Origin: Oscillospiraceae bacterium
Lineage (GTDB): Bacteria; Bacillota; Clostridia; Oscillospirales; Oscillospiraceae
Direction: 5' to 3'
DNA length: 64,000 nt
NCBI GenBank assembly: GCA_015067435.1
Contig: SVMM01000018.1
Span: forward strand, 1 to 64,000
Shown: piece by piece, positions 1 to 64,000 of the stretch
Layout of the letters: each line of letters opens with the position of its first letter
Numbering within the stretch: position 1 is the stretch's first letter
Notes under the pieces: model-generated
What the model was told of the DNA's origin: nothing
Seen by the model: the letters and a program-made list of their open reading frames with translations, nothing else
Databases searched by the model: none
Program-made: the position numbers and the translations under genes

Positions 1-3000
1 ACGGGCTCCGTGCCGTTCATCAGCGTATAGTTGGAGCTGGTAAGCACGGAATCCGCGCTGTTTCCACTGTCAACCATGTACTTGCTGAACGTCACATAGA
101 CGCCGTCCGTTTTGTACTGCACGTCCGTCACATAAGGCGCGGCGTTGTCCACCAGCGGGATATTGACGTCGAGCTGCGGGGGCAGCACGGGCAGAAGCTT
201 CGTTGCCATGACCGTGCCGGTGCTGACGCTTTTGCTCACCGTCGCGGCGCTGTCGCCGTTGCTGTCGCCGATCAGACCGCCCTTTTCCGCGGTAACGAAC
301 CACAGCCCCTCCGGAACGAACCACTGATAGAGGCCATCCTCGCCGGTGATTTGTATGGGATCGTTCGGCGTCAGGCTTCGCACGTCATTCGCGGCCTTGA
401 GCTGCGATGCGCTGTTGTAGCTCGCCTCCATGACCGGATTGCCGCTCCCGTCCGCCGCATAGTACAGCGTGGCGGTCGCGCCCTCGACGGGATTCTCCAG
501 CACGCCCTCGTAGATGATGCCGGATGGGTCGTGGACGTTGGGCGTGCTCGAATTGGGATTGATGCCGTCCGGTTTGTAGTCCTTCGGTTTTTTCTTCTCG
601 CCCTTACAGTCGTCGCCCTCGTACTCCTGCGCCGTGATGCGGATGAACTGCGCGGTCTTCATCCAGCAGTTCTGATAGGCATCCGTCGCCTTTGTAAACA
701 GATTATCCGCCCATAGTTGACCGTAAATCCCGATAAGGAACCCCGCCGCTCCGCTGACCAGCGAGACGGCCGCCGACAGCAGGCAACCGGAAACTGCAAT
801 AACTGCGCTGATGATGCTGGTTGCCGTGCAGACCAATACTGCCAATCCGGTAAGTGCCTGTATCGTGGAACACGCGCCCTCCTCATTATCATATTTTTTG
901 TAAAGCTCCTCGCAGATCGACCTGCGCGTCGGGTTCATCGCCTGATAGCACGGGTGCTGCTTCTGCTCGTCCAGATCCTTTCTGAATTTGCTCAACTCCT
1001 GATACCGCTTCTGACAGGTTTCAGACGATTTCATAATGGTATTCATGCCATCCCACGTGGTAATTACCGCGCCCCCGACAGCACAGATGACATACTGGAA
1101 AAGCCCAATCACCAAACTGAGATAGACCATTCCGTAGCCATCAACCGTTCTGCAGTAGTTAATAAACTTTGCAAGCCAACAGTTGTTCATCGCATCCTGC
1201 GCCGCTTCAAACTGTGCACGTTCGTAAGGCGTCATCGGTTTTTCGCGGGTAAGAACAAGACTCTGCTGCACCGTAAACACGCCGTCTTGGCTCGTTACGG
1301 CGGCGAAGCCTGCCGGGAAGCCGGTGAAAGAATCGTGGAATGTCGCGGTGATGGAGCGCATATAGAACTTGCTGTCGGTGCTGACGACGTAAGCGACCGA
1401 GATATCGTACCCGCTGCCGCTGAGCGAAAGCACAAAGAACGCGTCGCCGTCGGCGGCGGCCGCATTATTTAAATCGAAACTGCCGGACTGCATACTGACC
1501 TCGGCGCCGAGATCGAGCGTTTTCCTAAAGTCGTACAGCAGCGTTTGCAGCTGGCTGAAAAAGCATTGCTCGGTGATGAACGAAGCGGTCCCGCGAACGG
1601 TCCTGTTCTGCGCCGCCATTGCTCTCACCGTGGCGGCGACGCCGGAATTGTCGTTGTAGCCGTTTTGCGTCTGTACGGCTGAACCCTCAACCGTCATGCC
1701 GCTGTCCGCAAGAGAGGCGTTGGTCTCGTCCATTTTGGCCTTGACGTCCGCCAATTGTCTGTCGGTCGCGGTTCCGGCGGTAACGGTCACGTTTCCGCTG
1801 TCGTCCTGCATGAACGCCGCCTCGCTGGGGGTGGAACACTCCAAAATTTCGGAAAAGCCCGTATATGCTGTGCCGTTCTCGTAGTTGTACTGACCGAGCA
1901 CCTGATTGAGCAGATCGTGCACATACTCGACCGTTTCCTCGCCGACGGCCAGACCGCCGTCGGTGACAGGATTCGTGACCGTCTTCGGCAGCATCATGAC
2001 CTCGGCGCCGCTGACGGGCGCGGGAAGGTCGCCCATATCCGCGACGAACTTGCCGCCTGCCCCCTCCGTCGCGGGAACGAAACGGATTTGTCCGTCGTTG
2101 GTGTAGACCTTGATGACGACCTTGCTGTTGAAGGCATCCGCGAGCACGTCAAGCTTGTCGGGATTCTTGATAATTGCGGTGAACTTGATGTCGCTGAGGC
2201 CTCTCGTCGTGAGCGTGTAGGTCTCGCCCACGTTGATCGTGCGGCCGTTATAGGTCATCGTGAAGCTCGTGAGCTGCGCGCCGCCCGGCTGATGGAACAC
2301 AAGCAGCTCGTCGCTCGTCACGCCCGATGCGGTGACTGAGCGGAGCTGGTGCGTGGTGAGATACTGCGCGTTCGCATCCTTGAGTGTGATGATCGCCCGG
2401 TAGTCGCCGTAGCGGTCCGCTGTCGCTGTGCCCACAGCGGCGCCGTTGTCATAGATCGTGACCGTCTCATTCGGCTGGGCGCTTCCCTCGACGGTGATCT
2501 TCTCGTCGCAGACATAGATGGAAAGCGTGGTCAGATACGCGCCCGGTTTATCCACGACGGCGCGTCCGATCAGCTGCTCGTAGCTTGTTTTGTTCTCTCC
2601 GTCCTTCCGGTAGGAGACAGTTGCCTTCAGAGCGACGTCCATCTCCCAACCCAGACTGGCCGGCGTACAATAGAGCGTATACTCACAGGGCAGGGAAATG
2701 TCCTCGCCCGAAAGATCAATCCCGTACGTCTCCCCGCTGACGCCGACAATGGTGCTGGCGCCCATATTGTAGGTCCTGCCGTCGATCACGAGCATTTGCG
2801 TGATCGCGGACACCGCCTCCCAGTGCGCGGAGTTCGCCATGTTCGCATAGAGCCAGAGCAGCTTGCCATCCGCGCAACCGTCGTCCAGCCCGATGCGGCC
2901 CGTAAAGGCGATCAGCTCACTCGTGCTCGAAAAGCTTTCCGCGCTTGCGGTCATGGTGGAGCCGGGTTTGGTGACAAAAGCGGCGTTTTCGGACTGCGCT

Positions 3001-6000
3001 TCACTCGCCACGAAACTGCCGAGATCGACGACCTTACCGGAGGCAAGCGTCACGTCCCAGCTTTTCAGCTCCGCGCCTGCGGGAAGCTCGCTGTACGCCT
3101 TATTGTCGACCATACCGTCGTAGCCTGCGGAGAGGAGGACCACCTTGTAAGTCCCCGCATTGCCCGTTGGGCATGGAATGCCGCAGCATCTGACCGCGCT
3201 GTTCACCTTGAAGCTGTCTGACTTGCCGACGTAGTCGCCGCTTTCGTCGTACCATGCGGTAAAGAGCTCGGCGGAGTAGCGCTTTGTACTGGCGTTCAGG
3301 ATCACACCGGGGATCAGCGACGGCGTGAACGCGGCAGACGCCACGCTGTTCGACAAAGCGACGCTGCTGTCTTCCATCGCCGTAAGGCCGGGGACGTCCG
3401 CCCTGACGCTCAGCGTGCCGCTGGTACCCGAAATAAAGCTGATGGAATAGAGCATCTTCTGTGCGTCGGCGGATTGCATGGTAAAGGATTCGGTTCTGTT
3501 CTGCCACGCGCCGCTTCCGAACGTGACAACACCGCGGCCGCTGTTCCAAAGCCAACCGTTCACACAGCCGATATTGTTCGCAAGGTACTTCCCCGCAAGC
3601 GCCTTTTCCGCGTCGTTCATGCCGGCGATATTCGGCGTGATCGTGAGCGTCAGCTGGTTGGAGATGGCGGAAAGGTCATGCGTCACGCTTGTCGCGTTCG
3701 ACGCCACGTCGAGCGCGTCTCTGTCGCCCGTGATGCTCAGCTGCTGCCCGTGATACTCGGCGGTGAGCGTCGCCGGAAAACCCGGAACAAGGTTGAGAGA
3801 ATACCTTGCCGCTCCGCTTTCGTAGGTGCTTGTCGCGCGCGCGGTACGCCATACGCCGCCGATATTCTGCGTCGCGGTCACGGTCACGCCGGAGACCTCG
3901 TTGCTGTTGACCGTCGTTGTGCCGGTGATAACCGCACTGCTTTGCAGCTGAGACGGCGTGACGGTGAGCCTGCCGCCGCTGAGCGTCGCAAGATAGCTGT
4001 CGCCCCAGTTATAGCTTCCATAGTGTTCCGAACCCATGACGCCGTACAGTTTGACGGTGTAAGCGTCGGCGGCTCCGTCGTCCGTCACAAGGCAGGGGAA
4101 GTCGTAAATGTAGCATTCCTGCGCCGATACCGTGTGGATGACATGCTGTATCGTGTAGTCCGTGTCCTCGCTCAGCCCGGTCACCGTTACGCCGCTCAAA
4201 ACGGCAAAGTCGCCCGCCGGGGTCAGCGTAATCGGCCCGGTTTCCTGATTGACCGTACCGGTATAGGACGCGATCGCGACGTTTCTCCCGTCGACACGGG
4301 CATAAAGCTTCAGCGCGGTAAACGTCCTGCCGAGAATGTTCCAGCTGTCGACGGTCACGGCGGAAAAGCTTTTGACGGTGCTGCCGTAGTCGCTCCACAG
4401 GGTTTCCTCGGAGGTGTCGCTCCTGACGCCGCAGAGGGAAACGCAGCCGACGATCTGCCCGTTGTAGCTGACGGTCAGGGGACGCTCCCACTGCGCGGTA
4501 AAGGTGACGTTCTCCGTTACGGTGAACGCGTTGCCCGCGTTATAGAAGTAGCCCTTTGCCTGTCCTGTGCTCGTGACCTTCCAGCCCGCAAAGCTGTAAT
4601 CCCCCTTGCCGTCGTCCGCCGTGCGCGTCGGCGCTGCAGGCAAGGCGATGACCTCACCGGACGCGACGGAGACGGGCTCATAACTCACGCCGTCCGCCGG
4701 TGTGCCGCCGCCGAGAGCATAGCTGACGGTGCGCGACTCAACGATGTTGAGCGTGAAGGTCTTGGACGCAATTCCGCCGCCCGTCTCGGACGCTGTGACA
4801 GTGAAGGAAAGGCTCCCCTGCGCGGGCGCTCCGTCTCCGGCGTCCGCCGCGCGGGAGATCACGCCGGTGGAGGCGTTCAGTGAGAGGCTTGCGGGAAGAT
4901 CCTCCGACGACCATGTGATGGCACCGCCGTTCGCCGCGGCCGCTTCCAGCGTGATCGGCCGGAAAGCGGCGCCCTCCAGACCGTGCAGCGTGCTCGCGGT
5001 GGTGATCGTCGGGGCGGCCACAGAGAGTGTGTACTGATAGTAGGCGGGCGTGTCGTTGTCCGCCTCCGACGCCTGTACGCGGAAACTGAAGTTTCCGCTT
5101 TTCGTCGGCGTACCGCTCAGAAGGCCGCTTTCCGCTAACGTCAGTCCATCCGGAAGCGCGCCGGAACTGAGCGACCACGTGATCGCCTTGCCAGCCGTAT
5201 GCGGCGTCGCGGTCAGCGTATCGCTGTAAGCCCTGCCGAGATATGCGGGGTTCAACATGGTTTTGGTGATCTCCGGGGCGTTGGCTGCCTGCGCGCTTGG
5301 CGTGATCAGCACCGACGAAAGCGTCTCGCTTTGCGCGTCGATGACTGTCCAATCCTCGCTGTAGGTATCTGTGTTGATTCGCACGAAGTAGTCTTTTGCC
5401 ATTTCGAGCGTGATCTCGTCCGTATTATCCTGATGCGCTTGATACACCGGATCGTCCGCCCAGACGTAGACGGAACCATAGTTCTGCACGCAGTAATACC
5501 AGTCGTGCTCCTCATCCCGTTCCAGAAGCCATAGCTCGAACGTGATATAGTCCAAGGTCTGCTGATCGCTTGCCCGCGTGCCGTTGCCTTTGGACGTGCC
5601 CGAAAGGCCGTAAAATTCATAGGTTACGCCGGAATAGCTGAATCTCTCGCTCTCTTCGCGGGTATCCCGATAAATAAGCACGGACTGTGTGCCCTCGCTG
5701 TTTTTCCACGGGACGGACGCCTTGTGCACGATCTGGTGCCCCGCCGTGCCGTTGCACGCGCCGTTGATCACAAGCCCAGGGTTTGAGGTCGTATTGCCGA
5801 CGTTGATTGCCGCGGAGTCCTCCGCGGCGCTGACCGTGAGCGACACGGTGTTTTCAACTGCCAGAACAGCCGGCCCGCCGCCTCCATCCATCGAGATGCC
5901 GTAGTACCGCAGATAGCCATTTTGACCGACGCCGTTCACGGTCAGGGAGCCGTCTCCCGTGAAGGTCACGGAACCGCCGTAGCCATAGCCGTTCACCAGC

Positions 6001-6467
6001 ATATAGTCGATGACGCTCGAACCGGACAGGGCGATCTTAAAATCCTCGCCCATCTGCTCAATGACCAGATTCTTTCCGGAACCGCTGAAATTGTTCAGCG
6101 TCAGCGTGTTGCTCGCTTTGTCGTACGACGCGTCGGCCGTGGTATTCGAGACCTCGTCATAGCTGTTTCCGTTGTAGCTGTAAGCAGACCGGAATAGCTG
6201 CGTCACCACCTGCCGGTCGCTGGTTCTGCACAGCCAGACGTGGCCGACGCCGTAGGCGCCGTCGGTCGATGCGCCCGCGTACGGCCCGTTTGCCCCAAAC
6301 ACAAGTCTGGCGTGCGCGGCAACTGCCTCCGCCGCATCCGAGATTGCTCTGCCCCACTCCGGCGCGTCATGCGCCACCGCCGCCCATGCGGGCTGCGGCA
6401 GCAGCGTGATCGCCATGACAAGCGATAGCAACAGTGATACAACTTTCTTTCCCGTCGGTGTCTTCAT
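1..6467 (-). CDS. Giant secreted multidomain surface protein, 5' part (3' end outside window)
   Basis: I read an uninterrupted frame of about 2155 codons from the ATG at 6467 to the left edge, where the gene continues. The start is preceded by an AAGGA ribosome site. Residues 1-29 form a signal peptide (KK, hydrophobic core, PAWA cleavage region). Around residues 410-570 are two putative-Ig (He_PIG-like) modules with phrases such as LPDGLTLAESGLLSGTPT. An InlB/Listeria-Bacteroides-type repeat (GGGTPADGV ... YSFAGWKV ... FTAQWE) lies near 580-655. Residues about 1775-1920 form an odd block with several cysteines and two long hydrophobic stretches, then a charged EKKKPKD segment and more extracellular-type repeats. 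SLH domains may follow at the missing C-terminus, as in the other giant protein here. The role is probably cell-surface adhesion or structure; no catalytic motif was seen. Confidence 0.85.
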   Translation of the reverse strand, partial: MKTPTGKKVVSLLLSLVMAITLLPQPAWAAVAHDAPEWGRAISDAAEAVAAHARLVFGANGPYAGASTDGAYGVGHVWLCRTSDRQVVTQLFRSAYSYNGNSYDEVSNTTADASYDKASNTLTLNNFSGSGKNLVIEQMGEDFKIALSGSSVIDYMLVNGYGYGGSVTFTGDGSLTVNGVGQNGYLRYYGISMDGGGGPAVLAVENTVSLTVSAAEDSAAINVGNTTSNPGLVINGACNGTAGHQIVHKASVPWKNSEGTQSVLIYRDTREESERFSYSGVTYEFYGLSGTSKGNGTRASDQQTLDYITFELWLLERDEEHDWYYCVQNYGSVYVWADDPVYQAHQDNTDEITLEMAKDYFVRINTDTYSEDWTVIDAQSETLSSVLITPSAQAANAPEITKTMLNPAYLGRAYSDTLTATPHTAGKAITWSLSSGALPDGLTLAESGLLSGTPTKSGNFSFRVQASEADNDTPAYYQYTLSVAAPTITTASTLHGLEGAAFRPITLEAAAANGGAITWSSEDLPASLSLNASTGVISRAADAGDGAPAQGSLSFTVTASETGGGIASKTFTLNIVESRTVSYALGGGTPADGVSYEPVSVASGEVIALPAAPTRTADDGKGDYSFAGWKVTSTGQAKGYFYNAGNAFTVTENVTFTAQWERPLTVSYNGQIVGCVSLCGVRSDTSEETLWSDYGSTVKSFSAVTVDSWNILGRTFTALKLYARVDGRNVAIASYTGTVNQETGPITLTPAGDFAVLSGVTVTGLSEDTDYTIQHVIHTVSAQECYIYDFPCLVTDDGAADAYTVKLYGVMGSEHYGSYNWGDSYLATLSGGRLTVTPSQLQSSAVITGTTTVNSNEVSGVTVTATQNIGGVWRTARATSTYESGAARYSLNLVPGFPATLTAEYHGQQLSITGDRDALDVASNATSVTHDLSAISNQLTLTITPNIAGMNDAEKALAGKYLANNIGCVNGWLWNSGRGVVTFGSGAWQNRTESFTMQSADAQKMLYSISFISGTSGTLSVRADVPGLTAMEDSSVALSNSVASAAFTPSLIPGVILNASTKRYSAELFTAWYDESGDYVGKSDSFKVNSAVRCCGIPCPTGNAGTYKVVLLSAGYDGMVDNKAYSELPAGAELKSWDVTLASGKVVDLGSFVASEAQSENAAFVTKPGSTMTASAESFSSTSELIAFTGRIGLDDGCADGKLLWLYANMANSAHWEAVSAITQMLVIDGRTYNMGASTIVGVSGETYGIDLSGEDISLPCEYTLYCTPASLGWEMDVALKATVSYRKDGENKTSYEQLIGRAVVDKPGAYLTTLSIYVCDEKITVEGSAQPNETVTIYDNGAAVGTATADRYGDYRAIITLKDANAQYLTTHQLRSVTASGVTSDELLVFHQPGGAQLTSFTMTYNGRTINVGETYTLTTRGLSDIKFTAIIKNPDKLDVLADAFNSKVVIKVYTNDGQIRFVPATEGAGGKFVADMGDLPAPVSGAEVMMLPKTVTNPVTDGGLAVGEETVEYVHDLLNQVLGQYNYENGTAYTGFSEILECSTPSEAAFMQDDSGNVTVTAGTATDRQLADVKAKMDETNASLADSGMTVEGSAVQTQNGYNDNSGVAATVRAMAAQNRTVRGTASFITEQCFFSQLQTLLYDFRKTLDLGAEVSMQSGSFDLNNAAAADGDAFFVLSLSGSGYDISVAYVVSTDSKFYMRSITATFHDSFTGFPAGFAAVTSQDGVFTVQQSLVLTREKPMTPYERAQFEAAQDAMNNCWLAKFINYCRTVDGYGMVYLSLVIGLFQYVICAVGGAVITTWDGMNTIMKSSETCQKRYQELSKFRKDLDEQKQHPCYQAMNPTRRSICEELYKKYDNEEGACSTIQALTGLAVLVCTATSIISAVIAVSGCLLSAAVSLVSGAAGFLIGIYGQLWADNLFTKATDAYQNCWMKTAQFIRITAQEYEGDDCKGEKKKPKDYKPDGINPNSSTPNVHDPSGIIYEGVLENPVEGATATLYYAADGSGNPVMEASYNSASQLKAANDVRSLTPNDPIQITGEDGLYQWFVPEGLWFVTAEKGGLIGDSNGDSAATVSKSVSTGTVMATKLLPVLPPQLDVNIPLVDNAAPYVTDVQYKTDGVYVTFSKYMVDSGNSADSVLTSSNYTLMNGTEP

Positions 6468-6610
6468 AGCAGGTTCCTTCCTTTCCGCCGGTTAACCCGA
6501 TTGACCGCGCGTCGTGTCGGCGCAGCGTATAGTTTTGTATTTTTACCATAGCAGAAGCCAACGTGGAAGACCATAGCGGTTTCCCGCCACAGGTTGTGAA
6601 AGCAAGAGAA

Positions 6611-6643
6611 AAGCCCGCCTCTTTGCAACAAAGAGGTGGGCTT
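6611..6643 (-). terminator. Rho-independent terminator after the LuxR-type gene
   Basis: Arms 6611-6625 and 6629-6643 pair over 15 positions with one G-T, around a 3-base loop. On the minus strand the stem is followed by TTCTCTT. It separates the LuxR-type gene from the giant gene that starts at 6467. Confidence 0.85.
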
Positions 6644-6667
6644 GCCGGAATCATTTTCCATGGCGGC

Positions 6668-8077
6668 TCACATACCGTCGACGATACTCTCGCGATAGAG
6701 CCGACCGAGGTCGGCGCGATTTTCCGCGCCGGTTTTGCGATAGATGGAGGTAGTGTGGTGCTGTAGCGTGCTGACCCTGATGTTCAGTTTCTCCGCAATG
6801 CGCTGCTGATCGCCGCCGCTTGTAAGCAGCGCATGGACGACGTCCGTTTCGCGCGGCGTCAGACCGTAGGCAGCGGAAAAGCGGGCAAGGAGCACATCGT
6901 CGTCGGGGAGCGAGGGCGATACGGGGGAGACGTGCGGCTCGGCCGGCAGTGCCGTGAGGGACAGGTCGCCGTTCATTGCCATGGCGGCGATGATCGTGGC
7001 AAGCATGGCGATATCCGTCCCCAGCACGACGGACACCGACGCTTCCGAGAAGCCGAGCAGCCCCAGCACGGTGACGAGCGAGCCGTCCAGCGCACGGCCC
7101 ATGCCCGCCCAAAGTTCCGGATGCCGCGTTCTCGGCGCGAGCGCGCAGAACGTCAGGTTATAATAGGAGATCGCGGCGGCGACAGCCAGATAGAACAGGC
7201 ACATATTGAGCCAGTACGTTCCCTCACTGAACGGCAGGATAGGATTGAGCAGCGTGACGAGCACGGTGCAGAGCACCGAGATTGGGAGATATTTCCCCTC
7301 CTTCACATCGGCAAGCAACCCAAAGGCCAGGCAGCCGGGCACCAGCAGCAGGCGCGGCCATGTATAGGCGTTGTAATCCACAAAGCCGGAGCGCACCTGC
7401 AACTGCTGGATGTAGCCGTTATAAAAACAGTTGAGCGTGATAATCGCAGCTGTGACGACGCAGGCACAGATCAGTGCTTTTGTCGGGACGGCTGGCTCGT
7501 TCTTCGTCTCCTCTGCCTCCGCAGGCTTTATGGGATCCATCCTTCTCACGGTGGAAGCGAGCAGAGCAAAACATATGAGCATCACCGCCGCAAGCGGAAG
7601 CAGAGCGCTTTTCCACATCTGGAACACATATTGCAGCAGATACGCCCCCGCACTGCCCGCTCCAAGGGCGAGTCCCAGACGTCCGCCGCGTCCCATCGCC
7701 ATCGAGACAAGCCAATAGAAGCGTGCGCACATGTGCCCCACGCACAAAAACATAACGGTGGAAACAAATGCATGCGCCGCGGCGGGATAAACGAATGTTG
7801 TCGTCACACTCAACGCATAGAACAGCATAAGCGTGACAGAGAGTATGCGCTTTTCCCGATCACCGCTTATCACGCGGCAAAGCAGTGGAAACGTGAGCAG
7901 GCCGAGAACAAACAGGAGCTGGTAGAAATAATATGCCTCCTCTTGTTTCTCTGCACTCAGAATGACAGCATCTGCCTGCGTGGCAAGTCGAAATGTGGCA
8001 ATATTCAAAAACAGCTGTGCGCCGAAAATCACAGCATAGAAAATGGTATTCTTTTTATTCTGCTTGTTGTCGGGCAT
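6668..8077 (-). CDS. Membrane-bound LuxR-family regulator (MFS-like transmembrane domain plus HTH)
   Basis: 469 residues. Residues about 10-390 are a series of roughly 12 hydrophobic segments resembling a major-facilitator fold. The C-terminal 65 residues are a LuxR/GerE HTH (LTPRETDVVHALL ... IAEKLNIRVSTLQHHTTSIYRKTG). Proteins of this build occur in gut Clostridia and Coriobacteriia and are thought to sense small molecules in the membrane and control neighbouring genes; the ligand is unknown. AGGGA lies upstream of the ATG, and a TTGACA-N17-CATAAT promoter precedes the gene. The gene is alone in its transcription unit, ending at the terminator at 6611-6643. The giant secreted protein gene immediately downstream is the obvious candidate target, which is inference. 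Confidence 0.88.
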   Translation of the reverse strand: MPDNKQNKKNTIFYAVIFGAQLFLNIATFRLATQADAVILSAEKQEEAYYFYQLLFVLGLLTFPLLCRVISGDREKRILSVTLMLFYALSVTTTFVYPAAAHAFVSTVMFLCVGHMCARFYWLVSMAMGRGGRLGLALGAGSAGAYLLQYVFQMWKSALLPLAAVMLICFALLASTVRRMDPIKPAEAEETKNEPAVPTKALICACVVTAAIITLNCFYNGYIQQLQVRSGFVDYNAYTWPRLLLVPGCLAFGLLADVKEGKYLPISVLCTVLVTLLNPILPFSEGTYWLNMCLFYLAVAAAISYYNLTFCALAPRTRHPELWAGMGRALDGSLVTVLGLLGFSEASVSVVLGTDIAMLATIIAAMAMNGDLSLTALPAEPHVSPVSPSLPDDDVLLARFSAAYGLTPRETDVVHALLTSGGDQQRIAEKLNIRVSTLQHHTTSIYRKTGAENRADLGRLYRESIVDGM

Positions 8078-8107
8078 GGTGGTCCCTCGCTGATTGAGAT
8101 GCGTCTA

Positions 8108-8136
8108 ATTATGCCGCGATTATACGGCTTTGTCAA
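8108..8136 (-). promoter_or_regulatory. Sigma-A promoter of the LuxR-type gene
   Basis: On the minus strand TTGACA (8131-8136) is followed by 17 bases and CATAAT (8108-8113), about 30 bases before the start codon. A second TATAAT-like hexamer lies inside the spacer. Confidence 0.75.
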
Positions 8137-8164
8137 TCGTCCCGCGGTACTTTTCCTCTAGTGT

Positions 8165-8306
8165 GTCTTTTGGATTACAGTAACTTGAGCAAGTGAACGG
8201 ATCTATATACCATTTATCTCTCGCGCTTGTAAGTCGCGCGCTCTTGTGGTAGACTGAGGTCAATGCAGAGGGAAAAGACATCACTCCGCGTCTTTTGGGT
8301 TACAGT
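8165..8306 (+). repeat. 17-bp near-direct repeat pair flanking the rhuM promoter region
   Basis: GTCTTTTGG(A/G)TTACAGT occurs at 8165-8181 and again at 8290-8306 with one mismatch, 125 bp apart. The repeats bracket the putative rhuM promoter. They could be remnants of an insertion or binding sites; there is no further evidence. Confidence 0.45.
8227..8255 (+). promoter_or_regulatory. Possible promoter of the rhuM-like gene
   Basis: TTGTAA (8227-8232), 17 bases, TAGACT (8250-8255). A moderate sigma-A match about 100 bases upstream of the chosen start at 8356. Confidence 0.4.
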
Positions 8307-8355
8307 TGGCTCTAATTTGCACATACACGAAAACGAGTTTCACCGAGGATGGATT

Positions 8356-9387
8356 ATGAAGAACGATCACAATGAGCTTCATATTCGCAACAGCACCGTC
8401 GATTTTCTCGTCTTTACCCGCGACGCGGGCGAGAACAGCGTTGAGGTGCGCGTGCAGGACGGTGACGTGTGGCTGACGCAGAAGGGCATCGGGCGGTTGT
8501 TTGACGTTGATCGGAGCGTTGTCGCCAAGCACCTGAAAAACGTGTTTTCCAGCGGCGAGCTCGATGAAAAAGCAACTTGTGCAAATTTTGCACAAGTTGC
8601 AGACAACGGAAAAACCTATCAATACAAGTTTTACGCTCTTGCCGCCATCATCGCGGTCGGCTACCGCGTTAACTCCGAGCGCGCGACGCAGTTCCGCCGC
8701 TGGGCAACGCGTGTGCTCGATACCTTTGCGAGGCAGGGTTATGTGCTGGACAAGAGCCGATTGGTGAACGGCCAGATCTTTGACGAGGACTATTTCGACC
8801 ACCTGATCTCCGAGATTCAGGAGATTCGCGCCAGTGAACGCAGGTTTTATCAGAAGATTACCGACATTTACGCGACAGCGGTGGACTATGACAGCGACAG
8901 CAAGCTCACGCAGGACTTCTTTGCGACCGTGCAGAACAAAATGCACTATGCCGTTCACGGAAACACAGCGGCGGAGGTCATCATGGCGCGTGCCGACCAC
9001 ACGAAGGAGCACATGGGGCTGACCTCATGGAAAAACGCGCCAAACGGCAAGATTGTCAAGGCGGACGTATCCATCGCCAAAAACTATCTGCATATGGATG
9101 AGCTGGAAGAGTTGAACGAGATCGTAACCATGTACCTCGACTATGCCACCCGGCAGGCGCGGCGGCATATTCCGATGACAATGGCAGACTGGGCAGGCAA
9201 GCTGGACGCATTTTTGCAGTTCAACGACGCCGAGATTCTTCACGACAAAGGCAAGGTCACAGCTGCGATTGCAAAGGCATTTGCGGAAAGCGAGTTTGAG
9301 CAGTATCGCGTTTTGCAGGACAAAACCTATCAGAGCGATTTTGACCGCCTGATCGCAGAGAGTGAATTGCCGGATCAGGACAGCTGA
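8356..9387 (+). CDS. rhuM: RhuM-family protein (virulence RhuM/Fic-DOC-associated type)
   Basis: 343 residues from the ATG at 8356, chosen because GAGGA ends six bases upstream and because RhuM proteins begin near this point. An in-frame extension to 8263 lacks a ribosome site. Recognisable features are the N-terminal DNA-binding-like block (VWLTQKGIGRLFDVDRSVVAKHL), the conserved ANFAQV ... GKTYQYKFYALAAIIAVGYRVNS stretch, and a long helical C-terminal part. RhuM genes occur on pathogenicity and genomic islands and beside restriction systems; the biochemical role is not established. Its base composition is more AT-rich than neighbouring host genes and it sits directly before a truncated tRNA-Thr, both consistent with horizontal acquisition. 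A perfect 29-bp palindrome lies inside the gene at 8572-8600. Confidence 0.85.
   Translation: MKNDHNELHIRNSTVDFLVFTRDAGENSVEVRVQDGDVWLTQKGIGRLFDVDRSVVAKHLKNVFSSGELDEKATCANFAQVADNGKTYQYKFYALAAIIAVGYRVNSERATQFRRWATRVLDTFARQGYVLDKSRLVNGQIFDEDYFDHLISEIQEIRASERRFYQKITDIYATAVDYDSDSKLTQDFFATVQNKMHYAVHGNTAAEVIMARADHTKEHMGLTSWKNAPNGKIVKADVSIAKNYLHMDELEELNEIVTMYLDYATRQARRHIPMTMADWAGKLDAFLQFNDAEILHDKGKVTAAIAKAFAESEFEQYRVLQDKTYQSDFDRLIAESELPDQDS
8572..8600. repeat. Perfect 29-bp palindrome inside rhuM
   Basis: Arms GCAACTTGTGCAAA and TTTGCACAAGTTGC are exact reverse complements around one central base. The palindrome encodes the most conserved protein stretch (ATCANFAQVAD), so protein and DNA constraints overlap here. 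Confidence 0.8.
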
Positions 9388-9540
9388 CGCTGTGCCCGCG
9401 AAATCACCGACCCACATCTCGACCCACGGCACGAAATCAGCGCATGGAAACAGCGGAGAAGCGATGACAAAACAGCAACTTTTGTTGGACAAAATAGCAC
9501 CAAAAAGACCGGAAATCACCTATTTTACACGCTGTCCCCT
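9388..9540. other. Non-coding tail between rhuM and the tRNA fragment
   Basis: Relatively AT-rich DNA with no convincing gene. A short frame beginning ATGACAAAACAGCAAC near 9463 would read through the tRNA fragment and tRNA-Tyr, so it is not called. This is probably the terminal stretch of an integrated element. Confidence 0.5.
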
Positions 9541-9586
9541 CTTTGTAATCAGCAGGTCGGGGGTTCGAATCCGTCTACCAGCTCCA
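9541..9586 (+). pseudogene. 3' half of tRNA-Thr(TGT), probable attachment-site remnant
   Basis: The 46 bases give the anticodon loop TTTGTAA, the 3' anticodon-stem strand, variable loop, T-arm (GGGGGTTCGAATCCGTC) and the 3' acceptor strand with CCA of a tRNA-Thr. The 5' half is missing: the upstream bases CCCTC cannot pair with TCAGC. A tRNA cut at the anticodon loop is a classic scar of tyrosine-integrase insertion, with the displaced chromosomal 3' end on this side. The intact tRNA-Thr should lie at the other end of the element, which is not in this window. Confidence 0.8.
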
Positions 9587-9624
9587 AATACTTCCACCAG
9601 CGAAACGCAGCAAAAAGTGAATAT

Positions 9625-9709
9625 GGAGGAGTTCCCGAGTGGCCAAAGGGGGCAGACTGTAAATCTGTTGTCAGTGACTTCGGTGGTTCGAATCCACCCT
9701 CCTCCACCA
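9625..9709 (+). tRNA. tRNA-Tyr(GTA)
   Basis: Acceptor strands GGAGGAG (9625-9631) and CTCCTCC (9699-9705) pair. The anticodon stem-loop is CAGACTGTAAATCTG with anticodon GTA. There is a long class II variable arm, the T-arm GGTGGTTCGAATCCACC, and an encoded CCA. It follows the tRNA-Thr remnant by 38 bases, so the ancestral locus was probably a Thr-Tyr tandem. Confidence 0.95.
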
Positions 9710-9741
9710 CGAAAAACACCGCCTTTCGGCGGTGTTTTTCG
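9710..9741 (+). terminator. Terminator of tRNA-Tyr
   Basis: The 14-bp perfect stem CGAAAAACACCGCC / GGCGGTGTTTTTCG has a TTTC loop. The T-run is built into the descending arm and could work on both strands. Confidence 0.85.
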
Positions 9742-9780
9742 TGTTAACCCGCCGCTGCGCGGCGGAATGGATCAAAAAAG

Positions 9781-9808
9781 CTGGGAGGGGCATACCCTCC
9801 CCTCCCAG
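9781..9808 (-). terminator. Terminator of the subtilisin-SLH gene
   Basis: Perfect 10-bp stem CTGGGAGGGG / CCCCTCCCAG. On the minus strand it is followed by C and six T residues (complement of 9774-9779). It lies 75 bases beyond the stop codon of the protease gene; the intervening DNA holds no gene. Confidence 0.8.
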
Positions 9809-9882
9809 ACCCACCCCATGCAGGACCGGCGCGCGGCTCCCTCGCCTCCGCTCGGTCGCGGGTGACGGCTGCTCCTCCGGAT

Positions 9883-11550
9883 TTACTTTCCGTTCTCATC
9901 ATATCGTATGAGGATCGTCGCGACCTCGGCTCGCGTCGCCGAGTCGGCGGGACCGAGCGTCGAGGCGGTCTTGCCCGTGAGCAGCCCCCTGCCGCACGCC
10001 CACTGCACCGCGCCCATTGCCCAGCTGCTGACGCTGAACGCGTCATCGTAACCGAGGGCGCCCGTGTCCTCGCCGACGCTCACGTCCACACCCTTGTTCT
10101 GCGCGTAACGGTACAGGATCGTGACCAGCTGCTCGCGCGTGACGGGGTCGTCCGGGCCGAACCTGACGCTGTTGTAGCCGGTGATAATGCCCCCGGCGTT
10201 TGCCCAGCGGACCGCGTCGGCATACCACGCGTCCGATGCGACGTCCTCGAACGGGAGCTCGCCCGTACCGTCCGGCTTGCCCTCCATGTTGTAGAGGATC
10301 TGCGCGATCTGCGCGCGGGTCGTCGTGCCGTCCGGCGCAAAAAGCGCACCGCTCATGCCGTTCATGATGCCTCTGGCGCAGCAGTCAAGCACCGCTTCAT
10401 AATACCAAGCGTCCTCCGCAACATCCGTGAATTGGATCGGACCGGGCTCCGGCTCTGGTTCTGGCTCCTGTTCCGGTTCCGGTTCGGGTTCAGGTTCCGG
10501 CTCGGGTTCAAGCTCCGGCGCGGCCTGCGTCTCCGGCGCTATGCCGTCCAGCGCGGCAAGAAACGCGGGGATGTTGACATAGCCGTAGCCGTAGTACGGG
10601 TCATAACCCGGCTCGCCCATATCGACGGAGCTTTCCTTCAGCAGCTCCACGAACCGCTGTGTGTCAATGCTCCTGTCGGCCTGCTTCGCCATGGCGGCCA
10701 TGGCGGTTACCACCGGCGCGGCGAAGGAGGTTCCCGTGCGGGTGGCGGTCTTGCCGTCCAGATACAGGGAGATGATATCGCTGCCCGGCGCCGAGACGGT
10801 CACGCCGTCGTTGAAGTAGGAGTAATCGGAGGCAAAGATCACGCCGTTCTCCCCCTGCTCGCACGCGGAGACCGTAACCACGCAGTCGTAAGCCGCGGGA
10901 TACATATAGGTCGCGTTGCTCCTGATCCGCCCCGCGGTATAGTTTCCCGCGCAGGTCACCAGAATAACGCCCCGATCTGCCGCGTTCCGGCATGCCTCGC
11001 GCAGCGCGTCGTTGTCGGTGCTGCCGCCGATGCTGAAGGTGATGACGTCCGCCCCCAGCTCCACCGCCCTGTTGATGCCCTCCACGGCGGTTTTGACGTC
11101 GGTCTTTCCGCCGCTCCATGTGATGCAGATGGGCAGAATGTTCACGTTGGGCACGATGCCGTCCACGCCGATGCCGTTGTTCACCTCCGCCGCCAGCAAT
11201 CCGGTGATGAACGTGCCGTGATAGTCATCCACGCCGTCCGACTGGTCGCTGATGGCAATAAAGTCGAGAATGTTGGCGTTGACGAGGTCGGGATGGTCCG
11301 CCATGACGCCGGAGTCCACCACCGCCACCGTCACGCCGTCGCCCAGCCGGTCGCGGCGTCCCGCCGCGTCGGTGTGCGCCCATGCGGCGGAGGCGCCCAC
11401 GGAAGCCAGGTTCCAGAAGCCGCTCTCGTAGCCCTCGTATCCGTCCTGCGTGGTGAGGATATCCTCACCGCCTCCGCAAACGGGCGCGGCGGATACGGCG
11501 CTTTGGCACACCAGCGCCAGCGCCAGCAAAAGGACGGCAAATCGCTTCAT
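9883..11550 (-). CDS. Secreted subtilisin-like serine protease (S8) with three SLH domains
   Basis: 555 residues from the ATG at 11550, which has a GGAGG site and begins the signal peptide (MKRFAVLLLALALVCQSAVS). The S8 triad is visible: Asp79 in VAVVDSGV, His111 in DYHGTFITG, Ser275 in GTSFAAP, with oxyanion Asn203 in CAGNYTAG. An EP-repeat linker (about 345-385) leads to three SLH modules (about 390-555; FTDVAEDAWYYEAV, FEDVASDAWYADAV, ALGYDDAFSVSSWA) that would anchor the protease to cell-wall polysaccharide. It is the next gene after the 4112-residue SLH protein, separated by a hairpin, so it may process that or other surface proteins. Cysteine residues in the catalytic domain are unusual for exported subtilases. 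Confidence 0.92.
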   Translation of the reverse strand: MKRFAVLLLALALVCQSAVSAAPVCGGGEDILTTQDGYEGYESGFWNLASVGASAAWAHTDAAGRRDRLGDGVTVAVVDSGVMADHPDLVNANILDFIAISDQSDGVDDYHGTFITGLLAAEVNNGIGVDGIVPNVNILPICITWSGGKTDVKTAVEGINRAVELGADVITFSIGGSTDNDALREACRNAADRGVILVTCAGNYTAGRIRSNATYMYPAAYDCVVTVSACEQGENGVIFASDYSYFNDGVTVSAPGSDIISLYLDGKTATRTGTSFAAPVVTAMAAMAKQADRSIDTQRFVELLKESSVDMGEPGYDPYYGYGYVNIPAFLAALDGIAPETQAAPELEPEPEPEPEPEPEQEPEPEPEPGPIQFTDVAEDAWYYEAVLDCCARGIMNGMSGALFAPDGTTTRAQIAQILYNMEGKPDGTGELPFEDVASDAWYADAVRWANAGGIITGYNSVRFGPDDPVTREQLVTILYRYAQNKGVDVSVGEDTGALGYDDAFSVSSWAMGAVQWACGRGLLTGKTASTLGPADSATRAEVATILIRYDENGK

Positions 11551-11562
11551 AGTTCCTCCCGC

Positions 11563-11592
11563 GCGCCCTCCGGCCAAGTGACCGGAGGGCGC
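11563..11592. terminator. Strong hairpin between the giant SLH gene and the protease gene
   Basis: 11-bp perfect stem GCGCCCTCCGG / CCGGAGGGCGC with an 8-base loop. On the minus strand no T-run follows, and the protease ribosome site begins within ten bases. It may therefore act as a partial attenuator or mRNA end stabiliser rather than a full stop. A TTTT run is present only in the plus direction. Confidence 0.6.
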
Positions 11593-11623
11593 GTTTTGCG
11601 TGTAGTGTTTTCTTGTTTCGTTC

Positions 11624-14600
11624 TCAGCCGCCGCAGTACTGCTTCACGATGGCTTCCACAAACCGGGTCAGGATGGCGGACGTCTCCATGCGGCTGGCGT
11701 CCTTTCCGGGGGCGACCTTGTTCCCGCCCACACCGTTAATCAGGCCGAACTGCGTGCACAGCTCCACAGAATCCTCCGCCCAGCTGCTGATCTCGTCCGC
11801 GTCGGCAAAGTCGGCCGCCGGCATGAGCTTGTCCAGATCCCAGCCGAGGTATTCGAGATAGCGCACCATCAGCACGCACATCTGCTCTCTGGTCACGGGG
11901 TCGTCGGAGCCGAAGGCGGTGCGGTTGTAGCCGGAGGTGATGCCCTCCTCCACCGCCCACGCGACGGCGTCCTTGTACCAGTCGGCGGCGAGATCCTTAA
12001 ACGTTGCCTCGGCGGCGGGATCGGGGCTGCCGGACATGCGCCACAGCACGGTGATGAACATGGCGCGCGACATGGTGACGTTGGGAGAGAAGTCTCCGCC
12101 GCCGGTGCCCTTGAGCAGCCCGCGTTCCGCGACGAAGCGGATGTATTCCTCGCCCCACAGTCCGGCAATGTCTCCAAACTCGACGTCGGCCTCCACGCAG
12201 CGGTAGTCGCCCTCCGCGAGGATGATGCAGCTCACCGTGCCGTCGCCGACGACGCCGAAGATGTTGATCCTCTCGTTGCCCTCCGCATCGGTGTACGCCA
12301 TCACCATGCCTTCTCTGGCGTTCGAGACGTTCACCACCACGCGGTTGAGGTCAAAGTTCGGATCCTTCAGCGTGCCCTGCGGGATCATGGCGGTGAATCC
12401 GCCGGATCTGATGACGATATCGGCGTTGGCGTTCGCCTCGCGCAGCTTCGCCTGATCCTCGGCAGACATCTTGACGCCGGGCTTCAATTCAAAGGCGACA
12501 GACCCGTTCTTGTCGGCGGAGACGTCCGCAATGGCGTTCCCCGCGGAGTCGCCGCGGTGGGTGTGATCGCCGCCCGAAGAGGACGGGCTTGTGGGAAGCG
12601 GATTCGCCTTGACGGAGACGGCAAAGACATAGACGCCGTCCCAAAGCCCTTCGTCCGCGCTGTAGAACATCGTGGTCTCGGCGGGGACGTTCTTCCGCGC
12701 GGTCTGATACGCTTCCTCCGCCGCGTCAAAGTCCGCCTGCGCGTCCGCCGCCGCGCCTTGCAGCGCCGCGTCCTCCGGATCGGCCTCCAGCGCCGCATTT
12801 GCCGTCTCCAGCGCGATGCGTGCGCTCTCCAGCGCGCCCGCCTTCTGATTCAGCATTTCGATCGCGTCGGCGCAGGTGCTTCTCGCCGCCACATAGTAGC
12901 TGCCTCCGGCGAGCTCCGTCGCGGTAAAGGTGCGGTTCTCGTCGCCCAGCGTCCATGTGACGCCCTTGAAGCTCTCCAGCGGAGCGTCCTCGCGGACCTG
13001 CGCGGCAGGAAGCACCGCGAATTCCGCCAGAGAGGTGGTTCCGCCGGTTGTGATGACCACTATCTTGCCGTCTTTGGTACTGGGGCGGGAGGCGTTCAGC
13101 GTGGTTGCGGACGCCCTCAGCACAATGCTCTTCACGGTGACGCTCCGGGTGAGGACGTTCGTGTGGTCAAGACTGTCTCTTATCACGATGGTGTAGGTGC
13201 CGGGGACAAGGTTCTCCCACTTCCGGACACGGTTGTCGGTGTTGTCCAGCGTGACCCAATCCTCGTCCGTCAGCCCGTCGATGGTCTGCCCCTCCGCGAG
13301 CAGCGCCGTCTCATAGGCCGCGCCGCCGTATTCGTTCCTCGTCAGATTCGATTTGGCGGCGTTATAGTATCCGCCGAAGAGGTTCTCCAGGTCCACCCGG
13401 ACCGAGCCGTTGTTTTCGGCCTGATTCCACACGCTGCCGATCATGACGTCGTCGTCCGCAAGGCCTTGCAGCGGAACCACGGCGTTGAAAGCGACCGCGG
13501 TGGTGTTGGCCGGCACGGAGGCGTCCGTCGCCGTCAGCTCGTAGGAGCCGCTGTACCGGATGGGCAGGACTCCGGACAGGCTTGAGCCTCTTGTCGGCTC
13601 GCCGCTGTAAACGGGATAGCCGTTGATGCTGACCGCGTTGATTTTGGACGAGGAGGCGGACTTGCTCGCCGTCCAGTTCAGGGCGGTGTTTTCCTCGTCA
13701 AAGGTCAGCGTGACCATCGGGACCGAGCTGTCGATCCGGTCCATGTTCAGGATCTGCGCGGACCATGTGTTGTCCGCGTTCACCGTGCGCGTCCAGAAAA
13801 TGCCGTTTGCGGTGACGGGGAACGGCGTCTCGCCGGTTCCGATGACCTTCCGGAACGCGCTGCCGTCGAAGGCGTAAACCTCATGCGTGTTGTCCGCGCT
13901 CTTCCGGTTTCCGGCATCCTCGGAGAACTGGATGCACAGCCCCTCGGCGGTGCTGATACTCCCCGTGACGGCTTGCCCGTTCTGCCGGAAATCGGCGGTG
14001 TACATCGGGACGTCCAGCGTGTTCGCATCTCCCGACGGCGAGGGGTGGAACCAGTCCACGATCAGCGTCGTGCTGGTCTGGTTGCCGGAATCATCCGTGG
14101 CCGTGACGGTGTAGTTTCCGTTCTGCGTCAGGCTGCCGAAGTCATAGCACCAGACCTTTGCGTTGTCGGAGGTCAGCGCGTCGCCGTCCGCCGACGGGTC
14201 GGTAAACTGCTTGCCCTCGACGATCAGGCTTGCGACGCTGCTGTTGTCGAGGATGTAGAGCTTCAGCGGGATCGAGCCCGACGCCGCCGAGGCGGTATCC
14301 GGGAAGCTGCGGCTCCAGATAAACGCCGGGCTGACGCCGTCGTAGGAGGGCACGGGCACGACGTTGCCCGCATAGGTCTCCTCCAGCCGGTCAAAGAACG
14401 CCGCGTCGCTTCGCACGGTCACGGTGATCGTGTAGATCTCGTTGCCGTCGTTTTCGCCCAGACGGATCGTATCCGCGGGAATGCTTCCGCCGGTGTCATT
14501 CCTGACGATGACGGACGCCTTGCCGCCGTTTGCCGTGGCAAAGTTCGGGTTCGTGCTCGTCACCGCCACCTCGCCTCTGAAATAGAGGTCGATGCCCGTG

Positions 14601-17600
14601 GCGACGGAGTCGAAGGTGAAGATCGCGCCCTTGTCGCCCACGGCGAGGTTCCGGCGCAGCGGCTCCTCCAGCGAGTTCGTCTCCCTGTCTCCCCAGGAAT
14701 CCGTGCCGGGGAAGGACCACTTCTTGTTCGCGCCGTCGTCGGTGTACGGCTCCCCTTCCCTGTTGTAGAAGGTGAAGGACTTGTTGTCCTTGTAGATATC
14801 GATGCCGTCGGCCGCATCCGTCACCTCAAACGCCACGGAGAACGTGGTGTTCGTGTCGGTGTCGGTGACGTGAATCACGCCGGTGCCCGCGGAAACGGGT
14901 GACAGGGACAGCACGCCGGAGACGCATCCGCTGTCGGCGGAGCTCTGCTTGAAGTTCAGGATGCCGATGTTCTTCCCGTCCGCGTCGTCGATCTCCTCCA
15001 GATAGATGACCGGCTTGGCGCCGCGGGAGCTGATCGCCGAAACGGGTATTCTGGTGGTGGTGCCCAGCGGGATGACGATGGCATGGGCGATGGAGAAATC
15101 GGTATAGGCCTCCAGCTTCCGGGTGGCGATGTTGTTCGTGCCGTAATACTCGTCGTGGACAGCCGTGTAGGCGCCCACCTCCATGGTGGTCATCGCGCTG
15201 GTGGTGCTGAACAGCTCCACCCGGATCTCCGCGTATTTCGACTCGCCGGCGGCGAAGGCGCTGCTGGGAAGCTCGATGGTGCCGCTGACCCTCTTCCCGC
15301 AGCCCTTTTTGATGTCGCTGCTGCTCGTGCCGGTGCCGGTGCCGTCGTCGCTGTACAGATCCAGAACGCCGTTTTCAAGCGTTTTGTCGATCTCCTGCGT
15401 GGTGAGAAGATCGTCCAGCGACGTCTGCCCGCCGACGGTCAGGCTGCTGTTCGTCAGCGGAAGCGGGCTGTAGACCGGCTCGTCTCCGTTGTAGCCGGAA
15501 ATGTAGGTAAACTGGGCGTAGACGCCCTCCGCATCGGCGGAGCCCTGGTTGGCGGCAACAAAGTCCACCGAAAGCACGGTGCCGCTGCCGTTTCCGGTCA
15601 TGGCGACGGGCTCGATCGTGAAGTCCTCCACGCTCAGATCCGGCTTTTTCTCCACCGTGAACAGCGTGATGCTCTTCGTCGTTCCGACGTATTCCTGCCC
15701 GCCGGAACTGCCGGTGAATTCGGAAACCGTCAGCGTGAAGGAATCACCCTCCCGCAGGTCGTTTTCCAGCTCGGCACAGGCGCCGCGGAGCGAAATGGTC
15801 TGGCCGGAGACGATATTCTCCCGGATCGTCCACCTGGCGATCTCCTGATCGCCCGCCGTCAGCGTCGCCGTGATGGGCTGGCTGCTGCTGCCGCGGAAGG
15901 CGGACGTTCCCACGTTCTCGGCGCTCAGGGACACATACATCGAGGATCCCTTGCCGAAGTCCTGCGGCGTGAAGACGATAGAGCCCTTGCCCAGCGCCGA
16001 GCCGCCCTGGCTGAAGCTGACGACATAGGTGCCCTGCTCGCTGTCGACCACGCCGTTTTGATAGGTCGGGCTGAGGATATACCTGGTCTTGCCGTCGTCC
16101 GTGTACGAGCGGATGTACATCGAGCGGAGGGTGCCCTGTGTGATCGCCAGAAGCTCGTTGTCTCCGGCGCCCTTGACGGTCTGGACGTCGGTGAAGGTGA
16201 AGGTGCGGGCGTCGCCCAGGTCGGACTGATAATCAGCCGGCTTGTTCTCGATCGCATCCTCCCTTGCCTTCACCGCCTTCACGCTGCTCAGCGCGTCCTC
16301 GCCGTACAGTGCCTTGATCGCGGTCTCGTTCGCGGAGATGCCCGAATCGCCGTACAGATAGGCAAGCTCTGTGGTATTGTTGTCCCATTTCTCGCGGACG
16401 GACGCCTCGTAGGTGTCCATGTTGTGCATGGCGAGCATGACGCCGTCGCCCCACGCGTTGATCTCGGCGTCGTAGGCGGACAGATAGAGGGCGTTGCCCG
16501 TCGTGCCCTCCGCCGCGCCGATATAGACCGCGTAGAGATTGCCGTTGGCGTCGGCGTTGATGTCCACGCCGATCTTGCCGGAGGAGCCCTCCTGCACCTT
16601 GCTTCCGTCCATGTTGGTGTGTATCGGCGGGACAAAGAAGGGATAGATCAGCCCGGCGTTCCCGGACGTGATCGATTGGAGCTTATTCTCCGGGATGATG
16701 TAGGTAGCGCCGTTCATCTCGAAGCAGAGCAGCGTCTGCTCCTGCACCGCCTGCGTTTCCATGGACAGCTCCTCGCTGCCGGTCAGGATATCCGCGTCCA
16801 GATTCGCGGTCAGGAATTTCAGGTTGGCAAGATACGGGCTCGCGTACTCCTTGCCCGCCATCAGGCTGCCCCCGCTGTAAACGCCGTCCTTGCTGCCGTT
16901 CTTGTTCTGGTCGAAGTCGCGCAGCTCGCGGATCAGATAGGGATCGCTCCACGTCACATCCGGCTTTGTTACCGTTTGTTCCCCCGTGCCCTCGGTTTTG
17001 GTGCCGACGGTTGCCTTGCGCAGATAGAGGCGGTACACGGTGGCCATGTCGCCCCCGGCATACTCCGTCTGCTCCGTGGTGTAGGCAAGGTAGTAGCTGT
17101 CCGTCCCGGCGGAGGCGAACTCCACGTTGGCGATCGTCTGTCCCGGCGAGATCGTCTTCTGGAAGATCACCCAGCTGCCGTTGTCATTCACCGCCAGGTT
17201 CAGCGCGGACCCGGTGCCGAACAGATCCAGGCTGCTCTTTTTCATGCCGGTCAGATAATTCGTGATGCCGCCCATATTCTGCGCCGCGGTATACTTCCCG
17301 TCGAGGTAGTTTTTATAGGCGGTCAATGCCGCGCCGTTTTCATCCGCCGCGGCGGTGCTGGCGAAGAACACGGCGCTGCCGCCGCCGGCGGAGGCGGGCT
17401 GGAAGACGTAAGAATAGTCGCTGTTCCTGTTCAGCAGGGCCGGAACGCCGAACGACTCCGCGCCCACGGTCCAGCTCGCCGTCTTGACCACGGTGTTCTT
17501 CGCGGCCTCCGCCGCCTTTGCCTGTGCCCACGCGTTGGGGCTGTCCAGATACAGGTAGTACTCGTACCACGCCTGATACGCCGTATAGTTCTGGCTGCCC

Positions 17601-20600
17601 CGCGCGGGCGCGGCGACGGTCTTGTAATTGTCCGCGTTCATGCCGGAATAGGCGTCCCCGTCCGGTTTCCCCGGCATGGGGCTGGCAGAGGCGTAACTCA
17701 CCCACGCCGCGCGGACGGTATTGCCGTCCACCCAGACGTCAAAGTCCAGATCGCCGGTGCCGTCGTCATCCAGCACGATGTACTTCTGCGCCGTATTCGC
17801 CGGATCCGCCGGATTGAGCAGGCCGTACTTGCTGTCGTTGTACCCCAGCTCCGACATTACCAGCATGGGGCTGTCCACGGGAGATACGTCGGCGCGGGAG
17901 AGCGTGTAGACGAGGAAGCTCCTGGTCACGGGGTTATGCTCGCCGTCCTCTGTCTCGACCTGAACCGCCTTGAACCGGCTGCCCTCGGGGATGTTCGAGG
18001 TCAGGTTCGCCGCGTCCATGCTGGAGCCATAGCCGCTGGTCTGGAAGGGCACGCTCCTGTCCGTGGGGTTGTATGCCTGGGTGGACAGCTCTCCGTCCTC
18101 GTTGTCCTCCGGGCTGTAAACCTTCTGGACGTCCGCCTTGCAGACCGGCAGCCGGATGGTGATGCCAAAGTCCTCGCCGTCGGCGTCGTTCCCCACCAGG
18201 TCGTTGAGGTAGTGGACCTCATATTCCCAGTTTCCGCTCGAAAACAGCTCTCCGCTGTTCGTGACCGGGCCGTTGTTGCTGTAGGAGATCTGATAGGAGA
18301 TAAACTCCATCTCGTAGGTGAAGAAGACCAGCACCACGCGCGCGGCGAGGCCGATGGTGAGCTCAAAGCTGTTCACCTGATGGAGATATTCGGGCTGCTT
18401 CAGCTCCGGCTTCAGGGGATCGTAGTTCGGGTTGTAGCCGCCGATGAGGAATTCCGCGCCGAGGCCGATGTGGAGATACAGCTCCGCGCGCAGCACCTCG
18501 ACGCCCACGCCCACGCCGATCTCGATGCTGAGTTCCGGCGAGATGGTGATCCCGTTCCAGTGCACGCTCTTCGCGATATCCTTGATCTGGGCAAGGTAGT
18601 AGATCGTGGTTTTGTCCAGAAGCTCCTCTTCCTTGCTGTCCAGCGCGTAGAGGACGACCCTATACTGCTTGTCCTTGTTCAGCTTGAAGCTCTCCGCCCG
18701 CTTTTCGTCCTCGTTCATATTGGGGTTGCTGTTTCCGGTCTGTTCCTCCTCATGCTTGAGTACCACCTGCGTATCCGCAAGGCCGTCGGAGGAGATGGTG
18801 CCGCCGGTGAAGCCGTCCTCCGACACGGCCCATTCGCCGTTCTTCATTTCCTGCACCTGAACGAACAGCTTTCCGTCAAAGCGGATCGTAAACGCCCTCG
18901 TCGTGATCGGGAAGGTGTATGCCGACGCGGCGGAAAACTTGGCAAACGCGTCCTTGGTATTCACGCAGTTGTTTTTGTTGTAGTAGGTGGCGTGGTCTTC
19001 CGTCGCATAATTCTCTTTTTCCGCGTCGCTCAGCGTCTGATACTGCTGGTTGCTCAGATAGAATTCCTTCCGCGCCAGAAATTCCTCCGTCTTCACATAC
19101 ATCGTCGCGCCCTGATAGGTCAGGGCGGTATACTTCGCCTTCTCATCGCTGCTCAGGGCGTTGTACTTCGCCTGATCGAGCTTCGGGGGATCGACGGGAT
19201 AGTAGGTGATGACCTTCGCCGTATCCTTTTTCGCGGCGGTGGTTGCGTCAATGATCGCCGTGTCGTCGACGGAGTCGTGGGTGACGCCGAGGCCCGTCTT
19301 GATATCCAGCGAGAAGCTGACGTCAAAGAACGCGTAGAACACCGGGCACGCCGTCAGACGCGCCTGCAGGCGAAAGCTCAGCTCCAGGGCGAAGCCCGCC
19401 TCCCACGCGGAGAAATAGTATTTGTTGGCAAGGTGGTTGTACTCAAAGATAAACGCCGTGGCGAAGGAGAAGCCAACGCTGAACTTGCCGCTCTGGACGC
19501 CCTTCGTGGTATTGGACGTTCTTGAGTCCTCCAGCGTCTTGTCGCCCAGATTTTTGTTCTTGTTTTTGGCGGCGGTCATGAAATCGGTGAGCGCGCCCCA
19601 GGCGTCCTTATTCGCGGCATAGGGCTGGTTCTTGCCCTCGCCGTCGTTCCAGGAGCCGCCGTGCCAGCCGTTTCTCGATCCGCCCTTCTCATAGCCGAAC
19701 AGCGGGACGCCGACCGAGAAGCCGATCCGGTTCTCATCCATCAGAAGGGTGACATAGTCGGTGATGCCGATCTCGTTGCTGCCGAAATTGATGTCAAAGG
19801 GCATGGAGAATTCGGGCATCTGGCTCTCGCTGCCGCCCGTGAGCATGGTCGTGCTCGAATCGCCCTCGCCGCTGCCCTTGATCTGGCGGAGATATGCCGC
19901 GTCGGGAGATGTCTTGACGTTGCTCATGGTCGTGCTGTCGGGGCTGATGAGGCTGCTGTTCCCGCTCGCGCGGAGCTGTGCGGTCGTCTCCTTCTGCTCG
20001 GTGGTCACCAGCACCAGCGTGCTGGTTCCGACCATGGACGCGAGATAGCCGTTGAGCTGCTTGAGGCCGTTTGCCGTGTATTTGTAAGTGGGCGGATCCA
20101 GCAAATTGTCGCTCAGCTTCACGGAAACGTCCCCCGGAACGGTCTTTTTGCCCGCCAGAGACTCCGTGATCTCGACGGGGGTCGGCGCGTCATACGCGAA
20201 CAGGTTGTTCGTGCACCAGTTGGGCGTCCACTGGTACTCATTGTGCTCGTCCAGAACGGGCGGGCTCTGGTCGCCGCCCAGAGGAACGATCAGCACCGAC
20301 TTGGCGTTCGCCGCCTTTCCGTACATCAGGTGATCGTCGGAGGTGTGCTTTCCGGACGCGTCCACGCCGCTGATGACGTAGTTGTACATCCTCTGCTCGC
20401 TCGTCAGCGTGGAATACGCCGGAGCGGTGGGGTTGATCGCGGTGGTGACGGCGGGCATGATCTGCGCCCTGTCGTTTCTGCGCGGGTCGTTCGCCTCCGG
20501 CTCCTTCAGGCACCGGGGCGTCATGGTGTAGCAGATCAGCATATACTGCTGGGCATATTCCCCCTGCTCCACCTCGACGGGGGCGATCTCCAGCTCGTTG

Positions 20601-23600
20601 ACGGACTCCCCGTCGCGGAGATAACGGACGAGCTCGTCCTTGTCCGGGTCCAGCACGAAGGTGCCGGCCTCGTAGTGGCCGTTGATCTTATTGTCGCGGT
20701 TCTTGTCCAGATACAGGCCCATCCAGGAGATGGTCGTGGTCATGCTGTTGACGGATTCCTGGAACTTCTGGTGGTAGTAGGTAAAGTTGATGTCTCCCGC
20801 CAGATCCTCCGGCGTGAAATAGATGGTTTCGTTGCCTCTGTAGGACTGACCGTTGAGCAGGAGGATATCCTGCGGGCTCAGGCCGAAATTGATCCACTGG
20901 ATGTTATGGATGCCCGCGGCGTTCAGGCTCCACGTCGTGCTGACGTTTACGTTGCTGTCTGCGGGCAGGGTCGGCTGGATATAATCATTGCCCTGCGTGC
21001 CCTTCCCCGCCTCGGGATACGTCGAATATGCAATGTCATAGTCGTAGATCTGGTTCAGTGTGCTGTAGCCGTAGGTGATCCGGGCGCTGCCGAAGCAGTG
21101 ATCCCAGCCATCGCCGGTCTGTCCGGTGTAGCCGGTGAACATCTGCTTCACGCTTGCCTGATCCTCCAGTACGGTTCCGTCCGCGCTCCGGGGCAGCGAG
21201 GGCTTCAGATTCACCGTCACCTTGTTCGTGCGCTCATACACCACGCGGAACTTGAAATAGGTGTTCCGGATCTCGTTAATGGTGAGTTCCTTCCCTTTGT
21301 CGCCCACGAGCTCAATGGTGAATTTTTCGCCGTCGCGGGTGCTGGTGAATTTGTTGAAGGGCTCCCATGTCTTTCCGTCCGTGGAGGACATGACCTCCAC
21401 CGACCGGATGCTCATGCAGGGCGGCAGGTTCTGGTTGCGGGCAAAGCTGATCGTGGAGCCCACATAGAGTTGATTGCCGCCCGCCACGCCGCCGTTGTTG
21501 CTGACGGTCACGACCGGCTTGTAGCACTCGTAATCCGAGATAATCATGTGGCTGCCGTCCTTGACGTATTCGACGGCGCCGGTCTGCGGATCGATGTAGT
21601 ATTTGTCATTCGGCGTGGTGATGTCCACGGAGAAGGCGCCCGAACGGAACGTGCGCCGCGTCAGCTTCAGCGTTTTCAGGTTAATCAGGGTGTTGTGGAG
21701 CATTCTGTCCGTCCTGTAGCCGTTGAAGTAGCCAAACGGCATATCCAGCGCGATCCCGATCGTACCGGTGAAGTCTCCGAAGCTGCCGCTGTAGGAGTTG
21801 CTGTAGGGATTGTCAAACGCGGATACGCCCTGATTGGAGGATTTCCCCTGCGCGTTCCAGTTCGAGTAGCCCCACGTCCGGAAATAACCGACGAAGCTGC
21901 CCTTGCTGTCCTTCTCGACGCGGATGTCGCGCGGTTCGTACAGGTATTCCCTTGCCTTGTATTCTTCGCTTTCGCTGCCGGCAATTGCCCAGGAATCCTG
22001 CGCGATCGCCAGCGTGGGGACCAGAATAGAGCACCCGTAATTGGTGCCGTCATAGCCGTGGCCGCCGGTGCCGAGGAACTCGGATTTATCATGGGAATAG
22101 ACGCATTCCAGGCTCGCCTCATAGCCCGAATACATCTGTCCGATTCTTTCGCATATGGAGCTCGACATCGCAACGTGGCCGACGAAATTGCCCGCCAGCG
22201 CAACGCCCGACTTCACCGTGTATTGCTCAAAGCGGACATTGTCGTAAGTGCCCAGAATGCCATCCACCTTGTTGCCCACGTCGGAAACCGTTCCGGGGCC
22301 GTACAATTTGACGGAGCTGTTGCTTGGGCTGTCAAAGTATTCATATTTGGCAAGCTCCGCCTTGCTCTCCCATTTTCCCCTCTGCGCAAGGGCGGAGAAG
22401 TCAATGGTGAAGGAGCTCTCGGGCGAGTTGGAAACCAGCGAATAAGCCTGCGTGGACAGTCCCGCGTCATCCACGGGGATCAGATCCAGCGGGATCCATT
22501 CGACCTCCTCGACCTCCGTCTGCTCGCCCACCACGGGTTCGCTGCCGGCATTGGCGGCGGTGGGGGAATCGGCCACGGCGGCGGACATATCGACCGCCTC
22601 GGCGTCATAGAGGCGGGACGCGAGATTGCTGCCGTCGCCGGTGCCGGAGTTGGTCAGGGATACGACGGCGGCGTCCGCCGTCAGGGTGCACTTGTCGTCG
22701 CCCTTGACCTCGGAGAGCAGGACGGCAAAGTCGCGAGGCTCGTCGGACTTCTGCCCGTTGTCGATAAGCTGAACGGTGACGGGCAGCTCGCAGACGTTGC
22801 CGTAGAACATCAGGGTGCCCTCGGCGGCGGCATAGTCCCTGCCCGCCTTTGCCGTGCCGTCCTCGGTGCGGAAGTTCACCGAGACGGGCCGCTCGTTGCC
22901 GCCCTCTCGGCGGACGAGAAGCTCCACAGAACCGCTTGCCTGATCGGCGTCCACCCTCTGCACCGTGAACCCGACGGTGCTGGGCGTCGACTCGTTCATA
23001 TCCGTCACGTGATAGAACAGGGAGTCCGAGCTCTTGGCGATCTCGCCGCCGTCCGTGTAGGCGATGCGGAGCGTGGCTGCCTCCATCTCCTCCGTCAGCT
23101 CGTCGGTGTTGGCGTGGAAGTGCAGCTCCTTCTTCCACTCGCCCTCGGCAAAGGTCATCGCAAAGATCCAACCGGAGTACGGGCCGTCCTCATCCGTCAG
23201 ATCCAGCGCGCAGTAAGTGGGCTCCGGGTTGAGCAGGATGTCCTCGGGCATGGGCTCCAGCTCCTCGGGCTCCGGCTTGACATACTCCTCGCCGCCCAGC
23301 GTGAACGTGCAGTAACGCACGCCGTCCACGGTGTAGACGCAGCGGTAGTCATATCCACCGCTCAGATACTCGGTGTCGAGGGGCAGGGTGCTGCTGTCGG
23401 AGTCGCCGACGTCGCACCAGATGCCCTGATAGCGCACCTGCCACAGGTAATGCTCCGCCGGCTCGGAGATGGACAGAACATAGCCCTCCGGATCGCTGAC
23501 CGCGTTGACCACGGCGCTGCCGGGCTCGGGGTCTGCGTACTTGCCCACCGGCTGATACTGCGCGATGGGCAGCGGCTCCTCCACCTCCAGCGTGAGGTCG

Positions 23601-23962
23601 CTGCCGTCGAGGGCATAGCCGTAATACGGGCTGCCGTCCTCCTCGGATATCACCAGCGGCGCGTAGGTGATGTACGCGGTGGCCCTGCCTCTGGTGCCGC
23701 CGAGACGGTACACGGTGACAACGGTGTCGTCGCCCTCCGCGGCGTCCACCGCGGCGGTGTCAAAGGCGAAAGCGCCGTAGGGATAGACCTCATCCCAGCT
23801 TTCATCCACCGGCGTCTCGTTCCCCTCGCCGTCGACGAGAACGATCTCCTCGCGCTCGCTTTTGCCGGTCTCCTGCAGGTAGGCCAGCGCGGGCGTCGCC
23901 ATCTGAAGCGTCAGCACCAGAACGAGCAGGCAGCTGAGCGAGCGTTTCCATAGATGTGTCAT
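11624..23962 (-). CDS. 4112-residue secreted surface protein with Calx-beta, CARDB-like and SLH domains
   Basis: The start at 23962 (GGAGGA upstream) gives a signal peptide (LWKRSLSCLLVLVLTLQM ... ALA). The start overlaps the stop of the preceding membrane protein gene in ATGA, so translation is probably coupled. Residues about 326-437 match a Calx-beta module (VNFRTEDGTAKAGRDYAAAEGTL). Long beta-rich segments follow. A CARDB-like region lies near 2770-2950 (KPDLSVEDFTIEPVAMTG ... ANQGSADAEGVYAQF). A helical, Ala/Glu-rich coiled stretch lies near 3706-3770. Three SLH modules occupy about 3920-4112 (FGDIAGLWGEEYIRFVAERG, FKDLAADWYKDAVAWAVEEG, FADADEISSWAEDSVELC). Acid-rich, Tyr-rich composition fits an extracellular fibre or adhesin. 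The middle 2000 residues match nothing I recognise. It is the probable main product of a transcription unit downstream of an ECF sigma/PrsW operon. Confidence 0.9.
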   Translation of the reverse strand: MTHLWKRSLSCLLVLVLTLQMATPALAYLQETGKSEREEIVLVDGEGNETPVDESWDEVYPYGAFAFDTAAVDAAEGDDTVVTVYRLGGTRGRATAYITYAPLVISEEDGSPYYGYALDGSDLTLEVEEPLPIAQYQPVGKYADPEPGSAVVNAVSDPEGYVLSISEPAEHYLWQVRYQGIWCDVGDSDSSTLPLDTEYLSGGYDYRCVYTVDGVRYCTFTLGGEEYVKPEPEELEPMPEDILLNPEPTYCALDLTDEDGPYSGWIFAMTFAEGEWKKELHFHANTDELTEEMEAATLRIAYTDGGEIAKSSDSLFYHVTDMNESTPSTVGFTVQRVDADQASGSVELLVRREGGNERPVSVNFRTEDGTAKAGRDYAAAEGTLMFYGNVCELPVTVQLIDNGQKSDEPRDFAVLLSEVKGDDKCTLTADAAVVSLTNSGTGDGSNLASRLYDAEAVDMSAAVADSPTAANAGSEPVVGEQTEVEEVEWIPLDLIPVDDAGLSTQAYSLVSNSPESSFTIDFSALAQRGKWESKAELAKYEYFDSPSNSSVKLYGPGTVSDVGNKVDGILGTYDNVRFEQYTVKSGVALAGNFVGHVAMSSSICERIGQMYSGYEASLECVYSHDKSEFLGTGGHGYDGTNYGCSILVPTLAIAQDSWAIAGSESEEYKAREYLYEPRDIRVEKDSKGSFVGYFRTWGYSNWNAQGKSSNQGVSAFDNPYSNSYSGSFGDFTGTIGIALDMPFGYFNGYRTDRMLHNTLINLKTLKLTRRTFRSGAFSVDITTPNDKYYIDPQTGAVEYVKDGSHMIISDYECYKPVVTVSNNGGVAGGNQLYVGSTISFARNQNLPPCMSIRSVEVMSSTDGKTWEPFNKFTSTRDGEKFTIELVGDKGKELTINEIRNTYFKFRVVYERTNKVTVNLKPSLPRSADGTVLEDQASVKQMFTGYTGQTGDGWDHCFGSARITYGYSTLNQIYDYDIAYSTYPEAGKGTQGNDYIQPTLPADSNVNVSTTWSLNAAGIHNIQWINFGLSPQDILLLNGQSYRGNETIYFTPEDLAGDINFTYYHQKFQESVNSMTTTISWMGLYLDKNRDNKINGHYEAGTFVLDPDKDELVRYLRDGESVNELEIAPVEVEQGEYAQQYMLICYTMTPRCLKEPEANDPRRNDRAQIMPAVTTAINPTAPAYSTLTSEQRMYNYVISGVDASGKHTSDDHLMYGKAANAKSVLIVPLGGDQSPPVLDEHNEYQWTPNWCTNNLFAYDAPTPVEITESLAGKKTVPGDVSVKLSDNLLDPPTYKYTANGLKQLNGYLASMVGTSTLVLVTTEQKETTAQLRASGNSSLISPDSTTMSNVKTSPDAAYLRQIKGSGEGDSSTTMLTGGSESQMPEFSMPFDINFGSNEIGITDYVTLLMDENRIGFSVGVPLFGYEKGGSRNGWHGGSWNDGEGKNQPYAANKDAWGALTDFMTAAKNKNKNLGDKTLEDSRTSNTTKGVQSGKFSVGFSFATAFIFEYNHLANKYYFSAWEAGFALELSFRLQARLTACPVFYAFFDVSFSLDIKTGLGVTHDSVDDTAIIDATTAAKKDTAKVITYYPVDPPKLDQAKYNALSSDEKAKYTALTYQGATMYVKTEEFLARKEFYLSNQQYQTLSDAEKENYATEDHATYYNKNNCVNTKDAFAKFSAASAYTFPITTRAFTIRFDGKLFVQVQEMKNGEWAVSEDGFTGGTISSDGLADTQVVLKHEEEQTGNSNPNMNEDEKRAESFKLNKDKQYRVVLYALDSKEEELLDKTTIYYLAQIKDIAKSVHWNGITISPELSIEIGVGVGVEVLRAELYLHIGLGAEFLIGGYNPNYDPLKPELKQPEYLHQVNSFELTIGLAARVVLVFFTYEMEFISYQISYSNNGPVTNSGELFSSGNWEYEVHYLNDLVGNDADGEDFGITIRLPVCKADVQKVYSPEDNEDGELSTQAYNPTDRSVPFQTSGYGSSMDAANLTSNIPEGSRFKAVQVETEDGEHNPVTRSFLVYTLSRADVSPVDSPMLVMSELGYNDSKYGLLNPADPANTAQKYIVLDDDGTGDLDFDVWVDGNTVRAAWVSYASASPMPGKPDGDAYSGMNADNYKTVAAPARGSQNYTAYQAWYEYYLYLDSPNAWAQAKAAEAAKNTVVKTASWTVGAESFGVPALLNRNSDYSYVFQPASAGGGSAVFFASTAAADENGAALTAYKNYLDGKYTAAQNMGGITNYLTGMKKSSLDLFGTGSALNLAVNDNGSWVIFQKTISPGQTIANVEFASAGTDSYYLAYTTEQTEYAGGDMATVYRLYLRKATVGTKTEGTGEQTVTKPDVTWSDPYLIRELRDFDQNKNGSKDGVYSGGSLMAGKEYASPYLANLKFLTANLDADILTGSEELSMETQAVQEQTLLCFEMNGATYIIPENKLQSITSGNAGLIYPFFVPPIHTNMDGSKVQEGSSGKIGVDINADANGNLYAVYIGAAEGTTGNALYLSAYDAEINAWGDGVMLAMHNMDTYEASVREKWDNNTTELAYLYGDSGISANETAIKALYGEDALSSVKAVKAREDAIENKPADYQSDLGDARTFTFTDVQTVKGAGDNELLAITQGTLRSMYIRSYTDDGKTRYILSPTYQNGVVDSEQGTYVVSFSQGGSALGKGSIVFTPQDFGKGSSMYVSLSAENVGTSAFRGSSSQPITATLTAGDQEIARWTIRENIVSGQTISLRGACAELENDLREGDSFTLTVSEFTGSSGGQEYVGTTKSITLFTVEKKPDLSVEDFTIEPVAMTGNGSGTVLSVDFVAANQGSADAEGVYAQFTYISGYNGDEPVYSPLPLTNSSLTVGGQTSLDDLLTTQEIDKTLENGVLDLYSDDGTGTGTSSSDIKKGCGKRVSGTIELPSSAFAAGESKYAEIRVELFSTTSAMTTMEVGAYTAVHDEYYGTNNIATRKLEAYTDFSIAHAIVIPLGTTTRIPVSAISSRGAKPVIYLEEIDDADGKNIGILNFKQSSADSGCVSGVLSLSPVSAGTGVIHVTDTDTNTTFSVAFEVTDAADGIDIYKDNKSFTFYNREGEPYTDDGANKKWSFPGTDSWGDRETNSLEEPLRRNLAVGDKGAIFTFDSVATGIDLYFRGEVAVTSTNPNFATANGGKASVIVRNDTGGSIPADTIRLGENDGNEIYTITVTVRSDAAFFDRLEETYAGNVVPVPSYDGVSPAFIWSRSFPDTASAASGSIPLKLYILDNSSVASLIVEGKQFTDPSADGDALTSDNAKVWCYDFGSLTQNGNYTVTATDDSGNQTSTTLIVDWFHPSPSGDANTLDVPMYTADFRQNGQAVTGSISTAEGLCIQFSEDAGNRKSADNTHEVYAFDGSAFRKVIGTGETPFPVTANGIFWTRTVNADNTWSAQILNMDRIDSSVPMVTLTFDEENTALNWTASKSASSSKINAVSINGYPVYSGEPTRGSSLSGVLPIRYSGSYELTATDASVPANTTAVAFNAVVPLQGLADDDVMIGSVWNQAENNGSVRVDLENLFGGYYNAAKSNLTRNEYGGAAYETALLAEGQTIDGLTDEDWVTLDNTDNRVRKWENLVPGTYTIVIRDSLDHTNVLTRSVTVKSIVLRASATTLNASRPSTKDGKIVVITTGGTTSLAEFAVLPAAQVREDAPLESFKGVTWTLGDENRTFTATELAGGSYYVAARSTCADAIEMLNQKAGALESARIALETANAALEADPEDAALQGAAADAQADFDAAEEAYQTARKNVPAETTMFYSADEGLWDGVYVFAVSVKANPLPTSPSSSGGDHTHRGDSAGNAIADVSADKNGSVAFELKPGVKMSAEDQAKLREANANADIVIRSGGFTAMIPQGTLKDPNFDLNRVVVNVSNAREGMVMAYTDAEGNERINIFGVVGDGTVSCIILAEGDYRCVEADVEFGDIAGLWGEEYIRFVAERGLLKGTGGGDFSPNVTMSRAMFITVLWRMSGSPDPAAEATFKDLAADWYKDAVAWAVEEGITSGYNRTAFGSDDPVTREQMCVLMVRYLEYLGWDLDKLMPAADFADADEISSWAEDSVELCTQFGLINGVGGNKVAPGKDASRMETSAILTRFVEAIVKQYCGG

Positions 23963-24312
23963 GTCGTTTTCTCCTCCGTTTCCGTGTTTCCCTTCCGAAT
24001 GCCGTTCTGCTGCTCCTCCTGTTTCCGCCTGTAGCGGAAGCACAGGGTCGTGACGGCGACCGCCGCCGCGAAGGACAGCACCGCCACCAGAACGTAGCCT
24101 CCGGCGCTGTCCGCCAGCAGGGAAGAGCCCGCAAGCTCTCCCGGCGTCAGGCTATGCCGCATCCCGCTGCACTCGGCAACCGCCCAGGACAGCGCGGCAA
24201 AAAGAACAAGGCTCAGCGCGGACAGTCCCGTGCGCATTCGTCGCTCTTTCCGTCTGATAAGATCGCGGGCGCGGGCGCCCGCCAGCGCCGCCCGTTCGTC
24301 TGTGCTGCGCAT
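23959..24312 (-). CDS. Small two-TM membrane protein, paralogue of the sigma-adjacent protein at 25671
   Basis: 117 residues from the ATG at 24312 (AGAGGGA upstream); in-frame sequence further upstream lies in the neighbouring gene and was excluded. A basic cytoplasmic N-terminus (about 1-30) is followed by one hydrophobic helix (about 31-50), an external loop ending GSSLLADSAGG, a second helix (YVLVAVLSFAAAVAVTTLCF) and a basic tail. The second half aligns by eye with the protein at 25671-26006 (SLFAEHAALGYLVIGILAFL ... VTILCF), so the two are paralogues. Its stop overlaps the start of the giant protein gene in ATGA, implying coupled production. A role as anti-sigma-like protein or secretion/assembly partner is possible; no enzyme motif is present. 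Confidence 0.8.
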   Translation of the reverse strand: MRSTDERAALAGARARDLIRRKERRMRTGLSALSLVLFAALSWAVAECSGMRHSLTPGELAGSSLLADSAGGYVLVAVLSFAAAVAVTTLCFRYRRKQEEQQNGIRKGNTETEEKTT

Positions 24313-24387
24313 ATGATCCCTCTCCTTTGCGAAAATGATTTCCATCGGTATAGATACATGAAACGGGAAAACTCCCACTGCTTTTTC

Positions 24388-24417
24388 AAAAAAATGAGCC
24401 GTCCCGAAGGACAGCTC
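24388..24417 (-). terminator. Terminator after the PrsW-like gene
   Basis: On the minus strand GAGCTGTCC-TTCG-GGACGGCTC (24396-24417, one G-T pair) is followed by A and seven T residues. It splits the sigma/PrsW operon from the small membrane protein plus giant protein unit. The ~80 bases beyond it must hold that unit's promoter. A possible ECF-type GGGAGTTTT ... ATCTAT arrangement is visible near 24342-24372 but is weak. Confidence 0.85.
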
Positions 24418-24431
24418 AAAATCAGGCGGTG

Positions 24432-25073
24432 TCAGGAGATGCGCAGCGCCTCGCGCAGGCCGCTCCGGCCGAGGACGCGCACGAGGATGAAGGTCAGCAG
24501 CGGCAGCAGGAAGCCGATGACGGCGACCACGCCCGTCTGGCTGACCAGCAGGTTGTAGATGGCATGATAGGTGACGACCAGCCCCAGCAGCGCCAGCGTT
24601 CCCAGAACCTTCAGCCACGCCACGTCCCACAGAGCGAGAAGCCCCACCCCCATCAGCGTTGCGCAGATGATGTGCATGGCGCCGGTTCCCGCGCCGCGGA
24701 TGAGCAGATAGGTGACGTCGGAGGCGCCGTTGGTGGTCAGATAGCACACGTTTTCAAAGGTGGCGAAGCCCACCGCCGTCATCATGAGGCCGTTGGCGGC
24801 GTTCCGGCTCTCCGGCTCGAAAACCAGCAGATAGAACAGCACCGGGAGCAGCTTCATCGTCTCCTCCACAATGGGGGTGATGTTGGTCGTGGCGGAGATC
24901 GGGTCCGCCCCCGTGATCCCCGTGAAAAACGTGCTGATATAGGCGGAGGCGAGGCACATGGTCATCCCGCCAAGCAGAAGCAGGAGAGAGGCGCGGCGTT
25001 TCGATTCCATACAGAAGATCGCAACCAGCAGGGGCATGACCAGGCAGAGGTAGATGTTTTCGATATAATTCAC
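24432..25073 (-). CDS. PrsW-family intramembrane metalloprotease
   Basis: 213 residues, polytopic (about 7-8 helices). PrsW/CPBP-type motifs are present in order: EExxK at 70-74 (VEETMK), FExxxY at 106-111 (FENVCY), His134 in GAMHIICATLMG, and His170/Asn174 in YHAIYN. In Bacillus subtilis PrsW cuts the anti-sigma factor RsiW within the membrane in response to envelope stress. Here the gene is in one operon with an ECF sigma factor and a small membrane protein, which is the arrangement expected of such a circuit. The start overlaps the preceding stop by four bases. A terminator follows. Confidence 0.85.
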   Translation of the reverse strand: MNYIENIYLCLVMPLLVAIFCMESKRRASLLLLLGGMTMCLASAYISTFFTGITGADPISATTNITPIVEETMKLLPVLFYLLVFEPESRNAANGLMMTAVGFATFENVCYLTTNGASDVTYLLIRGAGTGAMHIICATLMGVGLLALWDVAWLKVLGTLALLGLVVTYHAIYNLLVSQTGVVAVIGFLLPLLTFILVRVLGRSGLREALRIS

Positions 25074-25687
25074 GCCGTCACCGCCTTTTGATAGGACGGG
25101 AGCAGCAGCACCATGTTCACGGTTCCCATCCCGTCAAACCAGAAGTAGGGGTTGCGCAGCGTGTCGCCCATCCAGAAACAGGAGGAAAACCACATGCCGT
25201 ACTCCGCGGCAAAAAAGAGGGCGCCGCATACAAGGCACGGCAGGCGCGCGTCCGTCCCGTCCGCGATCTTCATAAACCCGCCGAGGATCAGATACCCCAT
25301 CCATCCCATGAGCAGGAGCGAGACCGTATTGTTCAGCAGATCGCTCCACCGGAGGAAGAACAGAAACGCAAGGGCGGAGAACAAAGGCGCAAGCCACGCC
25401 GTCCGCGCGATCTCCTTCGGAAGCCCGTCAACGAGCCGGCGAAACAGCACGCAGAGAAAGAACCCGCCCACGTCCCAGCTCATTTCGGAGATGAAGGAGA
25501 TCTTCGGCGTTTCACCCAGCAGCAGGACGCAGAGCAGCCAGTACAGATCCGCCATCGCATAGCAGGCATAGAAAAACGTCAGCATCAGCCAGCCCCGGTC
25601 CCGGGTTTTCACGGCGCGGAACGCAGAGAAGACGCCGCAGAAAACCAGCGCCTCGAATTGCACGGCATAGTCAATCGCCTCGATCAT
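25070..25687 (-). CDS. Polytopic membrane protein of unknown function in the sigma/PrsW operon
   Basis: 205 residues with about seven hydrophobic segments, rich in Trp, Phe and Met (RWSDLLNN, SYLHD-free loops, MGTVNMVLLLPSY near the end). I recognise no catalytic motif. It overlaps the small membrane protein gene upstream (17 bases) and the PrsW-like gene downstream (4 bases, ATGA), so it is clearly co-translated with them. It could be the sensor that gates PrsW, or a YhhN-like or signal-receiver membrane protein. The assignment to the circuit rests only on context. Confidence 0.75.
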   Translation of the reverse strand: MIEAIDYAVQFEALVFCGVFSAFRAVKTRDRGWLMLTFFYACYAMADLYWLLCVLLLGETPKISFISEMSWDVGGFFLCVLFRRLVDGLPKEIARTAWLAPLFSALAFLFFLRWSDLLNNTVSLLLMGWMGYLILGGFMKIADGTDARLPCLVCGALFFAAEYGMWFSSCFWMGDTLRNPYFWFDGMGTVNMVLLLPSYQKAVTA

Positions 25688-26006
25688 GCGCCTCTCCCCT
25701 CCCGCTTCGGGAACGCATCGCCATGCGGAAGCACAGGATCGTGACCGAAACGCCCAAAAGGAACGCGAGAATGCCGATCACCAGATAGCCCAGCGCCGCA
25801 TGTTCGGCAAACAGGCTTGCCGCGGCGCCGTTCGGCAGCGCCGCCGCGGGAAGGCGTTCGATCCAGCCGGGCATGGCAAGGGACGCGCCGACCACGGCCA
25901 GCAGGCAGGCCGCAGCCGACGCGGCGGCGATCCGGCGGCGGCGCTTCTTCTCCAGCGCGTCCACGCGCCGCTTCATCTGCGCCATCCGTTCCTCAGTATC
26001 CCGCAT
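25671..26006 (-). CDS. Small membrane protein after ECF sigma factor, candidate anti-sigma factor
   Basis: 111 residues. Start at 26006, with AAGGAGG eight bases upstream, inside the 3' end of the sigma gene. The cytoplasmic N-terminus is charged and helical (RDTEERMAQMKRRVDALEKK), followed by one TM helix, an external loop, a second TM helix (GYLVIGILAFLLGVSVTILC) and a basic tail. Gene order sigma then single small TM protein is typical for sigma/anti-sigma pairs; the short cytoplasmic helix could hold the sigma factor. The presence of a PrsW-like protease two genes downstream supports this. It is a paralogue of the protein at 23959-24312. Confidence 0.75.
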   Translation of the reverse strand: MRDTEERMAQMKRRVDALEKKRRRRIAAASAAACLLAVVGASLAMPGWIERLPAAALPNGAAASLFAEHAALGYLVIGILAFLLGVSVTILCFRMAMRSRSGRGEAHDRGD

Positions 26007-26550
26007 CGGTCACGCCCTCCTTTTCCAGCTCCTCCCGCAGCAGGCGCTTTCCCTTTTGCAGGAGGTAATCGACCTGCTTCGCCTTCCGGTTCAGCACCCG
26101 GGCACACTCCTCGTAGCTCATGTTCTCAAAGAAGACCAGCCACAGCGCTTCCCGGACTTCGGCGTCCAGCCTGCCCATGCACAGATGGAGGATGCGGTGC
26201 TTTTCCTGCGCGCTGACGATGTTTTCCAGCAGCTCCCGGCTCTCCGGCTCCCGCTCCAGCTCCTCAAGGCTGAACGCGTGCCGCCGCAGGAGGCCGGCAT
26301 GGTAACGGGACGCCAGATTGCGCCCCGTTTTGTAAAGATATGCGCGGAAGCTGTTTTCGGAGAGCTTTGGCCTTGCGCTTACCATCCGCGCGAAGGCTTC
26401 GATCATCAGGTCCTCCGCGGTGTGGATATCGTGGAGATAGCTGTTGAGGTAGAGCGTCAGGCTGTCGCCGTAGCGCTCCATGAGCTCCCGCAGCGCGGAC
26501 TCGTCGCCGTCTATGAAGTTTTGAAACAGCTCCTCGTCCCGCTGTGCCAT
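25993..26550 (-). CDS. ECF-type RNA polymerase sigma-70 factor
   Basis: 185 residues. Region 2 covers about 10-85 (ELMERYGDSLTLYLNSYLHD ... EDLMIEAFARMV ... FRAYLYKTGRNLA). Region 4 covers about 118-175 (LDAEVREALWLVFFENMSYE, then ECARVLNRKAKQVDYLLQKG). The length is normal for ECF factors. A sigma-A promoter lies about 110 bases upstream. The ribosome site GGGAGG lies in the loop of a GGGAAAA ... TTTTCCC hairpin in the leader, which could limit translation. It is the first gene of a five-gene run toward the giant surface protein and probably controls envelope or surface genes. Confidence 0.9.
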   Translation of the reverse strand: MAQRDEELFQNFIDGDESALRELMERYGDSLTLYLNSYLHDIHTAEDLMIEAFARMVSARPKLSENSFRAYLYKTGRNLASRYHAGLLRRHAFSLEELEREPESRELLENIVSAQEKHRILHLCMGRLDAEVREALWLVFFENMSYEECARVLNRKAKQVDYLLQKGKRLLREELEKEGVTDAGY

Positions 26551-26661
26551 GGGGAAAACCTCCCGTTATCAGCTTTTCCCAAAACCGCTGCGCCTCACGC
26601 TGCTCTGCCGCCGCCGGATCGACCGTCCGCCGCCGCGAGGCGTCAATCTTGACTAAATAAT

Positions 26662-26690
26662 ATTGTATTCCGCCGGGTCGGATTTGTAAA
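26662..26690 (-). promoter_or_regulatory. Sigma-A promoter of the ECF sigma operon
   Basis: TTTACA (26685-26690), 17 bases, TACAAT (26662-26667) on the minus strand. Near consensus with ideal spacing. Confidence 0.8.
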
Positions 26691-26740
26691 GCGCGGATTT
26701 CCGAAGTCTCCGGATGTTTCCGTGCGGGTGTTCCCCGCGC

Positions 26741-27481
26741 TCACCTGATCCCCGCGAGCGCGAGGAACTTTTTCTCGGACAGGATCTCGTGCGTGAGGAA
26801 TTGCCCGTCCCGGAACAGCGAGAAGTTCGTCACCGGCGAGGGCGCGTTCTGCGCCGCCTCGCGGCTGTCGATGTGGATGACCGTCAGCGGGACGCCGTGT
26901 TCCCCCGCCGCCGCGGCAAGCCGCGGCACCCAATAGTAGGTGAAGGGGCACTGGTCGGAGTAGTAGAGCGCGAAGCCGCTCTCCGTTACGCGCGGATGCT
27001 TCGCGCAGTCCCTGAAGCGCGGCGGCTCCTCTCCCTCGCGGAAGGGCAGATAGTAAAGCCGGATGCCGACGTCGGACTCGTCCGCGACCGCAAAGTCCTT
27101 GTATTTGAGATACTTGGGATCGGCGAGAAAGCCCTTCTTTTTCGCGGACGACAGGATGCAGAGGCCTCGCTTCCCCTGCTCCTTCGCGTCGCGGACGCAC
27201 TCATTCAGAAGATCGCTCGAATACCCGTGTCCCTTGAGCGAGCCGGACACCCACAGGCAGTTGATATGCATATACCCGTCCGCGTCCAGCGGCTGCCACG
27301 CGTTTTCGGCGGGGATGTACTCGATGAAGCACTTCCCGCGCTCCTCGCTGCGGTAGAAGACCAGCCCCTCGCGGAACCGCTCCCTGAGCCACTCCTTCTT
27401 CCGCTCGCTCTGCCTGTTCGACATGGCGCAGCAGATATGCTCGGCGTCGATGTTCTCCTCCGTGATCCGGATGTACCCCAT
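26741..27481 (-). CDS. GNAT N-acetyltransferase with YoaP-like C-terminal domain
   Basis: 246 residues from the ATG at 27481 (AGGGGAG upstream; an in-frame extension has no ribosome site). The N-terminal half has the GNAT fold with the acetyl-CoA loop region LKGHGYSSDLLNEC (about 85-100). The C-terminal half resembles the YoaP domain (ESGFALYYSDQCPFTYYWVP, then VPLTVIHIDSREAAQNAPSP), which has a thioredoxin-like look but a single Cys in DQCPF. The substrate is unknown. The gene is monocistronic with its own promoter and diverges from the PlsC-like gene. Confidence 0.85.
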   Translation of the reverse strand: MGYIRITEENIDAEHICCAMSNRQSERKKEWLRERFREGLVFYRSEERGKCFIEYIPAENAWQPLDADGYMHINCLWVSGSLKGHGYSSDLLNECVRDAKEQGKRGLCILSSAKKKGFLADPKYLKYKDFAVADESDVGIRLYYLPFREGEEPPRFRDCAKHPRVTESGFALYYSDQCPFTYYWVPRLAAAAGEHGVPLTVIHIDSREAAQNAPSPVTNFSLFRDGQFLTHEILSEKKFLALAGIR

Positions 27482-27515
27482 TTGTCGCGCTCCCCTTTCA
27501 TATACATCGGTGATA

Positions 27516-27544
27516 ATTATACCACGAGCCGGTTTTCCGCGCAA
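27516..27544 (-). promoter_or_regulatory. Promoter of the GNAT/YoaP gene
   Basis: TTGCGC (27539-27544), 17 bases, TATAAT (27516-27521) on the minus strand. The -10 is perfect and the -35 weak. Confidence 0.7.
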
Positions 27545-27551
27545 TCCGCTC

Positions 27552-27581
27552 TTGTCAAAGCCGCCTCCGGCGCGCTATGAT
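27552..27581 (+). promoter_or_regulatory. Promoter of the PlsC-like gene
   Basis: TTGTCA (27552-27557), 18 bases, TATGAT (27576-27581), about 60 bases before the start at 27642. Confidence 0.6.
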
Positions 27582-27641
27582 AGGGAAAGCGCCGGGCGTC
27601 GCGCCCCGCGCCATACCACGAAGCGCAAGAGGTCGACCGTT

Positions 27642-28928
27642 ATGAAGATCAAAACCAAAACGCTGTCCTACGACGAGGTCATGAAGCTGCCGCGCCCCGC
27701 GCACAAAAAGCCGATGCGCCCCGACCCCCTGCTGCGCGCCGCCGCGCGCGCCGCCGGCGCGGGCGACCTGAAGGACGTGAATTTCACCTACCGGACGGAG
27801 CGCATGGACGAGCTGGGCGAGGGCCCGTACCTCATTTTGATGAACCACTCCAGCTTCATCGATCTGGAGATCGCCGCCCACATCTTCCGCCGTGAGCCGT
27901 ACTGCATCGTCTGCACCTCCGACGGCTTCGTGGGCAAGGAGGGGCTGATGCGCCGCATCGGCTGCATCCCGACCAACAAGTTCGTCACCGACGTCTCGCT
28001 CATCGCCGACATGCGCTGCGCGCTCAGCGAGCGCAAGTGCAGCGTGCTGCTCTACCCGGAGGCGAGCTACAGCTTCGACGGGCGCGCGACGCCGCTGCCG
28101 CGGCGGCTCGGCGTCATGATCAAGCGGCTGGGCGTGCCGGTCGTCGGCGTGCTGACCGAGGGTGCGTTCGCGCGCGACCCGCTCTACAACTGCCTGCAAA
28201 AGCGCAAGGTCAACGTGTCCGCCACCGTGCGCGGGCTGCTGGCACAGTGGGAGGTGCGGGAGAAGCCCGTCGCCGATCTGGACGCCGCGCTCGACGAGAT
28301 GTTCAGCTTCGACAACTTCGCGTGGCAGGAGCGGAACCATATCGAGATCACGGAGCCGTTCCGCGCCGACGGACTGCACCGCATCCTCTACAAGTGCGCC
28401 CGCTGCGGCGCGGAGGGCGAGACCGAGGGCAAGGGCACGCGCTTTGTGTGCCGCCACTGCGGCAAGGAGTACGAGCTGGATACGCTGGGGCGGCTGCGCG
28501 CGCTCTCCGGCGAGACCGAGTTCCCCCACATCCCCGACTGGTACGCCTGGGAGCGCGCCGAGGTGCGCCGCGAGCTGGAGAGCGGGACCTACCGCCTCGA
28601 CACCGAGGTCGACATCGGGATGCTCGTCGATTTCAAGGCGATCTACATGGTCGGCTCCGGCAGGCTCGTTCACGATCTGAGCGGCTTCACGCTCACGGGC
28701 TGCGACGGGAAGCTCCATTTCGAGCGCCCCGCGAACCAGACTTACAGCCTCTACGCCGATTACTACTGGTACGAGCTGGGCGACGTGATCTGCATCGGCG
28801 ACACGGACGCGCAGTACTACTGCTTCCCCAGGGGAAACGTGCCCGTCGCCAAGGCGCGCCTCGCCACCGAGGAGCTTTACAAGCTCGTGCGGCACACGCG
28901 CAGGACGCCTGAAGCGGAAAAATTGTAA
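27642..28928 (+). CDS. PlsC-like acyltransferase with C-terminal zinc ribbon
   Basis: 428 residues from the ATG at 27642 (AGAGG upstream). The glycerolipid acyltransferase motif NHSSFID (HxxxxD) is near residue 67. The second conserved block YPEASYSFDG lies near 138 and corresponds to the phosphate-binding EGT-like motif. After residue 240 comes a four-cysteine ribbon (CARCG ... CRHCGKEYEL), then a domain of about 150 residues I do not recognise. This would transfer an acyl chain to a lysophosphatidic acid-like acceptor at the membrane face, but substrate and partner are unproven. It stands alone; the next gene has its own promoter. Confidence 0.82.
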   Translation: MKIKTKTLSYDEVMKLPRPAHKKPMRPDPLLRAAARAAGAGDLKDVNFTYRTERMDELGEGPYLILMNHSSFIDLEIAAHIFRREPYCIVCTSDGFVGKEGLMRRIGCIPTNKFVTDVSLIADMRCALSERKCSVLLYPEASYSFDGRATPLPRRLGVMIKRLGVPVVGVLTEGAFARDPLYNCLQKRKVNVSATVRGLLAQWEVREKPVADLDAALDEMFSFDNFAWQERNHIEITEPFRADGLHRILYKCARCGAEGETEGKGTRFVCRHCGKEYELDTLGRLRALSGETEFPHIPDWYAWERAEVRRELESGTYRLDTEVDIGMLVDFKAIYMVGSGRLVHDLSGFTLTGCDGKLHFERPANQTYSLYADYYWYELGDVICIGDTDAQYYCFPRGNVPVAKARLATEELYKLVRHTRRTPEAEKL

Positions 28929-28944
28929 ACAATTTGCGAATCGC

Positions 28945-28973
28945 TTGCAAAATCGCCTCACGCGGGATACAAT
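28945..28973 (+). promoter_or_regulatory. Sigma-A promoter of the COG0523 operon
   Basis: TTGCAA (28945-28950), 17 bases, TACAAT (28968-28973), about 42 bases before the start codon at 29015. No clear Zur-type palindrome was seen around it. Confidence 0.75.
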
Positions 28974-29014
28974 ACGGAAGCAATCACCCAATCTTGACAA
29001 AGGAAGCGAAAAAA

Positions 29015-30142
29015 ATGGCAAAAATCGACATTATCTCCGGGTTTTTGGGCGCGGGCAAGACCACGCTCATCAAAAAGCTGCTGGAGGAGGCGTACAAGGG
29101 CGAGAAGATCGTTCTGATTGAGAATGAGTTCGGCGAGATCAGCATCGACGGCGGCTTTTTGCAGGGCACCGGCGTGCAGATCAGCGAGATGTCGTCCGGC
29201 TGCATCTGCTGCTCGCTCGTCGGCGACTTCGGCGAGGCGCTGCGCGACGTGCAGGCGAAGTACCAGCCCGACCGCATCGTCATCGAGCCGAGCGGCGTCG
29301 GCAAGCTCAGCGACGTCATCCGCGCGGTGGAGGATGTGGCGAAGGACGACAGGGACATCGTCCTCAACAGCTTCATCACCGTCGCCGACGCGAGCAAGTG
29401 CAAGGTCTACATGAAGAACTTCGGCGAGTTCTTCAACAACCAGGTCGAGCACGCGGGCTGCATCATCCTCTCCCGCACGGGCAAGCTCAGCGAGGAGAAG
29501 ATCGCCGCCGCCGTGGCGCTGCTGCGCGAGCACAACGCGACCGCGACCATCATCACCACGCCGTGGGAGCAGCTCGACGGCAAGCAGATCCTCGCGTCCA
29601 TGGAGCGCACCAGCGCGGACTTCATCCACGAGCTCGCCGAGATCATGGAGCATGAGCACGAGGAGGAGTGCGACGACCCCGAATGCGAGTGCCACCACCA
29701 TCACCACCACGACCACGATGACGAGGACGGGCACGAGCATCACCATCATCATCACGACCACGACGACGATGACGACGAGCATGAGCATCATCACCACCAT
29801 CACGATCACGACGACGATGACGACGGCCACGAGCACCACCATCATCACCATCACCACGGCCACGACGCCGACGAGGTGTTCACCTCGTGGGGCGTGGAGA
29901 CGCCCAAGACGTTCCCCGCGAGCGAGATCGAGCGCATCCTCACGGCGCTGGATTCCGGCGAGTACGGCAAGATCGTGCGCGCCAAGGGCATCGTGAACGG
30001 CGGCGACGGCAAGTGGCTGCACTTCGACTACGTGCCCGAGGAGCACGAGGTGCGCGAGGGAAGCGCCGACGTGACGGGCAGGCTCTGCGTCATCGGCGGC
30101 GAGCTGAAGGAAGATAAGCTCAAAGAGCTGTTCGGGGTGTAA
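29015..30142 (+). CDS. COG0523 (CobW/ZNG1-like) metal GTPase with long His/Asp linker
   Basis: 375 residues from the ATG at 29015 (AGGAAG upstream). Walker A is GFLGAGKTT at 9-17, and the family metal motif is CICC at 63-66. The CobW C-terminal domain occupies about 290-375 (AKGIVNGGDGKWLHFDYVP). Between them, about 211-287, is a remarkable His/Asp/Glu stretch with four hexa- to octa-histidine runs and acidic spacers, preceded by CDDPECEC. Such proteins bind Zn, Co or Ni and deliver metal to client enzymes using GTP hydrolysis. The linker could also store metal. It is followed at six bases by a second GTPase, so they are co-expressed. Confidence 0.92.
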   Translation: MAKIDIISGFLGAGKTTLIKKLLEEAYKGEKIVLIENEFGEISIDGGFLQGTGVQISEMSSGCICCSLVGDFGEALRDVQAKYQPDRIVIEPSGVGKLSDVIRAVEDVAKDDRDIVLNSFITVADASKCKVYMKNFGEFFNNQVEHAGCIILSRTGKLSEEKIAAAVALLREHNATATIITTPWEQLDGKQILASMERTSADFIHELAEIMEHEHEEECDDPECECHHHHHHDHDDEDGHEHHHHHHDHDDDDDEHEHHHHHHDHDDDDDGHEHHHHHHHHGHDADEVFTSWGVETPKTFPASEIERILTALDSGEYGKIVRAKGIVNGGDGKWLHFDYVPEEHEVREGSADVTGRLCVIGGELKEDKLKELFGV

Positions 30143-30148
30143 GGGCGT

Positions 30149-31072
30149 ATGGATATCCCCGTATACGTGGTCGCCGGTTTTCTGGACGGCGGCAAGACCG
30201 ATTTCATCAACGGCATCTTGCAGGACGGCTTCGCCCAGAAGGACAGGACGCTGCTGATCTGCTGCGAGGAGGGCGACGAGGAGTACGACAAAAACGCCCT
30301 CAAAAACGTCGAGGTCGTCACCCTTGACGATGAGGAGCAATTCACGAAGGACGAGCTCCGCGCGCTGGAGAAGAAGCACCGCCCGCGTCAGGTGCTGATC
30401 GAATACAACGGCATGTGGCCGTTCGAGCGGCTCAACGAGCTGCCCGCGAACTGGATTTTGTATCAGATCATGACCTTCATCCACGCGCCGAGCTTCGAGG
30501 TCATGTCGCGCAACATGGGCCAGCTGATGATGGAAAAGATCATGAACGCGGACATGCTGGTCTTCAACCGCGCGACGCCGGAGGTCGCCGCCGCGCTTCG
30601 TAAACGCAACCTTCGCATGGTAAACCGCCGCGCCGACATGTACATTGAGTATGAGGACGGCAACAGCGAGAACTATCTCACCGGCGACGAGTGCCCCTTT
30701 GACATGACGCAGGACCCCGTCGAGATCCCCGACGAGGACTTCGGCGTGTGGTACGTCGACGCCATGGACCATCCCGAGCACTACGACGGCAAGCGCCTGC
30801 GCATGAAGGCGATCATGTGCCACTCGAAGAAGTACCCCGGCACCTATGTCCCCGGCCGCTTCGCCATGGTGTGCTGCGCGAACGACACGCAGTTCCTCGG
30901 CGTCGTCGCCCGCGGCGACGCGCTGGGCAAGTACAAGAACCGCGACTGGATCGAGATCACGGCAACGTGCAAAAAGGAGTTCTTCGAGGCGTATCAGGGC
31001 GACGGCCCCGTGCTCTATGTGGAGTCGGTCACCCCCTGCGACGCGCCGAAGGAAGAGGTCGTCACATTCTGA
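30149..31072 (+). CDS. Divergent COG0523-like GTPase with YcgQ/DUF1980-like C-terminal domain
   Basis: 307 residues. The P-loop is VAGFLDGGKTD (8-17), with Asp replacing the usual second Thr. The CxCC metal motif of the family is missing at the expected place. The N-terminal half is a shortened G domain. The last ~110 residues (GKRLRMKAIMCHS ... RFAMVCCANDTQFLGVV ... WIEITATC) resemble the OB-like domain of YcgQ/TIGR03943 proteins, which accompany YcgR-type permeases and zinc-responsive GTPases. This suggests a partner that senses or hands over metal at the membrane; that is inference. The gene starts six bases after the His-rich GTPase and ends just before the S66 peptidase. Confidence 0.8.
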   Translation: MDIPVYVVAGFLDGGKTDFINGILQDGFAQKDRTLLICCEEGDEEYDKNALKNVEVVTLDDEEQFTKDELRALEKKHRPRQVLIEYNGMWPFERLNELPANWILYQIMTFIHAPSFEVMSRNMGQLMMEKIMNADMLVFNRATPEVAAALRKRNLRMVNRRADMYIEYEDGNSENYLTGDECPFDMTQDPVEIPDEDFGVWYVDAMDHPEHYDGKRLRMKAIMCHSKKYPGTYVPGRFAMVCCANDTQFLGVVARGDALGKYKNRDWIEITATCKKEFFEAYQGDGPVLYVESVTPCDAPKEEVVTF

Positions 31073-31085
31073 GGAGGAAACGCAG

Positions 31086-32114
31086 ATGATTAAAACGGTC
31101 GGCATCGTCAGCCTCTCCAGCGGCGTGCTGGGCGAGGATTTCGTGAAGCACGAGCTGGACATCGGGCTGCGCAGGCTGGAGGAATACGGCCTGACGGTCC
31201 GGATGATGCCCCACGCGCTCAAGGGGCTCGCCTATGTGAAGGAGCACCCGGAGGAGCGGGCGGCGGACCTGCTGGAGGCGCTGCGCGATCCGGAGATCGA
31301 CATGATCCTCTGCGCCATCGGCGGGGACGACACCTATCGCCTGCTGCCGTACCTGTTCGACCATGACGAGCTGAAAAACGCGGTCTCCGGCAAGGTCTTC
31401 CTCGGCTTTTCCGACACGACGGTCAACCATTTCATGCTCCGCAAGGCCGGAATGAAGACCTTTTACGGGCAGAGCTTCCTGCCGGACGTGTGCGAGCTCG
31501 CGCCGGAGATGCTGCCCTACACGAAGACGTACTTCGAGGAGCTGCTCCGCACGGGCGGCATCCGGGCGGTCACGCCCAGCGGCACGTGGTACGAGGAGCG
31601 CAAGAATTTCGGCGTCGATCAGATCGGCACGATGCCGGTCGCGCACGAGAACCGCGGCTTCGAGCTGCTGCAAGGGAGCCCTGTCTTTTCGGGCGAAATT
31701 CTCGGCGGCTGCATCGACACGCTCTACGACTTCTTTTATCCCGAGCGCTACGCGGATATGCCGGCGCTCTGCGCGCGCTACGGCCTGTTCCCGTCCGCGG
31801 AGGAATGGCGCGGGAAGATATTGCTGCTGGAATCCAGCGAGGAGCGGATGCCGCCGGAGAAGTACCGCCGCGCGCTGGAGGCGCTGAAGGGCGCGGGCGT
31901 GTTCGGCGCCGTGTCCGGCGTGCTGGTCGGCAAGCCCATCGACGGGGCGTACGAGCGCGAGTACCGGCAGCTGCTCCCGGAGGTCATCGACGACCCCGCG
32001 CTGCCCGTTCTGTGCAACCTCAGCATCGGGCACGCCGCGCCGCGCTGCATCCTGCCGTTCGGCGTTCCGGCGCAGGTCGACGCGAACGCGCAGATCATCC
32101 GGTTTGCGGAATAA
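31086..32114 (+). CDS. S66-family LD-carboxypeptidase (LdcA/MccF-like)
   Basis: 342 residues from the ATG at 31086 (GAGGAGGAAA upstream). The nucleophile elbow is GFSDTT in KVFLGFSDTTVNHF (Ser near residue 101). The conserved IGGDDTYRLLPYL lies before it, Glu in ILLLESSEE, and His in LSIGHAAPRCILPFG. Family members cut the L-Lys/mDAP-D-Ala bond of murein tetrapeptides (LdcA) or detoxify microcin C-type peptides (MccF). The GGDDTYRLL variant is closer to MccF-like members than to LdcA. There is no signal peptide, so action is cytoplasmic. It closes the metal-GTPase operon, ahead of a strong terminator; the functional link to metal handling is unclear. Confidence 0.88.
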   Translation: MIKTVGIVSLSSGVLGEDFVKHELDIGLRRLEEYGLTVRMMPHALKGLAYVKEHPEERAADLLEALRDPEIDMILCAIGGDDTYRLLPYLFDHDELKNAVSGKVFLGFSDTTVNHFMLRKAGMKTFYGQSFLPDVCELAPEMLPYTKTYFEELLRTGGIRAVTPSGTWYEERKNFGVDQIGTMPVAHENRGFELLQGSPVFSGEILGGCIDTLYDFFYPERYADMPALCARYGLFPSAEEWRGKILLLESSEERMPPEKYRRALEALKGAGVFGAVSGVLVGKPIDGAYEREYRQLLPEVIDDPALPVLCNLSIGHAAPRCILPFGVPAQVDANAQIIRFAE

Positions 32115-32128
32115 CGCAATAATATACG

Positions 32129-32159
32129 CGGGGGTGCGGTTCGATGAACCGCACCCCCG
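32129..32159 (+). terminator. Terminator of the GTPase/carboxypeptidase operon
   Basis: 14-bp perfect stem CGGGGGTGCGGTTC / GAACCGCACCCCCG with loop GAT, followed by TTGTTT. It also lies at the 3' end of the convergent gene at 32164. Confidence 0.9.
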
Positions 32160-32163
32160 TTGT

Positions 32164-33216
32164 TTATGGATCCGACTCCGCCAGCGCCGCGTCGAACGCC
32201 GCGAGGCGGCGCGCCTCGTCGTAGCCGAAATACCGCTCGACCGTGACGCCCTCCGCCGTCTCCCCCGTGACGGAGAAGCCGTATTCCGCCGCGCGGCGGA
32301 GTCCGGGGGCGTTTGCGCGCGGGATCGTGCCGCGCAGCGTGTCGCAGCCGAGCGATCGCGCGCAGGAAACCGCCTGCCCCACGAGCCGGATGCCGAGGTT
32401 TTGGCCCCGCAGCGCCTCGTCGAGCCGAAGCTCCGTCAGAGCCGCGACGTTTTCCGCGATCCGCCCGACGCGCACCGCGCCGACGCGCTCGTCGTCCCGC
32501 AGCACATCGAAGCGCCCCTTCACGTGCTTATCCGGTGCAAACCACACGCCGTCCTCGATGCCGCCCTTCGTCTTCGTCCACGCCTGCCGCGCCACCGTCG
32601 TCAGCTCCTCCGGCAGGTGCGAGGCGTCGTCGCGGAAGATCACGCGGATGTCGCCGCCCTCCGCCTCCAGCCGCGTCACCGCCGTGTTCTCCGCGTGCCC
32701 GGTCTTGTCGATCTCCGCAAGCGAGAGGCCTTGCAGCGTGCCGACCAGCGTCCGCAGCGCCATGCCGTGCGAAAAAACCGCCACCGTCTCGTTTGGGTGC
32801 GCCGCGACGATTTCGCGCAGCGCGCGGAGCATCCGGTCGCGGACGTCCTCGATCCGCTCCCCGCCCGGCACGCTCCAGCGCGTCAGCTCGGTGTTGAACG
32901 CCAGCAGCCGCTCGCGGTCGAATTTTGCCAACCACGTCCACGTCCGGTCCTCCCACTCGCCCACGCCGACCTCGCGCAGCTTCGGCGAGATGCGCAGCGG
33001 CAGGCCGTGCGTGCGCGTGACCGCGAGTGCGGTGGTCTGCGTGCGGGTGAGGTCGCTGGAATACGCGGCGTCGAAATGTACGTTTTCCATGCGCTTCGCC
33101 AGCGCCGCGATCTGCCGGTAGCCGCGGTCGGTGATAACGGAATCATAGTGCCCGTGCGCGCGGCGATAGAGGTTGCCCTCCGCCTCGGCATGGCGGATGA
33201 GGTAGACGACGGTCAT
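32164..33216 (-). CDS. Histidine-phosphatase/GNAT acetyltransferase fusion
   Basis: 350 residues. The start at 33216 is preferred (AAGGATGG about ten bases upstream) over an ATG four codons earlier that abuts the ribosome site. The N-terminal half is a phosphoglycerate-mutase-like phosphatase: RHG-type motif LIRHAEAEGN with nucleophile His near residue 8, YSSDLTRTQTT, and the second His in AVFSHGMALR. The C-terminal half (about 210-350) looks like a GNAT domain (RLDEALRGQNLGIRLVGQAV, then ANAPGLRRAAEYGF). The fusion could act on a phosphorylated then acetylated small molecule or be two unrelated repair activities. No operon partner: the neighbours are convergent or divergent. Confidence 0.85.
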   Translation of the reverse strand: MTVVYLIRHAEAEGNLYRRAHGHYDSVITDRGYRQIAALAKRMENVHFDAAYSSDLTRTQTTALAVTRTHGLPLRISPKLREVGVGEWEDRTWTWLAKFDRERLLAFNTELTRWSVPGGERIEDVRDRMLRALREIVAAHPNETVAVFSHGMALRTLVGTLQGLSLAEIDKTGHAENTAVTRLEAEGGDIRVIFRDDASHLPEELTTVARQAWTKTKGGIEDGVWFAPDKHVKGRFDVLRDDERVGAVRVGRIAENVAALTELRLDEALRGQNLGIRLVGQAVSCARSLGCDTLRGTIPRANAPGLRRAAEYGFSVTGETAEGVTVERYFGYDEARRLAAFDAALAESDP

Positions 33217-33352
33217 GGGGCGATCCATCCTTTCCGAATTTCATGGCTTGTAATATTATATGAAATCTGCCGCGTTTTGGCAATCGCCGCGCCGCATGTT
33301 TTTTGCCCGCGGCGGAAATACTGCCTTCGTGCGCAAAGGAGTGTGATCGAAG

Positions 33353-33529
33353 ATGAAAACGGCCGCCTTTTTACGCGGTATGGGCGCCGGCGCGGTCGCC
33401 GGGGCGGTGTTGGGCGCGTGGGCAGCATCCGGGCGCGGCGCGATGAAAACCGGCGTGGGCCGCGCCATGCAGCGGGTCGGCAGCGCCATGGACGTCGCCT
33501 GGTACGACTTCAAGCACGCGATGCAATAA
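33353..33529 (+). CDS. 58-residue Gly/Ala-rich small protein
   Basis: ATG at 33353, AAAGGAG nine bases upstream, TAA at 33527. A hydrophobic, glycine-rich helix (FLRGMGAGAVAGAVLGAWAA, about 6-25) is followed by a basic amphipathic part and a C-terminal AWYDFKHAMQ. Its composition resembles YtxH-like or small single-pass envelope proteins. A terminator follows immediately, so it is a free-standing transcription unit. Function unknown. Confidence 0.7.
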   Translation: MKTAAFLRGMGAGAVAGAVLGAWAASGRGAMKTGVGRAMQRVGSAMDVAWYDFKHAMQ

Positions 33530-33534
33530 GCGAG

Positions 33535-33556
33535 GGGGAGCGCAGCCGCGCTCCCC
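33535..33556 (+). terminator. Terminator of the 58-residue protein gene
   Basis: 9-bp stem GGGGAGCGC / GCGCTCCCC, loop AGCC, followed by TTT. It starts six bases after the stop codon. Confidence 0.8.
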
Positions 33557-33615
33557 TTTCGCGGCAATTTGTGCAGGATTTCGGAAAAAATGTGCCGGAT
33601 TCCGGAAAATAATGC

Positions 33616-33644
33616 TTGACTTCACACAAGCCATCGCATATAAT
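33616..33644 (+). promoter_or_regulatory. Promoter of tRNA-Ser
   Basis: TTGACT (33616-33621), 17 bases, TATAAT (33639-33644), 25 bases before the tRNA. Near-perfect sigma-A promoter. Confidence 0.85.
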
Positions 33645-33669
33645 AACCGATGCTGTTGAGCACGGATAC

Positions 33670-33761
33670 GCAGTGGTATCGAAGTGGTCATAACGAGCAC
33701 GACTGGAAATCGTGTGAGGGACAAAATCTCTCCGAGGGTTCGAATCCCTCCCACTGCGCCA
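33670..33761 (+). tRNA. tRNA-Ser(GGA), insertion target of the CRESS-type element
   Basis: Acceptor GCAGTGG (33670-33676) pairs with CCACTGC, followed by G and encoded CCA. The D-stem is TCG/CGA. The anticodon stem-loop is CACGA-CTGGAAA-TCGTG, anticodon GGA. There is a class II long variable arm and T-arm GAGGGTTCGAATCCCTC. From 33703 onward the sequence belongs to the repeat shared with 37344-37501. The 3' part of this functional gene is therefore supplied by the element, and the chromosomal original sits at the far end. Confidence 0.95.
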
Positions 33762-33860
33762 TGAAAATCCCCGAAACCAAAGGGTTTCGGGGATTTTTGC
33801 ATCTGTTCGGAAAGGCGCTCGAAACGCGGTCAAATCGGCGGCTGTTCTACCATTTGTTCT
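33703..33860 (+). repeat. Left copy of the 158-bp attachment-region repeat
   Basis: Matches 37344-37501 at 157 of 158 positions (single C/T difference in AAAGG[C/T]GCTC). It covers the tRNA-Ser 3' part from the anticodon loop, the terminator hairpin and about 60 bases beyond. Confidence 0.92.
33764..33797 (+). terminator. Terminator of tRNA-Ser (duplicated at the far end of the element)
   Basis: 15-bp perfect stem AAAATCCCCGAAACC / GGTTTCGGGGATTTT with loop AAAG. An identical copy sits at about 37405-37438 as part of the 158-bp repeat. It can act in both directions and would also end integrase transcription. Confidence 0.85.
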
Positions 33861-33865
33861 GCCAT
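33844..33865 (+). promoter_or_regulatory. Direct repeat near left end, candidate integrase arm site
   Basis: GTTCTACCAT (33844-33853), two bases, GTTCTGCCAT (33856-33865). The same 12-bp-period pair occurs at 37234-37255 and 37485-37506. Tn916-type integrases use short direct repeats near element ends as arm sites. Confidence 0.6.
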
Positions 33866-33870
33866 AGCTG

Positions 33871-34992
33871 TTAGGAAATGCCCTTGAGCAGCCCGTCCAT
33901 CACGCCGATAGCGCCCTCCTGCATCTCCGTGATGACGTGGGAATAGGTATCGAGCGTTATGCCGATGGAGGAATGACCGAGCATTGACGAGACGATTTTC
34001 GCAGGAACGGCGTTTCGCAGCATCAAGGTCGCGTTGGTGTGCCGGAGGTCGTGAAACCGTATCGTCGGCAGCGTCGCAGCTTCAAGCACATCGTGGAACT
34101 GATGTTGCAGCACGCCGGAGGTCATAGGCTTTCCGTCATAGCGGCAGCAGACCAATCGCAGCGGATTGTAGGCAGCGCCGAGGAATCGCGCGGCATCCTC
34201 CTGTTTTGAGTGTGCACTTTCAAGCGCATCGTGCAGTATGTCCGGCATGAGCAGCGTCCGGCGGCTGTTCTTGGTCTTTGTGGTCGATAGCTCTATACCA
34301 CCTTGACGGAAGCTCGCCGAGTGCGTTATCGTGACCGTTTTCGCGTCGATGTCCACGCAGTCCCATTGAAGCCCCAACGCCTCACCACGGCGCAAGCCGA
34401 GCGTCACGGCAAGCAGAACGGGCAGATAGATTTCCGTCTCGCTGCAAGAGCGCAGCAGCGTCTTGACCTGTTCCGGCGTCAGCGGGGACGCTTCGAACCC
34501 CTTGATTTTGGGAGGCTCAACGAAATCAGCGGCGTTTTTACCAAGCACTTGCGTTTTCACGGCGTATTGGAGAGCGCGGTGCAGGTTGTTATGGACATAG
34601 CGGACGCTTGTGCCGGAAAGCCCATCGTCGGCGAGGTCGTCATAGAGCTTTTGCAGGTCTTTCGGCTGTAGCCTGTTCAGCTGTATGCTGCCGATGTGCG
34701 GAATGATGTGCTTTTCGATGTTCACCCTGTAGCCGTTGACCGTGTTCGCAGCAAGCCGAGGCTCGCAGACCTCTTTGAGCCAATGACGGAGGAACACGGC
34801 AACCGTAGAATCGTCCACCTTGCGTTCGAATGTGCTTTCAAGCTCGTCAATGCGTGCGCGGAGCGCTCGTTCTGCCTCGCGTTTCGTCGCCCAGCTGCCC
34901 TCCCATTTGCGTTTCCAATCGCCGTTGGCATCTTTTCCGATGTAGTAGTAAATATACCACCTGTTGCGCTTCTTCGCGACAGACCCTTGCAT
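33871..34992 (-). CDS. int: Tyrosine recombinase integrase of the CRESS-type element
   Basis: 373 residues. An AP2-like arm-binding N-terminus (about 1-55, with RWYIYYYIGKDANGDWKRKW) is followed by a SAM-like core-binding domain (about 60-155) and the catalytic domain. Catalytic residues are visible: Arg201 (TLGLRRGEALGL), His314-x-x-Arg317 (HDLRHTN), His340 (LGHSS) and Tyr350 (DTYSHV). It belongs to the Tn916/ICE-type integrases that use tRNA or similar sites. The start at 34992 has GGAGG inside the 3' end of the excisionase gene, so the two are coupled. The stop lies 5 bases from the candidate arm site and about 110 bases from tRNA-Ser. Confidence 0.95.
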   Translation of the reverse strand: MQGSVAKKRNRWYIYYYIGKDANGDWKRKWEGSWATKREAERALRARIDELESTFERKVDDSTVAVFLRHWLKEVCEPRLAANTVNGYRVNIEKHIIPHIGSIQLNRLQPKDLQKLYDDLADDGLSGTSVRYVHNNLHRALQYAVKTQVLGKNAADFVEPPKIKGFEASPLTPEQVKTLLRSCSETEIYLPVLLAVTLGLRRGEALGLQWDCVDIDAKTVTITHSASFRQGGIELSTTKTKNSRRTLLMPDILHDALESAHSKQEDAARFLGAAYNPLRLVCCRYDGKPMTSGVLQHQFHDVLEAATLPTIRFHDLRHTNATLMLRNAVPAKIVSSMLGHSSIGITLDTYSHVITEMQEGAIGVMDGLLKGIS

Positions 34993-34996
34993 GATT

Positions 34997-35173
34997 TCAG
35001 CCTCCTTTCACGCTTGCGTTGAGCCACGCATAGAACGGCGCGGCGGGAATGACGCGCCGCTTGCCGATGCTGATATGCGGTGCCCTGTTCTCGCGGATCA
35101 GCTGATACATGGAGCTTGTGCTGATACGCATGATTGCGGCGGCTTCCTTAACCGTTAATACTGTCTGTTCCAT
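34997..35173 (-). CDS. xis: Excisionase-like helix-turn-helix protein (HTH_17 type)
   Basis: 58 residues, ATG at 35173, TGA at 34997. The protein has the MerR/excisionase fold: LTVKEAAAIMRISTSSMYQL (helix-turn-helix) then the wing and beta hairpin ISIGKRRVIPAAPFYAWL. It sits between rep and int, the usual place for a recombination directionality factor, with a GGAGG site shared with int. Expected role: binds element ends and biases the integrase toward excision. Confidence 0.85.
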   Translation of the reverse strand: MEQTVLTVKEAAAIMRISTSSMYQLIRENRAPHISIGKRRVIPAAPFYAWLNASVKGG

Positions 35174-35194
35174 TCCGATAACCTCCTGCTTTTA

Positions 35195-36247
35195 TTAAAA
35201 TGGCATATCTATTTCATTCTGAATCTCAACGAATTGCCCTGTGCTACCCAAAAGTGCCTGTCGCTTGAGCGTTTCATAATCCTTGTATTGCTGCATTGGC
35301 GTCTCAAACCTGTGATAGTTGCCCTCTGCATCTTTCCAATGGTAAATCACCGCCTTAATTCGGCGGCGCAGCTGTTCATAGGTATCAACACTGCGGTTGC
35401 TGTCCACCATGTTTTGATAGACCATTTCCGGCGGTAGAATCGTCGTGATATGTACGACGTCCCATAAGGCGTATGCGTTAGCATATCGACATGATAATTG
35501 CACCTTGTAGCCGTCCAGATAATTCATCAGTTGAGCAAAGCGCATCTGACCGCGAAATTCGTCCATATACAGGATTGGCTGTCCACAGTAGAGGTCTAAT
35601 CCGCCTTTCTCATAATCTGTCAGCAAATAGACCTTGTCCTCGCCGTGTAGCTCACAGTCTTTGACATAGCCGTATGTTTTGCCCGACCCGCTTTCACCAA
35701 CATGCCAATATACAGAAACCTCACGTTTCGGAGGAACGCTCTTTACCCGCATATCAAAAAAAGCTTGTCGCACCATCTTTTCATAGCGTCGAAGCGGGAA
35801 AGACAATGCAAAGATTTCGTCCGGCGTCATGCCTTGCAGCAACAGTTCCTCGATAATGTCCAAATCACGACGCTGACCTTGTGCGCCTTTGATTTCACCG
35901 CGACGGGCAGTATAGAGGACTTGTTCACCCTTTTCTTGCCATTTGCCGCGCTTCTGTATGTATTCCTCCGCTTGCTCTTTACTGCCCTTTGTAGGCTCAA
36001 TGTGCATGGAGGGGAACGCCTTTTTGACAGCGGAAAAACGCAGCGCTTTTGAATCTTCCAAGACGACATGACAGTGATGCAGACCGTCAGCAGAGATGCA
36101 GTAGGCAACGGCACAAGTGCGCGTTGGAGAATCCTTTACCCAATCATCGGCAATTGCGTCGGCTGCTTCTTCCGGCGAACCACCGAAACCATGCTCAGCC
36201 GGATTATTGAAGACGCAGAACCAACTTTTTGAGACGTCATTTGCCAT
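35195..36247 (-). CDS. rep: CRESS-type replication initiator (HUH endonuclease plus superfamily 3 helicase)
   Basis: 350 residues from the ATG at 36247 (GGGGTG six bases upstream; a TTG codon directly before it is less likely). Rolling-circle motif I is FCVFNNP (10-16). Motif II is HCH (58-60, in GLHHCHVVLED). Motif III is Tyr96-x-x-Lys99 (EEYIQKRGKW). The helicase part has Walker A GESGSGKT (184-191), Walker B ILYMDE (225-230), a B' region YLDGYKVQLSCRYANAYALW and motif C-like VHITTILPPEMVYQ (265-278). This order and size are those of Reps of CRESS-DNA viruses and related bacterial pCRESS plasmids. Tyr96 would nick the TAGTATTAC loop 120 bases upstream. The family's usual motif C Asn is replaced by Ile/Leu. 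Confidence 0.92.
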   Translation of the reverse strand: MANDVSKSWFCVFNNPAEHGFGGSPEEAADAIADDWVKDSPTRTCAVAYCISADGLHHCHVVLEDSKALRFSAVKKAFPSMHIEPTKGSKEQAEEYIQKRGKWQEKGEQVLYTARRGEIKGAQGQRRDLDIIEELLLQGMTPDEIFALSFPLRRYEKMVRQAFFDMRVKSVPPKREVSVYWHVGESGSGKTYGYVKDCELHGEDKVYLLTDYEKGGLDLYCGQPILYMDEFRGQMRFAQLMNYLDGYKVQLSCRYANAYALWDVVHITTILPPEMVYQNMVDSNRSVDTYEQLRRRIKAVIYHWKDAEGNYHRFETPMQQYKDYETLKRQALLGSTGQFVEIQNEIDMPF

Positions 36248-36261
36248 CAAGTCACCCCATT

Positions 36262-36365
36262 TGTAACGAAGTTGCGCTTGTAACCGCCATGTAACGAAAT
36301 TGCGTTACAACCTACAATGCCGAAGCTTTGCGGCTTCCGGTTTGCTTTGTAACTTGTAACGAAGT
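36262..36365. repeat. Iteron-like repeats TGTAACGAAGT between rep and the stem-loop
   Basis: TGTAACGAA(G/A)T occurs at 36262-36272, 36290-36300 and 36355-36365. Partial TGTAAC copies lie at about 36279 and 36348. The last copy runs into the stem of the origin hairpin. CRESS-virus Reps bind short iterons placed between the hairpin and rep, so these are the likely Rep-binding sites. Confidence 0.7.
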
Positions 36366-36390
36366 CGGGGGTAATACTAGCCCCGACTTC
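36361..36390 (-). other. Rolling-circle origin stem-loop with TAGTATTAC nonanucleotide
   Basis: Perfect 10-bp stem GAAGTCGGGG / CCCCGACTTC with a 10-base loop. On the rep (minus) strand the loop reads CTAGTATTAC, containing the nonanucleotide TAGTATTAC. This nonanucleotide, or one-base variants of it, marks the nicking site at the apex of the origin hairpin of circo-, nano- and geminiviruses, cut between the seventh and eighth base. The hairpin lies about 115 bases upstream of rep. Confidence 0.88.
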
Positions 36391-36418
36391 TCCCATTCCG
36401 AGACTAAGCTAGGGGATG

Positions 36419-36438
36419 CGCGCGACTGCGGTCGCGCG
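36419..36438. other. GC-rich hairpin in the element control region
   Basis: 8-bp stem CGCGCGAC / GTCGCGCG with loop TGCG. Function unknown; it could help second-strand priming. Confidence 0.55.
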
Positions 36439-36445
36439 GCGGCCG

Positions 36446-36480
36446 CGTTGGGCTGCAAGTCCGTATATTGCAGCCCAACG
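36446..36480. other. 13-bp-stem hairpin, candidate second-strand origin or terminator
   Basis: CGTTGGGCTGCAA and TTGCAGCCCAACG pair perfectly around GTCCGTATA. No T-run follows. Rolling-circle replicons need a structured single-strand origin, and this is the best candidate in the element. Confidence 0.55.
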
Positions 36481-36541
36481 CAGCCTTTAACCCGTTCCGC
36501 GGCTTTTGTGCCTCTATCCGGCAGCTGGCACATCGGCGCTG

Positions 36542-36649
36542 TAGCACGTTTCGTGCTATCTGTATACTATCATAGCATTAATTATGCTGTCAAGCATTAT
36601 TTGTGATATTCTACTTGCTTTTCTGCTATCTCTATGCTATGGTTAGCAT
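36542..36649. promoter_or_regulatory. Three palindromic operators upstream of the XRE regulator
   Basis: TAGCACG-TTT-CGTGCTA (36542-36558), AGCAT-TAATT-ATGCT (36574-36588) and ATGCTA-TGGT-TAGCAT (36634-36649) share the half-site TAGCA(T/C). The last overlaps the region just upstream of the regulator's ribosome site. This is the typical array for an autoregulated XRE repressor that also controls the divergent rep operon. Confidence 0.65.
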
Positions 36650-36665
36650 GAAAGGTGGTGTTGAT

Positions 36666-37172
36666 ATGGCAAACAACCGCATAAGCGCCCTACGGCACGA
36701 ATACGGCTTGAACCAAAAGGAGCTGGGGGAAAAGCTCGGCGTCGGGCAAACGACTGTCAGCGCGTGGGAAAAAGGCAAGAACGAGCCAGACAACGAAACC
36801 CTGCACAAGATGGCGCAGCTGTTCCGCTGTTCTATTGACTATCTGCTCGGACACGCGAACGACGAGCGAACGCGAGGACTGCCGCAGGAGGAACGTGCCA
36901 AGCTCACGGAAAACGACCGAGCTGAAAAACAGCTTGCAAAGTATGAGCGTGAGCTTTATTATCAAGAGGGCGGCTTGACGCCGGAGGAAGAGGAAGACCT
37001 TATCGAGAGCACAGCACGGCAAGAATATGAGACATGGTTGGAGACGCACCCCGATTGCTATTTCGAGACGTTCAAGGTCAATCAGCTGTGTGAGCGGCTT
37101 AATGCAACACAGCGGAAATGCTTGCTCACGATGGCGTCGGCATACGAGGAAGGTATCCGCGCGGACAGTTAA
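36666..37172 (+). CDS. XRE-family transcriptional regulator of the element
   Basis: 168 residues from the ATG at 36666 (AAAGGTGG upstream); earlier in-frame ATGs lie in the operator region without ribosome sites. The N-terminal HTH (ALRHEYGLNQKELGEKLGVG ... TTVSAWEKGKNEPDNETLHK) covers about residues 6-60. A charged helical C-terminus (about 70-165, EEEEDLIES ... MASAYEEG) probably dimerises. It is divergent from rep and preceded by three TAGCAT palindromes, so it most likely represses its own gene and rep, controlling copy number or induction. Confidence 0.88.
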   Translation: MANNRISALRHEYGLNQKELGEKLGVGQTTVSAWEKGKNEPDNETLHKMAQLFRCSIDYLLGHANDERTRGLPQEERAKLTENDRAEKQLAKYERELYYQEGGLTPEEEEDLIESTARQEYETWLETHPDCYFETFKVNQLCERLNATQRKCLLTMASAYEEGIRADS

Positions 37173-37177
37173 AACGC

Positions 37178-37222
37178 GGGACACCCGCCACGCGGCTAAA
37201 GCCTTGCCGTGGCGGGTGTCCC
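37178..37222 (+). terminator. Strong inverted repeat after the XRE regulator
   Basis: 15-bp perfect arms GGGACACCCGCCACG (37178-37192) and CGTGGCGGGTGTCCC (37208-37222). There is no T-run, so it may be a terminator of weak type or a structural element at the right end. Confidence 0.65.
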
Positions 37223-37233
37223 GTCCCCCTTGC

Positions 37234-37255
37234 GTTCTACCATTTGTTCTACCAT
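37234..37255 (+). promoter_or_regulatory. Direct repeat near right end, candidate integrase arm site
   Basis: Two exact copies of GTTCTACCAT (37234-37243 and 37246-37255) at 12-bp period, the best copy of the motif also found at 33844-33865 and 37485-37506. It lies about 90 bases inside the right crossover region. Confidence 0.6.
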
Positions 37256-37343
37256 GCCAATGTAACACATGCTTTTCGTGCTCATAACGTACCACACACA
37301 GCACGTAAAATGCTATTTTAGCGGGTTCTATGCTGTGGCGCTT

Positions 37344-37501
37344 CTGGAAATCGTGTGAGGGACAAAATCTCTCCGAGGGTTCGAATCCCTCCCACTGCGC
37401 CATGAAAATCCCCGAAACCAAAGGGTTTCGGGGATTTTTGCATCTGTTCGGAAAGGTGCTCGAAACGCGGTCAAATCGGCGGCTGTTCTACCATTTGTTC
37501 T
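37344..37501 (+). repeat. Right copy of the 158-bp attachment-region repeat (tRNA-Ser 3' remnant)
   Basis: Carries the tRNA-Ser 3' part from CTGGAAA to CCA without the 5' half, then the terminator hairpin and about 60 bases. The preceding TGGCGCTT cannot form the anticodon stem, so this copy is not a functional tRNA. An arm-like site (37485-37506) at its end hints that a second, now lost, copy of the element once sat to the right. Confidence 0.9.
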
Positions 37502-37544
37502 AACATGCGCAAGGCTGGTCCGGGCGGTCTTGATGCCGTCTATG

Positions 37545-37574
37545 ACCGCTTGCACCGCTTTTGCTACCGCTTGC
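37545..37574 (+). promoter_or_regulatory. LytTR-type binding site upstream of the signalling operon
   Basis: ACCGCTTGC at 37545-37553 and again at 37566-37574: 9-bp direct repeats with a 12-bp spacer (21-bp period), ending 10 bases before the -35. This is the known geometry of LytTR boxes, and the half-site fits their consensus at 7-8 of 9 positions. A near copy with identical spacing lies at 45931-45960. Confidence 0.7.
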
Positions 37575-37584
37575 GCCAATTCGC

Positions 37585-37613
37585 TTGAAAACATTTATTT
37601 CAATCGATATCAT
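37585..37613 (+). promoter_or_regulatory. Promoter of the Hpt/kinase operon
   Basis: TTGAAA (37585-37590), 17 bases, TATCAT (37608-37613), about 70 bases before the Hpt start codon. Confidence 0.7.
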
Positions 37614-37683
37614 GCAAACAGCAGTTTATTGCAGGCTGGGATCACAGCCACAATGATCGACGTACCGGAAAAGGGAGGGGACT

Positions 37684-38286
37684 ATGGACGATCGTTTTCA
37701 CTGGCTCTCCGAACAGGGGATCGACGTAAACGAGGGGCTTGGCTACACCGGCGGCGGCGACAGGTATGCCTCCGCCCTGCAAAGGTATTACCGCGGATAT
37801 GAGGCGAACCGCAAGGCGGTGGAAGAGCTGCTTGCCGCGGGCAGCATCGGGGACTATGCGATCAAGGTGCACGCGCTCAAGAGCAACTCGCGCATGATCG
37901 GCGCGGGCTCGCTCAGCGACGCGTTCGAGGCGCTGGAGCTGGCGGCGAAGCGGGGCGACACGGCTTTTCTCGCCGAATCGACGGCCCCGGCGCTCGCACA
38001 TTACGCGGCGCTTGTTGAGCTGCTGCGCCCGATCGGCGAGGCGGAAACGATGCGCGCGCCCGGCGAGATCTCCGCCGCGGAGGCGAGAGAAACGGCGGAG
38101 CAGCTGCTCGCGGCGCTGGACGATTTTGACGACGAGCTGGCGGCGGAGCTTGCCTCCAAGCTTGCAAACTATCCGTTCCGCCCGACGCAGAAGGAAAAAC
38201 TGCGCGAGGCGGCGGGACATATCGACGAGTTCATGTACGACGAGGCCGCCGCGCTCATACGGGAGATCATTCCCGCCATCGAGTGA
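37684..38286 (+). CDS. Histidine phosphotransfer (Hpt) domain protein
   Basis: 200 residues; GGGAGGGG six bases before the ATG. The Hpt motif is KVHALKSNSRMIGA with phospho-accepting His63. The first ~105 residues form the four-helix Hpt bundle. The remaining ~95 residues (AETAEQLLAALDDFDDELAA ... PTQKEKLREAAGHIDEFMYD) are helical and may bind receiver domains. As the first gene of an operon with two hybrid kinases that end in receiver domains, it is the obvious phosphate carrier from them to the REC-GGDEF protein. Confidence 0.9.
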   Translation: MDDRFHWLSEQGIDVNEGLGYTGGGDRYASALQRYYRGYEANRKAVEELLAAGSIGDYAIKVHALKSNSRMIGAGSLSDAFEALELAAKRGDTAFLAESTAPALAHYAALVELLRPIGEAETMRAPGEISAAEARETAEQLLAALDDFDDELAAELASKLANYPFRPTQKEKLREAAGHIDEFMYDEAAALIREIIPAIE

Positions 38287-38334
38287 GCGGGCGGACACGC
38301 AAAACGCATTGTGACGGAAACGGGAGGGATGTGT

Positions 38335-39615
38335 ATGAGAAAGAGGTTCCGGAGCATCCTGCTTGCGCTGCTGCTGATCGCTTTACTGGCGGCCTGCGGC
38401 GGAGCGCAGAATGTGCCCGCCGCCGAGCCGGCGGGCGGGCAGCCGGCGGAGGCGCCGGCGGAGAACGGAAATCCGGCGGAAGCGGGCGGGACGGATACCG
38501 CCGACAATTTCCGCATCGGCATCGTTACGGGTTCCTTTTCGCAGTCGGAGGACGACAGGCGCGGCGCCGACGCCTTCCTGGAAAAGTACGGCAAGGATCG
38601 GGTGACGCTCGCCATCTATCCGGACAACTTTACCGAGGAGCTTGAGATCACGATCCAGACGATCGTGAACCTCGCCGACGATCCCGATATAAAGGCGATC
38701 ATCGTCAATCAGGCGGTCGACGGGACGGCGGAAGCGTTCCGGCGGATCAAGGAAAAACGCCCCGATATCCTCTGCATCGCGGGCGAAGCATACGAGGATC
38801 TCTCCGATATCTCGCCCGTGGCGGATCTGGTCGTGTGCAGCGACTTTGTCGCGCGCGGCTATCTCATGATCCGCACGGCGCACGAGCTGGGGTGCGACAC
38901 CTTCGTGCACATTTCCTTCCCCCGCCATCTGTCCTACGAGACGGTTTCGAGACAGGTCGCCATCATGAAGGCCGCGTGCGAGGAGTTCGGCATGAAATTC
39001 GCGATGGAGACCGCGCCGGACCCCACGACGGAGGTGGGCGTTCCCGGCGCGCAGGCATACATTCTGGAGCACGTTCCCGAGTGGGTCGAAACGTACGGGG
39101 CAAATTCCGCCTATTTCTGCACGAACGACGCACACACGGAGCCGCTGATTAAGTCGCTGATGGAGTGCGGCGGCTACTTCATCGAGGCGGATCTTCCCTC
39201 GCCGCTGATGGGCTATCCCGGCGCGCTCGATCTGGATCTCGCCGAGGAAACCGGCGATTTTGAGAAGATCAACGCGCGCGTGGAGGCCGCCGTCGTGGAA
39301 AGGGGCGGCGCGGGAAGGTTCGGCACCTGGACCTGCTCCTACGGCTATACCTGCTCCGCGGGCCTCGCGGAGCACGCCAGAAACGTCATTCTGGGGAAGA
39401 GCGAGCTCACAAGCATCGACGATCTCGCCGGCGCATACGGCGTGTTCTCGCCCGGCGCCGAATGGAACGGCTCCCGGTACATGGACGCCGGAACGGGCGA
39501 GCGGCTGGACAATGCGATCCTGATCTATCAGGACACCTACATTTTCGGCGATCCCGGATATTACATGGGCACAACGAAGGTCGAAGTCCCCGAGCGGTAT
39601 TTCACGATCGGGTGA
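38335..39615 (+). CDS. DUF3798 substrate-binding lipoprotein
   Basis: 426 residues from the ATG at 38335, seven bases after GGGAGG. A lipoprotein signal (LALLLIALLAAC, lipobox Cys22) is followed by an Ala/Pro/Glu linker and a periplasmic-binding-protein-like body (FRIGIVTGSFSQSEDDRRGA ... IKAIIVNQAVDGTAEAFRRI ... FVHISFPRHLSYETVSRQVA), the DUF3798 family. No ABC transporter genes accompany it. Two sensor kinases follow, so it probably presents a ligand to their extracellular sensors, in the manner of LuxP or TorT. Ligand unknown. Confidence 0.88.
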   Translation: MRKRFRSILLALLLIALLAACGGAQNVPAAEPAGGQPAEAPAENGNPAEAGGTDTADNFRIGIVTGSFSQSEDDRRGADAFLEKYGKDRVTLAIYPDNFTEELEITIQTIVNLADDPDIKAIIVNQAVDGTAEAFRRIKEKRPDILCIAGEAYEDLSDISPVADLVVCSDFVARGYLMIRTAHELGCDTFVHISFPRHLSYETVSRQVAIMKAACEEFGMKFAMETAPDPTTEVGVPGAQAYILEHVPEWVETYGANSAYFCTNDAHTEPLIKSLMECGGYFIEADLPSPLMGYPGALDLDLAEETGDFEKINARVEAAVVERGGAGRFGTWTCSYGYTCSAGLAEHARNVILGKSELTSIDDLAGAYGVFSPGAEWNGSRYMDAGTGERLDNAILIYQDTYIFGDPGYYMGTTKVEVPERYFTIG

Positions 39616-39639
39616 CCGGATGCGCAAGGGACGGAGTGA

Positions 39640-42072
39640 ATGCAGATGGCAGAACGGCAAAATGAGCTCCGGACGGAGCAGCCGAAGGAAAACAGGCACA
39701 AAAAGCACAGCATCATCATCCCGCTGATCCTCGTGTTCGGCTTTGTGGCGGTCATGGTGGCGTATACGTCAAAGCTGATCTACAGCGTCGCGGTGCTCAA
39801 TTCGAGAGCGGTGATCGAGGACCGGATCAAAAGCGTTTCCTCGCGGATCGAGAACCACCTGAACACCGCGGAAAACGTGCTGCAGATCACGGCGGATTCG
39901 GTGCACCACATGCTCATCAGCGGCAGCACGCCCGCCCGTATCCACGAATTCCTCGTGGAGGAGACGAACAACGTGACGGAGCAGTTCGGCGAGGATTACC
40001 ACGGGCTCTACGGGTATATCATGAGCAGATACATGGACGGCCTCAACTGGGATCCGCCGAAGGGATTCGATCCCAAAAGCCGGGACTGGTATGTCGTCGC
40101 CTGGGAAAACGGCGGAGACGTCGCGATCGTGCCGCCCTATATTGACGCGCAGACGGGCGAAATGATTATTTCCGTGTGCCGGATGCTGTCGGACAGGCAG
40201 AATGTCCTTTCACTCGACATCAAGCTCAACGGCATTCAGACCATGATGCAGGAGCTGTCCATCAACGGGAAGGGCTACGGCTTCGTCATGGACGAAACGG
40301 GCCTTGTCATCGCCCACAGGGACGCCGGCAAAAAGGGCACGTACATCAACGCCACCGCGGAGGGCGAAGAGCTGCTTGCCGCCGTCAGGAACACGGGCTC
40401 CGGCAGCTTCTCCTATCAGTACGCCGGGGAGAAGAGCACCTTTTTCGTGCACGGCATCACCAATCACTGGTATGTTGTGACCGTGGTCGGCAACGACGAG
40501 CTCTACGCCGAGGTCACAAAGCAGCTGGTCATGAACATCCTCATCTGCACGCTGGTGTTCATCATGATCGCCTCCTTCTACTACGTCGGATACAAGAACG
40601 AGCAGCTCTACTCGCGCCGCATGGAGGAAATGAAGATGGAGGAGCAGAAGCAGGCGTACGAGACGCGCGTGCTCAAGCTCGAAAAGGAGGCGGCGGATCA
40701 CGCGAACCGGGCGAAGAGCAACTTCCTCGCCAACATGTCCCACGAGATCCGGACGCCGATGAACGCCATCATCGGCATGGACGAGATGATCCTGCGCGAG
40801 ACGCGCGACGCGAAGCTCAGCCGTTACGCGCTCAACATCAAAAGCGCGGGAGACACGCTGCTTTCCATCATCAACGACATTCTGGACCTCTCGAAGATCG
40901 AGTCGGGCCGGATGGAGCTCACTCCGGTGGAGTACGAGCCCTCCTCCGTACTCAACGACGTCGTCAACATGACGATGAAGAAGGCGCGGGACAAGGGGCT
41001 TTCCTATGAGCTGAATGCCGACCCGGACATTCCCTCCGTGCTGCGCGGCGACGAGATCCGCGTGCGCCAGATCATGCTCAACCTCATCAACAACGCGATC
41101 AAGTACACCGACGAGGGCGGCGTGACGGTGGACATCTCCTTTGAGCGCGCGGAAAGCCGCCTGCGCGTCCGCGTGGCGGACACGGGCGTCGGCATCCGCG
41201 CATCGGATATGGACAAGCTCTTCGAGTCCTTCCAGCGGCTCGACGAGACGAAGAACCGCAACATCGAGGGCACGGGCCTCGGCCTGAATATCACGCGCCA
41301 GCTCGCGGAGCTGATGGGCGGCACCGTCCGGGTGGAGAGCGAATACGGCAAGGGCTCCGTGTTTACCGCGGCGGTCGTGCAGGAGGTCGTGAACGACGCC
41401 CCCATCGGCAGCTTCACGGAGCATCTTGCCCGCGCGCAGCGGCAGCGGGAGGAATACCGTCCCGTCCTGATCGCGCCGAAGGCGAGGCTGCTGATCGTGG
41501 ACGACAACGAGATGAACCTTGAGGTCATCGAGGGGCTGCTGCACGATACGAAGGTCGGCGTTACGACCGCGGGCTCGGGCGCGGAGTGCATGAGCCGGCT
41601 GCGCGAGGGAAGGTACGACCTCGTGCTGCTCGATCAGATGATGCCGGGGATGTCCGGCACGCAGACGCTCGCCGCGATCCGCGAGGAGCATCTTGCCGAC
41701 GATACGCCCGTGATCGCGCTGACGGCGGACGCCATCGTCGGCGCGCGCGAGGCCTATCTCCGCGACGGCTTTACGGACTACCTGTCCAAGCCCATCATGT
41801 ATGAGGAGCTGGAGGCGGCGCTGAAAAAGCACCTCCCGCCCGAACTGGTGACGACGCAGGAGGCGCGGGAGGCACAGGAGCGCAAACGCGCGGAGAAGCC
41901 GGTCGTGCTGGTCGTCAGCGCGTCGGCGGAGAAGCTGCACGAGGCAAAGGACGTGCTGGGCGAGGCATACCGCGGCGTTTTCGTGCGCGACGAGGAAAAG
42001 GCGCAGAAGTATCTGGCCGCGCACGAGGTCGCGTTCGTGCTGCGCGACGGCGCGTCCGAGAGCGCGGAATAG
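39640..42072 (+). CDS. Hybrid histidine kinase with extracellular Cache sensor
   Basis: 810 residues (an ATG two codons later is equally possible). TM1 is near 25-45. The extracellular double-Cache-like domain spans about 50-290 ([20 protein letters not shown], then [17 protein letters not shown]), and TM2 is near 300-320. A coiled coil leads to HisKA with His368 in [10 protein letters not shown]. The HATPase boxes are [26 protein letters not shown]-terminal receiver has Asp665 in VLLDQMMPG. The last ~100 residues look like a degenerate second receiver-like module. With the DUF3798 lipoprotein just upstream, the Cache domain may read a bound ligand. Confidence 0.92.
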
Positions 42073-42082
42073 GGGCGGCGCC

Positions 42083-44596
42083 ATGAAGTACATCAGAACG
42101 ATCGTGCTTATCATCATTGCGCTGGTGTTCGGCTATATCTTCCTCGGGCAGCTCCTGCTGCCCGCGAACGCCCCACGCAACGGCTATCTCTGCGAGGTGC
42201 TTCCGGGCGACAAGTGGGTGCGCGTCATGGACGACGGCACGCGCGTGCCCTTTGCCGTTCCGGGCCGCACCGACGGGGAGATCACGCTGGAAACCACCAT
42301 GCCGGACCCGCTGGACAAGGACGTTTCGGCGATGTGGTTCCGCGGCATGGACATGGATATCTATGTCGGCGGCGAGCTGCGGGAGCGGTATGCCATCGAG
42401 GACTATGACGGGTTTCTCGGCGACCGCTCCGCCGAGTGCTATGTGATGGCGTCAGTCTATCCGGAGGATGCCGGAAAGACCCTGACAGTGCGCTATTCCT
42501 ACAACTCCGGCATGGTCTATGAAGTGTACATCGGCACGCGTCTCGGCATCCTGTGGCATCACTTCCGCCTCTATGGCGCGGAGCTGCTCGTCGGGCTCGC
42601 AACGCTGCTGCTGTCGGTCATCGGCTTCGTCGCCTCCCTGTGCTACCGCATCATCCACAAGCGCTATCTGGAGCTGCAGGACCTCACGCTCGGCATCATG
42701 ATCGGCGGGTGCTGGGTGATGACGAACTCCATCTTCCGCCAGCTGTACACGCGCAATCTCTCCGTCACCTCGGACACGCCGTTTTTGATGGTCATCATCA
42801 TGCCGCTGCCGTTTCTCGTGTTCATCAACTCGCTGCAGGAGGGACGGCACAGCAAGGCGCTCGCGGCGGCAAGCATTCTGGAGATTGCGAACTTCGTCCT
42901 GTGCATGGCGCTGTTCATCTCCGGGCGCGTCACGCTGGTGCAGAGCTTTCCGCTCGGCGCGCTCGCCGCGATGGTGAGCATCGTCACCATCGCGGTGACG
43001 ATCCTGCTGGATATCCGGCGGGGCCTGGTCGGGCCGTATATCTTCATCGCCATCGGCTTTGCGTTTCTCGCGGTCGCGGCGGTCTTCCAGATCCTCATGT
43101 ACCAGTTTGCGCACAACGGCGTGTTCTCGGGCCTGTTCATGTCGGTGGGCATGTTCGGTCTGCTGATCTGCGCCTTCATCCACACCATCAAGCAGATGAT
43201 CCGCTACCGCGTCGCGGCAAACGAGGCGCTGCACATCAGCAAGGCGAAGGACTCCTTCCTCGCGAACATGTCGCATGAGATCCGCACGCCGCTCAACGGC
43301 ATCCTCGGCATGGACGAGATGATTATTCGCGACACGCGGGAGAGCCGGACGAGGAAATACGCGCTCGACATCAAGAGCGCGGGCAACACGCTGCTCGGCA
43401 TTATCAACGACATTCTGGACGTCAACAAGATCGAATCCGGCAGCTTTGAGATCATCCCGGTCGATTACGACGTCGCCTCCATCCTCAACGACGTCTTCAA
43501 CATCACGCGCCCCAGAGCGGTCGAGAAGCGGCTGGATTACCGCTTCCGCGTCGCGGAGGACATCCCCTGCCGCCTGCACGGCGACGAGATCCGCATCCGG
43601 CAGGTGATGCTCAACATCATCAACAACGCCGTCAAGTACACGAAGGAGGGCTATGTGGACGTCGACGTCTCCGCGAAGGAGACGGACGGCACGGCGCTCC
43701 TGACCGTGAAGGTCTCCGACAGCGGCATCGGCATCCGCCCGGAGGACAGGGAAAAGCTGTTCCGAAGCTTCCAGCGGCTCGACGAGAAGAAAAACCGCAG
43801 CATCGAGGGCACGGGCCTCGGCCTCCACATCACGTGGCTGCTCACGCAGATGATGGGCGGCACGATCAACGTGGAGAGCGAGTACGGCAAGGGCAGCACG
43901 TTCACGGTCTCCATCCCGCAGCCGGTGGTCCGGCGCGAACCGATCGGCAATTTCAGCCGCGCGGTCGGCAGCTATCCGGAGGACGCCGGCGCGGAGGAGA
44001 CGACGCTCTACGCGCCCGACGCGGCCGTGCTGGTCGTGGACGACAACGAGATGAACCTTGAGGTCATCGAGGGGCTGCTGCGCGAGACGAAGATCAGGCT
44101 CGACCTCGCCCTCTCCGGACGCGCGTGCATCGAAAAGGCGCGGCAGCGCAGGTATGACTGCATCCTGCTCGACCAGATGATGCCGGAGATGACCGGCGAG
44201 GAAACGCTGGGGGAGCTGCGCCGGCCGGACATTATCGGCGCGACGCCGGTCATCGCGCTGACCGCCGACGCCATCGTCGGCGCGCGGGAGAGCTACATCG
44301 CCAAAGGCTTCACGGACTACCTGTCCAAGCCCGTGAAATACGCGGATCTGGAAAAAACGCTCAAAAAGTATCTGCCGGCGGAAAAGCAGCTCGCGCCGCG
44401 CGCGGCGGACGAGGGCCTGCCCGTCCTGCTCGTCTGGGGCGACGACGCGGAGCGCCTCAGGGCGGAGCGTGAGCGGCTGGACGGCGTCTACAAGTGCGTG
44501 TGCGTCGTCGGCGGAGAGGCGAAGGAGCGCTACCTCGCGAAGCACAGTCCGGACGGCGTGCTGCACGTCGCCTCCGGCGCGGAAGCATCGACATAA
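42083..44596 (+). CDS. Hybrid histidine kinase with 7TM (DISM-like) sensor
   Basis: 837 residues, ten bases after the previous stop. TM near residues 5-25. The extracellular beta domain spans about 30-160 (RVPFAVPGRTDGEITLETTM ... YSYNSGMVYEVYIG), resembling the 7TMR-DISMED type. Seven TM helices lie at about 170-385. HisKA has His398 in [10 protein letters not shown]; HATPase boxes are NIINNAVKYT, DSGIGI, GTGLGLHI. The receiver Asp697 lies in ILLDQMMPE. The C-terminal ~90-residue tail resembles that of the preceding kinase (LLVWGDDAERLRAERERLDG versus [20 protein letters not shown]), so the two genes share an ancestor with different sensors. Confidence 0.92.
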   Translation: MKYIRTIVLIIIALVFGYIFLGQLLLPANAPRNGYLCEVLPGDKWVRVMDDGTRVPFAVPGRTDGEITLETTMPDPLDKDVSAMWFRGMDMDIYVGGELRERYAIEDYDGFLGDRSAECYVMASVYPEDAGKTLTVRYSYNSGMVYEVYIGTRLGILWHHFRLYGAELLVGLATLLLSVIGFVASLCYRIIHKRYLELQDLTLGIMIGGCWVMTNSIFRQLYTRNLSVTSDTPFLMVIIMPLPFLVFINSLQEGRHSKALAAASILEIANFVLCMALFISGRVTLVQSFPLGALAAMVSIVTIAVTILLDIRRGLVGPYIFIAIGFAFLAVAAVFQILMYQFAHNGVFSGLFMSVGMFGLLICAFIHTIKQMIRYRVAANEALHISKAKDSFLANMSHEIRTPLNGILGMDEMIIRDTRESRTRKYALDIKSAGNTLLGIINDILDVNKIESGSFEIIPVDYDVASILNDVFNITRPRAVEKRLDYRFRVAEDIPCRLHGDEIRIRQVMLNIINNAVKYTKEGYVDVDVSAKETDGTALLTVKVSDSGIGIRPEDREKLFRSFQRLDEKKNRSIEGTGLGLHITWLLTQMMGGTINVESEYGKGSTFTVSIPQPVVRREPIGNFSRAVGSYPEDAGAEETTLYAPDAAVLVVDDNEMNLEVIEGLLRETKIRLDLALSGRACIEKARQRRYDCILLDQMMPEMTGEETLGELRRPDIIGATPVIALTADAIVGARESYIAKGFTDYLSKPVKYADLEKTLKKYLPAEKQLAPRAADEGLPVLLVWGDDAERLRAERERLDGVYKCVCVVGGEAKERYLAKHSPDGVLHVASGAEAST

Positions 44597-44611
44597 GAGG
44601 GAGGGATCATC

Positions 44612-45931
44612 ATGGCAAACGACTGGATCGTCGTGGTGGACGACGACGCGATGAGCCTGCACAACGCGCGCGACATGCTGCGCGACAACCAGATGCGCGT
44701 CAGCACGGCGCGCTCCGGGCGCGATCTGCTGGCGTTCATGGAGCGCCACAGCCCCGACCTGATCCTGCTGGATATCCTGATGCCGGAGCAGGACGGCTTC
44801 GAGACGTACCGCCTGCTGCGCGAGTTTGAATCGCGCGCGGGCCGCAGGCCGACGCCCGTGATCTTCCTGACGGGCGAGAACGACGACGCGACGGAGCAGC
44901 GCGGACTGACGATGGGCGCGTCCGACTACATCCGCAAGCCCTTCCATCAGGACATCCTGCTGCGCCGCATCCGCAACACCATCGAAAACAGCAGGACCAT
45001 CGAAAACCTGACGGCGGAGGCGACGCGCGACAAGCTGACGGGCTTTCTGAACAAGGCGGGTACTGCGGCGCAGCTGCCCGTGCTCTGCCTGACCGAAACG
45101 GGAATGCTGACGATCCTCGACCTCGACAGCTTCAAGCTCGTGAACGACATCTACGGGCACGAGATGGGCGACCGGGTGCTCACGGCGTTTGCCGACATCG
45201 TGCGGTGCAGCACGCGGGCGGAGGACGTGCTGTGCCGCATCGGCGGCGATGAGTTTCTGGTCTTTTGCCGCGGCGCATGCGGAGAAGAGGGCGTGGCGGC
45301 GCTGACGAAGCGGCTGAACGAGCAGCTGACCGCGGCGTGCGCGCGCCTGATGGGAGAGGATTTCGGCATCCCCATCGGCGTTTCCGTGGGCGCGGTGCCG
45401 GTGCCGGAGCAGGGCAGGGACTACCGGCTCCTGTTTCCGCTGGCGGACAAAGCGCTCTATCAGGTCAAGCAGAACGGAAAACACGGCTTCGCCGTCTACA
45501 GCGACGCGTCGGACGCGCCGGACGCGGGCGGGATCGACAAGGAGCTTGCACGCATGACGCGGATCATGGAGGAGCGCGGCGAGCCGGTCTCCGCGCTCTG
45601 GCTGGGACAGGACGCGTTTACGGGCGCTTACCGCTTCCTGCTGCGCGAGCTGCGGCAGACCGGCGGTAACGCCGCCGGGGTGCTGTTCCGGCTCACGGCG
45701 GAAAACGGCGTTTCCCGCGAGGCGGCGGAGCGCTTCGGCGAGCTGCTGGGCGGCGCGCTCGGCACGCGGGACGCCGTGCTGCAGGCAAGCCAAACGCAGT
45801 ATTTTGTGCTTCTGCCCGGCAGGACGGGCGCGGATGCAGAGGCGCTGGCGGCAAGCGTTGCGAAGGAATGGAAAGCCGGAGCATACGGCGATGTCGGTCT
45901 GGACTGCGCCGTGCGGGCGCTGCCCGCCTGA
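44612..45931 (+). CDS. Receiver-GGDEF diguanylate cyclase
   Basis: 439 residues. The receiver domain covers 1-125 with Asp54 (LILLDILMPEQDGFE) and switch Thr/Lys (FLTGEND, YIRKPF). A short coiled linker leads to a GGDEF domain (about 145-300) with intact catalytic loop GGDEF at 211-215 and substrate-site DLDSFKLVNDIYGHEMGD. No RxxD inhibitory site was noticed directly upstream of it. About 135 C-terminal residues (VSALWLGQDAFTGAYRFLLR ... GVLFRLTAENGVSREAAERF) resemble a degenerate second nucleotidyl-cyclase-like domain. Output of the phosphorelay is thus probably cyclic-di-GMP, acting in the cytoplasm. It is the last gene of the operon. Confidence 0.92.
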   Translation: MANDWIVVVDDDAMSLHNARDMLRDNQMRVSTARSGRDLLAFMERHSPDLILLDILMPEQDGFETYRLLREFESRAGRRPTPVIFLTGENDDATEQRGLTMGASDYIRKPFHQDILLRRIRNTIENSRTIENLTAEATRDKLTGFLNKAGTAAQLPVLCLTETGMLTILDLDSFKLVNDIYGHEMGDRVLTAFADIVRCSTRAEDVLCRIGGDEFLVFCRGACGEEGVAALTKRLNEQLTAACARLMGEDFGIPIGVSVGAVPVPEQGRDYRLLFPLADKALYQVKQNGKHGFAVYSDASDAPDAGGIDKELARMTRIMEERGEPVSALWLGQDAFTGAYRFLLRELRQTGGNAAGVLFRLTAENGVSREAAERFGELLGGALGTRDAVLQASQTQYFVLLPGRTGADAEALAASVAKEWKAGAYGDVGLDCAVRALPA

Positions 45932-45960
45932 CCGCTTGCGCCGCTTTCCGGACCGCTTGT
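45931..45960 (+). promoter_or_regulatory. LytTR-type binding site upstream of the LytTR operon
   Basis: ACCGCTTGC (45931-45939) and ACCGCTTGT (45952-45960), a 9-bp direct repeat at 21-bp period, placed as in the copy at 37545-37574. The whole 43-bp block from 45931 to 45973 is similar to 37545-37587. It suggests autoregulation of the LytTR gene. Confidence 0.7.
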
Positions 45961-45970
45961 GCCAAATCAC

Positions 45971-45998
45971 TTGTTTTTTGCGGGAATACCCGTATAAT
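45971..45998 (+). promoter_or_regulatory. Promoter of the LytTR operon
   Basis: TTGTTT (45971-45976), 16 bases, TATAAT (45993-45998), about 37 bases before the TTG start at 46035. Confidence 0.7.
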
Positions 45999-46034
45999 CA
46001 CGACTGGAATGTGTGGAAAGGAGTCGGTGGTAAC

Positions 46035-46247
46035 TTGGACGGCGAGAGACCGGGGATCGAAGCGAAATGTCCCCTCTTTGCCTGCCGCATCTGCCGGACG
46101 AAGACCGGCTGGCCGCATCAGAGCTGGTGCGCCGCCGCCGAGCTCGTCCAGCCGGAGTGCGCGGACTGTTATTACTGGGGTGAGAAGGATGAGCAATGCC
46201 GGCATCCGATCCGGCACCCCCGAAGAAAGCGGGGTGCCGTCAAATGA
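46035..46247 (+). CDS. 70-residue cysteine-rich small protein with TTG start
   Basis: A TTG at 46035 follows AAAGGAG by ten bases; no ATG is available in frame before the cysteines. The protein has seven Cys (12, 17, 20, 32, 42, 45, 55) in CPLFACRICR, SWCAAAE and ECADCYYW patterns and ends in a basic tail (PIRHPRRKRGAVK). It looks like a small zinc-binding protein. Its stop overlaps the LytTR start in ATGA. A 9-bp hairpin (46212-46239, CGGCACCCC / GGGGTGCCG) covers its last codons just before the LytTR start and could tune coupling. Family not recognised. Confidence 0.65.
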   Translation: MDGERPGIEAKCPLFACRICRTKTGWPHQSWCAAAELVQPECADCYYWGEKDEQCRHPIRHPRRKRGAVK

Positions 46248-46711
46248 AAACGATCCGTGTCAGCTTTGAACGCGATCCGGAGGCCGAGGGCATCGACGTG
46301 ACGGTGCGCGCGGCGGAGCGGGACGGCGAGGTCGAAGCCGTCATGGCGCGCGCCGCGGGACGCGAGCCGGTCATGCTCAGCGTGACGGACGACGACGGCG
46401 CGCAGCGGATGCTCGCGGCGGCGGATATCCTGCTTGTCTCCGTGAACGGGAAGCGTGTGGACGTGGTGACGGAGCATGGGCGCTATACCTCGCGCCAGAG
46501 CCTGCAAAGCATGGAAAAGGTCCTCGATCCCGCGCAGTTTCTGCGGGTTTCCCGCTTCGAGCTGGTCAATCTTCCCAAGGTCGTCCGGTACGACTTCACG
46601 CTCGTCGGAACGCTGCGCCTCGAACTGGCGGGCGGCATGGAGACATGGGCGTCGCGCCGCTGTATCCCGGAGATCCGGCGCCGTCTGAACGGAGGAGGTG
46701 TTCAGGAATGA
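46244..46711 (+). CDS. LytTR-domain transcriptional regulator (no receiver domain)
   Basis: 155 residues from the ATG at 46244. Residues about 55-155 form a LytTR DNA-binding domain (ADILLVSVNGKRVDVVTEHG ... FLRVSRFELVNLPKV). The N-terminal ~50 residues (IRVSFERDPEAEGIDVTVRA) form the short domain usual in stand-alone LytTR proteins paired with DUF3021. No receiver domain is present, so control must come from a partner. The next gene encodes that DUF3021 membrane partner, overlapping in ATGA. LytTR-box-like repeats occur at its own operon promoter and at 37545. Confidence 0.9.
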   Translation: MKTIRVSFERDPEAEGIDVTVRAAERDGEVEAVMARAAGREPVMLSVTDDDGAQRMLAAADILLVSVNGKRVDVVTEHGRYTSRQSLQSMEKVLDPAQFLRVSRFELVNLPKVVRYDFTLVGTLRLELAGGMETWASRRCIPEIRRRLNGGGVQE

Positions 46712-47175
46712 TTGCGAAAACCCTCAAGCGCGCCGCGACCGGCTTCGTCATGGGCATGGCGGTCGGCAATCTGATCGCGGCGCTGACGGGACACCCGAAC
46801 ATCGTCTCGCAATCGCTGCTTGAAAAGACAGGCAGCCTGAGCGCGGCGCTGCTGGCGCAGACGCTGCTCTCCGGCGTGATCGGCGCGGTCGGCATGGGCG
46901 GCACGACGCTCTACGAGCTCGACCGCTGGCCGCTGCTGGCGATCGACCTTGCGCACTACGCGCTGGTGCTGGCGGCGTTCCTTCCCGTCGGTATCTATCT
47001 CGGCTGGTTCGCGTACGCGTCGGAGATGCTGATCATGGCGGCGATCATGTTCGCCGTGCATTTCACGATCTTTCTCATCATGTGCGCGATCTACCGCAAA
47101 CAGGTGCGGGAGCTGAACCAAATGCAGTCGCAATATCTCGAAAAAGAGAAGAAATATAAGGAGGGCATGGTATGA
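46708..47175 (+). CDS. DUF3021 membrane protein
   Basis: 155 residues with four hydrophobic helices (AATGFVMGMAVGNLIAAL; ALLAQTLLSGVIGAVGMGG; LAHYALVLAAFLPVGIYLGW; MAAIMFAVHFTIFLIMCAIY) and a charged C-terminus (RKQVRELNQMQSQYLEKEKK). LytTR-DUF3021 gene pairs are common in Firmicutes; the membrane protein is thought to hold the regulator or sense membrane state. Starts within the LytTR stop (ATGA), with GGAGGAGG upstream, and overlaps the next start in the same way. Confidence 0.9.
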   Translation: MIAKTLKRAATGFVMGMAVGNLIAALTGHPNIVSQSLLEKTGSLSAALLAQTLLSGVIGAVGMGGTTLYELDRWPLLAIDLAHYALVLAAFLPVGIYLGWFAYASEMLIMAAIMFAVHFTIFLIMCAIYRKQVRELNQMQSQYLEKEKKYKEGMV

Positions 47176-49244
47176 AGACGAGAAGGATACTGGCATGGGT
47201 GATGAGCCTCGCGCTCTGCCTGACGCTACTGCCCGCGGGGGCGCGGGCGGCGGTGACACCGGGCGCTTGGGCGATGGCTTGGGAGACCGCCGGAACAGAA
47301 GTCTTGAGCGGTACGACCCTTACACTCACAGAAGACGCGACGCTTGCGACTATCACAACCGGTGGCGACGAGAACTACTGGGCAACGACAAACGCCTCCT
47401 TCACTGGCGAAGTCACACTCAGCGCAGGCAAGACGCTGACGCTGAACAGCGGTGATGCTTTAATTGCCTCGTTGAAAAATGGTTATGGCGAAGGCTCCAT
47501 TACTGCATCGGTCACTGTGAGCAAAGGAAGCAGCCTTCCCACGGGCACCTTCGCTCTTACGGTCAACGGCGGTGGAAACGTTGTCGTTACCGCGGGCGCG
47601 AAGCTGGGCGCGCTGACGCTGACAGGCTGTAGCGCGACTTTGGGCGGCACTGCACTGACAAACCTTACCGTGACGGGCAGCGATGTCCTTGCCGCTCCAT
47701 CTATTTTCCCAGAGGCCGGGCTTGCGCTGACGCTGACTGGAACAAGCCCTGCATCCTTTAAAATTGGTGCGAGTGCAGAATCGACCTGCGCCGATTTTGG
47801 CGCGCCGCTGACGGCGACCGTCCTCTATTCCGACGGACCCACCGTGACGGTGAAAGGCGTTTCCGCCTCGGGCGGCAAGGCAACCGTGGCGATGGACGCG
47901 GAGCTTGTGGTCAAGAACAGCAGCGGCGCAGACATCGTCAAGGCGAAATGCGCCGGCGGAACCGCAAGTGATAAGCTGGCCATTGAAAAATTCACAGTCA
48001 GCGGCAGCACCGTCACGCTGAAAAACGCTATCGAAATTGCGGATGCTCCCACGCCCGTCGATCTGTACGTCGCGCCGACTGCCACGCTGACGATGCAGAG
48101 CGGCAGTACCGGGTTTGCGCTCACAGGTGAGATCGGCTGCCGCTTTACTGCGTTGAACTCAGAAGGAACGGTATGGAAGGTGGCCGATTCCGGCTCTCCC
48201 TCGCTCACTTACACCGACGGCTTTACGGCAGGCAGCTCGGCAACGGTTCAGGAGGCCGGCACGCTGACGGTATCAAAAACCGGCTTCTACGGAGAGCTCT
48301 CGGGCTGTGCGACGGTTTCTTTCGATGAGAGCGTCACGACGGTAAAGCTGGAAAGCGCCGAGGCGGTGCTGACCGTGAGCTCCGGCGCGCTGGCGGACAG
48401 CGCCGTCGCCTCCGGTGTCAGCGGGCGTTCGGTCGTCAAGAAGACGGTGGACGGGGAAGACATCTTCACGCTTTCCACGCCCACTCCCAAGCCCGATCCC
48501 AAGCCGACGCAGCGGGAGAGCCGCGAGCCCGACGAGCCCTACACCCAGCAGATACCCGCCACGCTGACCTTCGACGGCGGCAAGGTCGCCGTCTCGCCGA
48601 CCAATACGGTCGAAAAGCAGACGGTCACGCTGACGTCGATCCCCGACGAGGGCTGGGAGCTTGCTACCCTTACAGTCAGACGCGCGCACGGCACCTATCC
48701 CGTGGCGCTGACAAACCGCGGCGGCGGTGTTTACACCTTCAACCATCCCGGCGTGGAAGTCGTTGTTGAGGCGACGTTTGCGCCCGTCTCCGCGTCGCAG
48801 GCGACTCAGCCGACGGCTCCGGTGCAGCCCGCAGGCGCGCCCAAAGTCGTCCTCTCGCCGCAGAAAATCAAGGTCAACGGCGTGGAGCAAACGGTCGAGG
48901 CGTACAACATCGACGGCACGAACTTCTTCAAGCTGCGCGATCTCGCGGCGATGCTCGGCGGCACGCCCGCGCAGTTCAACGTGGAATATAACGCGGCGAG
49001 CAACGCGGTGCTCGTCACGAAGGGCGCAGCGTACAACGGCTCGGTCGGGACGGACTTCACGGACAACTCGGCGAGCGCGGTGCCCTCACCGCAGACGGTG
49101 TATATCGACGGCGCGGCGGTGTCGCTGACGGCGTACAACATCGGCGGGAACAACTTCTTCGGCCTGCGCGAGCTTGCGACGATCCTCGGCTACAGCGTGG
49201 ACTACGACGCGGCGACCAACACGGCGATCATCACGACCCCGTAA
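47172..49244 (+). CDS. Secreted beta-rich protein with C-terminal copper-amine-oxidase-like stalk domain
   Basis: 690 residues. A signal peptide (RRILAWVMSLALCLTLLPAG) is followed by about 400 residues of low-complexity Thr/Ser/Gly/Val beta repeats of right-handed-helix appearance (TLTLTEDATLATITT, GKTLTLNSGDALIASLKNG). A Pro/Lys linker (TPKPDPKPTQ) and a bacterial-repeat-like module (GGKVAVSPTNTVEKQTVTLT) follow. The last ~130 residues are a stalk domain (VNGVEQTVEAYNIDGTNFFK ... LRDLAAMLGG, then a second unit with YNIGGNNFFGLRELATILGY). Its start overlaps the DUF3021 stop, so it is expressed with the LytTR system, presumably as its envelope output. No enzyme motif was seen. Confidence 0.88.
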   Translation: MKTRRILAWVMSLALCLTLLPAGARAAVTPGAWAMAWETAGTEVLSGTTLTLTEDATLATITTGGDENYWATTNASFTGEVTLSAGKTLTLNSGDALIASLKNGYGEGSITASVTVSKGSSLPTGTFALTVNGGGNVVVTAGAKLGALTLTGCSATLGGTALTNLTVTGSDVLAAPSIFPEAGLALTLTGTSPASFKIGASAESTCADFGAPLTATVLYSDGPTVTVKGVSASGGKATVAMDAELVVKNSSGADIVKAKCAGGTASDKLAIEKFTVSGSTVTLKNAIEIADAPTPVDLYVAPTATLTMQSGSTGFALTGEIGCRFTALNSEGTVWKVADSGSPSLTYTDGFTAGSSATVQEAGTLTVSKTGFYGELSGCATVSFDESVTTVKLESAEAVLTVSSGALADSAVASGVSGRSVVKKTVDGEDIFTLSTPTPKPDPKPTQRESREPDEPYTQQIPATLTFDGGKVAVSPTNTVEKQTVTLTSIPDEGWELATLTVRRAHGTYPVALTNRGGGVYTFNHPGVEVVVEATFAPVSASQATQPTAPVQPAGAPKVVLSPQKIKVNGVEQTVEAYNIDGTNFFKLRDLAAMLGGTPAQFNVEYNAASNAVLVTKGAAYNGSVGTDFTDNSASAVPSPQTVYIDGAAVSLTAYNIGGNNFFGLRELATILGYSVDYDAATNTAIITTP

Positions 49245-49265
49245 GAAAAATCAATACGGCAAAGG

Positions 49266-49302
49266 AAAACGGGAGGCGGCTGTTAATGCCGCCTCCCGTT
49301 TT
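49266..49302 (+). terminator. Terminator of the LytTR operon
   Basis: 15-bp stem AAAACGGGAGGCGGC / GCCGCCTCCCGTTTT with loop TGTTAAT; the T-run is within and after the arm. Confidence 0.9.
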
Positions 49303-49362
49303 GTGAAGCGCATGCTTACGATCGCGGTGCTCCGCGCGGACAGAGTGCGTTCACAATATCTG

Positions 49363-49390
49363 TTGCTATTCTGCGATAATGAGATATAAT
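49363..49390 (+). promoter_or_regulatory. Promoter of the tldD-tldE genes
   Basis: TTGCTA (49363-49368), 16 bases, TATAAT (49385-49390), 38 bases before the tldD start. Confidence 0.7.
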
Positions 49391-49428
49391 TAGGTGATCG
49401 ATAAGTTTTGGATGAAGGGGAGCCGTCT

Positions 49429-50817
49429 ATGATGCTCGACGATTTCATTTCTGCAAAGAAGGGGCTTTTTGAGCCCGGCGCGCACACGGAGCTGCGCGCG
49501 CAGCGCAACCGCGACCGGCGCGTGACGCTGCTCGCGGGCGATATCGTGGCCAATACGCGCACGGACACCGCCGGCGTCTGCGCGCGCGTGTACCGCGGCG
49601 GGCGGTACGGCTTTTCCTCCATGGCGGAGTGCGGAGCGGACGCCGCCGAGCGCGTGCTGCGCGCCGCGGCGGAGAACGCGGCGTTCATGAACGCCCACGC
49701 GCCGGGCGGCAAGCCGCCCCTGCCCGTGCTCGCGCGCGAGCGCCGCGCGCCGGACGCCGCGATCAGCGATCCGGCACAGCGCGTTTACATCGACTTCGCC
49801 CGCGCGCTGGACGATTACGTCGTGCAGCACTGCCCGAAGCTGCTCAGCCGCCGCATCGTGGCGACCGAGGACTCGATGGAGAAGCTGCTCGTCACCTCCG
49901 ACGGCATGGACGCGCACACCGTCCTGCCGCGTTCGTACATCTTCGCGGTCCTTACGGCTGAGACGGACGCCGGCGTCCCGGTGGAGCTGTTCCACGCCTT
50001 CGGCGGCGAGGGCACCTTCGACGTGCGCTTCACCGACCCCGCCGCGTGCTTCGCGGAGATCGACACGCTGTATGAGCGCCTGATGCAAAAGCGCGAGGGC
50101 GTCTACGCCGACGCGGGCATGAAGACCGTCATCCTCGGCGGGGACATGACCGGAATGCTCGCCCACGAGGCGGTGGGCCACACGGTGGAGGCGGATATCG
50201 TCCTCGGCGGCAGCGTGGCGGCGCACAACCTTCGCAAGCCCGTCGCGAGCGAACTGGTGACGCTGACCGACTTCGCCCACACCGCGTTCGGCGAGCGCTG
50301 CCCCCTGCCCGTGTTCGTGGACGACGAGGGCACGCCGGCGCGGGATGTGACGCTGATCGAAAACGGCATCCTGACCGGCTACATGAACAGCCGCGAGAGC
50401 GCGGAGCACTTCGGCATGGAGCCCCGCGGCAACGCGCGGGCATGGCTCTTCTCCGACGAGCCGCTGATCCGGATGCGCAACACCGCCGTCCACCCCGGCA
50501 GGGACAAGCTGGAGGACATGATCGCCTCCGTGGACGACGGGTACTATCTCCTCAGCTCCGGCAACGGGCAGGCGGATACCACCGGCGAATTCATGTTCGG
50601 CGTGACGATGGGCTATGAGATCAAAAACGGCAGGCTGGGCCGCGCGCTGCTGGACACCACGATCTCCGGCGTCGCGTTCGAGATGCTTAAAACAGTGGAC
50701 ATGGTCAGCGACAGCGTGGTGTGGGAGAGCTCCGGCTTTTGCGGCAAGAAGCAGCCGATGCCGGTCGGGCTCGGCGGCCCCGCCCTGCGCTGCAAGGTGA
50801 TGATCGGGGGCAGATGA
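49429..50817 (+). CDS. tldD: TldD-family metalloprotease subunit
   Basis: 462 residues from the ATG at 49429 (AGGGGAG about seven bases upstream; an in-frame TTG further up is less likely). The zinc-binding motif HEAVGH (HExxxH) is at 246-251, and downstream GNARAWLFSDEPLIRMRNTA and YYLLSSGNGQADTTGEF match TldD. In E. coli, TldD and TldE form a heterodimer that degrades unfolded or modified peptides and matures microcin B17; TldD holds the metal. The length is normal. The partner gene follows directly. Confidence 0.93.
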   Translation: MMLDDFISAKKGLFEPGAHTELRAQRNRDRRVTLLAGDIVANTRTDTAGVCARVYRGGRYGFSSMAECGADAAERVLRAAAENAAFMNAHAPGGKPPLPVLARERRAPDAAISDPAQRVYIDFARALDDYVVQHCPKLLSRRIVATEDSMEKLLVTSDGMDAHTVLPRSYIFAVLTAETDAGVPVELFHAFGGEGTFDVRFTDPAACFAEIDTLYERLMQKREGVYADAGMKTVILGGDMTGMLAHEAVGHTVEADIVLGGSVAAHNLRKPVASELVTLTDFAHTAFGERCPLPVFVDDEGTPARDVTLIENGILTGYMNSRESAEHFGMEPRGNARAWLFSDEPLIRMRNTAVHPGRDKLEDMIASVDDGYYLLSSGNGQADTTGEFMFGVTMGYEIKNGRLGRALLDTTISGVAFEMLKTVDMVSDSVVWESSGFCGKKQPMPVGLGGPALRCKVMIGGR

Positions 50818-50818
50818 G

Positions 50819-52120
50819 ATGAGAGAACTGGAACAGCTTTCTGAGCTGATTTTGCGCGAGGCAAAGGCGCAGGGCGCGGAGAGCGCGCAGTGCGTCGTCA
50901 AGGAGAAGGAAACGCACGAGTTCAACGTGGACGGCGGGCAGTTTTCCCTGATGCGCACGCTTTTTGACCGCAGCGTGCGCCTCACCGTGCTCAAGGGGGC
51001 GCGCAAGGGGACGATCAGCGTCAACAGCTTTGCGGACGACGCCGTGCGCCGCGCGGTGGCGGACTGCATCGCCTCCGCCGAGAGCGCCGAGCCGGACGAG
51101 GCGTGGGAATTCGACGGCGAGCCGCGCAGCGAGAGCTTCACCGACGGGGCAGCCGCGTGCGACACGGAGGCGCTGTTCGCGCGCACGAAGGAGCTGACAG
51201 ACGACATCGCCGCGCGGCACCCGAAGATTTTGATCGAGCAGCTGATCGCCGAGCATGCGGCGGAGCGCGCCGTCTACCGCAACAGCAGCGGCGTCGTGAG
51301 CCGCAGGACGAGCGGGCGCTATGCGTTCTCGCTGATCTACTCCGGCCACGAGGGCGAGAAGAGCACCTCGTTTTTCTACGGCGACGTGATACTCGGCTCG
51401 CTGGGCAGGCCGTTCATTGACTGCGCGCTGGTGGAACGCGAGCTCTCCGCCGTGGAGCGCCAGCTTGACCCCGTGCCGCTGCGCGGCAAGTTCACCGGCA
51501 CCGTGGTGCTTGCGCCGAGTGCGCTGAACGAGCTGGTGCTCTCCACGATCTACGGAAGCTTTGTGCGGGACAGCTGCCTCATCGACGGCACGAGCATCTG
51601 GAAGGACAAGCTGGGCGAGCAGGTCGCCGACCCGCGCTTCAGCCTCTCCTTCCGCCCGTGCGCCGAGGACGTGGTCGCGGGCGAGCGCTGGACGGACGAG
51701 GGCTACCGCGCCGCGGACTGCGATCTGATCCGCGGTGGAAAGCTGGTCGCGTTCGCCCTGTCGCAGTACGGCGCCAACAAGACCGGCGGCGTCCGCGCCG
51801 GGTGCGACAGCTGGAACCCTCATATTCCCGCCGGGGACAAGACGCTGGACGAGATCATTGCGGGCATCGAGCGCGGCGTGCTGGTCATGCGCTTCTCCGG
51901 CGGGCAGCCGGCGTCCAGCGGCGAGTTCTCGGGCGTTGCGAAGAACAGCTTTCTGATCGAAAACGGCGCTCTGGCGGGCGCGCTGAGCGAGACGATGATA
52001 AGCGGCTGCATCCCGGACATGCTCCGAAGCCTGCGCGATATCAGCAGCGACGTTTTGCGCGAAGGCACGTCCTGCCTGCCCTACATCGCCTTTGACGGCG
52101 TGACGGTTTCCGGAAAATAA
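50819..52120 (+). CDS. tldE: TldE/PmbA-family partner of TldD
   Basis: 433 residues; the start is one base after the tldD stop. It has the TldD/PmbA fold (FNVDGGQFSLMRTLFDRSVR; LAPSALNELVLSTIYGSFVR; FSGGQPASSGEFSGVAKNSF) but lacks the HExxxH motif, as expected for TldE. It should form the non-catalytic half of the protease with the preceding product. No peptide-antibiotic genes are nearby, so a housekeeping role is more likely than toxin maturation. Confidence 0.92.
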   Translation: MRELEQLSELILREAKAQGAESAQCVVKEKETHEFNVDGGQFSLMRTLFDRSVRLTVLKGARKGTISVNSFADDAVRRAVADCIASAESAEPDEAWEFDGEPRSESFTDGAAACDTEALFARTKELTDDIAARHPKILIEQLIAEHAAERAVYRNSSGVVSRRTSGRYAFSLIYSGHEGEKSTSFFYGDVILGSLGRPFIDCALVERELSAVERQLDPVPLRGKFTGTVVLAPSALNELVLSTIYGSFVRDSCLIDGTSIWKDKLGEQVADPRFSLSFRPCAEDVVAGERWTDEGYRAADCDLIRGGKLVAFALSQYGANKTGGVRAGCDSWNPHIPAGDKTLDEIIAGIERGVLVMRFSGGQPASSGEFSGVAKNSFLIENGALAGALSETMISGCIPDMLRSLRDISSDVLREGTSCLPYIAFDGVTVSGK

Positions 52121-52143
52121 CCCATGTAACGGAGGAGGCGGCC

Positions 52144-53481
52144 ATGAGAGCCTATCTCACATCGCTGCTGTCTTGGTTCATCGTGCTGAGCGCGGCGGCG
52201 CTCTGCATCGCGCCGATGCGCCACCGGCTGCGCCACGGCCCCGTCGGCACGCTGTGGCGCGCGGCGGCGCTGTTTGCCGTGGTCCTGCCCGTTCTGGCGT
52301 TTGTCGAAACGCGCTTCGACCTGCCCTACAACGCGACGCTGCTGCCGATGCTTCTGCTCGCGTACGCGGCATACCGCTCCGGCGTGCGCGCGCAGGGGTA
52401 TCAGTGTCTGGGCGCCTTCGCGTTTGTCTGCGCGCTGATGAGCTTCGTTGCCAACGTCGCCAACGGCTTCGACGCGATCCTGCACCCCAGCTCCACGCTC
52501 AACGATTTCAGTCTGGAGGCGGCGGCGTTTGAGGCGGCGCTCGCCTTTGCCGTCGCGGCGTTGGCGTATTACCCGCTCCGGCGCTACGGCGCTTACATCG
52601 TCGACAACTTTGACGTCAGTCCCGTCTGGTACATCACCGTGGCGATGGACGCGGTCTTCCTGACGTTCAACCTGCTCATTACGCCGCAGAAGTACGAAAA
52701 CATGCACGTCGGCCGCGTGTTTATGATCTACTGGCTGGTGCTCGCGCTGATGTTCGCGCTGCTGTTGCTGCTGTGCGTGGTGTTCTACAGCATCGTCAAG
52801 GCCATGATGCTCTCGGCGGAGACGCAGGAGCGCAACCGCATCCTGGAGCTGCAGGAGAGCCAGTTCCTCACCCAGCAGCGCTATATGGAGGCGACGGCGC
52901 GCGAGCGGCACGACTTCCGCCACACGATCGACGTCATCAGCGAGCTGGCGGAGGCGGGCGACTATGCCGAGTTGCGCAAGTATATCAAAGCCTACGCCTC
53001 CTCGCTGAGCGAGAACGAGCTGCGGCGCTACTGCGACAACCGCGCCGTCAACGCGCTGGTGAACCACTACGCGCAGATGGCGAAGCAGGAGAGCATCGAG
53101 CTGAACGTCAGCATCCGCATGCCGGAGCGCGTCGGCGTCTCCGAGGTCGATCTGTGCGGCATCCTGGGCAACATGCTGGAAAACGCGATGCTCGCCTGTC
53201 GCGAGCTGCCGGAGGACCGCCGCCGCGTCAGCCTCACCATGACGCTGCGCGCGGGCGGCGCGCTGTACATCGTCGTGATGAACAGCTTCAACGGCGTCAC
53301 GAACCAGCACAACGGACGCTACCTCTCCACGCGGCACCGCGGCAGCGGCGTCGGCCTCGACTCGGTCGCCGCGACCGCGGAGCGCTACGACGGCATGGCG
53401 GAATTCCGCCACGAGGACGGCGTGTTCTACAGCGACGTCATGCTCCGCACGCGGCCGACCGGCACCGCCGCCGAGGCATAG
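52144..53481 (+). CDS. GHKL-type sensor histidine kinase (AgrC/LytS-like), orphan
   Basis: 445 residues. Six or seven TM helices (about 1-225) are followed by a coiled linker (ETQERNRILELQESQFLTQQ). The phospho-acceptor region is RHDFRHTID (His256) and the GHKL ATPase has boxes LGNMLENAMLAC and GSGVGLDSV. This is the class that usually pairs with LytTR response regulators. No receiver-LytTR gene lies beside it; the only LytTR gene in the window (46244) lacks a receiver. The input is unknown. It ends at a strong terminator. Confidence 0.88.
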   Translation: MRAYLTSLLSWFIVLSAAALCIAPMRHRLRHGPVGTLWRAAALFAVVLPVLAFVETRFDLPYNATLLPMLLLAYAAYRSGVRAQGYQCLGAFAFVCALMSFVANVANGFDAILHPSSTLNDFSLEAAAFEAALAFAVAALAYYPLRRYGAYIVDNFDVSPVWYITVAMDAVFLTFNLLITPQKYENMHVGRVFMIYWLVLALMFALLLLLCVVFYSIVKAMMLSAETQERNRILELQESQFLTQQRYMEATARERHDFRHTIDVISELAEAGDYAELRKYIKAYASSLSENELRRYCDNRAVNALVNHYAQMAKQESIELNVSIRMPERVGVSEVDLCGILGNMLENAMLACRELPEDRRRVSLTMTLRAGGALYIVVMNSFNGVTNQHNGRYLSTRHRGSGVGLDSVAATAERYDGMAEFRHEDGVFYSDVMLRTRPTGTAAEA

Positions 53482-53528
53482 GGCTGCGGCACGCATCAAT
53501 TTCACAGGCAAATCGGTCAGGGATATTG

Positions 53529-53553
53529 AAACGGGCGAAAACGCCCGTTTTTT
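53529..53553 (+). terminator. Terminator after the GHKL kinase gene
   Basis: 9-bp stem AAACGGGCG / CGCCCGTTT with an AAAA loop and a continuing T-run. Confidence 0.9.
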
Positions 53554-53793
53554 CATCCCTTTTTGTGTAAACTGCAAAAAATGACGGCAGTGTCTACAGC
53601 TTGTCATAGCTGTGTGTCAAAAATATGCCCAATGGCAAATTTTTTGACACAATACCATTTTGCGCCGTTCTGTGCTACAATGATGCCAGAATGCAAAATC
53701 CGGGAGAAGCATCCTTTTCGCCGATCCCGGCAAAAATGCAGGCGGGCGCGCCACGGACGCGGCCGCGAATATGACGAAAACGGAGGATGGCAT
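53554..53793 (+). promoter_or_regulatory. Control region of the zinc-ribbon cluster: long inverted repeat and extended -10
   Basis: An inverted repeat GTGTCAAAAA (53614-53623) / TTTTTGACAC (53641-53650) has an inner TGCC-CAAT-GGCA palindrome in its spacer, forming a nearly continuous 37-bp hairpin. Downstream is TGCTACAAT, an extended -10 with hexamer 53676-53681 but no good -35 at 17 bases. The palindrome sits just upstream of it, so it may be an operator. The ~110 bases from the -10 to the start codon form a GC-rich leader with no clear structure. Confidence 0.5.
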
Positions 53794-54486
53794 ATGGCGG
53801 ACAATCAGAACATGATCGAAGCGATCAACAAGGCGCTTTCCGCGCTGGAAGAACTGAAAGCGGCACTGGAGCAGGGGCTTGCGGAGGCCGGGGCGGCGGA
53901 CGCCGCGGCGGCTGTGCCGGAGGCGGAGAGCGAGGCCGCCGCACCGGTCGTCGAGCCGGCCGCAGAACCGGCCTCGGAACCGGCCGCAGAGAGTCCCGCG
54001 GAGCTTTCCCCGGAGCCGGACGGCACGCCGGTCAACGAGCCCTCGCCAGAGCCGGACGGCGAACCGGAGGCGGAGCCCGTTGCCGAACCGGTCGCGCCCG
54101 CGGCGGAGCCGCCCGTCGAGCCGGTCGTCGAGCCTATTGTGCCGGTCGTCGAGCCCATCGCTCCCCCGGCGGAACCCTTTGCAGCCCCGGCGGAGCCTGT
54201 CGCGCCGCCGATTGTCGAGCCCATTGCGCCGCCCGCTGCCGAGCCTGTCGCGCCGCCGACGTTTGCGTACGCCGCGCCTGCCGCTCCGGCGACGGGAGGG
54301 GTCTGCCCCGCCTGCGGCAAGAGCGTCAGCCCCGGCAGCAAGTTCTGCATGTCGTGCGGCGCGCAGATCCCCGCCGTGTCTCCCGCGGAGCCTCCCGCCG
54401 CGCCGCGCAGCGCGTTTTGCATGAGCTGCGGCGCGCCGCTCAAGCCGGGTGACAAGTTCTGCATGAAGTGCGGAACACGGGTATAA
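53794..54486 (+). CDS. Pro/Glu/Ala-repeat protein with two C-terminal zinc ribbons
   Basis: 230 residues from the ATG at 53794 (CGGAGGA upstream). A short N-terminal helix (MIEAINKALSALEELKAALE) is followed by about 140 residues of PA/PE/PV repeats (EPVAPAAEPPVEPVVEPIVP type). Two zinc ribbons end the protein: CPACGKSVSPGSKFCMSCG and CMSCGAPLKPGDKFCMKCG. There is no TM segment. It is the first gene of a co-directional set of zinc-ribbon proteins. The extended acidic/proline linker suggests a spacer or scaffold; no family beyond zinc-ribbon is recognised. Confidence 0.8.
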   Translation: MADNQNMIEAINKALSALEELKAALEQGLAEAGAADAAAAVPEAESEAAAPVVEPAAEPASEPAAESPAELSPEPDGTPVNEPSPEPDGEPEAEPVAEPVAPAAEPPVEPVVEPIVPVVEPIAPPAEPFAAPAEPVAPPIVEPIAPPAAEPVAPPTFAYAAPAAPATGGVCPACGKSVSPGSKFCMSCGAQIPAVSPAEPPAAPRSAFCMSCGAPLKPGDKFCMKCGTRV

Positions 54487-54501
54487 AGAAAGGAGAACGC
54501 C

Positions 54502-55080
54502 ATGTTTTGTCCCAATTGCGGAACGCAGGTTCCCGACGGCAGCCTGTTCTGCACCTCCTGCGGCGCGCAGTTCGGCGCCACGGCGGTCCAGACGGCGCCG
54601 CCGGCCGAGCAGTACCAGTATCAGCAGCCGGTACAGCAGCAGCCCTATCCGCAGGACGCACAGTTCCAACAGCAGCCCTATCCGCAGCAGCAGCCGTATC
54701 AGCAGCCCATGCAGCCGTACCAGCAGCCCTATCAGCAGCAGTATCAGCAGGGCGCGCAGGGGCAGGGTGAGGCGAAGATGACCGTCCGCACCGCGTCGCT
54801 GCTGTGCTACTGGTTCAGCTTCGTCGGCTGGCTCCTCAGCTATCTGTTCGCGGACAACACGGACCCGTTTCTGCGGTTCCATCTCAACCAGTCGCTGATC
54901 TTCTGGATCGCCAGCGCCGTGGCGGGCACGATCTCCCGCATCCCCGTCATCGGCTTTGTCGGCAGCCTGCTGTTCGTCGGATTGTTCGTGCTGAAGGTCA
55001 TCGCCTTCCTGGGCGCGTACAACGGCCAGACCAAGTGGGCGCCGCTGCTGGATAAGTACCCGATCCAGCTTCTCAAGTAA
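54502..55080 (+). CDS. Zinc-ribbon membrane protein with Gln/Pro/Tyr linker and DUF4870-like domain
   Basis: 192 residues, 15 bases after the previous gene. An N-terminal zinc ribbon MFCPNCGTQVPDGSLFCTSC (1-20) is followed by a Gln/Pro/Tyr-rich low-complexity linker (about 35-90, QQPYQQP units). A three-helix membrane domain (about 95-192) contains FLRFHLNQSLIFWI, a signature of DUF4870/Tic20-like small membrane proteins. The ribbon and linker would be cytoplasmic. The same ribbon-linker-membrane plan recurs at 58284, 59712 and 62416. Confidence 0.85.
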   Translation: MFCPNCGTQVPDGSLFCTSCGAQFGATAVQTAPPAEQYQYQQPVQQQPYPQDAQFQQQPYPQQQPYQQPMQPYQQPYQQQYQQGAQGQGEAKMTVRTASLLCYWFSFVGWLLSYLFADNTDPFLRFHLNQSLIFWIASAVAGTISRIPVIGFVGSLLFVGLFVLKVIAFLGAYNGQTKWAPLLDKYPIQLLK

Positions 55081-55176
55081 CGGATCGCCGATCCCCGCTT
55101 CCCATATGCCTGCAACCGATAAGCGCCGGCTCCCCGGGGACCGGCACTTGTCGCATCAAGAGACGGAGAGATGCCG

Positions 55177-56997
55177 ATGTTCACGGAGAGACTGAACGAG
55201 CTCCTCAGCGACGTCTGCGGCACGACGACCGGGGAGTTCTCCAAAATCACAAAATACGACCGCTCCTACATCACGCATCTGCGCAACGGGGACCGCGTCC
55301 CCAAGCCGGGGCGCGTGGCGTCGCGGCGGCTGTCGCAGGCGATCTACGTCTGCGCGGCGGAGAAGGGCGTGACGCGGAAGCTGTGCGAGCGTGTCAGCGC
55401 GTCCCCCCTGCAAAGCGAGGACGACGTCTGCGCCGCCGTCGGCGCGTGGCTGTTCGCGGGCCAGCCGCCCTCCGCCCCGAAGCAGGCGGAGAGCGCCCCG
55501 TCGGCGGAGCCGTGGCAAAAGGGCGGCTTCGGGCGGAGGCTGAACGCGGCGATGGAGCTGGCGGACATCTCCAACCTGCGTCTGGCGCGCGCGCTCAACG
55601 TGGATATGTCCGTCATCAGCAAGTTCCGCAGCGGCCTGCGCGTGCCGCGCGCCGACCATCCGCTGCTGCGCGAGGTCAGCGCCGTGCTCGCCGAGCGCGT
55701 GTGCTCTCTGGAGCGCCTTCCGGAGCTCCGCCGCCTTGTCGGCGCCGCGCCGGACACGCCGGACGACGAATCGGCGCAGTGCCTGGAGGCATGGCTGCGC
55801 GACTTCTCCGCCACGGACACCTCGCTGATTGAGAGCTTTCTCGACGGTTTGGACCGCTTTTCCCCCGACACGTCGACGCCGCTCCCCGACCCAGACAAGG
55901 CGGCGGGCGGGGATATCCTCGCGGATTCCGCGGACGCCTATGACGGCGTGGACGGGCTGCGGCGCGCGGTGCTGCGCTTCCTCGGCTGCGCGGTGCGCGA
56001 CCGCCGGCGCGAGCTGCTGCTCTACTCCGACCAGAACATGGACTGGATGACCGGCGACCGCGCCTACGCGGCGCGCTGGATGTCGCTGATGAGCGCCTAC
56101 ATCCGCGGCGGCGGGCGCATCCAGATCATCCACAACGTCGACCGCGGTCTGGAGGAGATGTTCGCGGCGATCCGCAGCTGGCTCCCGCTGTACATGTCCG
56201 GCCGCATCGAAAGCTGGTACTGCCTCCGCCGCGGGGGCGACCGCTTTTTCCACACGCTGTTCCTCTCCCCCGGCGAGGCTTGCATCTCCGGCTGCTACGT
56301 CACCGGCCGCGAGCAGAACGCCCGCTTCCGCTACCTGACCGCGCCGGAGGAGCTTTCGTACGCCGCGGGCTTCTATCAGGATCTGCGCGCCGACTGCCGG
56401 CCCCTTTTGCAGATCGCGCCCGCCGGGATCAACACCCAGTTCGCCGCGCTGCGCAAGTCCGGCGACGTGCATCTGATGAGCAACACGCTCTCGCTCGCCA
56501 CGATGCCGGAGACGCTGCTGCGCCGCATTCTTGAGCGGTCGAAGCTCGCGGAGGAGACGCGGCGCGCGATCCTCGAAAGCCGCCTCGTCTGCGGCGAGGT
56601 GCTGGAGGAGCGGCTCGCGCAGGGCGCGTTCCACGAGTGCGTGCCGCTGCCGGACGAGGCGCTGCTCTTCGCGGGCAGGGTACCCGTCGACACGGAGTAC
56701 GCGGCGCTGCACTATACGCCGGAGGAGTACGCCGAGCACGTGCAAAGCGTGCTGTCGCTCGCCGGACGCTGCCCGCACTACCGGTTCCACCCGCTCTCCG
56801 AGGCGCCGTTCCAGAAGATCAAGATCGCCGCGACCGAGCATACGGCGATGTTCAGCTACCTCACTAAGCACACAGCGACGTTCATCTCGACCTACGCGCC
56901 GATGTGCCGCTCGTTCGTCAGCTTCGCCCTCCGTCTGGAGGAGCAGTACGACTGCGACACGGACGTGCTGAAGGAAAAACTCAAGCTCTATCTGTAA
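55177..56997 (+). CDS. 606-residue double-HTH regulator-like protein
   Basis: The start at 55177 is eight bases after ACGGAG; an ATG two codons earlier is too close to it. Two XRE-like DNA-binding segments are visible: about 5-55 (EFSKITKYDRSYITHLRNGD) and about 120-170 (NLRLARALNVDMSVISKFRS). The remaining ~430 residues resemble a phospholipase-D/NTase-like sensor body without an HKD motif (LLLYSDQNMDWMTGDRAYAA; GGRIQIIHNVDRGLEEMFAA). No TM segments. A cytoplasmic transcription regulator or HTH-coupled sensor is likely. It is embedded in the zinc-ribbon cluster with short gaps, so it may control it. Confidence 0.8.
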   Translation: MFTERLNELLSDVCGTTTGEFSKITKYDRSYITHLRNGDRVPKPGRVASRRLSQAIYVCAAEKGVTRKLCERVSASPLQSEDDVCAAVGAWLFAGQPPSAPKQAESAPSAEPWQKGGFGRRLNAAMELADISNLRLARALNVDMSVISKFRSGLRVPRADHPLLREVSAVLAERVCSLERLPELRRLVGAAPDTPDDESAQCLEAWLRDFSATDTSLIESFLDGLDRFSPDTSTPLPDPDKAAGGDILADSADAYDGVDGLRRAVLRFLGCAVRDRRRELLLYSDQNMDWMTGDRAYAARWMSLMSAYIRGGGRIQIIHNVDRGLEEMFAAIRSWLPLYMSGRIESWYCLRRGGDRFFHTLFLSPGEACISGCYVTGREQNARFRYLTAPEELSYAAGFYQDLRADCRPLLQIAPAGINTQFAALRKSGDVHLMSNTLSLATMPETLLRRILERSKLAEETRRAILESRLVCGEVLEERLAQGAFHECVPLPDEALLFAGRVPVDTEYAALHYTPEEYAEHVQSVLSLAGRCPHYRFHPLSEAPFQKIKIAATEHTAMFSYLTKHTATFISTYAPMCRSFVSFALRLEEQYDCDTDVLKEKLKLYL

Positions 56998-57010
56998 AGG
57001 AGGGACAGTC

Positions 57011-58261
57011 ATGGCCATCAACAGATCGCCCAGCAGCGGCAACAAGTCGTCCGGCAGCAGCCGCTCCGGCGGCGGCAGCTTCAGCCGCGCCAACCGTTCC
57101 GGCAGCGGCGGCAGCCGCCCCAGAAGCCGCGAGAGGAACTCCTCGGCCGAATACAGCCGCAGCACCGCGCGGCGCGGCGGCGGCCTGAACCTCGGCGGCC
57201 CCGTCGGCAACAGCGGCGGCTATGACGACCGCCCCGGCACCGGCTACTACGAGGAGCGCGGAGGCGGCGGAGGCGCGGGCGTGTGGATCGCCGTGCTCGT
57301 CGTGCTCATCATCTTCGTCTCGCTCGGCGGAGGCGGCTCCCTCACCAACACGTTTGAGAGCATCTTCCACAGCGTCGCGGCGTCGACCGACGAAAGCGAC
57401 AGCATCGCCGACCGCTTCTCCAGCGCCCTGCAGGGCATCGGCGGCGGCTTCCTCGGCGAGGACTCGGGCCGCAGCACCAGCAGCACCAGCGCGCGCACGA
57501 CCTCCGTCGCGTCGCGCAGCATGGTCACGCAGTTCAGCGGCCTGCTCGCCGGCGACGGCGACCGCGTCGTGCAGGCGCTCGCCGGCGACTTTGTCGCGAC
57601 GCGGCAGGACGTGGGCTCCATCGACCCGGAGAAGTTCTACTGGTCGACCAACAGCGCGGGGCAGAACGTCCTCAAGCTCACCGACGACGAGTGGGAGCTG
57701 GTCGAAACGGTGAAGCTCAACGTCTTCATCGACGACGGCGAGGGCTTTATCGACCTCGGCCTCGACCCGCTGTTCGACTTTGACGACAACCTCGACCTGA
57801 TTGGCGAATACGACGGGACGTGGCTGTGCATCGACCGCTATCCCGCCGCGTTCTACCACCTGACCACCATCGAAAACGACAACGACGAGTACCGCATCAT
57901 CGGCTACGTCCCCGCGTTCCTCAACGACCAGCACGTCAACCTCATCATCGCCTTCGACAACGCGACGCCGGAGGGCTACATCGCGGGCGCGAAGGTCATC
58001 GAGAACGGCCCCGGCAGCGACTTGAGCGTCGAGGAGATGGTCAGCGGCCTGATCGCCGTCAAGGAGGGCGACGTCGTGGACTTCATCTGCGATTACTACG
58101 ACTACAACGGCGAATTTATCAACAACTATCTCTTCGGTGAGCAGATGGTCGTCTCCGCCGATCCGGAGATCAAGAACTACCGCATCCCCGGCGATCTGAC
58201 CGCCTGCTACCGTATCGAGGACGTCAACGGCAACCATTACTGGACGCCCGTGATGGAGTGA
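57011..58261 (+). CDS. Single-pass membrane protein with Arg/Ser/Gly-rich N-terminal leader
   Basis: 416 residues. The first ~85 residues are disordered, basic and Gly/Ser-rich, containing RPRSRERNSSAEYSRS then RRGGGLNLGGPVGN, nearly repeated in the protein at 58769. One TM helix (VWIAVLVVLIIFVSLGG, about 90-108) is followed by a Ser/Thr-rich segment and an acidic, soluble C-terminal domain (about 190-416; LIGEYDGTWLCIDRYPAAFY, then EEMVSGLIAVKEGDVVDFIC), presumably outside the cell. No family recognised. AAAGGAGG precedes the ATG; the gap to the preceding gene is 13 bases, so an operon is likely. Confidence 0.82.
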   Translation: MAINRSPSSGNKSSGSSRSGGGSFSRANRSGSGGSRPRSRERNSSAEYSRSTARRGGGLNLGGPVGNSGGYDDRPGTGYYEERGGGGGAGVWIAVLVVLIIFVSLGGGGSLTNTFESIFHSVAASTDESDSIADRFSSALQGIGGGFLGEDSGRSTSSTSARTTSVASRSMVTQFSGLLAGDGDRVVQALAGDFVATRQDVGSIDPEKFYWSTNSAGQNVLKLTDDEWELVETVKLNVFIDDGEGFIDLGLDPLFDFDDNLDLIGEYDGTWLCIDRYPAAFYHLTTIENDNDEYRIIGYVPAFLNDQHVNLIIAFDNATPEGYIAGAKVIENGPGSDLSVEEMVSGLIAVKEGDVVDFICDYYDYNGEFINNYLFGEQMVVSADPEIKNYRIPGDLTACYRIEDVNGNHYWTPVME

Positions 58262-58283
58262 CGAACAAGGGAGGCAGGAAAAG

Positions 58284-58748
58284 ATGTTTTGTCCGTATTG
58301 CGGGGCGCAGAACCCCGACGGCGCGGCACAGTGCCAAAGCTGCGGCGCGCCGCTCGCCGCGGCGCAGCAGCCGGTGCAGCCGCCCTACCAACAGCCGCAG
58401 CAGCAGTCCTATCAGCAGCCGTACCAACAGCCGGTGCAGCCCTATCAGCAGCCGCCGGTACAGCAGCCGTACCAGCAGCCCTATCAACAACCGGTACAGC
58501 CGCCCTACCAGCAGCCGTATCAGCAGCCCTTCCAGCAGCCGCGGAAAAAGCGCTTCGGCCTCTCAAGGATCATCATTATCATCCTGGTGCTCATTCTGAT
58601 CTTCGTGGTGTTCAAAAAGTGCTCCGGCGGAAGGAAGAGCGATATGAAGTCCGGCACGAACAGCGGCGTGGGAAGCTCGCTGCTCGAACTCGGCGCGGCG
58701 GGCGAGCTGCCCGTATGCGTCGGCGGCACGACGTTCGTCTTTCTGTGA
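58284..58748 (+). CDS. Zinc-ribbon, Gln/Pro/Tyr-linker, single-TM small protein
   Basis: 154 residues. MFCPYCGAQNPDGAAQCQSC is an N-terminal zinc ribbon (1-20). About 60 residues of PYQQP/QPYQQ repeats follow. After a basic patch (RKKRFGLSR) comes one very hydrophobic helix (IIIIILVLILIFVVF) and a ~45-residue tail. The tail has no domain I recognise. It lies 22 bases after the leader-bearing membrane protein and 20 before the next one. Confidence 0.82.
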   Translation: MFCPYCGAQNPDGAAQCQSCGAPLAAAQQPVQPPYQQPQQQSYQQPYQQPVQPYQQPPVQQPYQQPYQQPVQPPYQQPYQQPFQQPRKKRFGLSRIIIIILVLILIFVVFKKCSGGRKSDMKSGTNSGVGSSLLELGAAGELPVCVGGTTFVFL

Positions 58749-58768
58749 CGGGAGAAGGAGGGTAAGCG

Positions 58769-59449
58769 ATGGATCGAAATGCAAACAGGCCCAGAAGCCG
58801 CGAGCGCAACGCCTCGAACGACTACAGCCGGAGCGCCTCGCGGCGCGGCGGCGCTCTCAACCTCGGCGGGCGGGTCGGCAACGGCGGCGACTATGACGGC
58901 CCCGTCGATGCAAGCGGCATCGTCGACGGCATCACCGACGCCGCGACGAAGGCGGGCCGCACGTTCAACAACTGCTTCTGCTGGAACTGCGGCTACGGTT
59001 TGAAAATCGCGCAGGCCATCCCCTGCCCGCGCTGCGGCGCGCTGATGAACGGGCCCGGGCGCTTTATGAGCCCCTGCGTCCCGCAGCCCTATGTGCGCGC
59101 GAAGGCGTCGCACCCCAGCATCCGCCGCTACAGGCGTCGCACGATCATCGGCGCGGTGATCTTCGCCATCCTGTTCAGCATCGGCCTGTCGATCTTCATG
59201 TTCGCCTCGGGCGAGCTGGACTTCGACGACGAGGGGATGCACAACATGGCGATGATCCTGACGGTCATCTGGCTGTTCTGGATGGTCTGGCTGGTGTACG
59301 ACTTCGGGAGCACGCGAAAAAAGATCAACAAAACGGGGCAATACAACCAGACCTCCGGCGAGATGGACATCTACTGCGCCATGTGCGAGACGCCCTCCAA
59401 CCGGCGGGCAAACTACTGCGGCCTGTGCGGCTGCATCCTGCCCAAATAA
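58769..59449 (+). CDS. Membrane protein with the shared N-terminal leader and two zinc ribbons
   Basis: 226 residues. The N-terminus RPRSRERNASNDYSRS then RRGGALNLGGRVGN closely matches the protein at 57011. A first zinc ribbon (CFCWNCGYGLKIAQAIPCPR) lies near 70-92. Two TM helices follow (AVIFAILFSIGLSIFMFA; MILTVIWLFWMVWLVYDFG). A second ribbon (CAMCETPSNRRANYCGLCGC) is at the C-terminus. Both ribbons would lie in the cytoplasm if the two helices form a hairpin. Family not recognised. Confidence 0.82.
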   Translation: MDRNANRPRSRERNASNDYSRSASRRGGALNLGGRVGNGGDYDGPVDASGIVDGITDAATKAGRTFNNCFCWNCGYGLKIAQAIPCPRCGALMNGPGRFMSPCVPQPYVRAKASHPSIRRYRRRTIIGAVIFAILFSIGLSIFMFASGELDFDDEGMHNMAMILTVIWLFWMVWLVYDFGSTRKKINKTGQYNQTSGEMDIYCAMCETPSNRRANYCGLCGCILPK

Positions 59450-59462
59450 CGGGGCGGCGCGC

Positions 59463-59624
59463 ATGAAGAAGAACGAACGCGGCGCATCGCGTCCCGGACG
59501 CGAGCACTACAACCGCCGCCTCAAGGCGTCACCCATCGGCGAGCGCGCCCGCCGCGCCCTTGACGCGCTGCGGCGCAAGCTGTCCGGCAGGGACGGTGCG
59601 CCCCCCAAAAACGAAGGGCAATAA
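59463..59624 (+). CDS. 53-residue highly basic small protein
   Basis: ATG at 59463, TAA at 59622, thirteen bases after the previous stop. The sequence is Arg/Lys-rich (KKNERGASRPGREHYNRRLK; RARRALDALRRKLSGRDG). Codon use resembles its neighbours and the frame ends just before the next control region. The ribosome site is weak (GGGGCGG), which lowers confidence. It might be a nucleic-acid-binding or ribbon-partner peptide; no family is known to me. Confidence 0.5.
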   Translation: MKKNERGASRPGREHYNRRLKASPIGERARRALDALRRKLSGRDGAPPKNEGQ

Positions 59625-59711
59625 TCCGGTCTTGCAAACGATCCGCAGGGTCTTGCGGTATTCTATGCCCGTGATCGCGCGGACGCATCACGGCACGGGG
59701 AGGAAATGCGT

Positions 59712-60788
59712 ATGAATTGTCAAAAATGCGGCGCGCAGCTGCCGGAGGGGGCGATGTTCTGCCCCGTATGCGGCGCGGCGCAGGCACCCGCGGCGGCGCC
59801 GCCGTACCAGCAGAGCGCACAGCAGCCGGCGTATCAGCCCGTACAGCCGCCGGCGTATCAGCAGCCCACGCAGCAGCCGTTCCGGACGGACGCGCCGTCG
59901 CAGGGCGCAGCGAAGATCCCGTGGCACAGCCGCGGCAAGCTCTCGCCGCTGAATCCGGGGGCGAAGCGCGTGAGCATCCTGTTTGCCGCCGCGCTGACGA
60001 TTTTTCAGGCGGTGCTGTTCGTCATCTTCACCGGCATCGGCGAGACGACGGAGACGGACATGCTGACCGCGCAGCTGGTGGGCTTCATCCCCACGGCGGT
60101 GCTGATTGTCTACCTGTTCTGCCTCGACACCATCGAGAAGGAGCCGGTTTCGCTGCTGCTCAAGCTCTTTCTCATCGAGGGAGTGCTGACGATGTTCGTC
60201 GTCGCCTACGTGGAGCTCGCCTTTGAGGCGGTGTTCTCCTCGTTCCTCGACGAGGACACGCTCATTTACCACATTGTCGACAACCTCATCGGCGTGGCGC
60301 TGGTGGAGGAGTCGTTCAAGTTCGTGGTGCTCAAGAAGTTCACGTGGAAGCATCCCGCGTTCAACTACCGCTTCGACGGCATCGTCTACGCCGCCGTGAC
60401 GGCGCTGGGCTTCGCCGCGTTCGAGAACATGGCGTACATCGGCAGCTACGGCTTCAGCGTCGCGCTTTCCCGCATGGTCAGCGCCGTGCCGGGCCACTGC
60501 GTGGACGGCATCCTGATGGGCATTTTCTACGGCAAGGCGAAGCTGCTGGAGGGGCGCGGCGATCGTTCCGGCTCCCGGCGCTGCCTGCTGCTGTGCCTGC
60601 TGGCGCCCATCGCGGAGCACGGGTTTTATGACTTCTTCGCCAACACGGGCGACGGCGCGCTGTCCGTCATTCTGTTCTACGCCTACGTCTTTATCCTCAA
60701 CGCGACCGTGTTCGTGCTGGTGTGGCGTCTGGCGCAGAAGGACGAGGCGATCTATCAGGCGCAGCCGCAGTACACGGCGTGGCAGTAA
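59712..60788 (+). CDS. PrsW-family intramembrane protease with N-terminal zinc ribbon
   Basis: 358 residues from the ATG at 59712 (GGAGG eight bases upstream; an ATG two codons earlier is too close). Residues 1-21 are a zinc ribbon (CQKCGAQLPEGAMFCPVCGA). A Gln/Pro/Tyr linker extends to about 60. Then come eight or so TM helices with PrsW motifs: VEESFKF (EExxK, about 199-203), FAAFENMAYI (FExxxY), PGHCVDGILMG and AEHGFYDFFA. This is a complete protease plus a ribbon-linker module shared with neighbours. It may cut membrane proteins of the same cluster, or an anti-sigma factor elsewhere. No sigma gene is adjacent here. Confidence 0.88.
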   Translation: MNCQKCGAQLPEGAMFCPVCGAAQAPAAAPPYQQSAQQPAYQPVQPPAYQQPTQQPFRTDAPSQGAAKIPWHSRGKLSPLNPGAKRVSILFAAALTIFQAVLFVIFTGIGETTETDMLTAQLVGFIPTAVLIVYLFCLDTIEKEPVSLLLKLFLIEGVLTMFVVAYVELAFEAVFSSFLDEDTLIYHIVDNLIGVALVEESFKFVVLKKFTWKHPAFNYRFDGIVYAAVTALGFAAFENMAYIGSYGFSVALSRMVSAVPGHCVDGILMGIFYGKAKLLEGRGDRSGSRRCLLLCLLAPIAEHGFYDFFANTGDGALSVILFYAYVFILNATVFVLVWRLAQKDEAIYQAQPQYTAWQ

Positions 60789-60817
60789 GCGCATACGACG
60801 GAAAAGGAGATGGGACC

Positions 60818-62329
60818 ATGAAAAAGCGGCTTGCTTCCCTGCTGCTCGCGGCATTGTTCGTGCTGCCGCTGCTCTCCGGCGCGGCGGCGAACGCGGCAAA
60901 TGTCGCCGACTATCAGACGTTCGCCACCACCTTCAACAGCGGCGGCGTCACCAACAGTGCGAAATACTATCCCCGCTTTAAGGTCGACGGCGAGAACATC
61001 CTTCTCCAGGCTGTCACCACCTACCACTACAACGACGGGCGCGGCTCGCCGACCGGCTCGATCAGCATTTACGAGACGAAAAACGGCACCGAATCGCTGC
61101 TGGGCACCTGGCCCGCCGTCGGGCGCGGCGTCTCCCCCGACGGGACGCTCTACTGGGACATCTTCCCCAACGTCGTGCTCAAGGACGGCTGCACCTACCG
61201 GTTCTCGGACTCCATGCCGAGCACGTGGAGCAGCAACGAGGCGGCGCAGTACGTCGGCTTCATCGAGCTGCGCGGCATCAAGAACTACACCGGCGGCAGC
61301 ACGGGCGGCTCCGGCGGCTCCGGCAGCACCGGCGGCAGTACCGCCATCAGCGTCACCGTGGGCGGCAGGGCAGTCCAATGGACGGACGCGGCGCCGTTTA
61401 TCGACGCCAACAGCCGCACGATGGTGCCGCTGCGCGCCGTGGCGGACGCGCTGGGGCTGACCGTCGGCTGGGACGCCGCCGCGCGTGAGGCGAGCTTCTC
61501 CGACGGCGCGAAGGCCATCTACTTCCCCATCGGCAGCCGCACCGCCCGCACCAGCGGCGGCGGCGCGATCCAGATGGACACCGCCGCCGTCATCGTCAAC
61601 AGCCGCACCTACGCGCCCATCCGTCCTCTCGCGGAGTTCTTCGGCTACACCGTGGGCTGGGACGGCAGCACCCGCACCGTCGCCCTCACGGGCGGCAGTA
61701 CGGGCGGCAGCGGCGGCAGCACCGCGAGCCAGTACCCCGCGGATTTCAGCGCGCACATGTACATCACGAACGAGTGGGACGGCAAGACCGGCGGCGGCAA
61801 CACCAACCACCCCGATGCGTTCGTCACGGTCAGAAGCGGCAAGATCCAGATCGAGCTGGACGCCATATCGTATACGGCGCACGCCGACACCACCTCGACC
61901 AGCCCGTTTGACGGGGGCGGGATCGGCTCGGACAGCGAATACCGCAGAGGCGAGACGACCCTGACCGGCGAGATCACGGGCGCGGAGGCCGGAACGGACT
62001 CCTACGGCGACCGCTTTATGAAGTATGAGGGACGGATCACCGGCTTCGACGCCTACGATTATTACTACTGGATCGACACCTATGTCGGCGGCGACGACGG
62101 CAGCACGACCGAGTACCGCGCCAGCCCGAAAGCGGGCGTTGCCTCCAAGTTCACGCTGTGGGTGTACGAGGACAGCCATATGCAGGTCAAGGTAGACCTG
62201 TACGGCAACCGCGCCGGCAAATATACGAGCATCTCCTACGGCAGCGCCAGCACGCAGGAGATTCGGGACTCCGGCGCGCTGATTGCCACCTTCAAGCTGG
62301 GCGAGCGCGGCCATTTTATCGAGCAGTAA
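60818..62329 (+). CDS. Secreted protein with copper-amine-oxidase-like stalk domain
   Basis: 503 residues from the ATG at 60818 (AAAGGAG upstream). A signal peptide (KKRLASLLLAALFVLPLLSG) is followed by a beta domain of ~120 residues (LLQAVTTYHYNDGRGSPTGS ... WDIFPNVVLKDGCTYRFSDS). A Gly/Ser linker leads to a stalk domain (about 165-290: ISVTVGGRAVQWTDAAPFID ... MVPLRAVADALG ... YAPIRPLAEFFGYTVGWDGS), then a second Gly/Ser linker and a ~170-residue C-terminal domain (ANEWDG-like start, YYYWIDTYVGGDDGSTTEYR). It is probably an envelope protein. It lies inside the zinc-ribbon cluster, which supplies a possible external partner. Confidence 0.87.
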   Translation: MKKRLASLLLAALFVLPLLSGAAANAANVADYQTFATTFNSGGVTNSAKYYPRFKVDGENILLQAVTTYHYNDGRGSPTGSISIYETKNGTESLLGTWPAVGRGVSPDGTLYWDIFPNVVLKDGCTYRFSDSMPSTWSSNEAAQYVGFIELRGIKNYTGGSTGGSGGSGSTGGSTAISVTVGGRAVQWTDAAPFIDANSRTMVPLRAVADALGLTVGWDAAAREASFSDGAKAIYFPIGSRTARTSGGGAIQMDTAAVIVNSRTYAPIRPLAEFFGYTVGWDGSTRTVALTGGSTGGSGGSTASQYPADFSAHMYITNEWDGKTGGGNTNHPDAFVTVRSGKIQIELDAISYTAHADTTSTSPFDGGGIGSDSEYRRGETTLTGEITGAEAGTDSYGDRFMKYEGRITGFDAYDYYYWIDTYVGGDDGSTTEYRASPKAGVASKFTLWVYEDSHMQVKVDLYGNRAGKYTSISYGSASTQEIRDSGALIATFKLGERGHFIEQ

Positions 62330-62415
62330 GCGGGAAGGCGCGCGGAGAATGCCCAACGGAAAGCCATTCGGAAGGATGAAAAGAAGCACACGGACCATCA
62401 AAAGGAGGTAGCGCT

Positions 62416-64000
62416 ATGTTTTGTAATCAATGCGGAAAGCAGCTGCCGGACGGCACCCAGTTCTGCAACTACTGCGGCAACAACCTGTCGCAGCGGAACG
62501 CGGCGGCGGGCGATTCCCCCGCGGAGCCGCCCCAGCAGAGCGTGCAGCAGCCTGTCCAGCAGCCCATGCAGCATCCTCAGCAACCGTACCAGCAGCCTCA
62601 GCAGCCCTATCAACAGCCGGTGGAGCAGCCCTATCAGCAGCCCATGGGTCAGCAGCCGTACCAGCAGCCCATGGGTCAGCAGCCGTACCAGCAACCCATG
62701 GATCAGCAGTACCAGCAGCCGATGCAGCAGGGCTACGGCTACGGCCAGCCGATGCCGCAGGGCCAGCCGGCGCGGCAGGGCGGCGGTCTGAGCGCGATCC
62801 TCAAGAAGAAGTGGGTGCCCGTCGTGGCGGTCGTACTGGTGCTGGCGCTGGTGGTGGGCTTCCTCCACCCCTTCGGCATCGGCAAGGGCAAGGGCGGCGA
62901 AGGCGGCGGCAAGAAGGAAAGCAAGGTGGAGCAGACCTATGAGGCGCTGTGCAGCCTGACGAGCCTCGGCACGCAGAGCTATCTGTACGCGCGCCTCCTC
63001 ACCGAGCAGCTCATTGCCACCGACCTCGCCACCAGCGACCCGGACACCGTCGACAAGCTGTTTGCCGAGTGTCTGGACGCGTGGGACGCCACGGGCACCG
63101 TGACCGCGCAGATCGGCTCGCTGGCGGAGAAGCTGACGGCGATGTCCGACCTCGCGAACCTTAACGGCAACAAGACCGACAAGGCCGCCATCAGCCTGTT
63201 CCCGCTCGCCAACGCGGCGAACGAGAACACGCAGGCGAAGAAGATGGCGCGCACGCTCAGCGCCGAGGACAGCATAGAGCGCTGCTCGCAGCTCGGCACC
63301 CAGCTCGACGCCGATGTGAGGACAGCTGTTGCCAACCTCCACAGGATGCAGCAGGCCTACAACGGGCGCAACACCTCCATATCCGACTGGAACGACGCGG
63401 CAAGCACCACCGCGGAGGGCTTCAACGCCGTTGTGTTCGTCTCCGGCGAGATCACGGAGGACGCCGACACGATCCCCACCTGCGAGGCGCACAGCGTCCA
63501 CTCCCTCTCCAACTCGATGAAGGAAGGCGGACTGGTGCTGGAGAACACCGACATCGTGGTGGACGTCAGCCAGAACGGCGCGACCATCGTCATGGGTCAG
63601 AACAACGGCGTTTCGATGAATCTGGACGACCTGCAGGACAATCTGCCCTCCGGCAGCTCCTCCGTCATCACGATCTGCACCTATCCGGAGAACCCGAACG
63701 ACCTGACCATCACCTTCCACAGCGACGGTCTGGATTCGTGGCTGATCGTCGGGCGCGTGGGCGGCTTCAGCATCTCGCGCGGCGACAAGGACGACGGCAA
63801 CGGCGTGACCGAGCCCGGCATCACCGGCGGCTCCTTCGAGCCGGGCGACCGCACCGAGCCCGAGATCCACGAGGAGTTCGAGCACGTGACGCACATCGTC
63901 CCGCCGGAGGACCCCCGCGGCACCATCAGCGACTGGCTGCCCCCGGTCGGCCCGGGCGACATCATCAGCGAGACGGAGCACATCATCAGCGTCACAAACG
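62416..64000 (+). CDS. Zinc-ribbon, Gln/Pro-linker, single-TM protein with large extracellular part (3' end outside window)
   Basis: At least 528 codons, open to the right edge; AAAGGAGG precedes the ATG at 62416. Residues 1-21 are a zinc ribbon (MFCNQCGKQLPDGTQFCNYC). About 90 residues of QQPYQQPMGQQPY-type repeats follow. A TM helix (VPVVAVVLVLALVVGFL, about 134-150) comes next, then a Gly/Lys stretch and a long soluble part: a helical domain (about 175-330) and an acidic Asp/Pro/Gly-rich segment (EPGITGGSFEPGDRTEPEIH). The plan equals the other ribbon proteins of the cluster with a much larger extracellular domain. Function unknown. Confidence 0.83.
   Translation, partial: MFCNQCGKQLPDGTQFCNYCGNNLSQRNAAAGDSPAEPPQQSVQQPVQQPMQHPQQPYQQPQQPYQQPVEQPYQQPMGQQPYQQPMGQQPYQQPMDQQYQQPMQQGYGYGQPMPQGQPARQGGGLSAILKKKWVPVVAVVLVLALVVGFLHPFGIGKGKGGEGGGKKESKVEQTYEALCSLTSLGTQSYLYARLLTEQLIATDLATSDPDTVDKLFAECLDAWDATGTVTAQIGSLAEKLTAMSDLANLNGNKTDKAAISLFPLANAANENTQAKKMARTLSAEDSIERCSQLGTQLDADVRTAVANLHRMQQAYNGRNTSISDWNDAASTTAEGFNAVVFVSGEITEDADTIPTCEAHSVHSLSNSMKEGGLVLENTDIVVDVSQNGATIVMGQNNGVSMNLDDLQDNLPSGSSSVITICTYPENPNDLTITFHSDGLDSWLIVGRVGGFSISRGDKDDGNGVTEPGITGGSFEPGDRTEPEIHEEFEHVTHIVPPEDPRGTISDWLPPVGPGDIISETEHIISVTN

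Follow-up and report, generated by a model that had tools for sequence, protein, structure and literature searches.

What kind of mobile element occupies a tRNA-Ser gene of an Oscillospiraceae bacterium, and how would it replicate? The question was raised by a 3,641-bp unit at positions 33703-37343 of the window, the whole 64,000-nucleotide stretch of contig SVMM01000018.1 that was analyzed. The element is very probably a p4M-like pCRESS plasmid that integrates, replicates by rolling circle and has a virus-type replication cassette open to exchange. Bacterial replicons of this minimal CRESS kind were known before, since integrated pCRESS plasmids were described in 2019 (Kazlauskas et al., PMC6668415); what is new here is the origin hairpin. 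The words "nonanucleotide", "stem-loop", "integrase" and "tRNA" do not occur in the main text of that paper. The strongest evidence is the nonanucleotide hairpin with its iterons, together with the swap of rep and origin in a related genome (G014), neither of which was part of the original prediction made from the sequence.

Integration Site and Gene Content

The original prediction was of a 3.64 kb unit bounded by tRNA-derived repeats, and this was confirmed by ARAGORN, which located a tRNA-Ser(GGA) gene at 33670..33761 (+ strand), and by the direct repeats of 163 nt that flank the element at 33703..33865 and 37344..37506. These copies differ at three positions (160/163 identical), and their coordinates and spacing of 3641 make the predicted borders exact. 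The left copy is borne by the element, begins at the anticodon loop and contains the 3' part of the tRNA gene; the right copy resembles it over its full length and may be a scar left by a previous insertion. Two arm-type repeats found by repeat search, ATGGCAGAACAAATGGTAGAAC (33844..33865, - strand) and ATGGTAGAACAAATGGTAGAAC (37234..37255, - strand), are candidate arm sites of the integrase. The empty site looked for in relatives was found in part: an empty tRNA-Ser was present in G004 and G005, but none with both flanks was detected among 17 genus relatives. The gene at the right flank had a strong match solely in G013 (contig C79) and G003 (contig C176), in both cases on a contig different from the one with the tRNA-Ser, so contig breaks may hide an empty site. 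Attachment repeats also occur at 4 of the 15 close Rep loci, where the tRNA genes concerned are those for Pro, Met, Gln and Leu. A remnant of an older gene to the right of the right repeat (37507-37594) is not claimed, since phmmer returned only the DNA of the window itself and a match with an E-value of 0.096.

The expected gene content, namely an integrase, an excisionase-like protein, an HUH+SF3 Rep and an XRE regulator only, was borne out by the open reading frames, Pfam and NCBIfam. The tyrosine integrase (373 aa, 33871..34992, - strand; Pfam Phage_integrase 4e-25, PHROG 4e-77) carries the catalytic motifs RxGE, HxLRH and Tyr, and is adjoined by the excisionase-like protein (58 aa, 34997..35173, - strand; HTH_17 7e-10, NCBIfam TIGR01764 above the cut-off). 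The XRE-family regulator (168 aa, 36666..37172, + strand; HTH_3 1e-16) is divergent from rep. No capsid gene was detected among the four annotated genes with Pfam and PHROG, and no separate relaxase with these two and NCBIfam. Annotation and attachment repeats thus agree with the earlier reading of a tRNA-integrated element without a recognizable capsid gene.

The Replication Initiator

Rep (350 aa, 35195..36247, - strand) shows the HUH histidines H58/H60, the motif Y96xxK99, a Walker A motif at 184-191 and MDE at 228; Y96 and K99 were invariant in all 28 alignment rows. When the protein was compared on its own with Pfam the result was weak (Viral_Rep, E 0.011, below the cut-off; none at 0.01), and its assignment as an HUH+SF3 initiator draws on PDB and profile searches and on its relatives. 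The family profile matched PDB entry 7lar, a circovirus Rep, at 7e-33 across both domains, and 9pqq at 2e-19, in support of the CRESS-type Rep predicted earlier. All 11 PDB matches of the profile below 0.001 were labelled Rep, replicase or replication-associated protein, and they are presumably CRESS virus proteins. The structure model of Rep reached a pLDDT of 83.3 and a pTM of 0.60.

Among 72,556 plasmid records, p4M was the sole Rep match at 1e-5 (28% identical), and no DNA match was found in plasmid records. In the Rep tree p4M, the only pCRESS reference included, formed a long branch. As a single query Rep matched 0 of 17 candidate stretches in viral contigs, and its profile found four loci there. 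According to the main text of PMC6668415, a YLxH motif III marks pCRESS4-8, and the p4M-like pCRESS1-3 are without it. The motif III of Rep, YIQK, suggests that it fits the p4M-like side of pCRESS, groups 1-3 taken together, with which the element shares an HUH+SF3 Rep without YLxH, site-specific integration and the lack of a capsid gene.

The Putative Origin of Replication

Folding and motif search identified a putative double-strand origin hairpin at 36361..36390 (- strand), approximately 129 nt before rep, with a 10-bp stem and the loop CTAGTATTAC, which holds the CRESS nonanucleotide TAGTATTAC. Six copies of the iteron GTTACA, one of them inverted, were located by repeat and motif search at 36262..36360 (- strand); a tandem pair directly adjoins the hairpin and is followed by four further copies (+ strand starts, hand-converted from offsets: 36262, 36279, 36290, 36304 for the inverted copy, 36348 and 36355). 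Tandem iterons beside the origin stem are the arrangement of CRESS-DNA viruses. Judged from its sequence, the element therefore appears to possess a CRESS-virus-type nonanucleotide hairpin with iterons, and resembles Circoviridae and their kin in its Rep domains, its hairpin and its stem-adjacent tandem iterons, whereas it differs from them in lacking a capsid gene, in its bacterial host, in its tyrosine integrase and in its integration into a tRNA gene.

A structured control region had been predicted, and three hairpins each surpassed all 200 shuffles (z -4.6, -6.1 and -6.4). Repeat search and folding revealed an 18-bp backbone hairpin at 36441..36485, possibly a single-strand origin or a regulatory structure, whose core GCAAGTCCGTATATTGC occurred exactly only in G000 and G014 among the relatives. 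When one mismatch was allowed, the core matched once (G026) and its reversed control twice, which puts the G026 match at chance level. Additionally, a 16-bp inverted repeat after the XRE gene (37177..37223; repeats, blastn, folding), in a block kept in G014, could be a terminator or another signal.

Conservation of the Origin Across Rep Loci

Counting the window, 22 of 32 loci had a hairpin around TATTAC before rep (expected 0.17), and 27 of 32 had TATTAC itself (expected 2.0; reversed motif 0). Further loci gave a similar picture, with the hairpin in 20 of 30 (expected 0.18), or 19 of 29 once a duplicate was dropped. Both sets together contained 42 hairpins in 62 loci, one being a duplicate, with many different stems; 41 of the 42 read AGTATTAC, and L111 reads ACTATTAC. 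The hairpin test was failed by 10/32 and 10/30 loci: the upstream DNA was short at seven (L021, L077, L079, L085, L115, L116, L117), the hairpin lay elsewhere or was mismatched at five (L028, L029, L069, L088, L110), and neither form was found in the stretch tested at L024, L027, L070, L104, L107, L113, L118 and p4M (L033). The iteron letters vary among elements (GTTACA, GATACA, GTAACC, GTCACA, GGTACA) and the layout is constant: a stem-adjacent pair was observed in 10/10 tabulated loci of the window clade, and an extra copy 70-78 nt further in 9/10. Beyond this clade the iterons were less clear (13 further loci).

A search of viral contigs for the origin in the absence of Rep yielded five pattern matches, 0/5 with a window-type Rep (HMM) or with a hairpin by eye; in the three inspected for ORFs (L140, L141, L143) the match falls within a reading frame.

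Exchange of the Replication Cassette

A related element of 3889 bp (L058) was found on contig C49 of G014, again between tRNA-Ser 3'-end repeats; no complete tRNA gene lay next to it in the stretch examined. Its Int, Xis and XRE are kindred to those of the window element (90, 97 and 53% identical, respectively), its backbone is 77-86% conserved and its integrase is open. Unlike in the window element, however, rep and origin are replaced by a REP_ORF2-G2P initiator (PF23343), with neither TATTAC nor the origin hairpin. The blastn junctions delimit the replaced part, an exchangeable replication cassette of Rep, iterons and origin hairpin, to 35174..36411, and G014 thus represents a natural cassette swap.

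Alternative Explanations

Helper-packaged satellites of filamentous phages, such as RS1 and TLC, are known, and the element could be one of them, or could descend from a filamentous phage by reduction; it would then replicate with a Rep and origin of phage type and rely on the coat and Zot proteins of a helper for packaging. Four of the 15 close Rep relatives (L022, L027, L028, L029) lie near Zot-family genes and look by eye like filamentous prophages; a second Rep clade contains bajarodino viruses, whose Reps are 28-30% identical to that of the window (six records matched). The two bajarodino records examined (L031, L032; 5.7 and 10.2 kb) are classed as Inoviridae and share the same origin hairpin. 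The best NCBIfam match of the XRE protein is the RstR family, below the cut-off, and the alternative initiator of G014 is REP_ORF2-G2P. Nevertheless, this explanation is unlikely. Zot is annotated in both bajarodino viruses, whereas three phage Zot queries (phmmer) had no match at 1e-4 to window frames of at least 50 codons, PF05707 (Zot) had none in the 96%-complete host genome, and the Zot/pI morphogenesis ATPase typical of inoviruses was thus matched in neither. Moreover, a tyrosine integrase without a Zot match was found at 8 of the 15 close loci (some contigs end early), no packaging signal was identified in the element, and none of the five origin-pattern matches in viral contigs came with a window-type Rep. 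CRESS-Rep inoviruses are also known from Tisza et al. 2020 (PMC7000223), namely ctbe30 and ctbc27.

Still less probable is a decaying, immobile remnant. The scar-like right repeat, the single copy in the host genome and G013, where just a 66-residue integrase end remains next to the same tRNA, would suit it, but all four genes are open, Int and Rep carry their catalytic motifs, origin, iterons and both attachment repeats are present, and G014 keeps both the backbone and an open integrase. It is very improbable that the hairpin serves regulation or termination and resembles the CRESS nonanucleotide by convergence: it does lie between rep and the divergent regulator, with two more strong hairpins nearby, but it recurs on diverse stems across the Rep loci, is flanked by iterons throughout the tabulated window clade and is absent together with Rep in G014. 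Finally, a pMV158-type initiator, whose only support is that Rep by itself scores weakly in Pfam, can practically be dismissed, as pE194/pMV158-type plasmids have a helicase-less Rep with YLxH and the window Rep has an SF3 domain with Walker motifs, YIQK and the PDB matches described above.

Proposed Way of Life and Implications

The integrative plasmid reading builds on what the sequence shows: insertion at a specific site in tRNA-Ser, four open genes (Int, Xis, Rep and XRE) and an origin of CRESS type. The XRE protein would repress rep; once repression lapsed, Int and Xis would recombine the 163-nt repeats and free a circle of 3.6 kb, and in this sense we infer that the element excises itself. 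Rep would then bind the GTTACA iterons, the hairpin would be extruded and Tyr96 would nick inside TAGTATTAC, the SF3 domain unwinding the DNA while the host polymerase copied it by rolling circle. The resulting single-stranded circle would be converted to double strand, and Int would reinsert copies at tRNA-Ser sites, restoring the tRNA. Rep and origin would be exchanged as a single cassette, and filamentous phages carry related forms of it.

Whether the CRESS virus replicon (Rep, nonanucleotide hairpin, tandem and distal iterons) is one ancient exchangeable cassette that in Clostridia still circulates between filamentous phages and tRNA-integrated plasmids without a capsid seems to us evenly balanced. 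If it is, eukaryotic CRESS viruses would owe their replication origin, like Rep, to inheritance and would not have evolved it independently. The proposed descent of CRESS viruses from bacterial plasmids rests on Rep sequences in the papers considered here (PMC6668415 and PMC7000223). To this the element adds evidence in the form of a bacterial origin that shares the viral loop and has an iteron layout similar to the viral one, and it makes the question testable by setting a bacterial Rep against a loop of viral type. It is also small, with delimited parts. Filamentous phages carrying related modules indicate possible destinations of bacterial CRESS Reps.

Structure of the Element in tRNA-Ser(GGA)

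The element is a unit of 3,641 bp (33703–37343) located inside the tRNA-Ser(GGA) gene (33670–33761) and flanked by direct repeats of 163 nt with 3 mismatches between copies, which bears out the original prediction of a unit set in a tRNA-Ser gene between tRNA-derived repeats. The repeats begin at the anticodon loop and extend beyond the terminator of the tRNA gene. There they include an 11-nt motif in tandem, ATGGYAGAACA, which is present again near the right end of the element. These tandem motifs fit candidate integrase arm sites; among 101 family genomes, the exact arm-type pattern was confined to that of the window, where it occurs twice. The predicted gene set was likewise recovered by gene annotation, with the integrase (Int), the excisionase-like protein (Xis) and Rep on the minus strand and the XRE regulator on the plus strand. 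Rep is present in a single copy in its own genome, and no DNA match to the element was found among 72,556 plasmid records. Judged by its sequence, the element is best read as an integrative pCRESS-type plasmid, which is known as a kind. Additionally, the words AGCAT/ATGCT and AGCAC/GTGCT were repeated at 36543–36650, near the XRE promoter, and at 37278–37335, near the right end, and are candidate XRE operators.

Rep and Its Relatives

The single Rep sequence (350 aa; 35195–36247, minus strand) matched Pfam weakly (Viral_Rep, E 0.011). In the PDB it matched 9pqj at 3e-6, annotated as replication-associated protein, and 7lar at 3e-4, annotated as helicase Rep. A family profile built on 28 rows matched 7lar at 7e-33, covering both domains, and 9pqq at 2e-19; the HUH/SF3 CRESS-type Rep that had been proposed is supported by this profile search. 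We take 7lar to be a circovirus Rep and 9pqj and 9pqq to be redondovirus Reps. All 11 PDB matches of the profile below 0.001 were labelled Rep, replicase or replication-associated protein, and none of its 27 matches with E up to 1 carried a plasmid initiator label, pMV158 RepB being presumably present in this database. At a threshold of 0.01, RNA_helicase was matched by 23 and Viral_Rep by 21 of the 28 profile members, the window Rep being in neither group. Residues H58, Y96 and K99 did not vary across the profile's 28 rows, and H60 was almost invariant. The AlphaFold2 model of Rep had a mean pLDDT of 83.3 (at least 70 in 301 of 350 residues) and a pTM of 0.60.

Rep was matched in 11 of 199 relatives, in 30 of 394 order genomes (E 1e-20) and in 3 of 398 phylum genomes (E 1e-30), its own genome counted each time. 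One scan of genome contigs gave 15 close loci with 43–62% identity. In a tree of 50 Reps, the window Rep fell within a 14-row clade (support 100/99), next to L016 (98/89), a locus in a Clostridia genome obtained from roe deer rumen. Attachment repeats overlapped other tRNA genes in 4 of the 15 close loci: tRNA-Pro (47 nt, unit of 4,032), tRNA-Met (47 nt, 4,319), tRNA-Gln (70 nt, 4,482) and tRNA-Leu (25 nt, 4,113). None was detected over tRNA genes by script in the other 11, several of which are cut by contig ends. The set of XRE, Rep and Int was also present in L016 (assigned by Pfam) and in L018, L023, L025 and L026 (by phmmer or by eye), and phmmer identified a tyrosine integrase in 9 of the 15 close loci, L029 included.

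A Zot-family protein above the Pfam cut-off was encoded near rep in four of these 15 loci (L022, L027, L028, and L029), matching Zot-like and head-and-packaging PHROGs; inspection by eye also showed small membrane proteins together with one large protein bearing a signal peptide. These four loci read as filamentous prophages of Clostridia with Reps close to that of the window. All six phage records matched by Rep were bajarodino viruses, and the two examined (L031 and L032) are classed as Inoviridae and both carry the origin hairpin. Two inovirus-like genomes with CRESS Reps, plus inferred prophages, were described by Tisza et al. (2020; PMC7000223), and according to Kazlauskas et al. (2019; PMC6668415) Inoviridae Reps have no helicase domain. 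A word search of the main text of Roux et al. (2019; PMC6813254) found neither “helicase” nor “CRESS.” As far as our searches go, it is new that a single Rep clade holds integrase elements mixed with filamentous prophages.

A Putative CRESS-Type Origin Upstream of rep

A 10-bp hairpin, GAAGTCGGGG[CTAGTATTAC]CCCCGACTTC (36361–36390; z −4.6), precedes the start codon of rep by some 129 nt and reads on the strand that encodes it. The 64-kb window contains one copy of AGTATTACC against 0.06 expected, and 6 of 100 shuffles had at least one. Among the 10 copies of TATTAC in the window, the one at the putative origin was alone in having a perfect stem of at least 8 around it, as had none of the 12 copies of the reversed motif; a looser rule allowing mismatches also picked TATTAC at 52564 and 33259.

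The motif having first been noticed in the window, relatives were then tested over 300 nt upstream of rep. TATTAC was present in 27 of 32 loci, window included, where dinucleotide shuffles predict 2.0 and the reversed motif occurred in none; a hairpin surrounded it in 22, against 0.17 expected. The loci failing the hairpin test were L021 (118 nt of upstream DNA only), L024, L027, L028, L029, L033 (p4M), L069, L070, L077, and L079. In L069 the motif lies within a mismatched hairpin. A complete hairpin is present 1.1 kb upstream in L028, with other small ORFs between it and rep, and 4.8 kb upstream in L029. L077 and L079 are on contigs of G005 (C7 and C16) that both stop at the AGTATTAC motif, some 54 nt before rep, a pattern suggesting an assembly break at a replicon that is repeated or circular.

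In a second set, the hairpin was found in 20 of 30 loci against 0.18 expected (mononucleotide shuffles), or in 19 of 29 once L090, a duplicate of L017, was dropped; with one exact duplicate and four Rep pairs 87–97% identical, the tested loci are not independent draws. Here the test failed for L104, L107, L113, and L118; for L085, L115, L116, and L117, with 0–106 nt of upstream DNA; for L088, whose hairpin is some 400 nt upstream; and for L110, where the hairpin around the motif has mismatches. The motif was AGTATTAC in 41 of 42 hairpins and ACTATTAC in L111.

Iterons were tabulated for the 10 window-clade loci whose hairpin is close to rep. Their first copy adjoins or overlaps the 3′ arm (with one altered letter in L022), the second begins 6–8 nt on, and an additional copy follows 70–78 nt on in 9 of the 10, later copies being variable. 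The iteron reads GTTACA in the window, L016, L017 and L019, GATACA in L020 and L022, GTAACC in L023, GTCACA in L030 and GGTACA in L025 (two copies only), and two kinds are mixed in L018. Varying letters in a constant layout are what a bound Rep would impose. Iterons were less clear in the remaining 13 loci tabulated: L028 has GTTACA copies, tandem hexamers adjoin the stem in L071, L075 and L080 (by eye), and the rest showed no plain array. Circovirus origins have the same layout as the element, with a tandem iteron pair next to the nonanucleotide hairpin.

The available text of PMC8780604 gives the nonanucleotide loop for viruses, not for pCRESS, and among open-licence papers this was the only one combining iteron and nonanucleotide, with no bacterial-element report in that text. 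Among the open-licence matches listed, TAGTATTAC yielded no report of such an origin in bacterial elements, NANTATTAC yielded virus papers, with no bacterial-element origin in the portions seen, and “nonanucleotide” was absent from those on inovirus or prophage. The visible parts of the inovirus and CRESS literature, PMC10537320 included, held no such report either; in similarly partial texts, nonanucleotide and pCRESS also co-occur in work on SPHINX/BMMF. Since open-licence papers without supplements were searched, the origin may already have been published. Within the reach of our searches, a putative CRESS-type origin with iterons in this bacterial element is new.

Exchange of rep and Origin in a Sister Element

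L058, a sister element in the same genus as the window host (G014, contig C49), is a 3,889-bp unit between 59-nt tRNA-Ser 3′-end repeats, with Int, Xis and XRE 90, 97, and 53% identical to those of the window. So close an integrase was found, among 149 relatives, in G014 and the window's own genome only. By blastn, the two elements are similar over window 33702–35173 (86%), 36412–36881 (80%), and 37175–37450 (77%), with no similarity within 35174–36411. This gap contains Rep, the iterons and the origin hairpin, and is replaced in L058 by a 281-aa initiator (PF23343 REP_ORF2-G2P, 1e-13); TATTAC is absent from L058. This one comparison thus indicates that the hairpin travels with Rep, and so clean a swap of rep and origin is new as far as our searches go. 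Elsewhere, G014 carries a Rep of a second clade (L076, C203). Two further hairpins, 36441–36485 and 37177–37223, fall in blocks kept with the backbone; our guess is a single-strand origin or a regulatory role. In L058, a perfect 30-nt repeat (2289–2318 and 2907–2936) surrounds a two-ORF insertion, one ORF being XRE-like by eye, a possible cargo entry point.

History of the tRNA-Ser Site

The left tRNA part of L058 is identical to that of the window over 59 nt, and its right copy differs by 2. With no complete tRNA gene beside it in the DNA stretch examined and no tRNA 5′ half ahead of either repeat, L058 may sit in a tandem array. The right repeat of the window equals the left even past the tRNA and may therefore be the scar of an earlier insertion. 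An ORF at 37328–37594 (minus strand) spans this repeat and might represent what is left of the end of an older gene; its part beyond the repeat (37507–37594) had no homologue.

Empty tRNA-Ser sites in relatives, a check suggested with the original prediction, were seen in two genomes, G004, sharing left-flank genes with the window, and G005, sharing about 54 nt of the left flank and no more. Both have a terminator-like repeat (by eye) directly after tRNA-Ser and then an unrelated gene, and are thus read as empty. In G013, which shares the left flank, the integrase beside the tRNA is reduced to its last 66 residues (91%). Other integrases, 28–32% identical, occupy the same tRNA-Ser(GGA) gene in G001 and G002 (L062 and L064); this gene is an integration hot spot.
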